Positions 1-36,122 of a stretch of DNA of 36,122 nucleotides are shown here, in pieces. Source of the DNA: a virus; the IMG/VR virus record IMGVR_UViG_3300009149_000123, positions 1 through 36,122 of that record; one strand, 5' to 3'. The notes under the pieces are model-generated. The model was given only the letters and a program-made list of their open reading frames with translations, had not been told where the DNA came from and did no database searches. A program made the translations under genes and the position numbers. How positions within the stretch are numbered: position 1 is the stretch's first letter; the number at the start of each line of letters is the position of its first letter.

Positions 1-1
1 A

Positions 2-304
2 GTAGGTCTAGCTGTACACGTTGGTAATAACTACATGCGATCGGGTACGATGGCAGGTGTTGACCGCGGTAACGGCAACCATGCTATTGCCGGTGACGAT
101 CTTGTTAAACTCAACAATAACCCAAGGTCTTACGAAGACTTTGCTATTGATAGTCCTCAGTCGTGGGGAACAGGGTTTGCCGATGGTGGTAGAACCTTAA
201 TCACGATTAAGAGCATTGAACAGACATACCGTGTACATGCGTTGTACGGTGTTAGATCAGTGCTAACAAATCCAAATGAACTTTCAGAAACAAGGATTCG
301 GTAA
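2..304 (+). CDS. C-terminal part of a papain-like (C1-type) cysteine peptidase, 5' end outside the window
   Basis: The frame is open from the left edge (Val-Gly-Leu-Ala-Val-His...) to TAA at 302-304, so the gene begins upstream and about 100 residues are visible. The segment GNHAIAGDDL followed some 20 residues later by DSPQSWGTGFADGG resembles the catalytic His region and the Asn-Ser-Trp-Gly...Gly-Gly region of C1 peptidases, although the usual Asn before Ser-Trp-Gly is not obvious here. It ends one base before the next start codon, so it is probably cotranscribed with the secreted protein that follows. An endolysin or virion-associated peptidase role is possible but inferred. The ATG at position 35 is internal and not taken as the start. 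Function is tentative; the partial status is certain. Confidence 0.5.
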   Translation, partial: VGLAVHVGNNYMRSGTMAGVDRGNGNHAIAGDDLVKLNNNPRSYEDFAIDSPQSWGTGFADGGRTLITIKSIEQTYRVHALYGVRSVLTNPNELSETRIR

Positions 305-305
305 C

Positions 306-1007
306 ATGAAAAACTTTATGATTTTGTTAGTGCTGCTGGTTACACCAGCGTGCTGCAACACTGCAATGGCTGAACTGACTAGACCAAGTAACTTTGACTC
401 AATCGAAGTGCTTACGCTTGATCAACTCGAAAGAGCCGTTGAACGCAACACTAAGCTTGTTGACGAACACACCAAGAAGATTGCCGCTATTGAAACGAAG
501 CTTGAAACACTTGAAACAAAGTGTGCTACTTGTGTTGCTCCTACTGTGGGCAAATCGGTGTCAACGCTTCCAGTAGTTACAACAGAAGAAGACTTCTTTA
601 AACAACTACTTGGCAAAGCCGTTGTAAGTAACTCAGCTACAAACGTTGGTTGTGACAACTGTACTTGTGTTAACTGTACATGCACAAATGGCGAATGCAA
701 CTATGCGACAAGTGCGCCAAGAGTCACGAGTTCTCGCATTGTCTCGGTCGGCCAGCCAGTCATCACGAGTTACGGCCCCATTACGACAAGGGGCGTTTCC
801 TTGGGTTCACCCGTCCAAACGTCGTACACGTCATTTGCGGCCCCAAATTACGTGTCTGGTCGGCCCCTTGTTGGCGGGTACGTTAGTACTCCGGCGTATT
901 CGTCAGCAAGGTGGTCGGTTCCTACTACAAGATCAACACGAAGGTCTCTACGATCTAACAATACAGGTTGGACTTGTTCTAATGGTGTATGTCGCCCTAA
1001 CAGGTAA
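306..1007 (+). CDS. Secreted Cys-rich coiled-coil protein of unknown function
   Basis: The start at 306 is chosen over the in-frame ATG at 276 because AAGGA sits about 10 bases before it and the protein then opens with a classical signal peptide: MKNF, a hydrophobic run (MILLVLLV), and a likely signal peptidase I site after Ala-Met-Ala near residue 22. Residues about 30-70 form a charged heptad-like coiled coil. Then come Cys clusters (CATC; CDNCTCVNCTC; GEC), a Ser/Thr/Val/Tyr-rich low-complexity stretch, and a C-terminus with CSNGVCRPNR. The protein is likely exported and disulfide-bonded or metal-binding. Its place beside a possible peptidase and before terminase would suit a lysis or cell-surface role, but I recognise no family. 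Positions about 720-900 are markedly richer in G+C at third positions than the flanks. Confidence 0.7.
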   Translation: MKNFMILLVLLVTPACCNTAMAELTRPSNFDSIEVLTLDQLERAVERNTKLVDEHTKKIAAIETKLETLETKCATCVAPTVGKSVSTLPVVTTEEDFFKQLLGKAVVSNSATNVGCDNCTCVNCTCTNGECNYATSAPRVTSSRIVSVGQPVITSYGPITTRGVSLGSPVQTSYTSFAAPNYVSGRPLVGGYVSTPAYSSARWSVPTTRSTRRSLRSNNTGWTCSNGVCRPNR

Positions 1008-1010
1008 GTT

Positions 1011-1508
1011 ATGTCTCAAGAACTTGCACTTCAAGAATTGGAAAACGAACTAAAGTTAGCTTTTGCTGACGCTTGGTTACGTTATCCTTCTGATCCATTT
1101 AAAGCAGCTTTAGTTGTTACCAAGGGTGACTCTTTAGCTGCTTTAAGTGTTCTTGACCGATATCAAAGAGATCCCGAACTATATGATATCAAAGCTGCAT
1201 TGATCGAAGAATACGGGGAAGAAGCTTTCTTACCAAGCAAAGAGCAAATGGTAAGGCAGGTTCTTGACAGAGCGGAAAGGGCAGTTGAAGACGCAGACTA
1301 TTGTAAGCTTATGGCTTTAGCTTTCGATGCAAGAGGTATGACAAGTAAAGCTAACGGTGGTGCAAATGTTGTAATCAATAACAACACTGACAATAGAACA
1401 ATGTCAATACCAGTTATGATTAACTCTGCTGGTAATGTTGCTTCCGACGAAGAATGGGAACAAGCTTTAATTCAACAACAGAAGACTTTGGTGGCACATG
1501 ACAGGTAG
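1011..1508 (+). CDS. terS: Terminase small subunit
   Basis: This 165-residue protein lies immediately before the large terminase and overlaps it by 11 bases. The small subunit recognises packaging sites on phage DNA and hands it to the large subunit. The first about 110 residues are predicted mostly helical, with a repeat-like pattern (YPSDPFKAALVV; EAFLPSKEQMVRQVL), typical of the DNA-binding and oligomerisation part. The C-terminus is Asn- and Gln-rich and acidic. AGGTAAG at about 1002-1008 serves as ribosome binding site and overlaps the upstream stop codon. The assignment rests on position, size and helical character rather than on a signature motif. Confidence 0.7.
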   Translation: MSQELALQELENELKLAFADAWLRYPSDPFKAALVVTKGDSLAALSVLDRYQRDPELYDIKAALIEEYGEEAFLPSKEQMVRQVLDRAERAVEDADYCKLMALAFDARGMTSKANGGANVVINNNTDNRTMSIPVMINSAGNVASDEEWEQALIQQQKTLVAHDR

Positions 1509-4500
1509 TTGGACCTTACCCACAGTTGAAGATATTCAGCGACAAAAAGAAGAAGAACGCAAGTCGTTACTTTCTAATTTTGATTCGCTTACTTCACGTA
1601 TGGGCGAAAGGTCGAAACTGTTACAGCGACTAACAGAAAAACCGAAGACAAAAGCAGAAGAACTTGGCGACAGGTTGGAGCATGAGAATACAATAGTGTG
1701 GGAACCTATCCCAAACTCTTCACAATCTTTTGCTATTGCTACAAGAGCACACCATACACTAATGCACGGTGCGCGTGGTCCGGGGAAAGATATCTCTGTT
1801 AATACATTGGTTTTGACAGATAGCGGTTGGAAGAAAGCAGGCGACGTTAACCTTACGGATATGTTGGTTTCGTCCGATGGTTCGTACACCAAGTTGTTGG
1901 GTATCTACCCACAAGGTTACAAAACAAACCTGTATTTGGTTACTTTTGACGATGGTTGTCAAGTTGTTGCTGGTGCTGACCATCTATGGACTGTGGGCAA
2001 CAATAAGCGATTCAAAAGAGAAGGATACAAAGTACATACAACAAAATGGTTGTATGAAGCTCCTAGTCAATGGGGCGTTCCTTACTTGTCTAGTCCAGCA
2101 GACGGTAAGAAATGGGAAGGTTTTGATCCGTATGCAATTGGCTTAATGCTTGGTGACGGAACAATGGGTTCCCAATACCCAACACTGTATTCGCAGGATG
2201 AGGAAATCGTAGCCTACATGGAAGTAGCCCACGATTGGAAAGTATACAAATACGATCTTTACCGCGCTGTTGCCACAAAGAAATCTCAATGGAAAGCTTT
2301 AAGAGAACTATGGCCTAACAAAGAAAAAGCCGAGTTCAAAAGTGTTCCCCGTGATTTGATGGTAGCCGATCCTGCTTCCAGATTAGCGGTGTTACAAGGA
2401 CTGATGGATACAGACGGTAGTATAGAAAAAAACGGTAACAAGTGTAGGTTTGTTTCTTTATCGAAACAACTTGCAGAAGACGTGGCTGAATTGGTAAGGT
2501 CTCTTGGTGGAAAAGCACATTGTTATTTTGAAAACAGACCATCCCCGAAGGGCGGTAAAGATCATCGCTGGCGAGTTAATTTCAATTGTCGTGATAAGTT
2601 TATACCATTTCGATTGACACGAAAATGGGAACGTTGCCAGACAACCAACAGGGTACAAAACCTTAGATACATCAAGTCAATTGCACCAACTTTTCCAGAC
2701 CATACAGTTTGTTTCAGTGTTGCTCATCCTTCAAAACTATTCGTTGTTCAAGGTCACGTTCTAACACACAACACAATCACCCAACTTATGCGGTTCAGGT
2801 CAAGAGTAGGGTTAGGTTACGGTGCTTACTGGCGTGGTGTTATCTTTGACCGAGAATTTAAGAACCTATCGGACCTTGTAGCGCAGTCTTTGAGATTTTT
2901 CCCAAAGTTTGAAGATGGTTGTAAGTGGTTAAAGTCAGCAACCGAATTTAAATGGACGTGGCCTACAGGTGAAGAGTTACTATTTAGGCATGTTAAAAAG
3001 TCAGAAGATTACGACACTTTCCACGGACATGAATACCCTTTCATTGGATGGAATGAATTAACAAAACATCCAACGTCTGAGGTTTACGACAAGTTTATGT
3101 CGGTAAACCGTAGTTCTTTTGATAGGGAAAAACATACACCTATAATTAAGACTAAAGACGGTTACAGGTACAACACACCAGACGGTGAACCATTACCGCC
3201 AATAACACTTGAAGTTTTTAGCACAACTAATCCTAATGGTCCCGGTCATAATTGGGTAAAGAAAAGGTTTATTGATGTTGCTAAGAACGGTGAAGTTGTT
3301 AAAAAAGAAGTTAAGTACTTTGACACACTAAAAGGTGAAGAGGTGACTGTTGTTCGTACACAAGTTGCTATCTTCGGATCATTTTACGAAAACCCTTACC
3401 TTGATCCAATCTATCGCGCAGGTTTGATTGAATCTTGTGCAAATAACCCTAACCTTAAAGCTGCTTGGATTGATGGGCGTTGGGACGCAAATAGCGGTGG
3501 TGCTATTGATGACCTTTGGAACAGCGAAATACACATTGTAGATCGGTTTAGAATACCGAAAGCATGGAAGGTAGACAGAACATTTGACTGGGGTTCTTCA
3601 CACCCGTTTTGTACTGTATTTTGGGCAGAAGCAAACGGTGAAGAAGTTAAGATGCCTGATGGTACAACTTGGTGCCCAGCAAGGGGTTCGTTGATTGCGA
3701 TAGAAGAAGATTACGGTTCGGAAGCAATTGGAACAAACAAAGGGTTGAAGCTATCCGCTAAAGACGTGGCTTTGCGTATTGTTGCAAAAGAACGTGCTTT
3801 GTTATCAGAACAATGGATTGTAAGAGGTGTTCAAGCTGGACCGGCAGATAATCAGATTGATAATGTGACAGAAAGCGACGTTGATACAATCGCTTTTAAA
3901 ATGAAACAACACGGTATTGCTTGGACTAAATCAGATAAGTCTGCTGGTTCAAGAATAATTGGTTTGCAGTTAATGCGAGATAGGTTGCAGTCTTCTGTTA
4001 CAAAAGAAGGACCAGCTATCTACTTCATGCGTAATTGTGTTAATGCAATCGATCTGTTGCCTTCACTTCCAAGAGATCCAGACAAACCAGACGATGTTGA
4101 TTGTTGGGTTGCGGGTACAATGATTGCAACACCTAACGATGATGTTCCAATCGAATTTATTCGGAAAGGTGACTTTGTAAGTACCCCTATCGGACCAAGA
4201 AGAGTTACCAAGAGTTATGTTTCCGGTAGAGCCGCCACTACGCAAGTTTTTCTTTCAAATGGTGTTTTGAGCGAAGGCACGAATGATCACAAAATTTTTG
4301 TAGAAGGTGCTGGTCTTGTTCCTCTGTCTCTGTTATATCATGGGCTTCCTTTAACCTTGGGCGTCTCAGAATGCCAAAATACCTTGAGTATGACGGAATT
4401 CTTTACACGCGATGGGGCGACCGCGATTACTATTCGCCAAACGGAACCGTCCTTGCTAACGGCGGAACTAGCTTGCATCGACAGGTTTGGATTGACAACA

Positions 4501-5103
4501 AAGGACCAATTCCAGAGGGATTTCATATCCACCATATTGACCACAATACAGACAACAATTACATTGAAAACTTGTGTATGGTCCAGGCTTCGGAACACGC
4601 TCGATATCATTTGGCTTTACGTCGCGAGTCAGGGGAACTTGCCGCTTCTCGCGAAGCTTGGTTGGACAATGGGGGGCGGGAAGTTCTTCGCAAGAATGCT
4701 CAAAAGATGCGTGAAAACACACCCGAAAGGAAATTTACGTGCTCTGATTGTGCTTGCGAAGTTAGAACAAAACATCCGTCTCAACAGTATTGCGAAATCT
4801 GCACAACTAAAAGAAACGCAAAAGGGTATAATTCAAAACCCTGCCCTGTGTGTGGGAAAGAGTTCTTCTACAAAACACATTCAAGAAAACAAGTTAAGTC
4901 TTGTAGTGCGAAATGTGGTTGGGTGCTACGAAAAAAAGCAAGTGTATAACATTACTGTTGAACAAGCAGGTTTGTTTTACGCTAATGGGCTACTATCTTC
5001 TAACACAGAAGCAGAAGATCATTATTGGGATGCTGTTAGATACCGTGTGTTAAAAGGTTCTAACAAATGGGCAACAAAAATCAAAACAAACTTTGTAAGG
5101 TAA
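1498..5103 (+). CDS. terL: Terminase large subunit precursor interrupted by two inteins
   Basis: The packaging motor ATPase/nuclease is encoded as a 1201-residue precursor. Removing residues 98-425 (intein 1) and 869-1169 (intein 2) leaves a 572-residue extein, a normal TerL size. The extein joins GARGPGK to TITQLMRFR, restoring a P-loop GxxGxGKT. A Walker B-like stretch EYPFIGWNE lies at about residues 512-520, a nuclease Asp at about 697 in FDWGSS, and joining PDDVD to TEAEDHYWDAVRY restores the C-terminal nuclease motif. Both inteins therefore sit in catalytic motifs, so splicing is needed for function. The ATG overlaps the terS stop, and portal follows after 4 bases. The reading frame is uninterrupted throughout, including under the nested HNH gene. 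Confidence 0.95.
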   Translation: MTGSWTLPTVEDIQRQKEEERKSLLSNFDSLTSRMGERSKLLQRLTEKPKTKAEELGDRLEHENTIVWEPIPNSSQSFAIATRAHHTLMHGARGPGKDISVNTLVLTDSGWKKAGDVNLTDMLVSSDGSYTKLLGIYPQGYKTNLYLVTFDDGCQVVAGADHLWTVGNNKRFKREGYKVHTTKWLYEAPSQWGVPYLSSPADGKKWEGFDPYAIGLMLGDGTMGSQYPTLYSQDEEIVAYMEVAHDWKVYKYDLYRAVATKKSQWKALRELWPNKEKAEFKSVPRDLMVADPASRLAVLQGLMDTDGSIEKNGNKCRFVSLSKQLAEDVAELVRSLGGKAHCYFENRPSPKGGKDHRWRVNFNCRDKFIPFRLTRKWERCQTTNRVQNLRYIKSIAPTFPDHTVCFSVAHPSKLFVVQGHVLTHNTITQLMRFRSRVGLGYGAYWRGVIFDREFKNLSDLVAQSLRFFPKFEDGCKWLKSATEFKWTWPTGEELLFRHVKKSEDYDTFHGHEYPFIGWNELTKHPTSEVYDKFMSVNRSSFDREKHTPIIKTKDGYRYNTPDGEPLPPITLEVFSTTNPNGPGHNWVKKRFIDVAKNGEVVKKEVKYFDTLKGEEVTVVRTQVAIFGSFYENPYLDPIYRAGLIESCANNPNLKAAWIDGRWDANSGGAIDDLWNSEIHIVDRFRIPKAWKVDRTFDWGSSHPFCTVFWAEANGEEVKMPDGTTWCPARGSLIAIEEDYGSEAIGTNKGLKLSAKDVALRIVAKERALLSEQWIVRGVQAGPADNQIDNVTESDVDTIAFKMKQHGIAWTKSDKSAGSRIIGLQLMRDRLQSSVTKEGPAIYFMRNCVNAIDLLPSLPRDPDKPDDVDCWVAGTMIATPNDDVPIEFIRKGDFVSTPIGPRRVTKSYVSGRAATTQVFLSNGVLSEGTNDHKIFVEGAGLVPLSLLYHGLPLTLGVSECQNTLSMTEFFTRDGATAITIRQTEPSLLTAELACIDRFGLTTKDQFQRDFISTILTTIQTTITLKTCVWSRLRNTLDIIWLYVASQGNLPLLAKLGWTMGGGKFFARMLKRCVKTHPKGNLRALIVLAKLEQNIRLNSIAKSAQLKETQKGIIQNPALCVGKSSSTKHIQENKLSLVVRNVVGCYEKKQVYNITVEQAGLFYANGLLSSNTEAEDHYWDAVRYRVLKGSNKWATKIKTNFVR
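1789..2772 (+). mobile_element. Intein 1: class 3 (W-C-T) intein with LAGLIDADG endonuclease, in the TerL P-loop
   Basis: The 328-residue intein begins with Asp (DISVNTLVLTDSGW, block A) and ends in THN, with Thr as the +1 extein residue. The N-terminal residue is neither Cys, Ser nor Ala. Block B reads AGADHLWTV, with Trp two residues after the conserved His. Block F reads TVCFSV, with Cys at the usual Asp position. Block G is VLTHN with Thr before His-Asn. These are the W, C and T residues that define class 3 inteins, in which the block F Cys makes the first nucleophilic attack. Between the splicing blocks are two LAGLIDADG motifs: IGLMLGDGT and LQGLMDTDG. The boundaries are set by restoring the P-loop Gly-Lys-Thr. 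Confidence 0.93.
4102..5004 (+). mobile_element. Intein 2: Cys-type intein in the TerL nuclease motif, carrying an out-of-frame HNH gene
   Basis: The 301-residue intein begins CWVAGTMIATP (block A), with GTNDHKIFV as block B (Thr-x-x-His). It ends in VYNITVE (block F, Asn where Asp is common) and NGLLSSN (block G, Ser instead of the usual penultimate His), with Thr at +1. The boundaries restore PDDVD-TEAEDHYWDAVRY. Only about 90 N-terminal and about 30 C-terminal residues look like splicing domain. The roughly 190 residues between them match nothing recognisable and are the alternate-frame reading of an HNH endonuclease gene at 4371-4949. This is effectively a mini-intein whose linker codons double as another gene. 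Confidence 0.9.
4371..4949 (+). CDS. HNH homing endonuclease nested out of frame inside TerL intein 2
   Basis: The 192-residue protein is read in the -1 frame relative to terL. It has the layout of free-standing phage HNH homing nucleases: an N-terminal Tyr/Gly segment (YDGILYTRWG), LHRQVW, the catalytic core GFHIHHIDHNTDNNYIENL and ASEHARYH. Two Cys pair sets follow (CSDC...CEIC; CPVC...CSAKC), probably zinc-binding DNA-recognition elements. It begins with ATG and ends TAA, entirely within the intein. No strong Shine-Dalgarno precedes the ATG, so how it is translated is unclear. Frame 3 is open from 4287, and a run of seven A at 4931-4937 lies just before its stop, so a frameshift product is conceivable. 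Its likely job is to spread the intein by cutting intein-less terL. Confidence 0.85.
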   Translation: MPKYLEYDGILYTRWGDRDYYSPNGTVLANGGTSLHRQVWIDNKGPIPEGFHIHHIDHNTDNNYIENLCMVQASEHARYHLALRRESGELAASREAWLDNGGREVLRKNAQKMRENTPERKFTCSDCACEVRTKHPSQQYCEICTTKRNAKGYNSKPCPVCGKEFFYKTHSRKQVKSCSAKCGWVLRKKASV

Positions 5104-5107
5104 GAAA

Positions 5108-6550
5108 ATGTCAGTAACAAACATTCGACGTGAACTAAGCGACAAGCTTCCTATTTATACAATCATCGAAGATGCTCTTGCTGGTGAAGTTACCGTTAAG
5201 TCAAAAGGCAAAAACTATTTGCCTGAACCAATGACACACGATACTTCAAGTACAGAAAGGTATGCAAGTTATCTCGCACGTGCAGTTTACTACAATGTAA
5301 TTAAACCAACACAAGAAGCATTGGTTGGTCAACTTTTCTTACGCAAACCAAAGGTGAATTTACCAGAACTAATGACTGGTATGGAAAAAGACGTTAACGG
5401 CGAAGGATTGGATATTGAGCAAATTATTCGTCTTGCTACTAACCACGTCTTACCTTACGGTCGTGGTGGTTTCCTTGCCGACTTCCCTATGCAGCAAGCT
5501 GAAGTGACAAGGGCAGACATTGATAATGGTTTGCAACCAACAGTTACTTTCTATGCCCCTTGGGCGATTACTAACTGGCGAGTAACTAAAGTCGGTAAGA
5601 AGCAGAAACTGACTTTACTTGTCTTAAAAGAAGTATACGAAACCAGAGAAAGTGGAGACGAATTCTCTACTGATTTGAAAGACCGCTACAGAGTTTACAC
5701 ATTGGATGCCGGGGTTGTAACTCTCAGAGTGTGGGAAGATGAAGAGAAACTAGTAAGCAATACTTTGCTAAAAGATAGCGATGGCAACACGTTTGACACT
5801 ATCCCTTTTGAATTTATCGGTTCAGAAAATAATGATGCTGAGATAGATGAACCGCCGTTGTATGGTTTGGCTTCCTTAAACATCCATCATTACCGTAACT
5901 CGGCGGACTATGAAGAAAGTGTATTTCTCGTAGGACAACCAACACCTGTTTATTCAGGGCTTACTCAAGATTGGGTAGATAACAACTTCAAAGGTGGCGT
6001 ACCTTTTGGATCTCGTGCTTCTATTCCTTTGCCTGAAAACGGAAAAGCTATCCTATTGCAAGCAGAACCAAACACTCTTGCTTATGAAGCAATGACTCAC
6101 AAAGAAGAACAGATGATTGCTATTGGGGCAAAAATCATTAACTCACGGCAGACGGTTGAGCGTAAAGAGGCTGAAATCCAGATTGAAGCAGCAAGCCAAC
6201 GTTCTGTGCTGACTACGATCAAAGATAACTTGCAGAAAGCAATGATTTTAGCATTGCAACATGCTGCAAAATTTGTAGGATCTAACCCTGAAGAAATTGA
6301 CTTGGAGTTGAACGATAACTTCGATCTAACTTCAATGACAGCAGAAGAGATTCGCTGGTTGATTGAACTTTATAACGGAAAACTTGTACCTTTCGGTACA
6401 GTTCATGAAAACTTGCGAAGAAGCGGTATTGTCAAAAATACAGCAGAAGAATCAAAAGCAGAAATACTTGCAGATTTGGATTTTGTTAAATCTGTAACAC
6501 CCGTCGACCCTAACCCGAAACCAGCACCTGCGGCTAACCAGAAGGCGTAA
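5108..6550 (+). CDS. Portal protein (DUF4055-like)
   Basis: This 480-residue protein follows terL by 4 bases, the normal portal position. It resembles the DUF4055 group of phage portal-like proteins: an early YLARAVYYNVIKPTQEALVGQLF segment, then LPYGRGGFLADFP, then WAITNWRV, and a long helical C-terminal part (KEEQMIAIGAKI...ASQRSVLTTIKDNLQKAM) that suits the portal stem and crown. Twelve copies would form the DNA-entry vertex and dock the terminase. AGGTAAG before the ATG is a good ribosome binding site. I recognise the family by pattern; no catalytic motif is expected. Confidence 0.8.
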   Translation: MSVTNIRRELSDKLPIYTIIEDALAGEVTVKSKGKNYLPEPMTHDTSSTERYASYLARAVYYNVIKPTQEALVGQLFLRKPKVNLPELMTGMEKDVNGEGLDIEQIIRLATNHVLPYGRGGFLADFPMQQAEVTRADIDNGLQPTVTFYAPWAITNWRVTKVGKKQKLTLLVLKEVYETRESGDEFSTDLKDRYRVYTLDAGVVTLRVWEDEEKLVSNTLLKDSDGNTFDTIPFEFIGSENNDAEIDEPPLYGLASLNIHHYRNSADYEESVFLVGQPTPVYSGLTQDWVDNNFKGGVPFGSRASIPLPENGKAILLQAEPNTLAYEAMTHKEEQMIAIGAKIINSRQTVERKEAEIQIEAASQRSVLTTIKDNLQKAMILALQHAAKFVGSNPEEIDLELNDNFDLTSMTAEEIRWLIELYNGKLVPFGTVHENLRRSGIVKNTAEESKAEILADLDFVKSVTPVDPNPKPAPAANQKA

Positions 6551-6552
6551 CA

Positions 6553-7317
6553 ATGGCTCTTAAAACAACAATTGACTCAACTACATTCGCTTCTTTGAAC
6601 GATGTCTTGAAAGCTGAATACAAGCTTCAAGCTGACGGTACTTACTCACTTGACTTAGGTGGTATGTTCGTTACAGATAAAGATCCTGCTGGATTATTCA
6701 GCGCACTCGAAAAAGAACGCGAAGAGTTAAAACGAGTCAAGACAGTTGCCGATGCCTTGGAAGCTGAAAAGAAAGCAGCGGAGTTAAAGGGTATTACAGG
6801 CATAGAAGAGCTAAAAGCGCACTTCGAACAAGAATTGGCCGCAATGAATGCGAAAGCTGAAGCTGAAAAACAGCAAATGGTGGAACAGCAGAAAGCACAG
6901 AAAGAAGCTTCCGCCAAGTCACAATTGCAGACTAAGGCATTGGAGATTGCCGCAAGTTTGTTTGGTAAAAATGCCCCGTTGATGCTTCCACACGTGCAAT
7001 CGATGTTGAAGGCTAACACTGACGGGGATGCTATTTCCATTGAAATTGTTGATCCTTTGACAGGAAAACCTTCAATTGATCAAAATTTTGATAATTTCAA
7101 GAAATCATTGTCGACAAACGAACTGTTTAAGCCTATGATCGTTGTCAGCAATGCGTCGGGTGGTAGCGCCAACGACGGGAAATCTTCGGGTGTTCCCTCA
7201 GCTACTACTGCCGATGGTAAGCCGAAGACTTATAGCGATTATACCCCTAGTGAATTGCTCGCATTGAAGCGAACAAATCCCGAGGTATTTACTTCCCTTC
7301 AGTCAACAAAAGGCTAA
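6553..7317 (+). CDS. Capsid scaffold protein
   Basis: The 254-residue protein sits between portal and major capsid gene. Residues about 50-130 are a long charged, Ala/Glu/Lys/Gln-rich coiled coil, as in scaffolding proteins that template procapsid assembly. The C-terminal quarter is a Gly/Ser-rich linker followed by a short conserved-looking tail (YSDYTPSELLALKRTNPEVFTSL), plausibly the capsid-binding end. I see no protease catalytic triad, so I do not call a protease fusion. AAGG lies 8-10 bases before the ATG. Confidence 0.78.
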   Translation: MALKTTIDSTTFASLNDVLKAEYKLQADGTYSLDLGGMFVTDKDPAGLFSALEKEREELKRVKTVADALEAEKKAAELKGITGIEELKAHFEQELAAMNAKAEAEKQQMVEQQKAQKEASAKSQLQTKALEIAASLFGKNAPLMLPHVQSMLKANTDGDAISIEIVDPLTGKPSIDQNFDNFKKSLSTNELFKPMIVVSNASGGSANDGKSSGVPSATTADGKPKTYSDYTPSELLALKRTNPEVFTSLQSTKG

Positions 7318-7323
7318 ACCATC

Positions 7324-8379
7324 ATGGCAACCGTAAAACTCGCAGACATTATCGACGTTGAGATTTATCAGGGCATTCAACCTGAGAATAACCCACAGCA
7401 GACGCTATTTTTCAGTAGCGGCATTGTTGTGCAGGACGCAGCGCTCAACGAAAAAGCATCGCTCGAAGCTGAGACGATCAACATGCCCTTTTGGCGTGAC
7501 TTGGATTTGTCCGGCGAACCGAACTACCCTACTGACGCAGACACGTCAGCAAGCCCTGCAAAGGTCGTTCAGGGTAAGATGGTTGGCAAGCGCGTCGAAG
7601 TCAACAACGGTTGGTCAGCACGTGACCTAACTGCTGGTATGGTAATGGGTGCTGACCCAATGACCCACATGCGTAACCGTACAGGTAATTGGTGGACTGT
7701 ACAGTGGCAGAAACGACTTGTTGCTGTAACGCTTGGTATCTACAAAGCCAACCGTCTTGCAGCAAATGCAGGTATGGATGCTGGTTTTGGTACTACCGAT
7801 GACATGGTTCATGATATTAGCATTGACAATGGTGTTGGTGTTCCTGCTGACAACTTTTTCAACAGTACGAGTTTTGATGACGCACGCTTTACAATGGGCG
7901 AGCGATACACGGAATTGAACACAATTGTTGTTCATGCTGTTGTTATGAAGCGAATGTTGGAAAATGACGATATCGACTACATTGTCGATAGTCAGCAGCA
8001 GAAAACAATTCCTTATTACAAAGGTCATCGTGTTATTGTTTCTGACGATGCACCAGCATTCGCAACTACAAGTGGTGGCGGTGTTCGTTACATTACCACT
8101 ATCTTTGGTCCCGGTGCCTTTGGTTATGGTGAAGCACCTGCTAAGACACCTGTTGAACTGTGGCGTAACCCACAGATCGGTGATGGTGGTGGCGAAGAGC
8201 AACTGTGGGAACGAAAAGTCTGGTTGCTACACCCATACGGGCATACTAACCTGAACGTTACTAACAGTGCAGGTGGTGGACTATGGCAGAATCTTGCCGA
8301 CAGTCAGCTTGCAGTCAACTGGAAACGTAACTTCTATCGAAAGAACGTCCCTATCGTCTTCTTGGTAACAAACGGCTAA
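7324..8379 (+). CDS. Major capsid protein
   Basis: The 351-residue protein directly follows the scaffold gene. The sequence (ADIIDVEIYQGI near the start, then NGWSARDLTAGMVMGADPM, and a late IGDGGGEEQLWERKVWLLHPYGH) matches a family of phage coat proteins of about 330-360 residues that form HK97-fold capsids. The expected expression level is high, and codon use looks regular. The first about 100 codons use more C- and G-ending codons than the remainder. A 62-base spacer follows, the longest gap in the late operon; I see no hairpin terminator in it. Confidence 0.85.
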   Translation: MATVKLADIIDVEIYQGIQPENNPQQTLFFSSGIVVQDAALNEKASLEAETINMPFWRDLDLSGEPNYPTDADTSASPAKVVQGKMVGKRVEVNNGWSARDLTAGMVMGADPMTHMRNRTGNWWTVQWQKRLVAVTLGIYKANRLAANAGMDAGFGTTDDMVHDISIDNGVGVPADNFFNSTSFDDARFTMGERYTELNTIVVHAVVMKRMLENDDIDYIVDSQQQKTIPYYKGHRVIVSDDAPAFATTSGGGVRYITTIFGPGAFGYGEAPAKTPVELWRNPQIGDGGGEEQLWERKVWLLHPYGHTNLNVTNSAGGGLWQNLADSQLAVNWKRNFYRKNVPIVFLVTNG

Positions 8380-8441
8380 TACTACCGTTTGACGTTTGTA
8401 CATACCCTTCATCTTTGTTGTCATTACCTTAGGTAGTAACC

Positions 8442-8834
8442 ATGCTAACGCAAATTCAATTTTACAATCTTGCAGATTACGCAGATCCTTCTAAAAGAAC
8501 GATTGTTGCTACGCAAGATGGGTTAACTAATGAAACAGAAACCAATGCTTGGTTTGCTGAAGTAATTGCGGAAAATCCAGTACCTGAAAGTTTGGAAGCA
8601 ATGGTTGTTACCGAAACAAGCCCTTGGTTCGTTCGTCAAGACGATACCAATTCGCTTAACGGTATTGACAACATCGATAAGGGTAATGTACAACCAAAAG
8701 AAGAAGGCCATTTCAAGCTACTTGACTTTGAAACAGTTGGTCCAAAAGCGTTAAAGATTGGCGAAAAGCTTCGATTAGAAGCAATTGATCGAGAACGCAG
8801 ACTTCAGGAACACATGGCAAGCTTTGAAGGCTAG
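8442..8834 (+). CDS. Unknown 130-residue protein between capsid and head-tail connector genes
   Basis: The protein has an even, soluble composition with no signal peptide or membrane segment. The N-terminal MLTQIQFYNLADYADPSK and a helical C-terminus (GEKLRLEAIDRERRLQEHMASFEG) are its visible features. AGGTAG about 6 bases before the ATG is a usable ribosome binding site. The next gene starts 2 bases after its stop. Small genes here often encode head decoration or head-completion proteins, but I do not recognise this one. Confidence 0.75.
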   Translation: MLTQIQFYNLADYADPSKRTIVATQDGLTNETETNAWFAEVIAENPVPESLEAMVVTETSPWFVRQDDTNSLNGIDNIDKGNVQPKEEGHFKLLDFETVGPKALKIGEKLRLEAIDRERRLQEHMASFEG

Positions 8835-8836
8835 TA

Positions 8837-9355
8837 ATGACAATTACTGTTGAAGATGGTAGCGGCGTTGAAGACGCAAACTCTTACATTGATGAAGCTT
8901 TCGTCACCGCGTTTGCTACGTCAAGAGGCTTCACCGCGCCATCTACAACAGAATTGGCAGAACAGTACATTTTGAAGGCGATGGGCTATCTGAACTTTTA
9001 CAGACCTTGTTTTAAGGGAAAGAAAAGCTTAGCGACTAACGCCTTAGCTTGGCCAAGAACTGAAGTCTTTATTGATGGTTTTGAGTTTTCAGATTCTCTA
9101 ATACCAGACGAACTGCGTTATGCACAAGCACAGCTTGTCATTGAACAAGCTAACGGTACACCGCTTTACCCAACTGTATTGACTTCGTCTACTGAAGGCT
9201 TTGTCACACAGTCTACAATTGGTCCTTTGACCGAAAAGTATTCAGATAAAGGATTGGGTGTAACTTCTCAGTATAAACCAATCCGAATACAATCTGTAAT
9301 GAACTTTCTCGATACTGTGTTGGTTGACTTGAGACTTTCAACCGTTAAGGTGTAG
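8837..9355 (+). CDS. Head-tail connector protein (DnaT-like ssDNA-binding domain family)
   Basis: The 172-residue protein starts with VEDGSGVEDANSYIDEAFVTAFATSRG and continues with AEQYILKAMGYLNF, LAWPR and PDELRYAQAQLVIEQ. This pattern is typical of the phage protein family often annotated as putative DnaT-like ssDNA-binding protein, which occurs in the adaptor slot right after capsid genes. It probably forms the first ring below the portal. The DnaT label is a family name only; single-stranded DNA binding in replication is unlikely given this position. Confidence 0.75.
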   Translation: MTITVEDGSGVEDANSYIDEAFVTAFATSRGFTAPSTTELAEQYILKAMGYLNFYRPCFKGKKSLATNALAWPRTEVFIDGFEFSDSLIPDELRYAQAQLVIEQANGTPLYPTVLTSSTEGFVTQSTIGPLTEKYSDKGLGVTSQYKPIRIQSVMNFLDTVLVDLRLSTVKV

Positions 9356-9358
9356 TAA

Positions 9359-9787
9359 ATGCCAGTTATTGCTACACCTTTAACTTCGTCGACTTATCCT
9401 GCGGATATTAAGTTTTCCAGAATAGCTGCAAAGTTAATCAACAAGTACATACCCACTACGAATGCCAGTTGGTTTGTTGTTTCAAATAATCCAACAGTAG
9501 ATCCTAACAAACCATACATTGTTGGTAAGTCAACAACAACAGAGTATGACGTAAAGATTCTGTTTGTACAAGACGATTTGGAAGACAGACAGTTTTTGAG
9601 ATACCGGAAAAGTACAACAGTTGTAGACGGGCAAGTAAACGGCTACATGCTGGCATACAATGAGTTCGAACCAAAGTTGAAAGATGTTGTAAACTTTGGG
9701 GATGAAAGACTTCTAACGGTAAACGCAATCGACCCAATTCAACCAATCGATAAAGTTCTACTGTATTTCATTGAATTCGGCTCTTAA
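9359..9787 (+). CDS. Probable neck / head-closure protein
   Basis: The 142-residue protein lies between the connector and the tail genes, where a stopper or neck protein is expected. It is beta-rich (TEYDVKILFVQDD; VNGYMLAYNEFEPKLKDVVNFGDERLLTVNAI), like the small barrel proteins that close the head. I do not recognise a specific family. AAGGTG provides a ribosome binding site across the upstream stop. Confidence 0.55.
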   Translation: MPVIATPLTSSTYPADIKFSRIAAKLINKYIPTTNASWFVVSNNPTVDPNKPYIVGKSTTTEYDVKILFVQDDLEDRQFLRYRKSTTVVDGQVNGYMLAYNEFEPKLKDVVNFGDERLLTVNAIDPIQPIDKVLLYFIEFGS

Positions 9788-9801
9788 AGAGTAGTGTGGG
9801 C

Positions 9802-11955
9802 ATGGCAACCGAAACGGTAATGCAGATTAATACAACTAACACTAGTGCTGGTTCAAGTGCTAGTGATACTTTTGTATTACCGTTGGAATCTACCGGAACA
9901 TACAGTTTCGATATTGATTGGGGCGACGGTAGTGGTATCGATACCATAACTGCTTGGAATCAAGCTGAGGTGACACATGTTTATTTTTCTGGCGGGGCGT
10001 ATACAATAGAAATTACCGGAACTTTAACAGGTTGGAGATTTAACAACACTGGTGATCGGCTAAAACTTCTTTCTTGTGATTCATTCCACAGTGGGTTTAC
10101 TCTTGGAAACAACAATGGTTACTTTTATGGTTGTTCCAACCTAACAAGCTTGTCTGTGGACTTAGACACAAGCAGTGTTACTAATTTTTACACAGCATGG
10201 TACAATTGTTCATCACTAACATCGTTCCCATTGATTGACACAAGTAGTGGTACTAATTTTTACGGAGCATGGTACGCTTGTTCATCACTAACATCGTTTC
10301 CATTAATCGATACAAGTGGTGGTACTAATTTTAGCTATGCTTGGAATAATTGTTCATTAACCTCATTCCCATTGATTGATACAAGTAGCGGTACTAACTT
10401 CAGTTATGCTTGGACCGGTAACGATCTAACCTCATTCCCATTGATTGATACTAGCAGCGGTACTGACTTCACTTATGCTTGGTGGAACAACGAATTAACC
10501 TCATTTCCATTGATTAATACCGGTTTGGGTACTAACTTTTTTGGGGCATGGGGAACAAACGCTTCACTAACATCATTCCCATTGATTGACACAAGCAGTG
10601 GTACTAATTTTAGTTATGCTTGGAGAGACTGTTCTTCATTAGCATCATTCCCGTTAATTGATACAAGCAGTGGAACTAACTTTACCTATGCATGGTACAC
10701 TTGTTCATCGCTAACATCATTCCCATTAATCGACACAAGCGGTTGTGCTAATTTTACCGCAACATGGTACGCTTGTTCATCACTAACATCTTTCCCATTG
10801 ATTGATACAAGTAGTGGTACTAACTTTACCTCTACATGGTACAATTGTTCATCACTAACATCTTTCCCATTGATTGATACTAGCAGTGGAACTAACTTTA
10901 CCTCTACATGGCAAAATTGCACTTCACTAACATCGTTTCCATTAATTAACACAAGTAGTGGTGCTACTTTTGCAGGCTCATGGTTCGGTTGTTCATCGTT
11001 AACATCATTCCCATTGATCAATACAAGCAGTGTTACTAACTTTAGCTATGCTTGGCAAAATTGCACTTCATTGATATCTTTTTCATTAATCGACACAAGC
11101 AGTTGTATTAATTTTTACGCAGCATGGCGAAATTGTTCATCGTTAACATCATTCCCATTGATTGACACAAGCAGTGGTATTACTTTTTACACAGCATGGC
11201 ACACTTGTTCATCATTAACATCATTCCCGTTGATTGATACAAGTAGCGGTACTGATTTTGGTCATGCTTGGTCCAATTGCACTTCCCTAACATCGTTCCC
11301 AGTGATTGATTTGAACAATGCTTCAAATTTAACAAATACTTTCAACGGGGTTACTCTAGATATTGAAGTTTACACTTTAATATTAATGAACCTTGCTGCG
11401 AATAACGTAAATACTTCTATAAGTTTCAATGCGGGTGCGCTCACAAAGTATTGGGATTTTGGCATAGAGCCTAGGGCTTATTTGGTTGATGATCTAAGCT
11501 GGACAATAACAGACGGTGGTTTGGATGCGACTTACTTCCCGAGCTACTTAACAACACTACCTTTTTTGCCTGAAAAAAGCTCATACTCGTATAATCAACT
11601 TGACGGACTTCTTTCAGTTGAATTGGAAGGTGGATTAAGTAAAAGTAGGGTAGACAAAAAAGGGAAGAGTCAACTTGTCGATTGTCAATGGATACTTGAT
11701 GAAAAAGAATTCTTGTTTTTCATGCAATTCAAAGAAGTGATCGCTGCCAATGGTGCAAACAGAATCAAGGTAAACTTGATACTAGACTCAAATACTGTGG
11801 AGCTTTACGATTGTAAGATTGTTCCAGATTCAGTTGTGTTATCTCAACCATCTAGCGTCTCTTTTGTTGTTTCTTGTCAATTGGAAATTGACAAGAAAAA
11901 CAGGGAAACAACATTTACAGAAATGCTAGAAACTTACGCAACCCTAAACCTTTAA
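9802..11955 (+). CDS. BspA-like leucine-rich-repeat domain fused to a small tail protein
   Basis: I start at ATG 9802, not the in-frame GTG 9796, because AAAGAG lies about 10 bases upstream. The 717-residue protein has three parts. Residues about 1-112 carry the WGDGSG...VTHVYFSGGAYTIEITG lead-in seen before BspA/DUF285-type surface repeats. Residues about 113-516 hold 16-17 copies of a 23-24-residue repeat (consensus SLTSFPLIDTSSGTNF then an aromatic/Ala-Trp segment). Residues about 540-717 resemble a small phage tail protein of the neck/tail junction (YSYNQLDGLLSVELEGG...SKSRVDKKGKSQLVDCQWILDEKEFLFFMQF). It is probably a virion surface protein presenting the repeats, possibly for host adhesion. 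The fusion in this usually short gene is unusual. Confidence 0.8.
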   Translation: MATETVMQINTTNTSAGSSASDTFVLPLESTGTYSFDIDWGDGSGIDTITAWNQAEVTHVYFSGGAYTIEITGTLTGWRFNNTGDRLKLLSCDSFHSGFTLGNNNGYFYGCSNLTSLSVDLDTSSVTNFYTAWYNCSSLTSFPLIDTSSGTNFYGAWYACSSLTSFPLIDTSGGTNFSYAWNNCSLTSFPLIDTSSGTNFSYAWTGNDLTSFPLIDTSSGTDFTYAWWNNELTSFPLINTGLGTNFFGAWGTNASLTSFPLIDTSSGTNFSYAWRDCSSLASFPLIDTSSGTNFTYAWYTCSSLTSFPLIDTSGCANFTATWYACSSLTSFPLIDTSSGTNFTSTWYNCSSLTSFPLIDTSSGTNFTSTWQNCTSLTSFPLINTSSGATFAGSWFGCSSLTSFPLINTSSVTNFSYAWQNCTSLISFSLIDTSSCINFYAAWRNCSSLTSFPLIDTSSGITFYTAWHTCSSLTSFPLIDTSSGTDFGHAWSNCTSLTSFPVIDLNNASNLTNTFNGVTLDIEVYTLILMNLAANNVNTSISFNAGALTKYWDFGIEPRAYLVDDLSWTITDGGLDATYFPSYLTTLPFLPEKSSYSYNQLDGLLSVELEGGLSKSRVDKKGKSQLVDCQWILDEKEFLFFMQFKEVIAANGANRIKVNLILDSNTVELYDCKIVPDSVVLSQPSSVSFVVSCQLEIDKKNRETTFTEMLETYATLNL
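10138..11349 (+). repeat. In-frame tandem repeats of 69-72 bp in the leucine-rich-repeat/tail gene
   Basis: About 16-17 direct repeats encode CSSLTSFPLIDTSSGTNF-type units. The middle (TCATTCCCATTGATTGATAC and variants) is nearly constant, while the segment coding for the aromatic/Trp part varies from copy to copy. Units are 24 residues, but several near the start (about 10360-10500) are 23. The first and last units are degenerate. Such near-identical repeats can change copy number by recombination. Confidence 0.9.
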
Positions 11956-11963
11956 AGCAAATC

Positions 11964-12473
11964 ATGATCACTTATAGGGCTGCAAAAAGAAGCATTCAGG
12001 AGCACTTTTTAACAAAGTGGAAAGATGGTATTGCGAATGGTCTGCCCACAGCAACACCAGTGTTGCCACCTTTGGTCATAGAAAATGCAGAAGGTTCTTA
12101 TGAACCAAAGGTTTACTTCCAAAACATAGAAATAATTGCATCTGTTCCATTGAGGCAACATTTTGCAATTTTAACAATCGAGAACATAAACAGCGAACAG
12201 TCTTCTTTACCGGGTAGTCAGTTTGAAAATAACGGTACAAAGTTCAATACTATTGGTGTTGGTTTTGTACAACTATTCTTTAGCAAAGATTCGTATTCTA
12301 CTGAAGAAGAAGAATACCTATCTGCTATTGCTCAAGATATCTTTACAAAGAAACTTGACTGTGTTTGGTTCAGAAGGTCTACAATCAAAGACTTGGAACC
12401 TGAAGAAAAACATTACAGAACCAATGTGACTTTCGAATATGAATTTGAAAGTGTTCTTGGACAAACCGCTTAA
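11964..12473 (+). CDS. Probable tail terminator protein
   Basis: The 169-residue protein starts TYRAAKRSIQEHFLTKW, then has HFAILTIENINSEQ, FNTIGVGFVQLFF, an acidic EEEEYLSAIAQDIF and YRTNVTFEYEF. This layout matches DUF4128-like tail terminators, which cap the distal-to-head end of the tail tube and join it to the neck. It sits immediately before the tail tube gene, as expected. The ribosome binding site is weak. The family assignment is from pattern and position. Confidence 0.6.
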   Translation: MITYRAAKRSIQEHFLTKWKDGIANGLPTATPVLPPLVIENAEGSYEPKVYFQNIEIIASVPLRQHFAILTIENINSEQSSLPGSQFENNGTKFNTIGVGFVQLFFSKDSYSTEEEEYLSAIAQDIFTKKLDCVWFRRSTIKDLEPEEKHYRTNVTFEYEFESVLGQTA

Positions 12474-12489
12474 TTAAGAAAGCGTTACG

Positions 12490-14037
12490 ATGACTTGCGA
12501 AATCAAAAAAATCGATAGCAACACTGTTGGCCTTGCCTACGCAGAAGAATCTTGTCTAGGTATTCTACCGGGTGCTTCTGAAGATGAAGGTGTTTGGTAT
12601 CCCTTGGACCCCAATTCATATGCTGATTTTGGTGCGGATTACCAGATGACAGCACGCAATCCAATTAACGATTCGCGACAGCGACGTAAAGGGGTGATCA
12701 CGGGCCTTGAGGCGTCGGGGGGATTTCAGCAAGACCTGACGCAGAACAACCTCACACGCTTGATGCAGGGCTTCTTCTTCGCAGATGCCCATGAACGGCC
12801 AAACAACGCACCGATCAACGGTGTTACTGCAATCACTTCAACTGTTGCAGATATCGAAGCTTCTGGTGTAATCAACGTAGCTGCCGGTAAAGGCGCATTG
12901 TTTTCTGTTGGTGACTTGATTAAACTGTCTGGTTTTGTTAATGAAGCCAATAACATCCCAATTGCAATGGTTACAACTATTGCAGCAGATGAATTGACAA
13001 TTGACGTTACAACAACCGTTGTCGAATCTTATACTGTGGGCAAACTTGAAGTTATTGGTTTTGACTACGATGACTTGCAGGTTGCCTATTCTGGTGGTGT
13101 ATTAACGCTAACCTCAGCAACTGGTTTTGCAGATCAGGGTTATCAGGTTGGTGAATGGATTTTTGTTGGTGGCGATACCGCGGCACAACAGTTTGCCAAT
13201 AATTCGCCCGGTTATGCAAGAATTGAAGCAGTTGGTGCCAATACACTGACATTGAAAGAAGCTACTTGGACCCCAGTTACAGATACAGGAACAGCAAAAA
13301 CTGTCCGTATCTTTAGTGGTGTTTACATAAGAAATGAAAAGACGACTTCGCTAATTAAGCGACGTTCTTACCAGATTGAACGTACTCTTGGTAATGATGC
13401 TAACGGTACTCAATCTGAAGTTTTGACAGGTGCAGTTGCTAACGAATTCACTATGAGTTTCGATAGTGCCGATAAGATTATGTGCGACTTGTCGTTTATA
13501 GCAAAAGATACTGATATTAGACCTGGCGCAACTGGTTTGAAACCGGGCACTAGAACTGCTGTACTCCCAAACGAAGATGCTTTCAATACATCAAACGACG
13601 TGTATCAAATGCGTTTATTTGTTCATGGTGCAACACCAACACCTGTGTCTTTGTTTGCTTATGTAATGAGTGGCAAGATTACAATCAACAACAATGCTTC
13701 TGCACAAACAGCTATTGGTACACTCGGTGCCTTTGAAATCTCAGTTGGTGATTTTGAAGTAAGTGGAAGCTTGGAAGTTTACTTTGCTAGTGTTGCTGCT
13801 GTAAATGCAGTAAAAGCAAATGAAGACGTAGGATTCAATGCCATTCTTGCGACCAAGAATACAGGTATGGTATATGATATTCCCCTTTTATCCTTGGGTG
13901 GCGGACGTGTGTCCGTTGAAAAGGATCAACCGATTATGCTACCGCTTGAAAAGCAGGCAGCAGAAAACGCAAACGGCTACACAATGTCTGGTACTTACTT
14001 TTCGTACTTGCCAACTGTTGCTATGCCTACGGAGTAA
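12490..14037 (+). CDS. Major tail tube protein
   Basis: The 515-residue protein begins CEIKKIDSNTVGLAYAEESCLG, followed by PNSYADFG, TARNPINDSRQRRKGVITGLEASGGFQQDLTQNNLTRLMQGFFFAD. This N-terminal pattern is typical of long phage tail tube subunits. The middle carries two or three beta-rich repeats (VNVAAGKGALFSVGDLIKLSG and ATGFADQGYQVGEWIFVGG are similar in layout) that may be Ig-like insertions, making it longer than minimal 200-residue tubes. It lies between tail terminator and tail chaperones. Bases 12655-12800 are unusually GC-rich compared with the rest of the gene. Confidence 0.83.
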   Translation: MTCEIKKIDSNTVGLAYAEESCLGILPGASEDEGVWYPLDPNSYADFGADYQMTARNPINDSRQRRKGVITGLEASGGFQQDLTQNNLTRLMQGFFFADAHERPNNAPINGVTAITSTVADIEASGVINVAAGKGALFSVGDLIKLSGFVNEANNIPIAMVTTIAADELTIDVTTTVVESYTVGKLEVIGFDYDDLQVAYSGGVLTLTSATGFADQGYQVGEWIFVGGDTAAQQFANNSPGYARIEAVGANTLTLKEATWTPVTDTGTAKTVRIFSGVYIRNEKTTSLIKRRSYQIERTLGNDANGTQSEVLTGAVANEFTMSFDSADKIMCDLSFIAKDTDIRPGATGLKPGTRTAVLPNEDAFNTSNDVYQMRLFVHGATPTPVSLFAYVMSGKITINNNASAQTAIGTLGAFEISVGDFEVSGSLEVYFASVAAVNAVKANEDVGFNAILATKNTGMVYDIPLLSLGGGRVSVEKDQPIMLPLEKQAAENANGYTMSGTYFSYLPTVAMPTE

Positions 14038-14040
14038 GTT

Positions 14041-14499
14041 ATGTCGAGACTATTAGCAAAGTTTGGTACAAACGAGAAAGCAATCCAAGAAGGAGCTTGG
14101 ATTGAACTTCTTGAAAATGAAGATGGTTCAACTTGTAGAATTCGCATTAAGCGAATGAATCAACAGAACACCAACTTCGCCAAACAGATTGCAAACCATA
14201 GGAACGCTTTCCAGACTAATCACGTTAGTGAGAAAAAGCTTTCGCAGATGCAAGCTTCAATGATTGAAGTATTGATAGATACGGTTATTGTTGATTGGGA
14301 TAATTTTGAGAACTGGCTTGATTCACCAGAAGAAAAGTCTACTGAAGGTTTCCCCGGATCAGAGAAACCAAAGTACTTGCCTTTCACTAAAGACAATGTA
14401 CGTAAGACTCTACAAGAAATGCCAGACCTTGTAGATTTCATCACCGAACAGGCAACGGAAATTACAAACTTCCAAAAAGGTGAAGACGAAAAAAACTAA
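14041..14499 (+). CDS. Tail assembly chaperone, upstream (G-like) product
   Basis: The 152-residue protein follows the tail tube gene by 3 bases and precedes the tape measure, the fixed place for tail assembly chaperones that coat the tape measure during tail building. It opens SRLLAKFGTNEKAIQEGAWIEL and has a helical, acidic C-terminus. Its last codons are GAC GAA AAA AAC TAA. Most ribosomes should end here; a minority shift at the heptamer 14490-14496 into the next reading frame. Confidence 0.82.
   Translation: MSRLLAKFGTNEKAIQEGAWIELLENEDGSTCRIRIKRMNQQNTNFAKQIANHRNAFQTNHVSEKKLSQMQASMIEVLIDTVIVDWDNFENWLDSPEEKSTEGFPGSEKPKYLPFTKDNVRKTLQEMPDLVDFITEQATEITNFQKGEDEKN
14490..14496 (+). promoter_or_regulatory. 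Programmed -1 ribosomal frameshift site A AAA AAC
   Basis: The heptamer A-AAA-AAC is in the correct phase for the upstream chaperone (codons GAA AAA AAC) one codon before its TAA. The -1 frame continues open without a stop to 14834. This is the classic X XXY YYZ slippery form seen in tail assembly chaperone genes. Confidence 0.85.
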
Positions 14500-14834
14500 A
14501 AGAGTTCTTCGAGTTTTCGCTAAAGTTTAAGCCCGGTGCCGTTGAGTTAATAAAGAAACAATGTATGCGGTCTGGTGATCCAATACCGGATGCTATATTG
14601 AATGCACCGCTTTTGCCGAGATACTTGGAGTTCTTTTACGATGCTTTTAACAGGTTATCGACTTGTCGTCAGATTGGTATGGCAGAAGGGCCAATACCAA
14701 TAACAGCAATCTTAGAATATGGGCGATTTTATGATTGTGACCACACTTTACTTGACGACTTGATTTACCATGTTATGAAGCTTGATGAAGTCTATTTTGA
14801 ACACCAAAAAAGACAAAGTAAGATGAAATCATGA
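14496..14834 (+). CDS. Tail assembly chaperone, frameshifted (T-like) extension
   Basis: This frame continues the upstream chaperone after the -1 shift (LKEFFEFSLKFKPGAVELIKK...), giving a fusion of about 264 residues. The extension of 112 residues contains ILEYGRFYDCDHTLLDDLIYHVMKLDEVYFEHQKRQ, typical of the T-part that contacts the tape measure. There is an in-frame ATG at 14565, but no ribosome binding site is evident before it, supporting expression by frameshifting. It overlaps the following start codon as ATGA. Confidence 0.8.
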   Translation, partial: LKEFFEFSLKFKPGAVELIKKQCMRSGDPIPDAILNAPLLPRYLEFFYDAFNRLSTCRQIGMAEGPIPITAILEYGRFYDCDHTLLDDLIYHVMKLDEVYFEHQKRQSKMKS

Positions 14835-15262
14835 CCTTCGAACTACTACCTGACGCAATGGTTAAACTACGTGAAAGAATCGAAGACGAAGTTAACATTG
14901 CCACACAGAAAGTAGTTTTAGTCATAGTTCATACAGCAGCCGAAAACACGCCAGTGGATACGTCAAAAGCGATGTCCAACTGGCGTGTTGGCATTGGTAG
15001 TGGCCCAGAAGGTGAAGTTGGTGCAAGGGTTCCCGGTAAAGGTGGTTCGTCTGGTCCGGCAGTATTATACATCATTGGTGAAGATGCCAAGCGAGCAATG
15101 CAAAACAGAAAAGTAGGAACCGCTGTTCACATTGTTAATAACGCAGAACACATTGAAAAACTAAATAATGGTACTGGTTTCAGCAAACCACCCGGATTTG
15201 TAGAGAAAGCCGAGTTAATGGGCAGTCTACAAATCAAGAACACACAAATAAGGTTACAGTAA
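14831..15262 (+). CDS. HK97 gp10-like tail/neck protein
   Basis: The 143-residue protein contains HTAAENTPVDTSKAMSNWRVGIG, the hallmark Thr-Pro-Val-Asp-Thr-Gly/Ser...Asn-Trp of the HK97 gp10-like family, and later VHIVNNAEHIEKLNNGTG (the Asn-x-x-x-Tyr/His-x-x-x-Leu-x-x-Gly pattern). Family members act at the head-tail joint or in tail completion. Its place after the chaperones rather than before the tail tube is less common but occurs. It overlaps the neighbours by ATGA and TAATG, implying translational coupling. Confidence 0.75.
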   Translation: MTFELLPDAMVKLRERIEDEVNIATQKVVLVIVHTAAENTPVDTSKAMSNWRVGIGSGPEGEVGARVPGKGGSSGPAVLYIIGEDAKRAMQNRKVGTAVHIVNNAEHIEKLNNGTGFSKPPGFVEKAELMGSLQIKNTQIRLQ

Positions 15263-18045
15263 TGTCATACGACATTGTAGTAAAAGATCGTATTGAAGCA
15301 AGTATTGTCACTAAGCTAAAAGCTATTGAGACTACTTCCGCTAGAGCTGTTGCGTCTTTAGACCGAATGCGAACAGCCTTAGGTAGTGTGGGCAGAAGTT
15401 CAGGGTTAGCGTTGACCAATCGTTCTTTTGGTAACTTGTCTAATACCATCGGAAACATTAACAAGAAAGTTACAAGTCTTAGTACTGGTTTCAGTCGCGC
15501 AGCAGGTACAGCAAGAAAGTTCTTTACAGCAGCTTTTGTATTGCAAGGTGCTGACAACATGATTCAAGTTTTAGACACTTATCAATCCCTTCAAAATAGA
15601 TTGTTAACTGTTTCTAAAGTAAGTGGTTCAAATGGATTGACAGACACAATTAAGTCTCAAGAAAGATTGAATGAACTTACACGAGAACTGTTCGACGTTG
15701 CTGATAGGGCAAGAGTTCCTGTTGGCGCATTAGCTAGTACTTTTAGGCGATTTGATAAAGCCGTTGAATCCGCAAATGGTACACAAGAAGAATCTTTAAG
15801 GATTACAGAAACCGTAGCTAAGTTGCTGTCTTTATCTGGAGCAAACGCTAACGAAGCAGGTGCAGCAATGTTACAGTTAAGTCAAGCTTTCAACAAAGGT
15901 AAGCTTGACGGCGACGAATTCAGATCAGTAGCGGAGTTAATGCCAGACGTGATTGACGCTGTTGCTAAACGATTAGGCATTGCTCGTAGTGAAATTTACA
16001 AGTATTCACGCGAAGGTAAGATTAGCGTTGAAGTTCTTCGTGGTGCTTTTGCAGACTTGGCTAATCAAGTTGATGAAGACTTTTCAAGATTACCTAGAAC
16101 AATAGGCCAAGCTTTTACAGAACTGTTTAATAGTATTACTAAAGCTTTTGGTCAGTCGGCAGGTGGTAAAAACTTTATAGACAGCCTTATTGCCGGTATT
16201 GATTGGGTAAAGAATAATATGCCCACAGTAATCAATTTGATTAAGTCTCTTGTCGCCGTAATGGCTGTTCAGTGGGGCGCAGGATTTGTTACACAAATGT
16301 TTTCGGTTGAAGGTGCAGTCAACGCTGTAGCACAAGCTGTGTCTGCTGTTATTGCTTACTTTGTCTTCTTTGCTGATCAGATACAAGTAACAGAGTATGG
16401 TCTTGGTACTCTACAAGACTTGTTTATAGCTTTCTTTCAAGTCTTAACAAGCGGTGAGTTTTCACTATTCAAAGAAATTTTCAGTGCTAGTGCAGCACAA
16501 TCTTTCTTTGATCAAATGAAACCCGGACTTATGTTTATTCTGGATTCATTAAAAGTTATTGGTGCTACAGTTAAAGGTATCTTTGATGCTTTTAGTTCGC
16601 TTAGTCTACTAGAAGTTGGTGCAATGATCGGAGAGTTCCAACTTTACATAGTAACTGAAGTTTGGAATGCAATTTTAGATACAATGAAGTATCTTACAGG
16701 TCTTACCCTTAAAGCTGTTGACTTGTTAATCAATTATGTTACTAAGAAACTAAGTGACTTATTTGGGTATCTTGCGTCAACTTCAATTACCATCCCTTAC
16801 ATTGGTAAAGACTTGTACGCAACTTTCAAGAAGCTTCAAACTGACGTAGAAAAATTATTTGAGTTAAAACTTGGTGTTGAGTTTGTAAACATGGGGGAGA
16901 CAATATTTGACTCAATGAAAGCAGATATTAAAGGTTTAACACCTTCTCTCGACAAGTTTAGTAATGCTTTTAAGAATTCTTATGATCAAACTTTGAATAG
17001 CTTTGAAGAATTCCAAAACAAAGTATTATCTAAAACACAAGACATTGCACTTGAGCGTATTGCAGAAGAAAAGAAAGTTCAAGATGCAATGGTGCCTAAC
17101 CCCGGTGCTTTGCGTGGCAGTAGTAACTCCCCTGTTGAGTACTACGGCAACATCAAAAGGCAAATGCTAAAGAATCCACCTGACAGAATGAATCAGATGG
17201 GGCAGAGCAAGTTAAACATTGTTGGTAACAAAAGCAATACTGATGTTGTTCAATACTTTGGTAGAGCTAGAAAAGAAGCTGATGTTTTAGACAAAAGTGT
17301 TCAAGTTGTAACAAACAGCACAATTGACTTTGTTGCTAAAGCAAGAGGTATTGATACAGTAACACGTTCTGTTGCAACTTTAGATAAAACTGTTGACAGG
17401 ATTACTTTCCAAAAACCAATTTCTGCCGTCCATAACTACGCGAACAACACAGACACTGCCCTAGGTCGCGTCTCGCAGTCTTCAACATCAGTGGGCAGTA
17501 TAATCGAAAGGACGCAGACATCGGCTTGGGACGCTTCCACAAGGGCAGTCAACGCTTACGCGAGCAACGCAATTGCCAAGCTGAATTCAGTCGCGGCTGC
17601 GTCAGCGGGTAAAAGCAATACAATGCCTTTAAAACTAAGTACAGGTGGAGGAGGTAGTAAAACTGTCCAACTTCCTAAATACTCGTCTGGTGGCTACACT
17701 GGTAACTTTGGACGTAATGAAGCAGCCGGTATTGTTCATGGTCAAGAATTTGTAATGTCTGCCGATGCAACTGCAAGGTATCGACCGATGCTTGAAGCGA
17801 TGCAAAATGGTAGAAGTGTGGGCAATTCGTCTAGCGGTTCTGGATCAGAAGTTAAAGTTACTATTGAAAACTATGGTTCTTCTACCCACACAGTACAGCA
17901 AATCTCACCAAATGAGGTTAGGATCATTGCAAGGGAAGTAGTTAATCAAGAAGCTGCATCTGCTGTTGCTAGAGACTTAGGTAATCCAAATAGTCGTATG
18001 TCAAAGTCTATTAACTCTAACCTTAAATCAAAGAGACGTAGATAA
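15262..18045 (+). CDS. Tail tape measure protein
   Basis: At 927 residues this sets tail length; the usual relation of about 1.5 angstrom per residue suggests a tail of roughly 140 nm. Residues about 120-280 match the tape measure N-terminal domain (VPVGALASTFRRF; LSGANANEAGAAMLQLSQAFNKGKLDGDEFRSVAELMPDV; KISVEVLRGAF). Hydrophobic segments occur at about 325-460, as is usual for proteins later inserted in the host membrane. The C-terminus has SSGGYTGNFGRNEAAGIVHGQEFVM, the common tape measure ending. Bases about 17430-17620 use noticeably more GC-rich codons than the rest. Confidence 0.93.
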   Translation: MSYDIVVKDRIEASIVTKLKAIETTSARAVASLDRMRTALGSVGRSSGLALTNRSFGNLSNTIGNINKKVTSLSTGFSRAAGTARKFFTAAFVLQGADNMIQVLDTYQSLQNRLLTVSKVSGSNGLTDTIKSQERLNELTRELFDVADRARVPVGALASTFRRFDKAVESANGTQEESLRITETVAKLLSLSGANANEAGAAMLQLSQAFNKGKLDGDEFRSVAELMPDVIDAVAKRLGIARSEIYKYSREGKISVEVLRGAFADLANQVDEDFSRLPRTIGQAFTELFNSITKAFGQSAGGKNFIDSLIAGIDWVKNNMPTVINLIKSLVAVMAVQWGAGFVTQMFSVEGAVNAVAQAVSAVIAYFVFFADQIQVTEYGLGTLQDLFIAFFQVLTSGEFSLFKEIFSASAAQSFFDQMKPGLMFILDSLKVIGATVKGIFDAFSSLSLLEVGAMIGEFQLYIVTEVWNAILDTMKYLTGLTLKAVDLLINYVTKKLSDLFGYLASTSITIPYIGKDLYATFKKLQTDVEKLFELKLGVEFVNMGETIFDSMKADIKGLTPSLDKFSNAFKNSYDQTLNSFEEFQNKVLSKTQDIALERIAEEKKVQDAMVPNPGALRGSSNSPVEYYGNIKRQMLKNPPDRMNQMGQSKLNIVGNKSNTDVVQYFGRARKEADVLDKSVQVVTNSTIDFVAKARGIDTVTRSVATLDKTVDRITFQKPISAVHNYANNTDTALGRVSQSSTSVGSIIERTQTSAWDASTRAVNAYASNAIAKLNSVAAASAGKSNTMPLKLSTGGGGSKTVQLPKYSSGGYTGNFGRNEAAGIVHGQEFVMSADATARYRPMLEAMQNGRSVGNSSSGSGSEVKVTIENYGSSTHTVQQISPNEVRIIAREVVNQEAASAVARDLGNPNSRMSKSINSNLKSKRRR

Positions 18046-18545
18046 TGCCAGATATTATTGACTATTACTTAAACTCTGCAAGTAACATTGTTCAGTATGA
18101 GACGATAGAAATATCGCATCCTGACTTTACGCAATCTTACTTTTTTGTTAGAAATAACACAGAAGGTTTAACAGCTTTAATAGAAGGTTCTGTGTCTAAA
18201 GACTTTGATTATCTTCCAATGAAGATAACCGAAAATCCATCGTCTGCCGACTTAGACTATTCGCTGACTGTAGAGTTTGGCGATTTAGGCGAGTACTTAC
18301 CGTTAGAGTTAGATGCTGTTGTTGATGCAGATGGTTTATTCGTTGAACCAACATTAGTTTATCGTACTTTTAGAAGCGACGATCTAACAGAACCTTTGGT
18401 TGGTCCAATCATACTAAAGATCAAAAGCTTTGCATTTGACCGATACGGTTCGGTATTTCAAGCTACGGCAGACAGAGCGAATTCGCAGAAGACCGGCGAA
18501 CTGTACACAATCAGTCGCTTCCCAATATTAAGGGCATTTTTATAA
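18045..18545 (+). CDS. DUF1833-type minor tail protein
   Basis: The 166-residue protein shows the DUF1833 pattern: an N-terminal SNIVQYETIEISHPDF, an internal DLDYSLTVEFGDLGEYLP, YRTFRSDDLTEPLVGPI and a final TGELYTISRFPILRAFL. These proteins lie between the tape measure and the tail hub and probably form part of the distal tail. It is joined to both neighbours by TAATG overlaps. Confidence 0.75.
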   Translation: MPDIIDYYLNSASNIVQYETIEISHPDFTQSYFFVRNNTEGLTALIEGSVSKDFDYLPMKITENPSSADLDYSLTVEFGDLGEYLPLELDAVVDADGLFVEPTLVYRTFRSDDLTEPLVGPIILKIKSFAFDRYGSVFQATADRANSQKTGELYTISRFPILRAFL

Positions 18546-20692
18546 TGGCACTTGGAAGTAACAACCAATACAATAGCGGTTCTAATAATGGTATACGCAC
18601 ATTCAACGGAATTAAAACTTCTGGTTTTAGAATTGGCGTAACTCAAAAAGCCGAAGAGTTAAACAACAATAACACAATTAACCTTGGGACAACTGTTAAC
18701 TTTGTACGCGCAGCCGATAGCGGTAAAGACAGAACAGGTTCTTCGAATAATCGTGTTAACCAACGATCAAATGAAGCAAGGTTAAACGAAAGAATACCAG
18801 ACATTTACGGTAAAGTGTTAAGCGTTCCTGATTTATTGACAAAAACGTACATACTAATTGAAAACGATGCATCTTTTTATATCAATTACTTTTGCATTGG
18901 TCGTGGTTCTTTTACAGTTAGTGAAGTTGAAGAGGCAGGAAGTACGATACTATCTTTAGGTGGAGAATACGATGTTTATGGACCTAACACTTCTCCGATT
19001 ACTTCACTAGGAACCATAAATTCTGTGTTTGTTCCAGCAATTGATTCAGTTGGTGTGAAAACTAATGACTTATCCGCATGTTTAGTCCTTAGGCCACCAA
19101 ACGCAATACTTGTAACAGATGCTTTAGAAGGCGACACAGAGGGTTTTGTTTTCGAAAGAGGACCATACGTATTTGAAAATTGTAATGGAGTATTAGTAAA
19201 TCTTGTTGCTAGTGATGGTACGAAAAGTCCGGGAGATTATGTAAATCCAGCTATTACAGTTACTGTGTATTGCAGGGCTGTAAATGAAGCGAATGTTCCT
19301 TTTGGTTCGACTTATTCTTCTGCCTACACGTACATTGGTTTTACAAACGATGCTTTAGCTACAAGCAGATACCGTAGTTTCAATTACGACTTTCCAATAA
19401 GCGGAAGAGTTCAGGTTGTAGTTAAAAGAACTAGCAATTACGCAGGTCATGAAACAGCATCTTTTCATAGAACAGTATACTTGTCTGGAATATACGGAAA
19501 AGTAGATATGTTAGGAAAAACTCAATTTGGCGACGTTACAACAATTAGAACTAAAATTCCAACAGAGGGTGACCTTTTGGCTAATGTTGGTACTGCATCC
19601 TTTAAGTTTACTACCACGTCAAGATCAAGTTTTTCACCAAAAGTCACATGCCTTGCCCAACGTAAAATTGACGGTGTTGCTACATCAGAATTTTCAAAAA
19701 TAGCTAAGTCTATTTGCTTAGACGAAAAGATAGGAAACAGACAACTTGCTGAGATTGACTCTGCTAGTCTCACTGCCTTACAATCTAGTATTACTTCTTA
19801 TTTTGGAACAAGCAAGGCTTGCGAATTCAACTACACTTTTGACGACGAAGCTATAAGTTTTGAGGAAACTTTAGGTTCGGTGTGCGCAGCAGCGTTTGTC
19901 ACAGTGTACAGAGACGGACCAACAATAAAATTTAAGTTCGAAGGACCGAACACAGCAAGTCGTCTACTTTTCAATCACAGAAACAAGATACCCGGAAGCG
20001 AAGTAAGAAGTATTACTTTTGGTTATCTTGGAGAAAAGGACGGGGTTCGTTACGAGTACACCGACATAACAGATGGTGCCAAACTGTACTACATACTTCC
20101 GATAGACGAATCTGCGGTAAATGTAGAGTCAGAAACTACTGTGGGCATAACAAACAAGCTTCAAGCTTACTTTCACGCACATAGGCGTATGAACCGTCAG
20201 CTTTACCAGAATACGGTTGTAGAGTTTGAAGCAACACAAGAAGCTAATGTTCTAAACATTAAAGACAAAATAGTTGTTGCTGATAATACGAGAACTCAAA
20301 CGTATGATGGTGAGATAGTTTCAAAAAGTGGTTTGACTCTAACGTTGTCTCAACCGTACACGTTTGAAGTTGGTGTAGACGCCACTATCTTTATTCAAAA
20401 CGTAACAGGTGAAGTTGAAGCTATCGGCATATCTGAAGTTGTCGGGCAACCTTATAAGGTGTTGCTTGACTCAGATACAAGCGAAGACTTATCTTTAGCC
20501 AATTCTGCTTTTACTAAAGCAACTTACGAGATAGTTCCAGACACTTCACTTAGGCGTGAAGCTTTTCTTGTGGAAGAGAAAGAACAAATTGATAAAATGA
20601 CGGTTCGATTGTTAGCTGTTAACTACGACGTTCGTTACTACAATGGAGACAATGACTACCTTACCGGTGTTGTTGATATCAACGGTAACTAA
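18545..20692 (+). CDS. J-like tail tip / central hub protein
   Basis: The 715-residue protein contains NERIPDIYGKVLSVPDLLTKTYILIENDASFYINYFCIGRGSFTV, the signature stretch of host-specificity protein J-like tail tip attachment proteins, and later SEVRSITFGYLGEKDGVRYEYTD. It probably forms the tail-tip hub and channel end. It is the last gene of the rightward late operon and overlaps the leftward polymerase gene by 4 bases. No separate tail fibre follows, so receptor contact may lie here or in the repeat-bearing tail protein. Confidence 0.8.
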   Translation: MALGSNNQYNSGSNNGIRTFNGIKTSGFRIGVTQKAEELNNNNTINLGTTVNFVRAADSGKDRTGSSNNRVNQRSNEARLNERIPDIYGKVLSVPDLLTKTYILIENDASFYINYFCIGRGSFTVSEVEEAGSTILSLGGEYDVYGPNTSPITSLGTINSVFVPAIDSVGVKTNDLSACLVLRPPNAILVTDALEGDTEGFVFERGPYVFENCNGVLVNLVASDGTKSPGDYVNPAITVTVYCRAVNEANVPFGSTYSSAYTYIGFTNDALATSRYRSFNYDFPISGRVQVVVKRTSNYAGHETASFHRTVYLSGIYGKVDMLGKTQFGDVTTIRTKIPTEGDLLANVGTASFKFTTTSRSSFSPKVTCLAQRKIDGVATSEFSKIAKSICLDEKIGNRQLAEIDSASLTALQSSITSYFGTSKACEFNYTFDDEAISFEETLGSVCAAAFVTVYRDGPTIKFKFEGPNTASRLLFNHRNKIPGSEVRSITFGYLGEKDGVRYEYTDITDGAKLYYILPIDESAVNVESETTVGITNKLQAYFHAHRRMNRQLYQNTVVEFEATQEANVLNIKDKIVVADNTRTQTYDGEIVSKSGLTLTLSQPYTFEVGVDATIFIQNVTGEVEAIGISEVVGQPYKVLLDSDTSEDLSLANSAFTKATYEIVPDTSLRREAFLVEEKEQIDKMTVRLLAVNYDVRYYNGDNDYLTGVVDINGN

Positions 20693-20705
20693 AACAAACT
20701 TAGTT
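20687..20705. terminator. Weak hairpin between the convergent operons
   Basis: AACTAA and TTAGTT are perfect 6-base arms around a 7-base loop exactly at the convergent junction. It is AT-rich and has only a short T-rich flank, so termination is a guess from position. Confidence 0.25.
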
Positions 20706-22656
20706 GTTCTTGCTGTGTTGTTTTGTAGAAACCTAAGTCTTTTAGAATGGAGTGTGATCGACGAATGTACCAAGAGTAATCAATATCTTTTGGTAGTATG
20801 CCTAACTCCATAGCAGGACAAGCGCCGTCTGATTCAGCAACTTTGTTTGTTGATCCTGCGGCGTTTGGTTTTTTATAGTAAATAGCCCCGTAGTCATCTT
20901 TCCTAACATACCAGCGAACAACTTTACCCAAGTCCACTTTGTCTCTTACAGCACCACCGTTAACACGACGAACGAACAAGAACTTTCTGAAGTCAGTACA
21001 AGACTTAATAATAGCGTCTATTGTTGTTGGGTGTGGATCTTTACAGGTCTGTAAGAATCGCATGACAGCTTCGGAGCAAATCGTAGCGTTTGGGTTAGTC
21101 ATCAAGCTTTCGCGGTCAGGATTACCCATTGACAGTTCATTGACGTAAGCCCCTTTGGCCTTAATCTTGCCGTCTGGACAAATGGCTATGTAGCTGTTCA
21201 CGTCGCGGCTATGTACGCTCTTGTAAGGCGTTTCCTCAGTCTCGAAGTTCGTTTGTCGTTCCCACTCAGCGACTACCCACAGATAGACGCCATGTAGCTC
21301 ACGTGGGCAGTTAATAACGATTCCGTCTGTGTTGGCGCTCAGAACCGGAATGCCTGCTAACTCAAGAGCTTCAATCAGTAGAAGCAATGATAGCTGACCA
21401 GTAAGCGTAACCTGAACTAACAAATGTGGCGAATAGAAGATTGACCAGCGATTACCAAGCTTACCGAAGCAACCGTTAATACAAATCTTTAAGCTTTCTG
21501 CTGTTTGTTTGTCACCCTGACTCTTAGCCAGAAGGCGACGTTCAACGATATCTCGATAAACGTTTAGGAAGTCTCGCCCAATATGGTGTGGGTACAACTC
21601 TTGGTTCAAAATGATTCGCGGGTAATAACTAGCCACGTCTCTATCAACAATCATATGTGTGTCTGTTGTGTAGATCGAACGTGACTTTTCTTCCGAATGT
21701 AAACCACCTATGCCTAAGTTGTAAACAGTTTTGTTAACTTTTACGGTCCAAAGGTTCTTTGCTGATATCTGATCGCCGCCTTCTATCACCTTGACTTTAC
21801 CTTCGTTGTCAATGACAAAGGTTGTGTTAAAGATTTTATCTCTAAGGTTGCGAAGTAATGGTGTTTGGTAGTTTAAATACTTTGGATCATTAAAGTTGAA
21901 TCGCTCGCCTTTGGGCGTAGGCGGGGCTTTTTGAAATTTGCCGGTCGTTGCCCGCAATTCAGATCCGATTGCTTTCTCCGCAATCTGTGCGTCCGACAGC
22001 GACCGCAAATCGATCCGGTATGTGCGAGACATTGACGATCGAAGTTCGATTGGCGTTTTCAGCTTGTGATAGAGCAAACCAGTCACGTCAAGATCATTAA
22101 CACAATAGAACCTTAGTTCACTAATCATTTCTTGGCTAACCGCCAAAGTGTGATCTATTGGTAATTCTTGCAATCGTTGTGAGTGCATTCTAGCACCATA
22201 ATGTTTCAACGATAGTTTTTGCGCGGCTGCTGGTGCTACCTGTTGCAAGTCAATATGATTAAAGTATTGGCATTGGTAGTTAAACTTAGCTTCTGTTTCC
22301 TTTGGTTTCATTTCACCAATAATAATGGAATCAGACAAAGCTTTTAATTGCTCTACCCATAGACCACACAGATATGCCCACAGTATGTGCTGATCGTAAT
22401 GACGGCTGTTGTATCCAACAAGCGTGTTGTTATCAATCATCCATCGCAACTTAGCTTTGTCTATTGTTGCAACTGCTGACTCTTCGAAGAATACGACAAC
22501 ACCAGTGTCGTAAGACTTCATTGCTATAAGTAGAAAGTTCTCGAATAGCTCAATATCAAAAAACCACACAGTGCCCTTGAGACTTATGATTTGTTCATCA
22601 GTCGCAAATAGCAAAGGTGGTTTAGTGTACGATTGTTTTTCGTAGGTTCGTGTCAT
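20689..22656 (-). CDS. Family B DNA polymerase with proofreading domain and C-terminal clamp-binding peptide
   Basis: The 655-residue protein has all 3'-5' exonuclease motifs: FDIE (33-36), NSRHYD (83-88) and YCVNDLDVT (184-192). Polymerase motif A is DRDVASYYP (338-346), motif B is KICINGCFGKLG (about 390-401) and motif C is ANTDG (441-445). Motif C has Asn where most family B enzymes have the first Asp of Asp-Thr-Asp. The protein ends QLSLF, a canonical bacterial beta-clamp-binding pentapeptide, so it may recruit the host sliding clamp for processivity; no phage clamp is seen. It is the last gene of the leftward operon and starts ATGA-overlapped with the preceding small gene. Confidence 0.92.
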   Translation of the reverse strand: MTRTYEKQSYTKPPLLFATDEQIISLKGTVWFFDIELFENFLLIAMKSYDTGVVVFFEESAVATIDKAKLRWMIDNNTLVGYNSRHYDQHILWAYLCGLWVEQLKALSDSIIIGEMKPKETEAKFNYQCQYFNHIDLQQVAPAAAQKLSLKHYGARMHSQRLQELPIDHTLAVSQEMISELRFYCVNDLDVTGLLYHKLKTPIELRSSMSRTYRIDLRSLSDAQIAEKAIGSELRATTGKFQKAPPTPKGERFNFNDPKYLNYQTPLLRNLRDKIFNTTFVIDNEGKVKVIEGGDQISAKNLWTVKVNKTVYNLGIGGLHSEEKSRSIYTTDTHMIVDRDVASYYPRIILNQELYPHHIGRDFLNVYRDIVERRLLAKSQGDKQTAESLKICINGCFGKLGNRWSIFYSPHLLVQVTLTGQLSLLLLIEALELAGIPVLSANTDGIVINCPRELHGVYLWVVAEWERQTNFETEETPYKSVHSRDVNSYIAICPDGKIKAKGAYVNELSMGNPDRESLMTNPNATICSEAVMRFLQTCKDPHPTTIDAIIKSCTDFRKFLFVRRVNGGAVRDKVDLGKVVRWYVRKDDYGAIYYKKPNAAGSTNKVAESDGACPAMELGILPKDIDYSWYIRRSHSILKDLGFYKTTQQEQLSLF

Positions 22657-22871
22657 TGAATGATTAACTCAGGATACAAGTCCAAAGGATAGCAAGTAAA
22701 AGGTTGATCCCAAGTTCCACTTTGTAATCCGGGAAGCAACTTCAATTCGTTTAACCTGATTCCTACTTCTTTAGGGTAAAGACAACCTTGGAAAATGGAT
22801 TCGTCGAAGTCTGCTTCGCCTTCAGTGTAGAACTTACCTGAATCTTTGTAATAAACACACTTAATCTGCAT
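22653..22871 (-). CDS. Unknown 72-residue protein upstream of the polymerase
   Basis: ATG at 22871 is preferred over an in-frame TTG at 22886 because AAAGGAAA precedes the ATG at good spacing. The short protein (MQIKCVYYKDSGKFYTEGE...) has no recognised motif. It overlaps the polymerase start by ATGA, suggesting coupled translation. Confidence 0.65.
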   Translation of the reverse strand: MQIKCVYYKDSGKFYTEGEADFDESIFQGCLYPKEVGIRLNELKLLPGLQSGTWDQPFTCYPLDLYPELIIQ

Positions 22872-22882
22872 TGTTTTCCTTT

Positions 22883-23347
22883 TCAATTATCGATGCTTAA
22901 CAACTCGGTTTGTCTTTCGTTTAACTCAATTATCCACTCTTCTTTTGGTGCTTTCTTTTCTAATGCGTACCTACGAAGAACACTTGCTAACTCTTCAATC
23001 CTTTGCTCAAGAAAAAGTTGTCTTGGCATGATACCTTTTGGTGGCATCGCCTTTAGAGACTTAGTTGATAAAAGTGACTGCGGGGAACTTACTCCATTCT
23101 CACCGTCTGAGTTTTCAAGTTCGCCACCATAGTGGACAGGTTGTATTTCTTTGAACCATTCACCTGTTCTTGCGCGATGAATGTAGTTCTCTGCCTTTTG
23201 CAACTCAGCTACAATATCGTCTTTCTTTCCAAGTCGCAATATATGTTTTAGGGCACACAGTATCCAATGCTTTTTGAAATCTGGATAACCTGACTTCTCA
23301 AGGTTAGCAGAAACACCTTCAATTACTTCGTGTGGTTGGTGGCTCAC
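22883..23347 (-). CDS. DUF3310-like protein
   Basis: The 154-residue protein starts at GTG 23347, overlapping the upstream TGA. The N-terminal part (HPHEVIEG-like start, then DFKKHWILCALKHILRLGKKDD, ELQKAENYIHRA) follows the DUF3310 pattern in which a helix with K-x-x-x-R-x-x-x-K precedes a Leu-x-Lys-Ala-x-x-Tyr-Ile helix. The second half is a linker and a helical Arg/Glu-rich tail (EQRIEELASVLRRYALEKK). Such proteins are common in phage nucleotide and replication modules; the molecular role is not established. Confidence 0.65.
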   Translation of the reverse strand: MSHQPHEVIEGVSANLEKSGYPDFKKHWILCALKHILRLGKKDDIVAELQKAENYIHRARTGEWFKEIQPVHYGGELENSDGENGVSSPQSLLSTKSLKAMPPKGIMPRQLFLEQRIEELASVLRRYALEKKAPKEEWIIELNERQTELLSIDN

Positions 23348-23619
23348 GTTTCTTGTCCTTTTCTTTTAATTCTTAAATTTTCTAAACATTCGTCACATTG
23401 AACTAACCCGTTAAGGTTTTCGTTCTTACAACTTACACAAAGCCCTAATCTTTGGTATCTTTGTCTTCTTAGAGTTTCACCCTTTGACCTTTTCATCCTA
23501 CAGTTACCACAGCGAATAAATCCTTTAACTTCGCAACCACAACCTACGCAAACACCTTGTCGTCTGCGATCGTTATACAGTTGATTGATCAAAACAAAAA
23601 CTCCATAACTTATGGCCAT
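23344..23619 (-). CDS. Small zinc-ribbon protein with four Cys pairs
   Basis: The 91-residue protein carries CVGCGC, CGNC, CVSC and CDEC in order, spaced as two treble-clef or ribbon units, within a strongly basic sequence (RRQRYQR; RIKRKG). It is probably a nucleic-acid-binding or adaptor protein. It starts inside the last codons of the helicase (10-base overlap) and overlaps the next gene by 4 bases, so it is made together with the helicase. Confidence 0.75.
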   Translation of the reverse strand: MAISYGVFVLINQLYNDRRRQGVCVGCGCEVKGFIRCGNCRMKRSKGETLRRQRYQRLGLCVSCKNENLNGLVQCDECLENLRIKRKGQET

Positions 23620-25262
23620 TTGTCGGAAAAGTCAACTCTCAACTGTGTACACTTACGACAAGTGTTAAACCTAACGTAAGCTTCTTCTGTTGTTTGCGGT
23701 ATTTCATCGCCTTGGTGTTGACGCCACCATTCATGGGCTTTGTGTTTAGCTAAACCACTACCTTGAAAAGATAGGTAAACATTGATTGTGTTAATACCGT
23801 GGAAGTACTGTACTCGCAAAGAAGGTGGTTTACCAACCTTGTTATGAATGTAGGCATAACAATTGGTAACAGGAACTATTTTCACATTGGGTTCTGTTCT
23901 GGCGATGATAACTTCAGTTGAAGCAGAAGGTTTAATCTTTGTTTTGAAAATGAATTCATGCCCACACTCGCAGAGTCTTGCTGTTGTGTGGCAGTAGTTA
24001 CCGCATTCAGGACAAATCTTAATTGGTACGTCACCAGAACCGTCACCTTTCTTGCGACTTGGTATAGCGGGGTCGTTAATAGGGCCAAGTCTAGCGGTAT
24101 TACCTGCAAAGTCAAGTACGATGCAGTTTTTCTTACCACCTTCTTCAATTGCTGCTTTACGATAATGCAGGTGTTGTAAGTGTTCGAAAGTGTACCACGG
24201 GGCAAAGTAAGGTCTTGTTCCCCTGCCGTACTTCTGGATGTGTAGTGGTATTGACGTTGTTGGTCTCAAGTCAATGATTGCGTCAACCAAAGGATGATCA
24301 AAACCAGTTGTCAGAATGTTGTTTGAGACGATAGCTCTAAACCTACCTGTCTTGAACGCAGATAGTCTTTGTTCTCTTTCTTCGTCACTAATCTTAGAAT
24401 GAACACAGGTTGTTGGAATACCCATTTTATTTAAGATATTCATTATCTGTTCAGTATTCTTAATACCTGCTGCAAATACTATCCAACACTTGCGATCAAC
24501 GCAAAGCTGCGCGGCTTCGTTCAATGCTCTACCTGTAATACCCTGCCTTGCTATTGTGTCAATCAACTGTCTTTCGTTAAAGTCATTCGCTAATTGACGA
24601 ACATCGCTAACGTCAATAAAGCTTTCTGTTTGTTTTGGAATTAACGGAGATAGGTAACAGTCGTCAATCAGTTGATTAAACGCTTCTCTTCCCGTTATGT
24701 CAAAAGCTGTTGCGTTAAAGATTGAATCAACTTCAACACCATCCCGAAACACTTTGTCTGTGAGTCTACCCTGCCCCATACGAAAAGGTGTAGCGGTTAA
24801 ACCAATTACTTTGAGGTAAGGATTGTAGTTCTTCAAGTCGTCAATGACCTTTTGGTACATTGAGTCTTCGTTAGGTGAAAGCAAGTGTGCTTCGTCAATG
24901 AATAGTATGTCTCGCTTACCGATAGCTTTCACGTTACCGTTAACAGTAGCGATACCACCAAGTACGATAGGTGCGTGACCTTCTTTGACTCCTAAACCTG
25001 CTGAGTAGATTGAGGCAGGTACTGTTGGCCAGACGTTTCGTAAAGCTTTGTAGTTCTGTTCGATCAACTCTTTAACATGAGTCAATAAAACCATACGTTG
25101 ATCAGGGTATTGTTGCAACGCACGCTGCATGAACATAGGCGGGTATAACGATTTGCCAGTACCTGTGGGCATAGCTACAATCGGATTACCTGTTCCGCCA
25201 CTCTCAAAGTATTCAAAGGTTTTTTGAACAGCTTCTAACTGGTATGGTCTTGGGTATATCAT
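23610..25262 (-). CDS. SF2 DEAH-box helicase with zinc-finger insertion
   Basis: The 550-residue protein has Walker A MPTGTGKS, Walker B FIDEAH, motif III TATP, a helicase-C region (VHSKISDEER; SNNILTTGFDHP) and motif VI QKYGRGTR. After the helicase core a CPECGNYC...CECG zinc-binding site and a C-terminal domain (RVQYFHG...AHEWWRQH) follow, an arrangement common in phage replication or recombination helicases. ATP-driven duplex unwinding or branch migration is the expected activity; the replicative helicase is more likely the PrimPol fusion. It overlaps the small membrane protein by ATGA. Confidence 0.9.
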   Translation of the reverse strand: MIYPRPYQLEAVQKTFEYFESGGTGNPIVAMPTGTGKSLYPPMFMQRALQQYPDQRMVLLTHVKELIEQNYKALRNVWPTVPASIYSAGLGVKEGHAPIVLGGIATVNGNVKAIGKRDILFIDEAHLLSPNEDSMYQKVIDDLKNYNPYLKVIGLTATPFRMGQGRLTDKVFRDGVEVDSIFNATAFDITGREAFNQLIDDCYLSPLIPKQTESFIDVSDVRQLANDFNERQLIDTIARQGITGRALNEAAQLCVDRKCWIVFAAGIKNTEQIMNILNKMGIPTTCVHSKISDEEREQRLSAFKTGRFRAIVSNNILTTGFDHPLVDAIIDLRPTTSIPLHIQKYGRGTRPYFAPWYTFEHLQHLHYRKAAIEEGGKKNCIVLDFAGNTARLGPINDPAIPSRKKGDGSGDVPIKICPECGNYCHTTARLCECGHEFIFKTKIKPSASTEVIIARTEPNVKIVPVTNCYAYIHNKVGKPPSLRVQYFHGINTINVYLSFQGSGLAKHKAHEWWRQHQGDEIPQTTEEAYVRFNTCRKCTQLRVDFSDKWP

Positions 25263-25426
25263 TCTGACTCAAATGCCTTTTCAATTAACTGTACTACCGG
25301 AATCAGAATGTAGATTGGCCAGATCAGTACAATATAAACACCGGCAGCAAAAATAGAGAAAGGATAGCTTTCGCTAATTAACGCTTCTGTGTTTTCCATG
25401 TACTTTAAGATTATGTTCGAAAGCAT
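25259..25426 (-). CDS. Small single-span membrane protein (55 residues)
   Basis: This short gene reads MLSNIILKYMENTEALISES, then a roughly 25-residue hydrophobic stretch (FSIFAAGVYIVLIWPIYIL), then an acidic tail ending FESE. AAGGAAAC sits just before the ATG, and TGA overlaps the helicase ATG as ATGA, so spacing and signals agree with a real gene. One membrane span is predicted. The role is unknown. Confidence 0.65.
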   Translation of the reverse strand: MLSNIILKYMENTEALISESYPFSIFAAGVYIVLIWPIYILIPVVQLIEKAFESE

Positions 25427-25435
25427 AAGTTTCCT

Positions 25436-25633
25436 TTATACACAGTTGTAACAATTAGAAACAAAGTCGCCACAAACAACACATATCAGCCCAAGTTTTT
25501 GAGGTGAAGCAAGCGTATGCCAACACTTATCTGTTGGAAAGAATTTAATCTCTGTCTCACCGTGCAGAGTAATACGGTACTTACAATACCAAAAGTTTTG
25601 TCCGTGTATTATTGGTATTTGTAGTATTACCAT
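25436..25633 (-). CDS. Small Cys-containing protein of unknown function (65 residues)
   Basis: The protein contains WYCKYR, CWHTLASPQKLGLICVVCG and CYNC, compatible with one small zinc-binding fold. Its ATG overlaps the stop of the Cas4-like gene as TAATG, supporting translation. No family recognised. Confidence 0.6.
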   Translation of the reverse strand: MVILQIPIIHGQNFWYCKYRITLHGETEIKFFPTDKCWHTLASPQKLGLICVVCGDFVSNCYNCV

Positions 25634-26496
25634 TATTTAACCCCTTCGTGGTGATCACAACCTAACGGTATAAAGTCTGTTGGTATGACGTTCCCATGCA
25701 ACTTGCAGAACCAATTGCCTTCAGTTGCTGTACCTGCGTGTATGCAACTTCTACAGTTCTTTTCTGCTTTTCCTTCAAAATGACAAATATCCTTGAAGTT
25801 ACAGAACTTGCAATCAAAGTTGGTAGAACTATTTGAAATCTTAGGCGGGGCAACATCGGCTGTGATAATTGCCATTGCTTTGTCTTTGAGCATTCTACCA
25901 TGCTCTCTGTCAAGCTTCAAGAACTCAACGTGTATATCGTCTGTGTTCTTGTTAACCACTACGAACAAAGCGTAGTTAAAGTCACCAAGTTCAGCGGAGA
26001 AACACATCTGGTCCCAATACTTTGGTTCAGCGGTTATTACCTTTTTCTTCTGCATCTTGTTGAAGTTTGTATCACTTGCTGTTTTAATTTCAAGCAATAC
26101 TTTTTCAGTTACGCCAAACTTTTCAGGCAAGTGTATCACACCGTCAAGCTTAGTTACAGCGTGATCGTGGCAATCTGAATAAGTCTCTTGGCTTTCATCA
26201 GTCGACAATAACTTGCAGCCAATAGCTTGAAGTAAACCTACAACAACAGGTTCTTCGCGATGACCACGGTTGAACAACCTGAAGACTTGCCCTGCCGGTC
26301 TGTTCTCAGATCCGAATTCGTCTTCTTTAACCCAACGAAAACCGTACCAGATTTGACGAGAACAAGGCTTACCAATTGCACTACTACCAAGCCTACGACT
26401 TCGCCAACGATCAGCAGACTTTTCACAATAGTCATCAATCTCAACTTCTATTGTTTCTGCTATTTGGTTGCGTGTCTTGAAGTCGTTAATGTCCAT
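25633..26496 (-). CDS. Cas4/RecB-like PD-(D/E)XK nuclease
   Basis: I start at ATG 26496 (MDINDF) because AAAGG lies about 9 bases upstream; this gives 287 residues and an 11-base overlap with csrA. The nuclease core is visible as LDGVIHLP, then LLEIKTA (Glu-x-Lys), then YWDQMCFSA (motif with Gln), the order of the RecB/Cas4 exonuclease family. C-terminal Cys residues CKFCNFKDIC and CRSC...C could bind an Fe-S cluster or zinc. In phages such enzymes act in recombination or DNA-end processing beside Sak/SSB genes. There is no CRISPR locus here. Confidence 0.8.
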   Translation of the reverse strand: MDINDFKTRNQIAETIEVEIDDYCEKSADRWRSRRLGSSAIGKPCSRQIWYGFRWVKEDEFGSENRPAGQVFRLFNRGHREEPVVVGLLQAIGCKLLSTDESQETYSDCHDHAVTKLDGVIHLPEKFGVTEKVLLEIKTASDTNFNKMQKKKVITAEPKYWDQMCFSAELGDFNYALFVVVNKNTDDIHVEFLKLDREHGRMLKDKAMAIITADVAPPKISNSSTNFDCKFCNFKDICHFEGKAEKNCRSCIHAGTATEGNWFCKLHGNVIPTDFIPLGCDHHEGVK

Positions 26497-26665
26497 TACT
26501 AGGAACCTTTCTTTTTGCGTCATCGACTTCACCACGGTCAATCAAAATGTCTCTTGGTGCGTCAATACTGAGTCTTACTTTTCCAGACTTAATCTCGACA
26601 ATCCTAATGATTATTTGACCTTCGATTACAATCGTTTGGTCTACTTTTCTTGACAAAACTAACAT
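26486..26665 (-). CDS. csrA: CsrA/RsmA-type RNA-binding translational regulator
   Basis: The 59-residue protein begins MLVLSRKVDQTIVIEG, continues IIIRIVEIKSGKVRLSIDAP and RDILIDRGEV, the full CsrA core. Leu4 and Arg44, the residues that contact GGA in target RNA, are both present. CsrA dimers bind GGA motifs at ribosome binding sites and repress or stabilise mRNAs. Its ATG directly follows the methyltransferase stop (TGA then ATG) with AAAGGA upstream, and its 3' end overlaps the nuclease gene. It may retune host metabolism or motility, or time phage mRNA translation; that is inference. Confidence 0.92.
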   Translation of the reverse strand: MLVLSRKVDQTIVIEGQIIIRIVEIKSGKVRLSIDAPRDILIDRGEVDDAKRKVPSNGH

Positions 26666-27484
26666 TCAAAGTCCTTTCGAATTTATTTCAGACAATCTTT
26701 GCTCAATTGACTTACAATTGAATTCACTAACATCAGTGGCAATGCAAGACCTACCTAGCTTCTTAGCGACTGCTATTTCTGTACCACTTCCACCAAAACC
26801 ACAGAAGCATAAATCACCCGGTTCAGTGTAGGCAAGAAAGAATCGTTCTGCGTAGTTTTCAGGTAACTGGTTAGGATGACCTTCGCGACGTTCTTTATTG
26901 TTTCCTTGCACTCTTCCCCAATTTGGCGAACCTTCTATTGGTTCTAACGGCATAACGTCTTCTGTTTTAATTCCCCACACAGTACCGAAAGGAACGTAAC
27001 CTTTGTACTTACTTGTTTCAACTCGCTTGTCGCCCATTAGTAGGCGTTTGGATGGAGTCATAACAGATTCGACATACCACTTGCGGTTATTGCCCGGCTT
27101 GCGTAACACGATAGCTCTACAGTGGGCATCGACGAACTTGTTGAAGGTACATTGACCAAAGTTGTAAGCCCAACAAATCTCATTTTCAATAAACTGATCT
27201 AATTTGGTTTGAAAGCACGCTCTTAGTATCTCGCGACTTGCAGCAATCGAACCATGCAGGACTAACGCAGCGCCCGGTTTAAGCTTATTCCAATGACAGA
27301 TAATCCATTCGATTGTAAAAGCTGTGTACTCTTCTGCTGTTAGTTCGTCATCGTAACCATTGTACTTTTGGCCGATGTTAAACGGTGGATCAGCAATCAT
27401 GAAATCAAAATTCGGGCAGAAAATACTCTTGAAGTAGACTCTGCAATCTTGATTCACTATCTGATAAACCAAGTTCTCGTTCAC
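26666..27484 (-). CDS. DNA adenine-type methyltransferase (beta class)
   Basis: The 272-residue protein has the catalytic motif IADPPFN near residue 30 and the SAM-binding motif FCGFGGSGTE near residue 230, the order of beta-class N6-adenine/N4-cytosine enzymes; DPPF favours N6-adenine. The late GHPNQLPENYAERF precedes the SAM motif as in this class. The start is GTG 27484, since the next Met lies in the catalytic motif; this overlaps the upstream zinc-binding gene by 80 bases. No cognate restriction gene is visible, so it likely protects phage DNA from host enzymes. Confidence 0.88.
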   Translation of the reverse strand: MNENLVYQIVNQDCRVYFKSIFCPNFDFMIADPPFNIGQKYNGYDDELTAEEYTAFTIEWIICHWNKLKPGAALVLHGSIAASREILRACFQTKLDQFIENEICWAYNFGQCTFNKFVDAHCRAIVLRKPGNNRKWYVESVMTPSKRLLMGDKRVETSKYKGYVPFGTVWGIKTEDVMPLEPIEGSPNWGRVQGNNKERREGHPNQLPENYAERFFLAYTEPGDLCFCGFGGSGTEIAVAKKLGRSCIATDVSEFNCKSIEQRLSEINSKGL

Positions 27485-27626
27485 TGTGCATTAACCTTGA
27501 AAATCCGAAACAATACAAACAGAGCACATAACCTTCATTGCATTTATCGCAACCGTCAGCCAAACAAGCAGGACAACTCAACTCGCCAACATTTAAACAA
27601 ATAGGGCAATCACACCGTTCAACCAT
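27405..27626 (-). CDS. DnaJ-like zinc-finger small protein
   Basis: From ATG 27626 the 73-residue protein starts MVERCDCPIC and carries CPIC, CPAC, CDKC and CLYC, four Cys pairs arranged as in a DnaJ central zinc domain. An upstream in-frame TTG at 27650 is possible but less likely. Its last 80 bases overlap the methyltransferase gene in another frame, an unusually long overlap for this compact operon. Regular Cys spacing makes it likely real. Confidence 0.6.
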   Translation of the reverse strand: MVERCDCPICLNVGELSCPACLADGCDKCNEGYVLCLYCFGFSRLMHSERELGLSDSESRLQSLLQEYFLPEF

Positions 27627-27650
27627 TGGACTTATCCGGCTATTGTACAA

Positions 27651-27803
27651 TGGTGAATGAATGCGATTGCCCTTGATCTGCTTATCTGCGTCTGGTATTA
27701 CTGCTTCACTAGCTTTTCAGCTTTCGGGTCTTTCAGGTATTCAGATTACCAGAAACTACTACAATACCTTTTTCGTTCTCACAGATTTACTTTCCTTTTA
27801 AAG
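27651..27803. other. Non-coding stretch downstream of the tRNA-like gene
   Basis: No ATG occurs on the minus strand across these 153 bases, and GTG starts run only a few codons. A small AGCT/AGCT hairpin at about 27708-27720 is the only structure noticed. With the tRNA-like gene and the inverted repeat next to it, this makes a 322-base gap in an otherwise packed leftward operon. Confidence 0.5.
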
Positions 27804-27909
27804 AGGATCTAGCAGGATTCGAACCTGCGAACACTAAGCGTTATCATTTACTTAGTGGTTTCACTTTAAACATTCGGTTAAAGTGCGTGTTCCTTCTCGC
27901 CTTAGATCC
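27804..27909 (-). tRNA. tRNA-like gene with long variable arm and abnormal anticodon loop
   Basis: On the minus strand a 7-bp acceptor stem (GGATCTA/TAGATCC) encloses a 3-bp D stem (GCG/CGC) with GG in the loop. An anticodon-like stem, a long variable arm (CACTAAG/CTTAGTG, 7 bp) and a perfect T arm (GCAGG-TTCGAAT-CCTGC) follow. The fold is class II (Leu/Ser/Tyr/Sec-like). The anticodon arm is odd: TTTAA/TTAAA closes an 8-base loop CCGAATGT with C where U33 should be. U8 is also A, and no CCA follows (discriminator T). No amino acid can be assigned. It could be a degenerate tRNA or a tRNA mimic. Confidence 0.7.
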
Positions 27910-27910
27910 A

Positions 27911-27972
27911 AATGCTTGGTTAACCATGTTAGGCAGGACACAACCTTTACACGATTAACCAAGCTGAGCATT
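27911..27972 (-). repeat. Inverted repeat between the SSB gene and the tRNA-like gene
   Basis: CTTGGTTAA and TTAACCAAG (9 bp) flank a 31-base interior, extended outward by AATG/CATT beyond a 5-base bulge. The interior can form a short GTT/AAC helix. It begins right after the SSB stop codon. It may be a processing or transcription-attenuation structure that releases the tRNA-like RNA; there is no T-run for simple termination. Confidence 0.5.
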
Positions 27973-28683
27973 CTATCCTTGCTGTGCCCAAGGTGGTGCA
28001 GCGCCCGGTGCCGGTGGTTGCGGCATCTGTGGTTGCTGTGGCATCTGTGGTGGTTGCGGAGCATACTGCTGTGGTGCTGGTTGCATCGGAACATCTTGAA
28101 CAGCGTATTGCTGTTGCGGTTGTGCCGGTGCTGCTACCTGTTGCTGTGGCTGTGGTGGTGTTGGGAATCCACCTGTTGCCTGTGGTGGTGCCGGTTGCGC
28201 GGGTGCGGGCATTGCCGGGGCCGGGGCCGCGGTTGGTGCTGCGTTAGACTTACCCTGTTCACCCGGTTTGTTACCTTGCAAGTCAAAGTATTTCTTGACT
28301 TCTGTGTAACCTTCAGACTCTTTGCCTTTTTGGAATCCAACAACAGCACGGAAAGGTTTGTTATACAAAACCGAAAGGTCTTGTAGTGGTTGCACCCAAC
28401 CAACAACATAACAGATTGCAGACAGATCACTGTAGGCAATTCTTACTGCGTCTGTATTCGAATTGCCAATGTTCAGACGAATAACACCAGTAGCACCAGA
28501 CGACGGTCCTTCTGTAATCTGAACGTTAAGTTGAAGGTAACTACCAGTGTTGTCGTTAGTTGGTTTTTGGTCAGCACTTGTGATGATCATAACATGACCA
28601 GTTTCGCTGCTGATTGGAAGCTGACCAACACCACCTGTGTTTGGTGCAACCTGTGTTGGGTCAAAAGGTGTGTTTAACTGCAT
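27973..28683 (-). CDS. Single-stranded DNA-binding protein (DUF669-like) with Pro/Gln/Ala-rich tail
   Basis: Residues about 1-140 show the DUF669 pattern: GGVGQLPISSETGHVMI, PTNDNTGSYLQLNVQITEGPSSG, RLNIGNSNTDAVRIAYSDLSAIC. This family is found beside Sak4-like recombinases and acts as phage SSB. The C-terminal 95 residues are Pro-, Gln- and Ala-rich and end PPWAQQG. They lack the acidic tip of host SSB, so partner binding may differ. The low-complexity part produces a spurious open frame on the opposite strand. Confidence 0.8.
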   Translation of the reverse strand: MQLNTPFDPTQVAPNTGGVGQLPISSETGHVMIITSADQKPTNDNTGSYLQLNVQITEGPSSGATGVIRLNIGNSNTDAVRIAYSDLSAICYVVGWVQPLQDLSVLYNKPFRAVVGFQKGKESEGYTEVKKYFDLQGNKPGEQGKSNAAPTAAPAPAMPAPAQPAPPQATGGFPTPPQPQQQVAAPAQPQQQYAVQDVPMQPAPQQYAPQPPQMPQQPQMPQPPAPGAAPPWAQQG

Positions 28684-28721
28684 TACTCAATCCCTATTAC
28701 TTTTCTTTGTAAAGCTTGTCT

Positions 28722-29393
28722 CTACGATAGAGACTTAGCGAAAATGTTTTTCAGGTTAGCTAACTCCAACTCAGCAAGTTTACCTGACCTATCCCCTGCT
28801 TCGTACTGTGAACTACGCTTACAGCGTAATACTTCTTGTTTGACTTGTGTTGTAGGGTCAATGTACTCTTCCATGTGGTAGACCGAACCAAGCAAGTAAG
28901 GTAGCATCGGAGCTACTGCTTTACCCGGAATACAAGGACCGTAAATAAGACCACCTGTTGATTCGTCTTTGATACGCTCCTGTTTACAGATCAGAACAAC
29001 AATGTATGCAGTCTGACTACGCCAAAATCGTATAACCCTCATCATTTCGTCATTCAATGCACCGTATGCCTGCATTAAATTCTTGTGCTTAGGTTTCTCA
29101 AGCACAAGGAACAACTCAGCCAGTTCAGTTAGATCGTCAATGACCACAGTACCGAATTCATTTAACTGACCTACTTTTGCTGCTTCTTCGAATTGTAAAT
29201 AATTGCCCCAAGTCACGCAACGGTGAAACGGCAAGTTATGCTCACGAATGCTGCTCAAACCTTCGTCTGTTGAACAGATAACCGGGTTATCACACGTCGG
29301 TATCAATCGCGTCTTACCTGACTTTGCTGGACCGTAGACTAAACAGTGTGGGCAATGCTTCAAGGTGTTCGTTGATAGTAACTGTATCGTCAT
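28722..29393 (-). CDS. Sak4-like RecA-fold ATPase (recombinase)
   Basis: I start at ATG 29393 (MTIQLLS), preceded by GAAAG, rather than an upstream TTG; this gives 223 residues. Walker A is GPAKSGKT at about residues 22-29 and Walker B is TVVIDDL at about 82-88. The later IKDESTGGLIYGPCIPGKA fits the minimal RecA core of Sak4 annealing recombinases. Together with the SSB downstream and the Cas4-like nuclease it makes a plausible recombination set. An unusual CPHC sits just before the P-loop. Confidence 0.82.
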   Translation of the reverse strand: MTIQLLSTNTLKHCPHCLVYGPAKSGKTRLIPTCDNPVICSTDEGLSSIREHNLPFHRCVTWGNYLQFEEAAKVGQLNEFGTVVIDDLTELAELFLVLEKPKHKNLMQAYGALNDEMMRVIRFWRSQTAYIVVLICKQERIKDESTGGLIYGPCIPGKAVAPMLPYLLGSVYHMEEYIDPTTQVKQEVLRCKRSSQYEAGDRSGKLAELELANLKNIFAKSLS

Positions 29394-29498
29394 TGGTTTT
29401 CTTTCAGTTGAATTAAAAGTTGTGGCACTCTCTCCACCCGTCAAGCCTGTGTCTTTTGATCCTCAATAGCATTCCGGCTTCCCCGCTCACGTTTCGTA

Positions 29499-30062
29499 TT
29501 ACTTAGGTGCAACAAACTCAAGACCGGGTGTGCCCGGTGTAGTTGTAATGATTGCATCCAAAATTGCTTTCTCAGCTTCGCTGCATTCACGATATGTAGT
29601 TTCGCTAAGTGAAGCCGAAAACTTGAGTACACGATCGGCGCGACTTGCAGCTTCACCACCCAATGACCGTAATTGCATTACAGCGTTTGCAGCTTCGTAG
29701 TTAGTGTTAGCTACTTTGATGTTGACTGTTTTCTTGCACTTCAGTGCATAATCACCATTAAGCTTTGCTGTGATGGTTCCCTTTTCCTTGTTTGAATTAA
29801 ACAGGTGAGAATTGCAAATCTCTAACCTTAATTCAAGTTCGCGTTTCTTAACGGCTTTCAAATGCTCGTCAAGCTTAACCCATTCCATGATTTTGGAATC
29901 TAGCGAAGCTTGATCCATCTGTGGTGCGGTAGGGAACGCGGCAGACTGTAGCGGCATCGGTTGTGCGGCTGGAAACATCTGCGGGTTAGGTTGCGGTTGT
30001 GGCAAGCCCCAATTTTGTTCTTGGGGCTGCGTCATCTGTGCTGGTGTTGTTGGCCAATTCAT
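29499..30062 (-). CDS. Unknown 187-residue protein, first gene of the leftward early operon
   Basis: The N-terminal 45 residues are Pro/Gln-rich and disordered. A helical region (EWVKLDEHLKAVKKRELELRLEI) and a beta stretch (GTITAKLNGDYALKCKKTVNIKV) follow, then a helical acidic end. This layout is familiar from uncharacterised phage proteins located directly before Sak4-like ATPases, so a role in recombination or replication is likely by association only. It is the gene closest to the leftward promoter, so probably among the earliest expressed. About 105 bases without a gene separate it from the next start. Confidence 0.75.
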   Translation of the reverse strand: MNWPTTPAQMTQPQEQNWGLPQPQPNPQMFPAAQPMPLQSAAFPTAPQMDQASLDSKIMEWVKLDEHLKAVKKRELELRLEICNSHLFNSNKEKGTITAKLNGDYALKCKKTVNIKVANTNYEAANAVMQLRSLGGEAASRADRVLKFSASLSETTYRECSEAEKAILDAIITTTPGTPGLEFVAPK

Positions 30063-30120
30063 TTCTATGTGTCCTTTAAATGTTGTTGATGCAAGTTGCT
30101 CAAACCTGCGTTACCTCAGA

Positions 30121-30148
30121 ACTTTACCAAATATCGACAGTGAGTCAA
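30121..30148 (-). promoter_or_regulatory. Leftward early promoter candidate
   Basis: Read on the minus strand: TTGACT at 30148-30143, a 16-base spacer, and TAAAGT at 30126-30121. It lies about 60 bases before the first leftward gene. The match to a sigma-70 site is good at -35 and fair at -10. Confidence 0.5.
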
Positions 30149-30161
30149 ACCCTAACCACAC

Positions 30162-30186
30162 AATTCTGAAAAGATTTATCAGAATT
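30162..30186. promoter_or_regulatory. Operator-like inverted repeat in the divergent control region
   Basis: AATTCTGA and TCAGAATT are perfect 8-base arms separated by 9 bases, giving a 25-base dyad centred at 30174 between the two divergent promoters. A second perfect palindrome, CAGAATTCTG, overlaps its right arm. Position and symmetry suit a dimeric HTH repressor; the small HTH-like product just downstream is a candidate ligand. Confidence 0.55.
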
Positions 30187-30198
30187 CTGCAAACCCCT

Positions 30199-30227
30199 TT
30201 GACCTGCGGCCCGGCGCTCGGTATTGT
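30199..30227 (+). promoter_or_regulatory. Rightward promoter for the HTH-like gene and PrimPol
   Basis: TTGACC at 30199-30204, a 17-base spacer and TATTGT at 30222-30227 form a good sigma-70-type promoter. A start near 30234 leaves a short leader containing AAGGA before the ATG at 30252. Confidence 0.6.
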
Positions 30228-30251
30228 TCCCCTTCCGAGAAAGGAACCACC

Positions 30252-30494
30252 ATGCAAAATTCGTTGCTTTTAACAACCGCTCGCTTGCTGCGAGATCGGC
30301 CTAAGTCGCTATCGCTCTACGACTTAGCTCAAGAATTGAGTGTATCTGTTAGCTGGCTTTCGTCGCTGCTGTCAGACGATCCACCCGAAGGTGCAAGTGT
30401 AACTAAGGTTGAAAAACTATACAACCGACTTGCACCATCGCCTTTAAATCTTAGTACAACAGAACAAACAATTCCGCAAAAACTCAATTGGTAA
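30252..30494 (+). CDS. Small helix-turn-helix-like DNA-binding protein
   Basis: The 80-residue protein reads LSLYDLAQELSVSVSWLSSLLSDDPPEG, a helix, short turn and second helix as in HTH domains (Leu-Ala-x-x-Leu-x-Val-Ser-x-x-Trp-Leu-Ser). A Pro/Ser/Thr-rich tail follows. GAAAGGAACC just before the ATG is a strong ribosome binding site. It is the first gene after the divergent promoter region and ends 5 bases before the PrimPol ATG. It is likely an early repressor or Cro-like switch protein; this is inference from fold and place. Confidence 0.65.
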   Translation: MQNSLLLTTARLLRDRPKSLSLYDLAQELSVSVSWLSSLLSDDPPEGASVTKVEKLYNRLAPSPLNLSTTEQTIPQKLNW

Positions 30495-30499
30495 ATCTA

Positions 30500-32779
30500 A
30501 TGGACTTTGGAAATTTACCGCTTGAAATGCGGAATCTACCTCAATGGGTATGTTGGAAATACGAAGACCGCGGTGATGCAAAACTATCAAAAGTTCCTTA
30601 TAATGCGAAAATGGGAACTTACGCTAACGTAAACGCTGTAGAAACTTGGTCATCTTTCCAAGTTTGTGCAAACGCTTTACCTAACTACAATGGTCTTGGT
30701 TTTGTATTGCACTCTTCCGATCCTTACACGATTGTTGACTTGGATCATACAGACGATCCAAACCTGATACAAAAACAAATAGAAATACACAATAAACTAG
30801 ACTCTTACTCTGAGGTATCACCTTCTGGTAAAGGTCTTCACATTGTTGTAAATGCTAACGTTAAGCGTAGTCGTAGAAGTGGACCGTTTGAGTTTTACTC
30901 TTCGGCTCGCTTTATGACGTTTACAGGTAACGTTTACAATAACAAACCTGTGATGTTTCGTCAAGCTGAGTTAAACACAATCTATCAAGATTTTGGTTTT
31001 GATCTACCAAGAGTCAACACAAAAGACTTGGACTTTGCAGCAACAGCTTCAGATTATGACGTTTATCAAACAGCGTCAAACGCAAAGAATGGCCAGAAGT
31101 TTCTCGACCTATGGAACGGAGATACACATACTTGGCACTTTGGCGATCACTCGCGAGCCGACTTTGCTTTGATCGATATCCTTACTTTCTATAGCAAGAA
31201 TAGAGAACAAATAAATCGAATGTTTCTTATGTCTGGTCTTGGGCAGCGTAAGAAAGCAAATCGCAAAGACTATGTTGACAACATGGTATCGAGATCATTT
31301 GACAACATTACACCAGACATTGACTTTAGCAACTTGGCATTGCCTCAAGTAACTGTACCCACACCACACCCTGCAACCGCGGTCAAAGAAGTCCGGGTTA
31401 AAGGTTCCAGCCATACAATAATAAGGGAAGAGAAAGACGAAAGGACTTACATTGAAGGTGGTCCGCTCAGTGTTCCACCCGGTATTGTAGGTGAGATAGC
31501 TACTTTTATCTATCAACAGTCTTACAAACCAGTTGTTGAGATTGCAATTACTGCGGCTATAGGCTTGATGGCTGGTTACTGTGGGAAAGCCTACAACGTA
31601 AGCAATACAGGTCTAAATATGTATCTGTTGTTGCTCGCTGGTACTGGTCGTGGAAAAGAAGAAATGGCGAAAGGTGCGTCAAAGCTTAATAACGCTGTAC
31701 AAAGGATATGTCCGTCAATCTCTCAATTTGAAGGACCGGGCGATATGGCTTCAGGGCAAGGTCTATTGAGATATGTAAGTGACCACCCTACAGGTTGCTT
31801 TATCTCGATTCTCGGTGAGTTTGGTATTAAGTTAAAGCAAATTAGCAAACCTAACGCTATGGGTTGCGACTTGATGCTTCAACGGGTTCTACTTGACCTG
31901 TACGCTAAATCTGGTGCGACCGACAAACTGTTGCCCACAGCTTACTCAGACGCAGAACGTAACACCAAAACAATTAACTCACCTGCAATATCAATAATCG
32001 GTGATTCTGTTCCGAATTGGTTCTTCGATAACATCGACGAAGCTATGATCGGTTCAGGGCTTCTAACTCGGTTCACTGTGATTGAGTACTTAGGAAGAAG
32101 GGTACGATCGAACTACGCGGCATCTGAGGTTAACCCGTCAAGTGATCTAGTTGAGAAGATCGCAACTCTTATATCAATCACTCAAGGATTCTTGCTGGCT
32201 AACCAGCGTTATCACATTCCTTTAGACAAAGACGCAAATCAATTAAGCATTGCGTTAGACCGTAGGGCAGATGACGAAATTAACAGTACTGTGGGAGTAT
32301 CTGCCGAACTATGGAATCGAGTACACTTGAAGACCTTACGTTGTGCTGGATTGATTGCAGTAGGGAAGAATCCCTACAATCCCATAATCGACGCAGAGTC
32401 TTGGTTGTGGGCAGAAAGGTTCATAGTATCTAGTGCGACGGCTTTGAAAGATCGGTTTGACGCAGGTTCAATTGGTAGCACGTCTGAGGAAATCCAACTT
32501 AACCAACTGACTGAAGTGATAGAAGAATATAAAGTCTTCATGCCGAAACATGATTCTGTTACTCACGATATGTACGTAAAAAGAATCATACCATTAGCTT
32601 ATCTGTCTTATATTCTGCGCGGGAAACCGGCATTCAAAAATGACCGAATGGGTGCGGCTAATGCAGTCAAAAAGTCAGTACAGATAATGATAGACTCTGG
32701 AGAATTAAGCACTTTGCCTAAACTACAGTCTCAGCAAATGTTTGGTCGTGGTGCGATTATGTATCATATTGACTACTAG
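30500..32779 (+). CDS. Primase-polymerase / helicase fusion (NrS-1-like PrimPol with DUF3987-type ATPase)
   Basis: I use ATG 30500 rather than TTG 30488. Residues about 1-150 form an archaeo-eukaryotic primase-type domain: LPQWVCWKYEDRG, YTIVDLDH with the catalytic Asp-x-Asp at 80 and 82, then SPSGKGLHIVV with the active-site His. Residues about 190-260 (DLWNGDTHTW...DFALIDILTFYSKNREQINRMF) match the small helical domain usual after it. A P-loop LLAGTGRGKEEM near residue 380 starts a DUF3987-type helicase. The 759-residue protein probably primes and unwinds phage DNA. Confidence 0.85.
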   Translation: MDFGNLPLEMRNLPQWVCWKYEDRGDAKLSKVPYNAKMGTYANVNAVETWSSFQVCANALPNYNGLGFVLHSSDPYTIVDLDHTDDPNLIQKQIEIHNKLDSYSEVSPSGKGLHIVVNANVKRSRRSGPFEFYSSARFMTFTGNVYNNKPVMFRQAELNTIYQDFGFDLPRVNTKDLDFAATASDYDVYQTASNAKNGQKFLDLWNGDTHTWHFGDHSRADFALIDILTFYSKNREQINRMFLMSGLGQRKKANRKDYVDNMVSRSFDNITPDIDFSNLALPQVTVPTPHPATAVKEVRVKGSSHTIIREEKDERTYIEGGPLSVPPGIVGEIATFIYQQSYKPVVEIAITAAIGLMAGYCGKAYNVSNTGLNMYLLLLAGTGRGKEEMAKGASKLNNAVQRICPSISQFEGPGDMASGQGLLRYVSDHPTGCFISILGEFGIKLKQISKPNAMGCDLMLQRVLLDLYAKSGATDKLLPTAYSDAERNTKTINSPAISIIGDSVPNWFFDNIDEAMIGSGLLTRFTVIEYLGRRVRSNYAASEVNPSSDLVEKIATLISITQGFLLANQRYHIPLDKDANQLSIALDRRADDEINSTVGVSAELWNRVHLKTLRCAGLIAVGKNPYNPIIDAESWLWAERFIVSSATALKDRFDAGSIGSTSEEIQLNQLTEVIEEYKVFMPKHDSVTHDMYVKRIIPLAYLSYILRGKPAFKNDRMGAANAVKKSVQIMIDSGELSTLPKLQSQQMFGRGAIMYHIDY

Positions 32780-32825
32780 GTAATTTTGCACATTATCCGG
32801 GTCTGGTAGCGGGATATCTAGGTTG

Positions 32826-33392
32826 TTACGTTGACCAAATGCGTTTACCGTTGTGGCAGACTTTGCACAGGGTTCTGAGGTTGTCATCCGTCGGCAATCC
32901 GCCGTATTGAACCTCTACGATGTGATCTACTTCCATCTTCACCACGTCACCGCAACGAACACACTTTTTGTCCCTCCGTAGAATCCGCTCGCGAATTTCG
33001 CGCCACGATTCTTCTTGCTTGTGCACAGGGTGGTGCATCGCGTCATTCTTGTGTTTTCCGTCGCCCCAGTATCGCCACGGTCGCAACACGTTTTCCGACC
33101 AATGCCAGAGCATGTTCGCAATTTCACGCACCCGAACGAATCCACGCTTGCGATACAAATCGTCGAATCTCTCGATGCAATAATCAAACCCTTCCTCGAA
33201 TCCTTCACGATACGCTTCGTCGATGTCGTTCGTCCAGAACTCTGGCGTATCCTTGACCGTCTCTGACAACTCCCCTAACGACATGATCCGTGGTTCCGGG
33301 TCAAGCCTGCGTGATAGCCATCGTTTCTCCGGTTCTGGCAACGTAACAACACATTGCACGGGAGCACCGGTCGTCGTCTTTTCTGTAGTCAT
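32826..33392 (-). CDS. HNH endonuclease (Cys-type)
   Basis: The 188-residue protein ends with a Cys-coordinated HNH domain: KKCVRCGDVVKMEVDHIVEVQYGG, DDNLRTLCKVCHNG. The N-terminal 110 residues are charged and Trp-rich without recognised motifs. It stands convergent to the PrimPol gene rather than next to terminase, where packaging-associated HNH proteins sit. It is therefore more likely a mobile or defence-type nuclease. Codon use is more GC-rich than in the rest of the early genes, and its first 45 bases resemble those of the gene at 33731. Confidence 0.8.
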   Translation of the reverse strand: MTTEKTTTGAPVQCVVTLPEPEKRWLSRRLDPEPRIMSLGELSETVKDTPEFWTNDIDEAYREGFEEGFDYCIERFDDLYRKRGFVRVREIANMLWHWSENVLRPWRYWGDGKHKNDAMHHPVHKQEESWREIRERILRRDKKCVRCGDVVKMEVDHIVEVQYGGLPTDDNLRTLCKVCHNGKRIWST

Positions 33393-33432
33393 AGCTTTTT
33401 CTCCGTTGCCCCGTGAATGTGAGCGTTACACG

Positions 33433-33531
33433 TCACTTCACTGCTTCATCCATCTCCCAGCGAAACGCCGTGGTTCGCCGAATGATTCCCAGTCTCCATG
33501 TCCACGCAAGCCGTGATTTGATCCAAGTCAT
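33433..33531 (-). CDS. Possible 32-residue Trp-rich basic peptide
   Basis: ATG overlaps the upstream stop as ATGA, as in other coupled genes here, and the frame reads MTWIKSRLAWTWRLGIIRR then ends EAVK. It is short and has no ribosome binding site of its own. It fills most of the gap between the HNH gene and the gene at 33528. Uncertain. Confidence 0.35.
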   Translation of the reverse strand: MTWIKSRLAWTWRLGIIRRTTAFRWEMDEAVK

Positions 33532-33731
33532 TTTGACAATCCTAACTCTTGTTCTGGATTCTCTCCCTTCATTCGCACCGCTACACACGCAGCAAATGCC
33601 CGCAACATTGCATCCTCATCTATACTCAGTTTCCAACACTTGATCTCGTCCTGAAACGCCTTTGCGAATCGGACCCGCTTGATAACAATTGCGTCAACCG
33701 GAGCACTCGTCGTCGCGTCTTCTGTATTCAT
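33528..33731 (-). CDS. Unknown 67-residue protein
   Basis: ATG 33731 is chosen over TTG 33773 because GAGAGG lies about 6 bases upstream and the N-terminus MNTEDATTSAPVDAIVIK then aligns with the HNH protein start MTTEKTTTGAPVQCVV. The remainder is helical (DEDAMLRAFAACVAVRMK). No family recognised. Confidence 0.6.
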   Translation of the reverse strand: MNTEDATTSAPVDAIVIKRVRFAKAFQDEIKCWKLSIDEDAMLRAFAACVAVRMKGENPEQELGLSK

Positions 33732-33769
33732 CGTCAACCTCTCGTGCCCGGTTACGCTGGCGTTATGCG

Positions 33770-34306
33770 TCAACCTCTACTATCTTCCCACGTTGTCCGC
33801 CCGCAACCGTTGCAGACTTCATCTCGCGGCGGTATTCCTTCACAAACTAAACATGACACCAGAAGAGTTCGGTTGCATCTTTTCGTCGTTTTGTACTGTT
33901 CAGGGTTACGTAAGTACCAATCAATGATTAGTTTAACTAATCTATTTATGAGATAGTTAATAACAATCATACTGATACTACCAAACGCAAACCCTACTTT
34001 TTTTGAGTCTCGTTTGTATCCTGTTTTGATCCAGCCGATAACATCGTCTTCGAGATCAAAAATTTTTTGTGCTTGGTCCCGACAAGGTTTGGAGGCAAGC
34101 AATTCAAGTTTAGCCGACCTTACCTTCAAGCAGTTTTCAACGCGATCGATTAGCTGTTCAGCCAACTTCGCTTTGTCTGTGTTGGGTTCAATCCTTGCTT
34201 CACTTAACAAGCCTACAAGCAAGTCTTCTTTGTTGTCTGCATGTAGTCGTGTGCGTTCTTCGCGTTCTTGTCTACGCTTAGACTTACGATTTTCTGCGCG
34301 ACTCAT
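33770..34306 (-). CDS. Unknown protein with basic N-terminus, membrane-like segment and C-terminal zinc site
   Basis: The 178-residue protein begins with a very basic helix (SRAENRKSKRRQEREERTR). Around residues 105-135 a hydrophobic stretch (VGFAFGSISMIVINYLINRLVKLIIDW) could span or lie on the membrane. The end carries CLVC and CNGCG, a possible zinc ribbon. It overlaps the upstream gene by ATGA. I do not recognise the family. Confidence 0.65.
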   Translation of the reverse strand: MSRAENRKSKRRQEREERTRLHADNKEDLLVGLLSEARIEPNTDKAKLAEQLIDRVENCLKVRSAKLELLASKPCRDQAQKIFDLEDDVIGWIKTGYKRDSKKVGFAFGSISMIVINYLINRLVKLIIDWYLRNPEQYKTTKRCNRTLLVSCLVCEGIPPRDEVCNGCGRTTWEDSRG

Positions 34307-34704
34307 ATCTCAGCCTTAAAATCAGGGAAGTTATCCAGTACCAAAGTAACCAAGTCTGCGGCTTCTGACAGTCTCACTTCGCGTAGTGTAACCTGCAACC
34401 TGCGAATTACAAGCATGTTTGAGATACGCAAACTCACACGCGACGGGAAACGAAAGATTGATTCGTCTGAACTATTTCTTCCAGCGTACTGTAACCAGAT
34501 TGGTTCGTCTGACTCAACAGCAAAGCCGTTGTAAATCTGGATTGCTTTCGGTCTCGGTCTCATAGCGGACGCTATGAACTTCTTGACGGATATTGGCACA
34601 AATCCCCTGCCGTCAATGTCTATGCCCACACGTAACCCGTTGCTCACGTTGTGCGGATCGTTTACGACAAGGTGTACCAACAGATCACTCAGATGATTTC
34701 GCAT
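34303..34704 (-). CDS. Unknown 133-residue protein
   Basis: The protein has alternating beta-like segments (LRVGIDIDGRGFVPISV; MLVIRRLQVTLREVRL) and no signal peptide, Cys cluster or catalytic motif. AAAGAGAAC precedes the ATG. It is the first gene after a strong terminator, so it must be driven from a start between that terminator and its ATG or by read-through; no convincing promoter was seen in the short gap. Confidence 0.65.
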   Translation of the reverse strand: MRNHLSDLLVHLVVNDPHNVSNGLRVGIDIDGRGFVPISVKKFIASAMRPRPKAIQIYNGFAVESDEPIWLQYAGRNSSDESIFRFPSRVSLRISNMLVIRRLQVTLREVRLSEAADLVTLVLDNFPDFKAEI

Positions 34705-34733
34705 GGTGTTCTCTTTTGTTCGTGTTAACTAAA

Positions 34734-34767
34734 AAGGGAAGGCAAGCAGTTACGCAAACCTTCCCTT
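34734..34767 (-). terminator. Rho-independent terminator of the PA-rich protein gene
   Basis: On the minus strand AAGGGAAGG pairs perfectly with CCTTCCCTT (9 bp) around a 16-base loop and is followed by a T run (complement of AAAAA at 34731-34735). It lies about 40 bases after the stop at 34805, the expected place. Confidence 0.85.
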
Positions 34768-34804
34768 GTGGAATTACTCTGTTGTCCGATTTGCTTTTGT
34801 ATGA

Positions 34805-35506
34805 TTACTCAGCAACGCGGAAGATACGAACACCATCACCAGCAGGATCACCACCAGCAGCAGTCACCTTGCGAGCACAGAAAAACTTAGTCTGTGCTGT
34901 TTTGGCTTCCTGTTCCTGATAAGATTCGCGAACCTTCTTGCCGTTCTCGCCCTTGATGAAGTTACCAGCTTCGTCCTTCTTGTAACGGAACTTCATCACA
35001 AGTTCCAATTCCTGCGGCTGAACTTCAACCTTGCTATCACCATTAGCATTGCTTACGGCAGTACTCATTGCACGGGAAACCTTTTCGATCGTTTCTGGTG
35101 TTGCGGGAACGTGGAACGACTGGCCGACTTCCAGCAAATCGAATGGATATTTCGGAGCGCGAGAAGCCCGCTCTTTTCCACCAAATCGCTTGATCGTCGG
35201 AAGTGCGATTCCCGAGTCAATCTGAAACGATGGGGCTTCTGTTGGTGCCAGTGGAGCAACTGGAGCAACAGGGGCCGCGGGTGCAACAGGTGCAGGCATT
35301 GGTGCAGGTGCAGTCGCAAGTTGCATACCGGCAGGTGTTAGACTGCATTTGAACGCCAGTGCATTCGTCGGGCTAGGTTGAGTAGCGTCAACGTTGATCA
35401 GACCGTGATTTGCCAGTTCGTTTCCCTGTTCCTGTGTCAGGTAGTGATCACCTGCGGCTGTTAGTGTGGCAAGAGTCTGTAGTCCGATTGCTGATAGTGT
35501 GGTCAT
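34805..35506 (-). CDS. Two-domain protein with Pro/Ala linker, possibly DNA-binding
   Basis: The 233-residue protein has an N-terminal helical part of about 65 residues, a Pro/Ala/Val repeat linker (APVAPAAPVAPVAPLAP) and a C-terminal domain that opens KYPFDLLEVGQSFHVP. The KYPF...VGxSFxVP pattern is common in small phage proteins of unknown biochemical role, often with a following helix such as EKVSRAMSTAV and basic strands. The gene is followed by a strong terminator, which suggests high or separately controlled expression. Confidence 0.7.
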   Translation of the reverse strand: MTTLSAIGLQTLATLTAAGDHYLTQEQGNELANHGLINVDATQPSPTNALAFKCSLTPAGMQLATAPAPMPAPVAPAAPVAPVAPLAPTEAPSFQIDSGIALPTIKRFGGKERASRAPKYPFDLLEVGQSFHVPATPETIEKVSRAMSTAVSNANGDSKVEVQPQELELVMKFRYKKDEAGNFIKGENGKKVRESYQEQEAKTAQTKFFCARKVTAAGGDPAGDGVRIFRVAE

Positions 35507-35562
35507 TGTTCCGTCTTTCGTGTTGGTTTGGTAATTGAAAAAAATCTTGACTTGTTTTGTGG

Positions 35563-35952
35563 TCAGCTCACATAACTTACCACAGTTTCGGCTGCTTGCA
35601 ACCAGTTGTACACAACTTTGTGCAAATAATTTTGGGATTGTAAATAATCCCGATAGTCGACTTGTGCGGGTTTCAATCCGCCGTTTTTGGTATTCTCTAC
35701 TCCGGGCTTCTTAAATTCAAGCCATAAGCCGTTATATCCTTTCGATTGATAGGGGAAAAATACGTCTGGCACTCCAGGCTTCACCCCTTCTGCCTTCAGT
35801 CTACTTGCCTGAACCTTATTTCGCTCGCCACCATTCGGGATTGCAAAAGCGAAACTCAAAGCAGGAAAGTTCTTTGACTCGTTAGCACACCAGCAAAAAA
35901 ACGCAGCTTGCTGGCTATGCTCAGACGACTTCGCTATCTGGTCTGGTGTCAT
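35563..35952 (-). CDS. VRR-NUC domain endonuclease
   Basis: The 129-residue protein shows the compact VRR-NUC fold: EHSQQAAFFCWC helix, IPNGGERN, GVKPGVPDVFFP (catalytic Asp), GLWLEFKKPG (Glu-x-Lys), then LKPAQVDYRDYLQSQNY. These are PD-(D/E)XK enzymes that in phages may act as structure-specific or Holliday-junction nucleases. AGGTAGT precedes the ATG. It leads the right-hand leftward cluster within the window. Confidence 0.85.
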   Translation of the reverse strand: MTPDQIAKSSEHSQQAAFFCWCANESKNFPALSFAFAIPNGGERNKVQASRLKAEGVKPGVPDVFFPYQSKGYNGLWLEFKKPGVENTKNGGLKPAQVDYRDYLQSQNYLHKVVYNWLQAAETVVSYVS

Positions 35953-36001
35953 TTCAACATACTACCTATAAACCAAAGTATTAAAATTAGAAAAAATGGG
36001 T

Positions 36002-36121
36002 TCACTTCAACAAACCTCCTAACCTGTAGTGTCGTGTTCTGTTGTCTCTTCCGATTGTGGTAAACGATACCAGTCGCATGCCCTGTTCAGTCGCTATTGC
36101 TCGTGACTTCTGTAGCGGACA
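36002..36121 (-). CDS. C-terminal end of an unidentified gene, 5' part outside the window
   Basis: The minus-strand frame is open from the right edge and ends at TGA (36004-36002). The visible 39 residues (QKSRAIATEQGMRLVSFTTIGRD...YRLGGLLK) are basic and look like a normal protein end. AGGAGG lies within its last codons, about 45 bases before the VRR-NUC start, too far to serve that gene. Identity unknown. Confidence 0.5.
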   Translation of the reverse strand, partial: CPLQKSRAIATEQGMRLVSFTTIGRDNRTRHYRLGGLLK

Positions 36122-36122
36122 A

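Follow-up and report, generated by a model that had tools for sequence, protein, structure and literature searches.

Overprinted inteins: an HNH endonuclease gene nested out of frame within a phage terminase intein, and the recurrence of this layout in related phages

Introduction

Inteins are usually described as single proteins responsible for both splicing and homing. Fractured genes, in which a free-standing endonuclease lies between the halves of a split intein, were reportedly described by Dassa et al. in 2009.

An HNH gene placed out of frame within phage DNA methylase genes defines the ShiLan domain (Arsenault, Gosselin and Gogarten 2025; PMC11855218). Since intein splicing blocks are absent, the protein presumably retains the ShiLan insert, and its homing was inferred from a patchy distribution (PMC11855218). 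The terminase protein TerL is a frequent phage intein host (PMC5050341), and it is in a terL gene that the arrangement described here was found.

Results

The host terL gene and its two inteins

The DNA analysed, referred to below as the window, is the 36,122-nucleotide virus record IMGVR_UViG_3300009149_000123, in which the following features were delimited.

1498 to 5103, plus strand: TerL precursor open reading frame (ORF) with two inteins; 1201 codons without a stop; phrog_2 TerL, E = 7e-27
1789 to 2772, plus strand: intein 1, conventional, with a LAGLIDADG endonuclease in frame; LAGLIDADG_3, E = 2e-8
4102 to 5004, plus strand: intein 2, 301 residues from Cys1 to Asn301, with Thr at +1; block HMMs, and TIGR01443 above cut-off
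4102 to 4365, plus strand: predicted N-terminal half of the Hint domain, residues 1-88; AlphaFold pLDDT about 96-98, in the 80s at the last residues; solved inteins match
4371 to 4949, plus strand: overprinted HNH_3 endonuclease gene, 192 residues, -1 frame relative to the intein; HNH_3, E = 5e-14
4372 to 4884, plus strand: intein-frame reading of the HNH gene, an unconserved stop-free linker at the Hint-domain endonuclease slot; mostly low pLDDT (32-72), no stops
4885 to 5004, plus strand: predicted C-terminal half of the Hint domain, residues about 262-301; AlphaFold pLDDT mostly 79-97; block C HMM at 4936-5007

The TerL ORF, uninterrupted along its full 1201 residues, matched many phage TerLs by tblastn. 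Intein 1, inserted at the Walker A motif (between GPGK and TITQ) and missing from two relatives (L003 and L004), provides an internal contrast to intein 2 within the same ORF.

Intein 2 begins with the Cys at 4102-4104 and ends with the Asn at 5002-5004, flanked by one extein ending DDVD and another beginning TEAEDH; its C-terminal half carries block F as VYNITVE and closes with NGLLSSN. The C-terminal block exceeded the NCBIfam TIGR01443 cut-off, and the match to Pfam Hint_2 was weak (E = 5e-4, below cut-off). The AlphaFold model adopted the Hint fold (residues 1-88 plus about 262-302, mostly pLDDT 95-98) and, in Foldseek, paired with two solved inteins, gp41-1 and Mtu RecA, at E about 7e-6 with target TM values reaching 0.88, indicating that the splicing fold is probably complete. 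The residues expected to conduct splicing were present, namely C1, T60 and H63 of the block B TxxH motif, N301 and the +1 Thr, with C1, H63 and N301 invariant across the 46 inteins aligned; as judged from sequence and model, intein 2 would be predicted to splice from the TerL precursor. The 301-residue extent given by a prior sequence-only reading of this DNA was upheld, with small corrections to splicing and zinc-site details: Ser stands in place of the penultimate His, and the zinc cysteines are only partly conserved.

A Pfam search of the intein frame from 4372 to 4884 matched no endonuclease family. An intron was likewise rejected, no group I intron RNA being matched in the window at the Rfam gathering threshold.

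A complete HNH gene in the endonuclease slot, one frame off

The ORF at 4371-4949 was confirmed as Pfam HNH_3 (PF13392; 52 bits against a cut-off of 24.8) and matched phrog_15471 (E = 1e-21); a profile check of related HNHs detected the HNH_3 domain in 40/40. It occupies the endonuclease slot of intein 2 one frame off, and its stop codon, TAA, is made from the host codons TAT AAC that specify Tyr-Asn of block F. The central proposal of the sequence-only reading, that an otherwise complete intein with no in-frame endonuclease harbours a complete 192-residue HNH gene in the -1 frame, with the host frame open beneath it and the same bases satisfying both frames, was thereby substantiated, as was the resemblance that it saw to free-standing phage HNH genes. 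The gene was unannotated in OP947163, TJE1 and Highwayman: overprinted HNHs of this kind escape gene callers.

In the family alignment the catalytic His/Asn/His residues were conserved (H54, H55, N63, N67 and H76 invariant); the zinc-site cysteines C124, C127 and C141 were also invariant, with C137 retained in at least 90% of sequences. The solved structure nearest to the HNH model (pLDDT 88.8) was the homing enzyme I-HmuI, a match that was weak by Foldseek (E = 0.07) and stronger by profile search (E = 3e-5). Substitutions between the window and its relative L003 were distributed 31/17/67 over the three codon positions of the HNH frame, which is under coding-type purifying selection across close relatives. 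Host-frame protein conservation beneath the HNH was sought in the same comparison and none was found, the linker exhibiting 60% amino acid identity where the unused third frame showed a similar 58%.

These data bear on the suggestion that a free-standing gene landed in the intein and is now an unused, decaying or neutral passenger. In Brochothrix BL3 (L095) the two parts of a split intein flank an HNH that seems to be truncated, which would suit such a history. That history is nevertheless highly unlikely given the coding-type substitutions, catalytic and zinc residues that stay invariant even among highly diverged copies, and HNH frames that were intact in essentially all nested loci.

Recurrence across phages

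Far from being singular, the arrangement proved to be the way in which this HNH family normally occurs in terminase inteins. A first sample of viral sequences, picked by homology, held 72 distinct HNH relatives; 48 of them lay within an intein in a different frame, the host frame being HNH+1 in 45 of the 48. A second, new sample gave 53 of 58, all 53 in the HNH+1 phase, so that the pooled figure was 98/101. The double-coded layout was thereby recorded in more than 100 distinct phage lineages, including the isolate phages TJE1 (a Tetrasphaera phage) and Highwayman, and also in bacterial genome contigs, one from an isolate bacterial genome (L125). Many of the nested loci are metagenomic contigs. 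Block HMMs for the inteins were built from the first sample, and independent support for the nested inteins came from Pfam Intein_splicing (42/50) and TIGR01443 (38/50). Among HNHs of this family no in-frame fusion was found.

The HNH start lay a median of 89 codons downstream of Cys1 in nested loci, and the stop lay 18 codons upstream of the intein Asn in 20 of 48. On the HNH tree nesting was scattered, strongly supported branches forcing at least five changes. A split-intein version, with N- and C-terminal halves in separate ORFs, was present in seven related loci of the first sample; split versions with the same HNH family included L033, L038, L093 and L095, among others.

It was conceivable that the HNH is truly in frame in the window, and only appears displaced by compensating sequencing or assembly indels upstream and in the A7 run at 4931-4937, given that this homopolymer lies near the C-terminal junction and the HNH frame is open back to 4287. 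The chance of this is negligible: L002-L004, three contigs from separate samples representing one 79%-identical lineage, have no A7 run yet keep both frames intact in the same phase, while the spread of the layout over isolate phages, an isolate bacterium and so many lineages, together with proper HNH starts and stops, also weighs against such errors. A broken HNH frame in relatives, the other weakness that the sequence-only reading had foreseen in its own case, did not materialise.

The host gene was terL in nearly all nested loci, and free-standing relatives adjoin terL, as might be expected were the HNH a packaging accessory working with terminase, as has been proposed for HK97-type HNHs, and not a homing enzyme. 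This seems very unlikely: the gene sits where inteins canonically carry their endonuclease, its distribution is sporadic, one host is a portal gene (L051), and the nearest solved structure is that of I-HmuI.

Translation of the nested HNH

The ribosome-binding signal at the window's own HNH start was weak (-3.0). Across nested genes such signals were stronger at HNH starts (mean -4.5) than at other ATGs of the same ORFs (-2.9; p = 6e-4), although at about half of the starts they were no better than controls. About half of the nested genes had an in-frame stop at most seven codons ahead of the HNH start, one of them directly ahead of it; the HNH stop, often supplied by the C-terminal splicing block, lay inside that block in most. 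These features suggest that the HNH is probably translated separately from its own start. Programmed ribosomal frameshifting, in which ribosomes would slip by -1 ahead of the HNH and regain the host frame beyond it to yield an occasional in-frame HNH-intein fusion, would accord with the nearly constant phase and with the weak signal in the window. The upstream stops, the enriched ribosome-binding signals and the HNH's own stop make a fusion produced in this manner very improbable, and no slippery motif was noticed by eye at the window junction.

Selection against stops in the host frame

In the window alone, evidence that the host frame is open other than by chance was marginal by one measure: shuffling the HNH's own synonymous codons gave 2.0 expected host stops (P = 0.06 for none), and local codon usage gave 4.3 (P = 0.002). 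The decisive result was family-wide. Forty-five nested genes contained no host-frame stops against 2.45 expected in each by shuffling, which predicts only 3.5 of the 45 to be free of them. By way of contrast, stops were normal in the third frame of the same genes (15.8 versus 16.9 expected), and no avoidance was evident in the second frame of free-standing (5.9 versus 5.65) or split relatives (6.0 versus 6.9).

Stop-creating NTN codon pairs were used at 0 of 1,666 opportunities in nested HNHs, compared with 24-29% in free-standing or split relatives, and Met preceding a codon that starts with A at 0/124, compared with 16/50 (p = 3e-10). Host stops are therefore excluded by codon choice and even by amino acid choice, and the open frame, which the sequence-only reading supposed merely to have happened to remain so, is kept by selection, not luck, across more than 100 lineages.

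Discussion

Proposed mechanism

Taken with the observed architecture, its recurrence, the coding selection on the HNH, the avoidance of host-frame stops and the complete predicted Hint fold, intein 2 is most probably mobile, with homing carried out by the product of an overprinted gene that has its own initiation. Against this stand the weak ribosome-binding signal at the window's HNH start, the penultimate Ser of intein 2 and the metagenomic origin of many loci. The two functions would be split over two overlapping reading frames and not combined in one fused protein. Translation of the TerL frame would yield a precursor from which the Hint domain excises itself to restore TerL, the stretch beneath the HNH serving only as a linker without stops where an endonuclease usually sits. 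Initiation within the intein would yield an I-HmuI-like nuclease with an HNH motif and a zinc site, which on sequence grounds is predicted to cleave terL alleles without the intein and so drive homing, repair then copying the whole cassette. Because TerL would be lost if the host frame were closed, selection would keep that frame open through synonymous and some amino acid choices in the HNH; the HNH+1 phase would be favoured since few codon pairs create host stops there and since the splicing block often provides the HNH stop.

We lean somewhat towards a broader reading, that overprinted inteins constitute a class of mobile inteins that is large and has not been described before, with a separately translated homing enzyme held to one phase by stop avoidance and terminated by the splicing block; that they arose or were exchanged several times and can break into split inteins; and that they may be the main form of this HNH family in phage terminase genes.

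Splicing and homing would then proceed from overlapping frames within essential packaging genes of over 100 phage lineages, giving a concrete route by which free-standing endonucleases, mobile inteins and split inteins may be connected. The loci also provide naturally occurring dual-coding sequences, full-length at about 200 codons, for which free-standing and split relatives are clean controls, so that selection in overlapping genes becomes measurable. It would be worthwhile to re-examine ShiLan-like insertions, and inteins whose large inserts are unexplained, for endonucleases hidden in other frames.

Comparison with known systems

A literature search for out-of-frame HNHs in inteins turned up nothing beyond the ShiLan work and a genome note, one relevant preprint falling outside its coverage. 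The supposition of the sequence-only reading that there was no precedent is to be qualified, given the out-of-frame HNH published in 2025 in a phage methylase without an intein (PMC11855218).

Conventional mobile inteins share with intein 2 the Hint domain and an endonuclease at the canonical slot, but theirs is fused in the same polypeptide (LAGLIDADG, or HNH as in L138, L140, L143 and L147), whereas intein 2 has its endonuclease encoded by a distinct gene in a different frame. Free-standing homing-type HNH_3 genes adjoining terL (in PAE1, SN1, vB_AbaM_BP10 and PhiSTP1) belong to the same protein family and neighbourhood, but are intergenic, non-overlapping and devoid of second-frame stop avoidance. 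I-HmuI, although structurally nearest, is the enzyme of a group I intron, a setting unlike the window, which has no intron signal in Rfam and a host frame open throughout.

The closest precedents are ShiLan, with an out-of-frame HNH and no intein, and the fractured split inteins. In ShiLan, as in intein 2, an HNH is hidden in an insertion beneath which the host frame stays open in the same phase (host = HNH+1). No splicing blocks were found on checking the flanks of the ShiLan insert, whereas the intein 2 HNH sits within a Hint splicing domain; close kinship of the two HNHs was rejected, profile scores of about 20 bits marking a distant relationship only, and ShiLan comprises few cases in one type of host gene. 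Fractured split inteins likewise place a free-standing endonuclease between intein halves, but in the window and the other nested lineages those halves remain one continuous ORF.

The terminase gene of the window and its inteins

The 36-kb IMG/VR record of the window is siphovirus-like and encodes both the small and the large terminase subunit, portal, head and tape-measure proteins, and a DNA polymerase, a helicase and a primase. The coordinates and frames that the sequence-only reading had assigned to the second intein of the large terminase (TerL) and its HNH gene proved correct on re-reading, the relevant features being as follows.

1498-5103: TerL ORF, 1201 codons open, with two inteins inside
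1789-2772: intein 1, conventional, with a LAGLIDADG domain in frame
4102-5004: intein 2, 301 amino acids, splicing blocks present
4371-4949: nested HNH_3 gene, 192 amino acids, complete, in the -1 frame relative to intein 2

An endonuclease was looked for in the frame of intein 2 and none was found. The predicted structure of intein 2 contained a complete Hint domain formed by residues 1-88 and ~262-302 (pLDDT mostly 95-98), the middle overlapped by the HNH gene having a pLDDT of 32-72; the best-matching solved structures were the gp41-1 and Mtu RecA inteins. The HNH model (pLDDT 88.8) was nearest to I-HmuI.

Intein 1, missing from the relatives L003 and L004 (contigs of the second lineage considered below), has Asp as its first residue, and what we take to be the class 3 (WCT) positions are occupied by Trp (DHLW), Cys (TVCFSV) and Thr (LTHN). 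Its insertion point is the Walker A motif of TerL.

Reality of the two-frame layout

A search with the HNH protein recovered a second lineage, 79% identical across all 192 residues and represented by three contigs (~99.9% identical to one another) from different metagenome samples, in which the same HNH occupied the same TerL intein in the same phase with the intein frame open. The run of seven A residues at the 3' junction (4931-4937), named in the sequence-only reading as a possible site of sequencing error, is missing from this lineage; the shared phase thereby ruled out a sequencing artefact as the source of the frame offset and confirmed the architecture. Comparison of L002:401-641 with L003, both of this lineage, revealed a small indel that disrupts the N block of the intein and probably reflects misassembly.

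Tetrasphaera phage TJE1 and Acinetobacter phage Highwayman, both isolates, also had the nested layout, as did Rhodobacteraceae phage record OP947163, where the TerL site was a few residues off; the nested HNH was unannotated in all three records.

Recurrence across the HNH family

Two samples of best-scoring relatives, many of them metagenomic, were classified, a gene being scored as nested when the HNH lay out of frame in one ORF, flanked by the N block and the C block of an intein. The first, selected by HNH similarity alone, comprised 72 distinct genes (<90% identity), of which 48 were nested, seven were split (located between intein halves in separate ORFs), 13 were free-standing without an intein, and four had a single block only (contig end or weak block). 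The second, non-overlapping sample, classified using block profiles trained on the first, yielded 53 nested genes out of 58. Further nested cases were recorded in bacterial genome contigs from several phyla, and the layout is thus a recurrent one. Of the 101 nested cases, 98 had HNH+1 as the host frame; the host gene was TerL nearly throughout, with one portal.

Matches to Pfam Intein_splicing (42/50 hosts) and TIGR01443 (38/50) provided agreement between independent libraries indicating that the hosts of nested HNHs contain an intein; in an alignment of 46 inteins, Cys1, the His of block B and the final Asn never varied.

The portal example (L051:4016-7207) was a nested out-of-frame HNH intein in a Phage_portal_3 gene, and at L058:1165-4398 a single TerL ORF contained a pair of such inteins, each hosting a separate nested HNH out of frame.

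In-frame fusion of this HNH family was never found among the loci scanned. The same procedure did pick up apparently conventional inteins in which a distant HNH domain is fused in frame (L138, L140, L143 and L147), and was therefore able to see such fusions. Possible inteins of this conventional kind comprised these four loci together with L094, L126 and L127, from bacterial, archaeal and phage records.

Constraint on both frames

Substitutions between the window and L003 at HNH codon positions 1, 2 and 3 numbered 31, 17 and 67, the pattern expected for an HNH-coding gene. The intein-frame reading beneath the HNH showed no extra conservation in the same comparison (60% identity vs 58% for the unused third frame), and is therefore not conserved as protein sequence.

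When each HNH's own synonymous codons were shuffled, 2.45 host-frame stops per gene were expected for 45 nested genes of the first sample and none was observed in any; only 3.5 of the 45 were expected to be stop-free. In the second sample the host frame was open in 53/53, against 3.2 stops expected. Host-frame stops were as numerous as expected in free-standing and split relatives, and stops abounded in the third frame of nested genes. An uninterrupted ORF is part of the definition of the nested class, so these expectations are more fairly set against the proportion of intein-flanked HNHs with an open host frame, namely 48/55 and 53/53 in the first and second samples respectively.

Stop-making NTN codon pairs were used at none of 1,666 potential positions, compared with 24-29% in controls. 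An internal HNH Met followed by an A-starting codon occurred in 0/124 nested cases vs 16/50 in controls (p = 3e-10), so that the constraint extends to the amino acids of the HNH itself. The intein frame under the HNH is thus unconserved in sequence, yet kept open by selection.

Preferred phase and HNH boundaries

When the host frame is HNH+1, only two contexts create a host stop: an HNH codon NTA followed by A or G, and NTG followed by A. The other phase would normally incur ~14-17 stops per gene, and each of the three nested cases deploying it avoided 6.7 (own codons) to 13.6 (local usage) expected stops. Loci recorded in that phase (host = HNH+2) were L043, L063 and L087/L088, in each of which the 2.7-10.5 stops predicted from own codons were avoided.

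The favoured phase also allows the intein C-terminal block to supply the HNH stop, as it usually does: host V-Y-[N/D] encoded as TAT AAY or TAT GAY gives the HNH frame a TAA or TGA, and in the window the stop derives from host TAT AAC. In 20/48 first-sample and 25/53 second-sample cases the HNH stop ended 18 codons short of the terminal Asn. HNH starts, assigned by rule, lay at the usual endonuclease position of inteins, a median of 88-89 codons downstream of Cys1.

Expression and proposed mechanism

Nested HNH starts had stronger predicted ribosome-binding signals than the remaining ATGs of their ORFs (mean -4.5 vs -2.9; p = 6e-4), and in about half of nested cases an in-frame stop lay no more than seven codons upstream of the start, which argues against frameshift entry as a general route. 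The signal in the window was weak (-3.0), and HNH translation there may consequently depend on passing ribosomes.

Drawing on knowledge of these families, we infer that the TerL precursor is most likely translated right through and then spliced, the HNH being made separately from it, and that HNH cleavage would drive copying of the cassette into intein-free terL by homing.

Origin and relationship to split and free-standing copies

Nested, split and free-standing copies were intermixed in the HNH tree, for which parsimony required 15 changes between nested and not nested; strongly supported branches forced at least five changes of the commonest nested label. Free-standing copies often adjoined terL. 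The history is likely to have been one of repeated moves among intergenic, nested and split states.

Split-intein TerL genes in which a member of this HNH family separates the halves were recorded at L033, L038, L046, L053, L062, L069, L086, L093, L095, L100 and L114. The seven split cases from the first, viral sample had host-frame stops at normal frequency and strong ribosome-binding signals at their HNH starts.

Comparison with known systems

In conventional inteins the endonuclease is fused in frame, and split inteins with free-standing endonucleases were reportedly described by Dassa in 2009. The searchable literature yielded no example of the overprinted HNH-in-intein combination on such a scale; priority is nonetheless uncertain, since the ShiLan paper (PMC11855218) cites bioRxiv 2025.01.02.630785 for overlapping frames in actinophages. 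The ShiLan element itself, inserted in phage DNA methylase genes, has its HNH out of frame but no intein around it (PMC11855218), whereas the nested HNHs characterised here lie inside one; its phase is the same as that favoured here (host = HNH+1).

Follow-up and report, generated by a model that had tools for sequence, protein, structure and literature searches.

Class 3 inteins are defined by the lack of a nucleophile at position 1, a cysteine at position 4 of block F, and the WCT triplet (PMC7891396, PMC5050341), a W-C-T triad that has been tied to this class (PMC7664689, PMC7891396). A total of 1,701 class 3 inteins have been reported, 82.5% of them with LAGLIDADG motifs (PMC7891396). In mycobacteriophages, the commonest intein host is the large terminase (TerL), and insertion between the lysine and the threonine is considered a 'classic' P-loop site (PMC5050341). 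One mycobacteriophage intein, BAKA TerL1-b, spliced in an E. coli reporter and cleaved inteinless DNA (PMC5050341). A different association between an endonuclease and its host gene is found in phage DNA methylases that contain the ShiLan domain, where an HNH endonuclease is inserted out of frame and where its describers detected no splicing domain of an intein or of an intron (PMC11855218).

The window studied here, namely the whole stretch of DNA analysed (a 36,122-base virus record), contains a single ORF of 1,201 aa (1498-5103) that is open throughout and spans a TerL gene and two inserted elements, the parts of which all lie on the + strand. Comparison with uninterrupted homologues delimits a 97-aa TerL N-extein (1498-1788) ending in ...HGARGPGK, within the Walker A motif. 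It is followed by intein 1 (1789-2772, 328 aa, from Asp1 to Thr-His-Asn), assigned by alignments and a structure model to class 3 with a LAGLIDADG endonuclease, and by a middle extein (2773-4101) which, according to its homologues, starts at Thr+1, thereby completing Walker A, and includes most of the nuclease domain. Intein 2 (4102-5004, 301 aa, from Cys1 to Ser-Asn and followed by Thr) is a class 1 element identified by alignments, a model, and the NCBIfam intein_Cterm profile, and is inserted in DDVD/TEAEDH (a slash marks junctions throughout). The C-extein (5005-5103), recognized from intein-free homologues, begins with the Thr+1 of intein 2. An ORF of 192 aa encoding an HNH endonuclease (4371-4949; Pfam HNH_3, 5e-14) overlaps intein 2 in a different frame. 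Once both inserts are removed, the TerL extein amounts to 572 aa, such that two independent splicing events would be needed to obtain a working protein. The middle extein shows 60-63% identity over 100% of its length with annotated phage TerLs (for example, that of Paracoccus phage vB_PmaS-R3), and this homology to proteins with Walker A and nuclease motifs identifies the host gene as a large terminase, as claimed in a preliminary description of the sequence. Elsewhere, the window carries replication-type genes at 20689-22656 (-), 23610-25262 (-), and 30488-32779 (+), comprising a weak B-family DNA polymerase match, a helicase resembling RadD, and a protein weakly similar to the NrS-1 polymerase domain.

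The junctions of intein 1 can be placed without recourse to intein alignments. Among 80 TerL relatives from viral contigs, the Walker A motif is uninterrupted in the ~75 that reach it, so that intein-less relatives with the same P-loop, which the preliminary description had proposed to search for, do exist. Excision of intein 1 gives GARGPGKTITQLMRF, the exact sequence of the intein-free relatives L002-L004, and the joined flanks of the window read FAIATRAHHTLMHGARGPGKTITQLMRFRSRVGLGYGAYW, nearly identical to L002-L005. These intein-free TerLs (L002-L008 and others) put the N-terminal junction after the Lys at -1 (1786-1788) and the C-terminal junction before the Thr at +1 (2773-2775), both in the open TerL frame, which places the insertion at GARGPGK/T. 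The intein thus runs from Asp1 (1789-1791), a non-nucleophilic first residue supported by both its alignment column and the empty sites, to the terminal Asn328 (2770-2772). Both the span proposed earlier, 1789-2772, and the insertion between Lys and Thr proved exact. A shifted N-terminal junction is rejected by the empty sites, and so is a class 1 assignment, since residue 1 is Asp and the junction is forced by all intein-free relatives. No second carrier of intein 1 was found among the ~80 close TerL relatives, the window being the only one; judging from these sequences, this lone carriage is compatible with a recent arrival of the intein, but also with a copy that is being lost.

Phage sequences retrieved by tblastn included mycobacteriophage TerLs and jumbo-phage helicases, and the best matches covered 99-100% of intein 1 at 27-34% identity, with E-values down to 3e-38. 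In the alignment of these phage inteins, His65, Trp67, Cys308, Thr326, His327, Asn328, and both LAGLIDADG cores are invariant. A scan of viral contigs with intein 1 as a single sequence yielded no close relative; an alignment used as query did find relatives, and a larger alignment was built with 94 inteins (80 viral loci, 13 phage sequences, and the window). The 80 loci were found via their endonuclease motifs and not via splicing motifs; therefore, retention of the WCT triplet did not select them. The complete H-W-C-T-H-N set is nevertheless present in 90 of the 94 inteins, the remaining four differing at the Trp only. In intein 1 this set corresponds to His65-Leu-Trp67 in block B (1981-1989, with Trp67, the W of WCT, at 1987-1989), Cys308 in block F (2710-2712), and Thr326-His327-Asn328 in block G (2764-2772, with Thr326, the T of WCT, at 2764-2766). 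Cys308, the probable initiating nucleophile according to the alignment and a structure profile, occupies position 4 of block F and is invariant in both alignments checked, and the terminal Asn328 is followed by the nucleophilic Thr+1. By contrast, position 1 is variable (A in 50 inteins, G in 12, S in 7, D, F, and E in 4 each, and others), and the insertion site is GK/T in 69 inteins and GK/S in 10. These columns support what had been read from the sequence of the window regarding the Asp at the start of block A, the diagnostic block B Trp, and the Thr preceding His-Asn in block G; the block F Cys is also present, slightly upstream of the position first given for it (about 2715-2720). A nucleophile at another N-terminal junction, which the preliminary description had named as grounds for refuting the class 3 assignment, does not appear in the 94-intein alignment, where Asp1 stays at position 1. 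The closest relatives of intein 1 are those of L102 and L103 (42-45% identity, clade support 0.999). The L102 intein occupies the same site in the P-loop of another TerL; in L103 the downstream extein does not resemble TerL and soon meets stops, possibly reflecting a chimeric contig.

An AlphaFold model of the intein 1 precursor, with 10 extein residues on each side and 29 relatives as input, had a mean pLDDT of 90.4 and a pTM of 0.89. Compared using VIA-align, the whole model matched PI-SceI (1jva) with a Z of 27.2 over 319 residues, and its splicing part matched the class 3 DnaB intein 6BS8 with a Z of 20.3 at 1.5 A over 124 of 125 residues. The latter, to which the predicted HINT fold corresponds, is the top match among entries consisting of a splicing domain only, with the class 3 structures 6RIX and 6RIY within 1 Z unit. 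A family profile placed the block F Cys opposite its counterparts in the class 3 structures 6rix and 6bs8, and likewise opposite D107C, a Cys engineered into 6riz. Matches to phage inteins over nearly the full length and a predicted fold that fits solved inteins at Z 20-27 imply that the resemblance of intein 1 to inteins is not due to chance.

Several known systems resemble intein 1. The TerL of mycobacteriophage BAKA (JF937090) also has an Asp1 and the WCT set inside Walker A, its TerL1-b being, like intein 1, a class 3 intein with LAGLIDADG motifs; identity between the two is ~28%, as estimated with the copy of TerL1-b in Thibault, and TerL1-b is inserted one residue off, at GKG/S instead of GK/T. 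The inteins of mycobacteriophage NelitzaMV, Rhodobacter phage RcDurkin, and Escherichia phage AV108 share with intein 1 the class, the K/T site in the TerL P-loop, and the LAGLIDADG endonuclease, although with 27-32% identity, Ala or Arg as residue 1, and hosts from other TerL families. The class 3 inteins DnaBi1 of Mycobacterium smegmatis (6BS8) and DnaB1 of M. chimaera (6RIX) have the same catalytic set and a splicing fold that superposes on that of intein 1 at 1.5-2.0 A, but they are mini-inteins without endonuclease and are hosted by a helicase. Since the BAKA intein, shown to splice and cut, also begins with Asp, the Asp1 of intein 1 is neither new nor puzzling. Intein 1 is thus an ordinary class 3 intein: precedents studied by experiment exist for its class, its site, and even its Asp1. 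It shows again that position 1 is free in class 3, and it is one more well-documented example, with sister alleles that lack the intein, of the tendency, already known, of phage P-loops to collect class 3 inteins.

According to the best explanation, 1789-2772 very likely encodes a class 3 intein of full length that carries a LAGLIDADG homing endonuclease and splits the Walker A motif of TerL between its Lys and its Thr. Following the mechanism of the class, Cys308 would attack the Lys-Asp1 peptide bond directly to form a branched thioester, the chain would then be transferred to Thr+1, and the cyclization of Asn328 would free the intein, rebuilding GARGPGKT and rendering the TerL ATPase able to work. 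His65, Trp67, and Thr326 would shape the active site, and Asp1 would be tolerated because residue 1 is not used in the first step. The lack of a nucleophile at Asp1 and the availability of Thr+1 would also suit a class 2-like intein, in which Thr+1 attacks the N-terminal junction directly and Cys308 is incidental. We give this option almost no credence given that Cys308, Trp67, and Thr326 are kept together in 90 of 94 relatives with Ala, Gly, Asp, or other residues at position 1, and that exactly this triad is the one tied to class 3 (PMC7664689, PMC7891396). We infer from its sequence that the copy in the window splices. As the source is a 36 kb metagenome virus contig, one may consider a decayed intein that has kept its fold but lost or slowed its splicing, leaving TerL inactive or dependent on conditional splicing. 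This seems highly unlikely, because all catalytic residues and both endonuclease acids are intact and the reading frame is not disrupted by any frameshift or stop; in addition, TerL is essential to phages, and an unspliced insert would break its Walker A motif.

The endonuclease domain (Pfam LAGLIDADG_3, 2.3e-8, above the cut-off) retains both motifs, in agreement with the preliminary description: motif 1, PYAIGLMLGDGT (2128-2163), with Asp123 (2155-2157), and motif 2, ...LQGLMDTDGS (2386-2421), recognized by Pfam and alignment, with Asp209 (2413-2415). Lys184 (2338-2340), aligned with the conserved block D Lys, completes the two acids and the lysine that characterize LAGLIDADG homing endonucleases. 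In the class 3 reading, this domain, which has lost neither its acids nor the block D Lys, would cleave the P-loop codons of TerL alleles that lack the intein, and the intein would copy itself into the cut allele. Such mobility is plausible on sequence grounds, as there are intein-free alleles that encode the same residues around the insertion site. The intein might instead be stuck, splicing as proposed above with an endonuclease that no longer cuts, a situation compatible with class 3 and in line with the lack of another copy at this site among ~80 close TerLs. We consider this doubtful, though a possibility to be taken seriously, since Asp123, Asp209, and Lys184 are all kept and the model covers PI-SceI end to end.

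Intein 2, on which the preliminary description is silent, matters more than intein 1. It begins at DDVD/CWVAGT, ends at Ser-Asn/Thr, and interrupts the TerL nuclease motif DDVDTEAEDH. The HNH gene lies between its splicing halves, and the TerL frame, +1 relative to the HNH ORF, has no stops over the window copy whereas the third frame has 14. The same intein 2 with the same HNH overlap occurs in L005 and L049. Between the window and a copy of this L005/L049 type, the HNH proteins are 79% identical and the overlapping TerL-frame segments 60%, with 31, 17, and 67 substitutions at HNH codon positions 1, 2, and 3, respectively, which indicates that selection acts mainly on the HNH frame. An AlphaFold model of intein 2 with 19 relatives had a pLDDT of ~90 for the splicing halves, which matched solved inteins at Z 20, and of ~30-40 for most of the stretch overlapping the HNH gene. 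An HNH domain in the intein frame is rejected because the HNH homology is confined to the other frame, and an intron inside intein 2 is not favoured, judging from the sequences, since the frame is open across all cases. The ribosome would read straight through to produce the TerL precursor, in which the HNH stretch may behave as a floppy intein linker; a second initiation at the internal start would make the HNH nuclease, which would in turn cut intein-free TerL alleles. We found no Shine-Dalgarno-like site before the HNH start of the window. By chance, the TerL frame of the window copy alone would be open with a probability of 0.4-6%, depending on the codon model, so that the argument against chance openness rests on the family.

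Scans of the sequence collection with HNH alignments retrieved 102 HNH-bearing loci. In 88 of them (63 distinct), the frame at +1 to the HNH ORF is open, and in nearly every case class 1 intein blocks are present to the left and right of the ORF; the remaining 14 loci (8 distinct) have no such open-frame arrangement. In the hidden-HNH loci (L182-L284, accounting for 88 of the 102, together with L082, L285, and L286), mostly terminases, the intein frame is always +1 relative to the HNH frame. Across the 63 distinct loci, the intein frame contains no stops at all, compared with 328 expected by synonymous-codon resampling using flanking codon usage, or 197 using that of the HNH genes themselves, and resampling would leave only one to four frames open. 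In the 8 distinct other loci, which served as free-standing HNH controls, the observed stops agree with the expectation. Chance openness of the TerL frame is therefore rejected by both the resampling and the controls; although the 63 loci group into 20 clusters at 50% identity and hence do not count as independent cases, so marked a contrast is far beyond what chance would give. Shine-Dalgarno-like sites precede 46% of the hidden HNH starts against 17% of other ATGs. We consider it likely that intein 2 belongs to a widespread and apparently undescribed phage class 1 family in which the HNH endonuclease is a separate overlapping gene, with the intein frame at +1 to it, and in which the intein frame, encoding a disordered linker, has been kept open over ~140-240 codons. 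One TerL would then harbour two unlike endonuclease strategies, a class 3 intein with an in-frame LAGLIDADG in its ATPase centre and a class 1 intein with an overlapping HNH in its nuclease centre.

The nearest published case to the hidden HNH of intein 2 is the ShiLan domain. In both, the HNH endonuclease is out of frame and the host frame stays open; in contrast with ShiLan, the HNH region of intein 2 lies between class 1 splicing blocks, and these are complete. A literature search, with recent preprints incompletely covered, found no description of an intein with an overlapping HNH; the related accounts were limited to ShiLan and a brief note about a methylase insertion of that kind. The arrangement is also present in a Rhodobacteraceae phage genome (OP947163) and in two cultured phages, Tetrasphaera phage TJE1 and Acinetobacter phage Highwayman; in each case the annotation reads simply terminase. 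If the hidden HNH is translated and its product cuts, inteins can carry homing endonucleases as concealed overlapping genes that escape annotation because the whole stretch receives the name 'terminase', and TJE1 and Highwayman make the translation directly testable. Acinetobacter phage BP10 and Pseudomonas phage PAE1 have free-standing HNH relatives adjacent to their terminase genes, possibly representing the source state of the hidden-HNH inteins. When cellular genomes were scanned with the HNH alignment, there was one weak relative among the matches listed.

In L214 (2226-2954), an intein with an overlapping HNH lies outside TerL, at GYD/C...N/CSGF, in a host protein that looks like a tape-measure or cell-wall hydrolase. 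L083 and L084 (Pseudomonas phage PSV3) show homology to TerL in three pieces located in separate annotated ORFs, possibly because of an intron, an intein, or a frameshift. The TerL-like ORF of L205 contains two inteins, and that of L215 seems to combine a class 3 C-terminus (RCIGV...THN/S), a further in-frame intein, and an HNH-overlap intein, which suggests that a single ORF may hold three inteins.

Follow-up and report, generated by a model that had tools for sequence, protein, structure and literature searches.

A short csrA gene within a phage replication module and its predicted independence of FliW

Phage-borne csrA and the gene of this record

CsrA is a common bacterial protein that turns mRNAs on or off. 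Its gene is annotated in many phage records, including 27 CsrA-annotated records of Vibrio phages, and CsrA proteins make up the PHROG families 9500 and 8397. A survey of phage genomes counted csrA in 30 of 2517 phages (Sobrero and Valverde, 2020; PMC7366521), and phage RsmA homologues in GenBank and IMG/VR are described, with an anti-CRISPR role suggested, by Campa et al. (2021; PMC8450108). The gene considered below is thus one further example of a type already described, and the view of a first-pass annotation, that it is short enough to be missed by routine gene finding, does not fit these many annotated copies and their PHROG families; such genes are not typically overlooked.

The window, which is the whole 36,122-base stretch of viral DNA analysed, contains a single csrA copy, an open reading frame of 59 codons on the minus strand (26665 to 26486) with the translation MLVLSRKVDQTIVIEGQIIIRIVEIKSGKVRLSIDAPRDILIDRGEVDDAKRKVPSNGH*. 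The first-pass annotation had placed a 59-residue CsrA with its core, including Leu4 and Arg44, at 26486-26665; coordinates and residues are right, and the strand, which it had left unnamed, is the minus strand. Translation of the plus strand over 26486-26665 yields nothing CsrA-like. The protein matches the Pfam CsrA family (PF02599) over residues 1-50 with 62.4 bits (E 3.8e-17, cut-off 27) and PHROG 9500, a family of CsrA-like regulators, with 48.4 bits. A profile built without the window protein scores it at 80.2 bits, against 11.9 for the best of 2000 residue shuffles.

L4 and R44 are critical RNA-contact residues of CsrA (PMC7652899). Both are retained in the window protein, as are R6, K7, A36, P37 and E46, in agreement with 37 viral and 82 bacterial CsrAs. 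Position 7 is K in all viral and bacterial sequences of the set, where E. coli has R, a uniformity owed in part to the search pattern used (MLVLSRKV). An AlphaFold model of the monomer (pLDDT 82.5, pTM 0.55) finds its best PDB matches in RsmE, RsmA and CsrA (TM mostly 0.70-0.75, probability 1.00). The identity of the protein as CsrA is therefore well supported by family profile, RNA-contact residues and predicted fold, and the copy is real and intact, its sequence bearing no sign of decay. Base composition does not mark the gene as clearly foreign (GC3 0.30 vs 0.40, SD 0.07).

Genomic setting, sister phages and donor lineage

The csrA gene lies within a replication and recombination module (20689-30062, minus strand) delimited by profile matches and by gene-by-gene correspondence with sister phages. 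Its genes encode a DNA polymerase, a helicase, a Cas4-domain exonuclease, a methyltransferase, an SSB and an ATPase whose Sak4-like label is a reading of its AAA_24 match. The upstream neighbour is an N6/N4 DNA methyltransferase of 272 residues (26666-27484, minus strand; PF01555, 104.5 bits), the TGA of which (26668-26666) is followed directly by the csrA ATG at 26665. The csrA ribosome-binding site (AAAGGACTTTGA-ATG, with AAAGGA; 26666-26685, minus strand) includes a GGA and is contained in the final part of the methyltransferase gene. Downstream, the gene of the Cas4-domain exonuclease (25633-26505, minus strand; PHROG 1990, 278.5 bits) begins inside the end of csrA, as read from the sequence, so that the overlap with the next gene claimed earlier stands. 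The same annotation spoke of an early operon: the operon corresponds to the minus-strand replication module, whereas the early timing was inferred. Within the module, a 322-base intergenic gap (27651-27972) neither matches Rfam nor contains a GGA cluster.

Three sister phages (L040, L041 and L042) share the replication module gene by gene, and the window also contains terminase, portal and tape measure genes. Since phage replication genes flank it as well, csrA belongs to the phage genome and not to a host flank.

Relatives whose polymerases are 68-75% identical to that of the window were found, and two of them carry csrA, each at another site. In L042 (polymerase 75%) the gene lies between the DUF7173 and Sak4-like genes and is packed equally tightly, with a stop codon and two bases before its ATG and an ATGA overlap at its end. 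In L040 (genome G001; polymerase 68%) it is found far off, at contig position 963-1139, upstream of the genes for a 324-residue protein and thymidylate synthase. The methyltransferase and exonuclease genes are adjacent, with no csrA between them, in L040, L041, L042 and L045. The three csrA genes are intact although their proteins are only about 50% identical. Thus csrA occurs in a small phage clade but not at one fixed site, and the local novelty is that close sister phages carry it at three distinct genomic sites.

Three separate gains, or one gain followed by relocations, both fit this pattern. The tree is compatible with the three sister csrAs forming one clade (AU p 0.46), and codon identity between them, as a test of common descent, came to 10 vs 8.1 expected, a comparison without power. 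Among more distant polymerase relatives, most of them fragments, 0 of 32 carry csrA. No related polymerase was found in 29 other csrA-bearing viral contigs, in a search that had no positive control, and a search with the exonuclease protein found no relatives.

The left arm of the G001 sister (L161, 1-7200), which includes csrA and genes for thymidylate synthase, a deoxyribonucleoside monophosphatase-like and a pyrophosphatase-like protein, is missing from the window, and for this reason the window genome may be incomplete. The gene for the terminase large subunit (1498-5103, plus strand) reads as 1201 residues because two inteins appear to be inserted in it. The first putative intein, with a LAGLIDADG domain, interrupts the Walker A motif behind GPGK and apparently begins with Asp, which would be unusual; the second lies near the terminase C-terminus (CWVAGTMIATP...LLSSN, followed by T) and has a weak Hint match. 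In the G001 relative GPGKT is uninterrupted.

The phylogeny with bacterial CsrAs that had been proposed as a route to the donor lineage, built here from 124 CsrAs with 59 residues from the window, puts the window protein close to three sequences from Chloroflexota (95/83), but its branch has a length of 1.78, and 59 residues do not fix a donor. The nearest bacterial cores are those of Chloroflexota (54-64% identity) and of Pirellulaceae/Planctomycetota MAGs. Polymerase relatives number seven in 392 Planctomycetota genomes, all distant (28-35% identity) and no pointer to a host, and zero in 400 Chloroflexota genomes. A tRNA scan of the window found none, and promoter and terminator scans were at chance level. 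The five Planctomycetota genomes inspected for csrA hold 6-14 paralogues each, the three Chloroflexota genomes one copy each.

FliW contacts and candidate targets

In Campylobacter jejuni, CsrA is bound by FliW only if V51, N55 and the C-terminal context of these residues are present, and binding is also lost when a deletion makes N55 the last residue of the protein (PMC7829508). At these two positions the window protein has K51 and P55; it stops at residue 59 with no C-terminal extension, and so falls outside the FliW-controlled subgroup. With the extension and the V51/N55 pair both absent, it should, on sequence grounds, escape FliW. The pair V/I51 and N55 is present in 0 of 37 viral and 19 of 82 bacterial CsrAs, and N55 alone in 2 and 22 of them, respectively (p 0.006); median lengths are 64 residues for viral and 78 for bacterial proteins. 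Both sets were gathered with the same N-terminal search patterns and contain related members, which makes such p-values rough. Many planctomycete CsrAs likewise have no N55, and its absence from the window protein may accordingly be a plain legacy of a donor in which FliW was never used. Gamma-proteobacterial CsrAs are also without the C-terminal extension, and the build is therefore not unique to the phage.

The reading favoured here, with moderate confidence, is that the window gene encodes a functional, minimal and FliW-insensitive CsrA that adds to the CsrA activity of the cell, mainly on host mRNAs; dimer, RNA binding, FliW insensitivity and host targets are predicted. The protein would form a strand-swapped homodimer and bind GGA in single-stranded RNA (as A-N-GGA presented by hairpin loops) at ribosome-binding sites, blocking or altering translation. 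It would be produced alongside the replication proteins, likely via translational coupling in the operon, and would raise CsrA activity during infection, affecting mainly host mRNAs for motility, metabolism and possibly defence, while FliW, the bacterial antagonist of CsrA, would be unable to grip it. The intact open frame, the good ribosome-binding site and the tight packing between conserved genes are consistent with a functional gene, and rewiring of the host by the phage CsrA is plausible.

Possible, though not likely, is a role on the phage's own mRNAs, in which CsrA would control when expression passes from replication to structural genes, or act on the GGA of its own ribosome-binding site to repress itself and its operon. 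That GGA might conceivably serve as an autoregulatory site, the gene is packed tightly against both neighbours, and about half of the phage leaders contain GGA, on which the first-pass annotation had based its suggestion of phage mRNA targets. The leader counts, made with simple gene calls of our own, weaken a role on phage mRNAs: GGA-bearing leaders are as frequent in csrA-less relatives (116/221) as in csrA-carrying phages (53/105; p 0.81), the share of leaders with two GGAs is lower in the latter (7/105 vs 35/221, p 0.02), and A-N-GGA leaders are alike in both (p 0.34). SELEX-type consensus sites, a weak test for CsrA targets, number 24 vs 28.9 expected from shuffles and are not above chance. 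Most leader GGAs simply belong to the Shine-Dalgarno sequence, and in the sister phages csrA stands at other sites. A search for a CsrB-like GGA-rich small RNA was negative: nothing matched Rfam, and GGA clustering did not exceed that of shuffles.

As a special case of host targeting, the protein might act as an anti-defence factor that represses host CRISPR-Cas or other defence mRNAs, a role that we consider rather unlikely. RsmA represses CRISPR-Cas in Serratia, and Campa et al. proposed that phage homologues do likewise (PMC8450108). Improbable, finally, is a captured passenger, or a dominant-negative CsrA that titrates small RNAs or host CsrA and regulates no targets itself: the patchy occurrence and varying position of csrA, and the differences from E. 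coli at E15, G16 and G45, would suit it, but the RNA-contact residues L4, R6, R44 and E46 are intact, three related phages keep the gene intact at only about 50% protein identity, and the composition is not clearly foreign.

Comparison with known systems

Bacterial CsrA and RsmA proteins (E. coli CsrA, Pseudomonas RsmA and RsmE) share with the window protein the core of residues 1-50, the contacts L4, R6, R44 and E46, and the predicted fold. The window copy differs in being phage-encoded and, at 59 residues, in having no C-terminal extension, and it departs from E. coli CsrA at K7, E15, G16, D43 and G45. Among the closest bacterial cores is that of a Chloroflexota MAG (L054; 64% over residues 1-47), an example of the FliW-controlled CsrAs encoded in flagellar operons, which also stands near the window protein in the tree (95/83, long branch). 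It has 85 residues, with V51 and N55, none of which applies to the window protein, and its gene follows others read by eye as flgN, flgK, flgL and fliW.

RsmQ of plasmid pQBR103 (PMC9928087) is likewise a CsrA of a mobile element, reported to bind RNA and to alter host motility and metabolism, and could by analogy be a model for how the window CsrA works; its carrier, however, is a conjugative Pseudomonas plasmid and not a phage. The plasmid CsrAs found are 34-47% identical to the window protein. The phage CsrA and RsmA genes described in PMC7366521, in PMC8450108 and in Vibrio crassostreae phages correspond to the window gene and likewise lie in genomes of tailed phages; they are diverse and seem to have been acquired on several occasions. 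No close relative of the window CsrA was found in 50,697 phage records, the nearest hits having about 40% identity (E near 0.5).

If active, the gene would be a further instance in which a global translational regulator comes from a phage, here from a group for which the searched phage records contain no close csrA. A rather doubtful extension of this is that CsrA serves the clade as a movable regulatory cassette blind to FliW: repeated capture or relocation would have placed it in different, tightly packed operons, and trimming would have left an RNA-binding core beyond the reach of the host's protein antagonist. The idea of FliW escape asks whether a CsrA trimmed to its core acts free of host control. 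Relative to the known phage CsrAs, the window gene is set apart by its location in a replication operon, flanked by the methyltransferase and exonuclease genes, with the sisters' copies elsewhere; the added interest lies only in this shifting position within a small clade and in a build without the FliW contacts.
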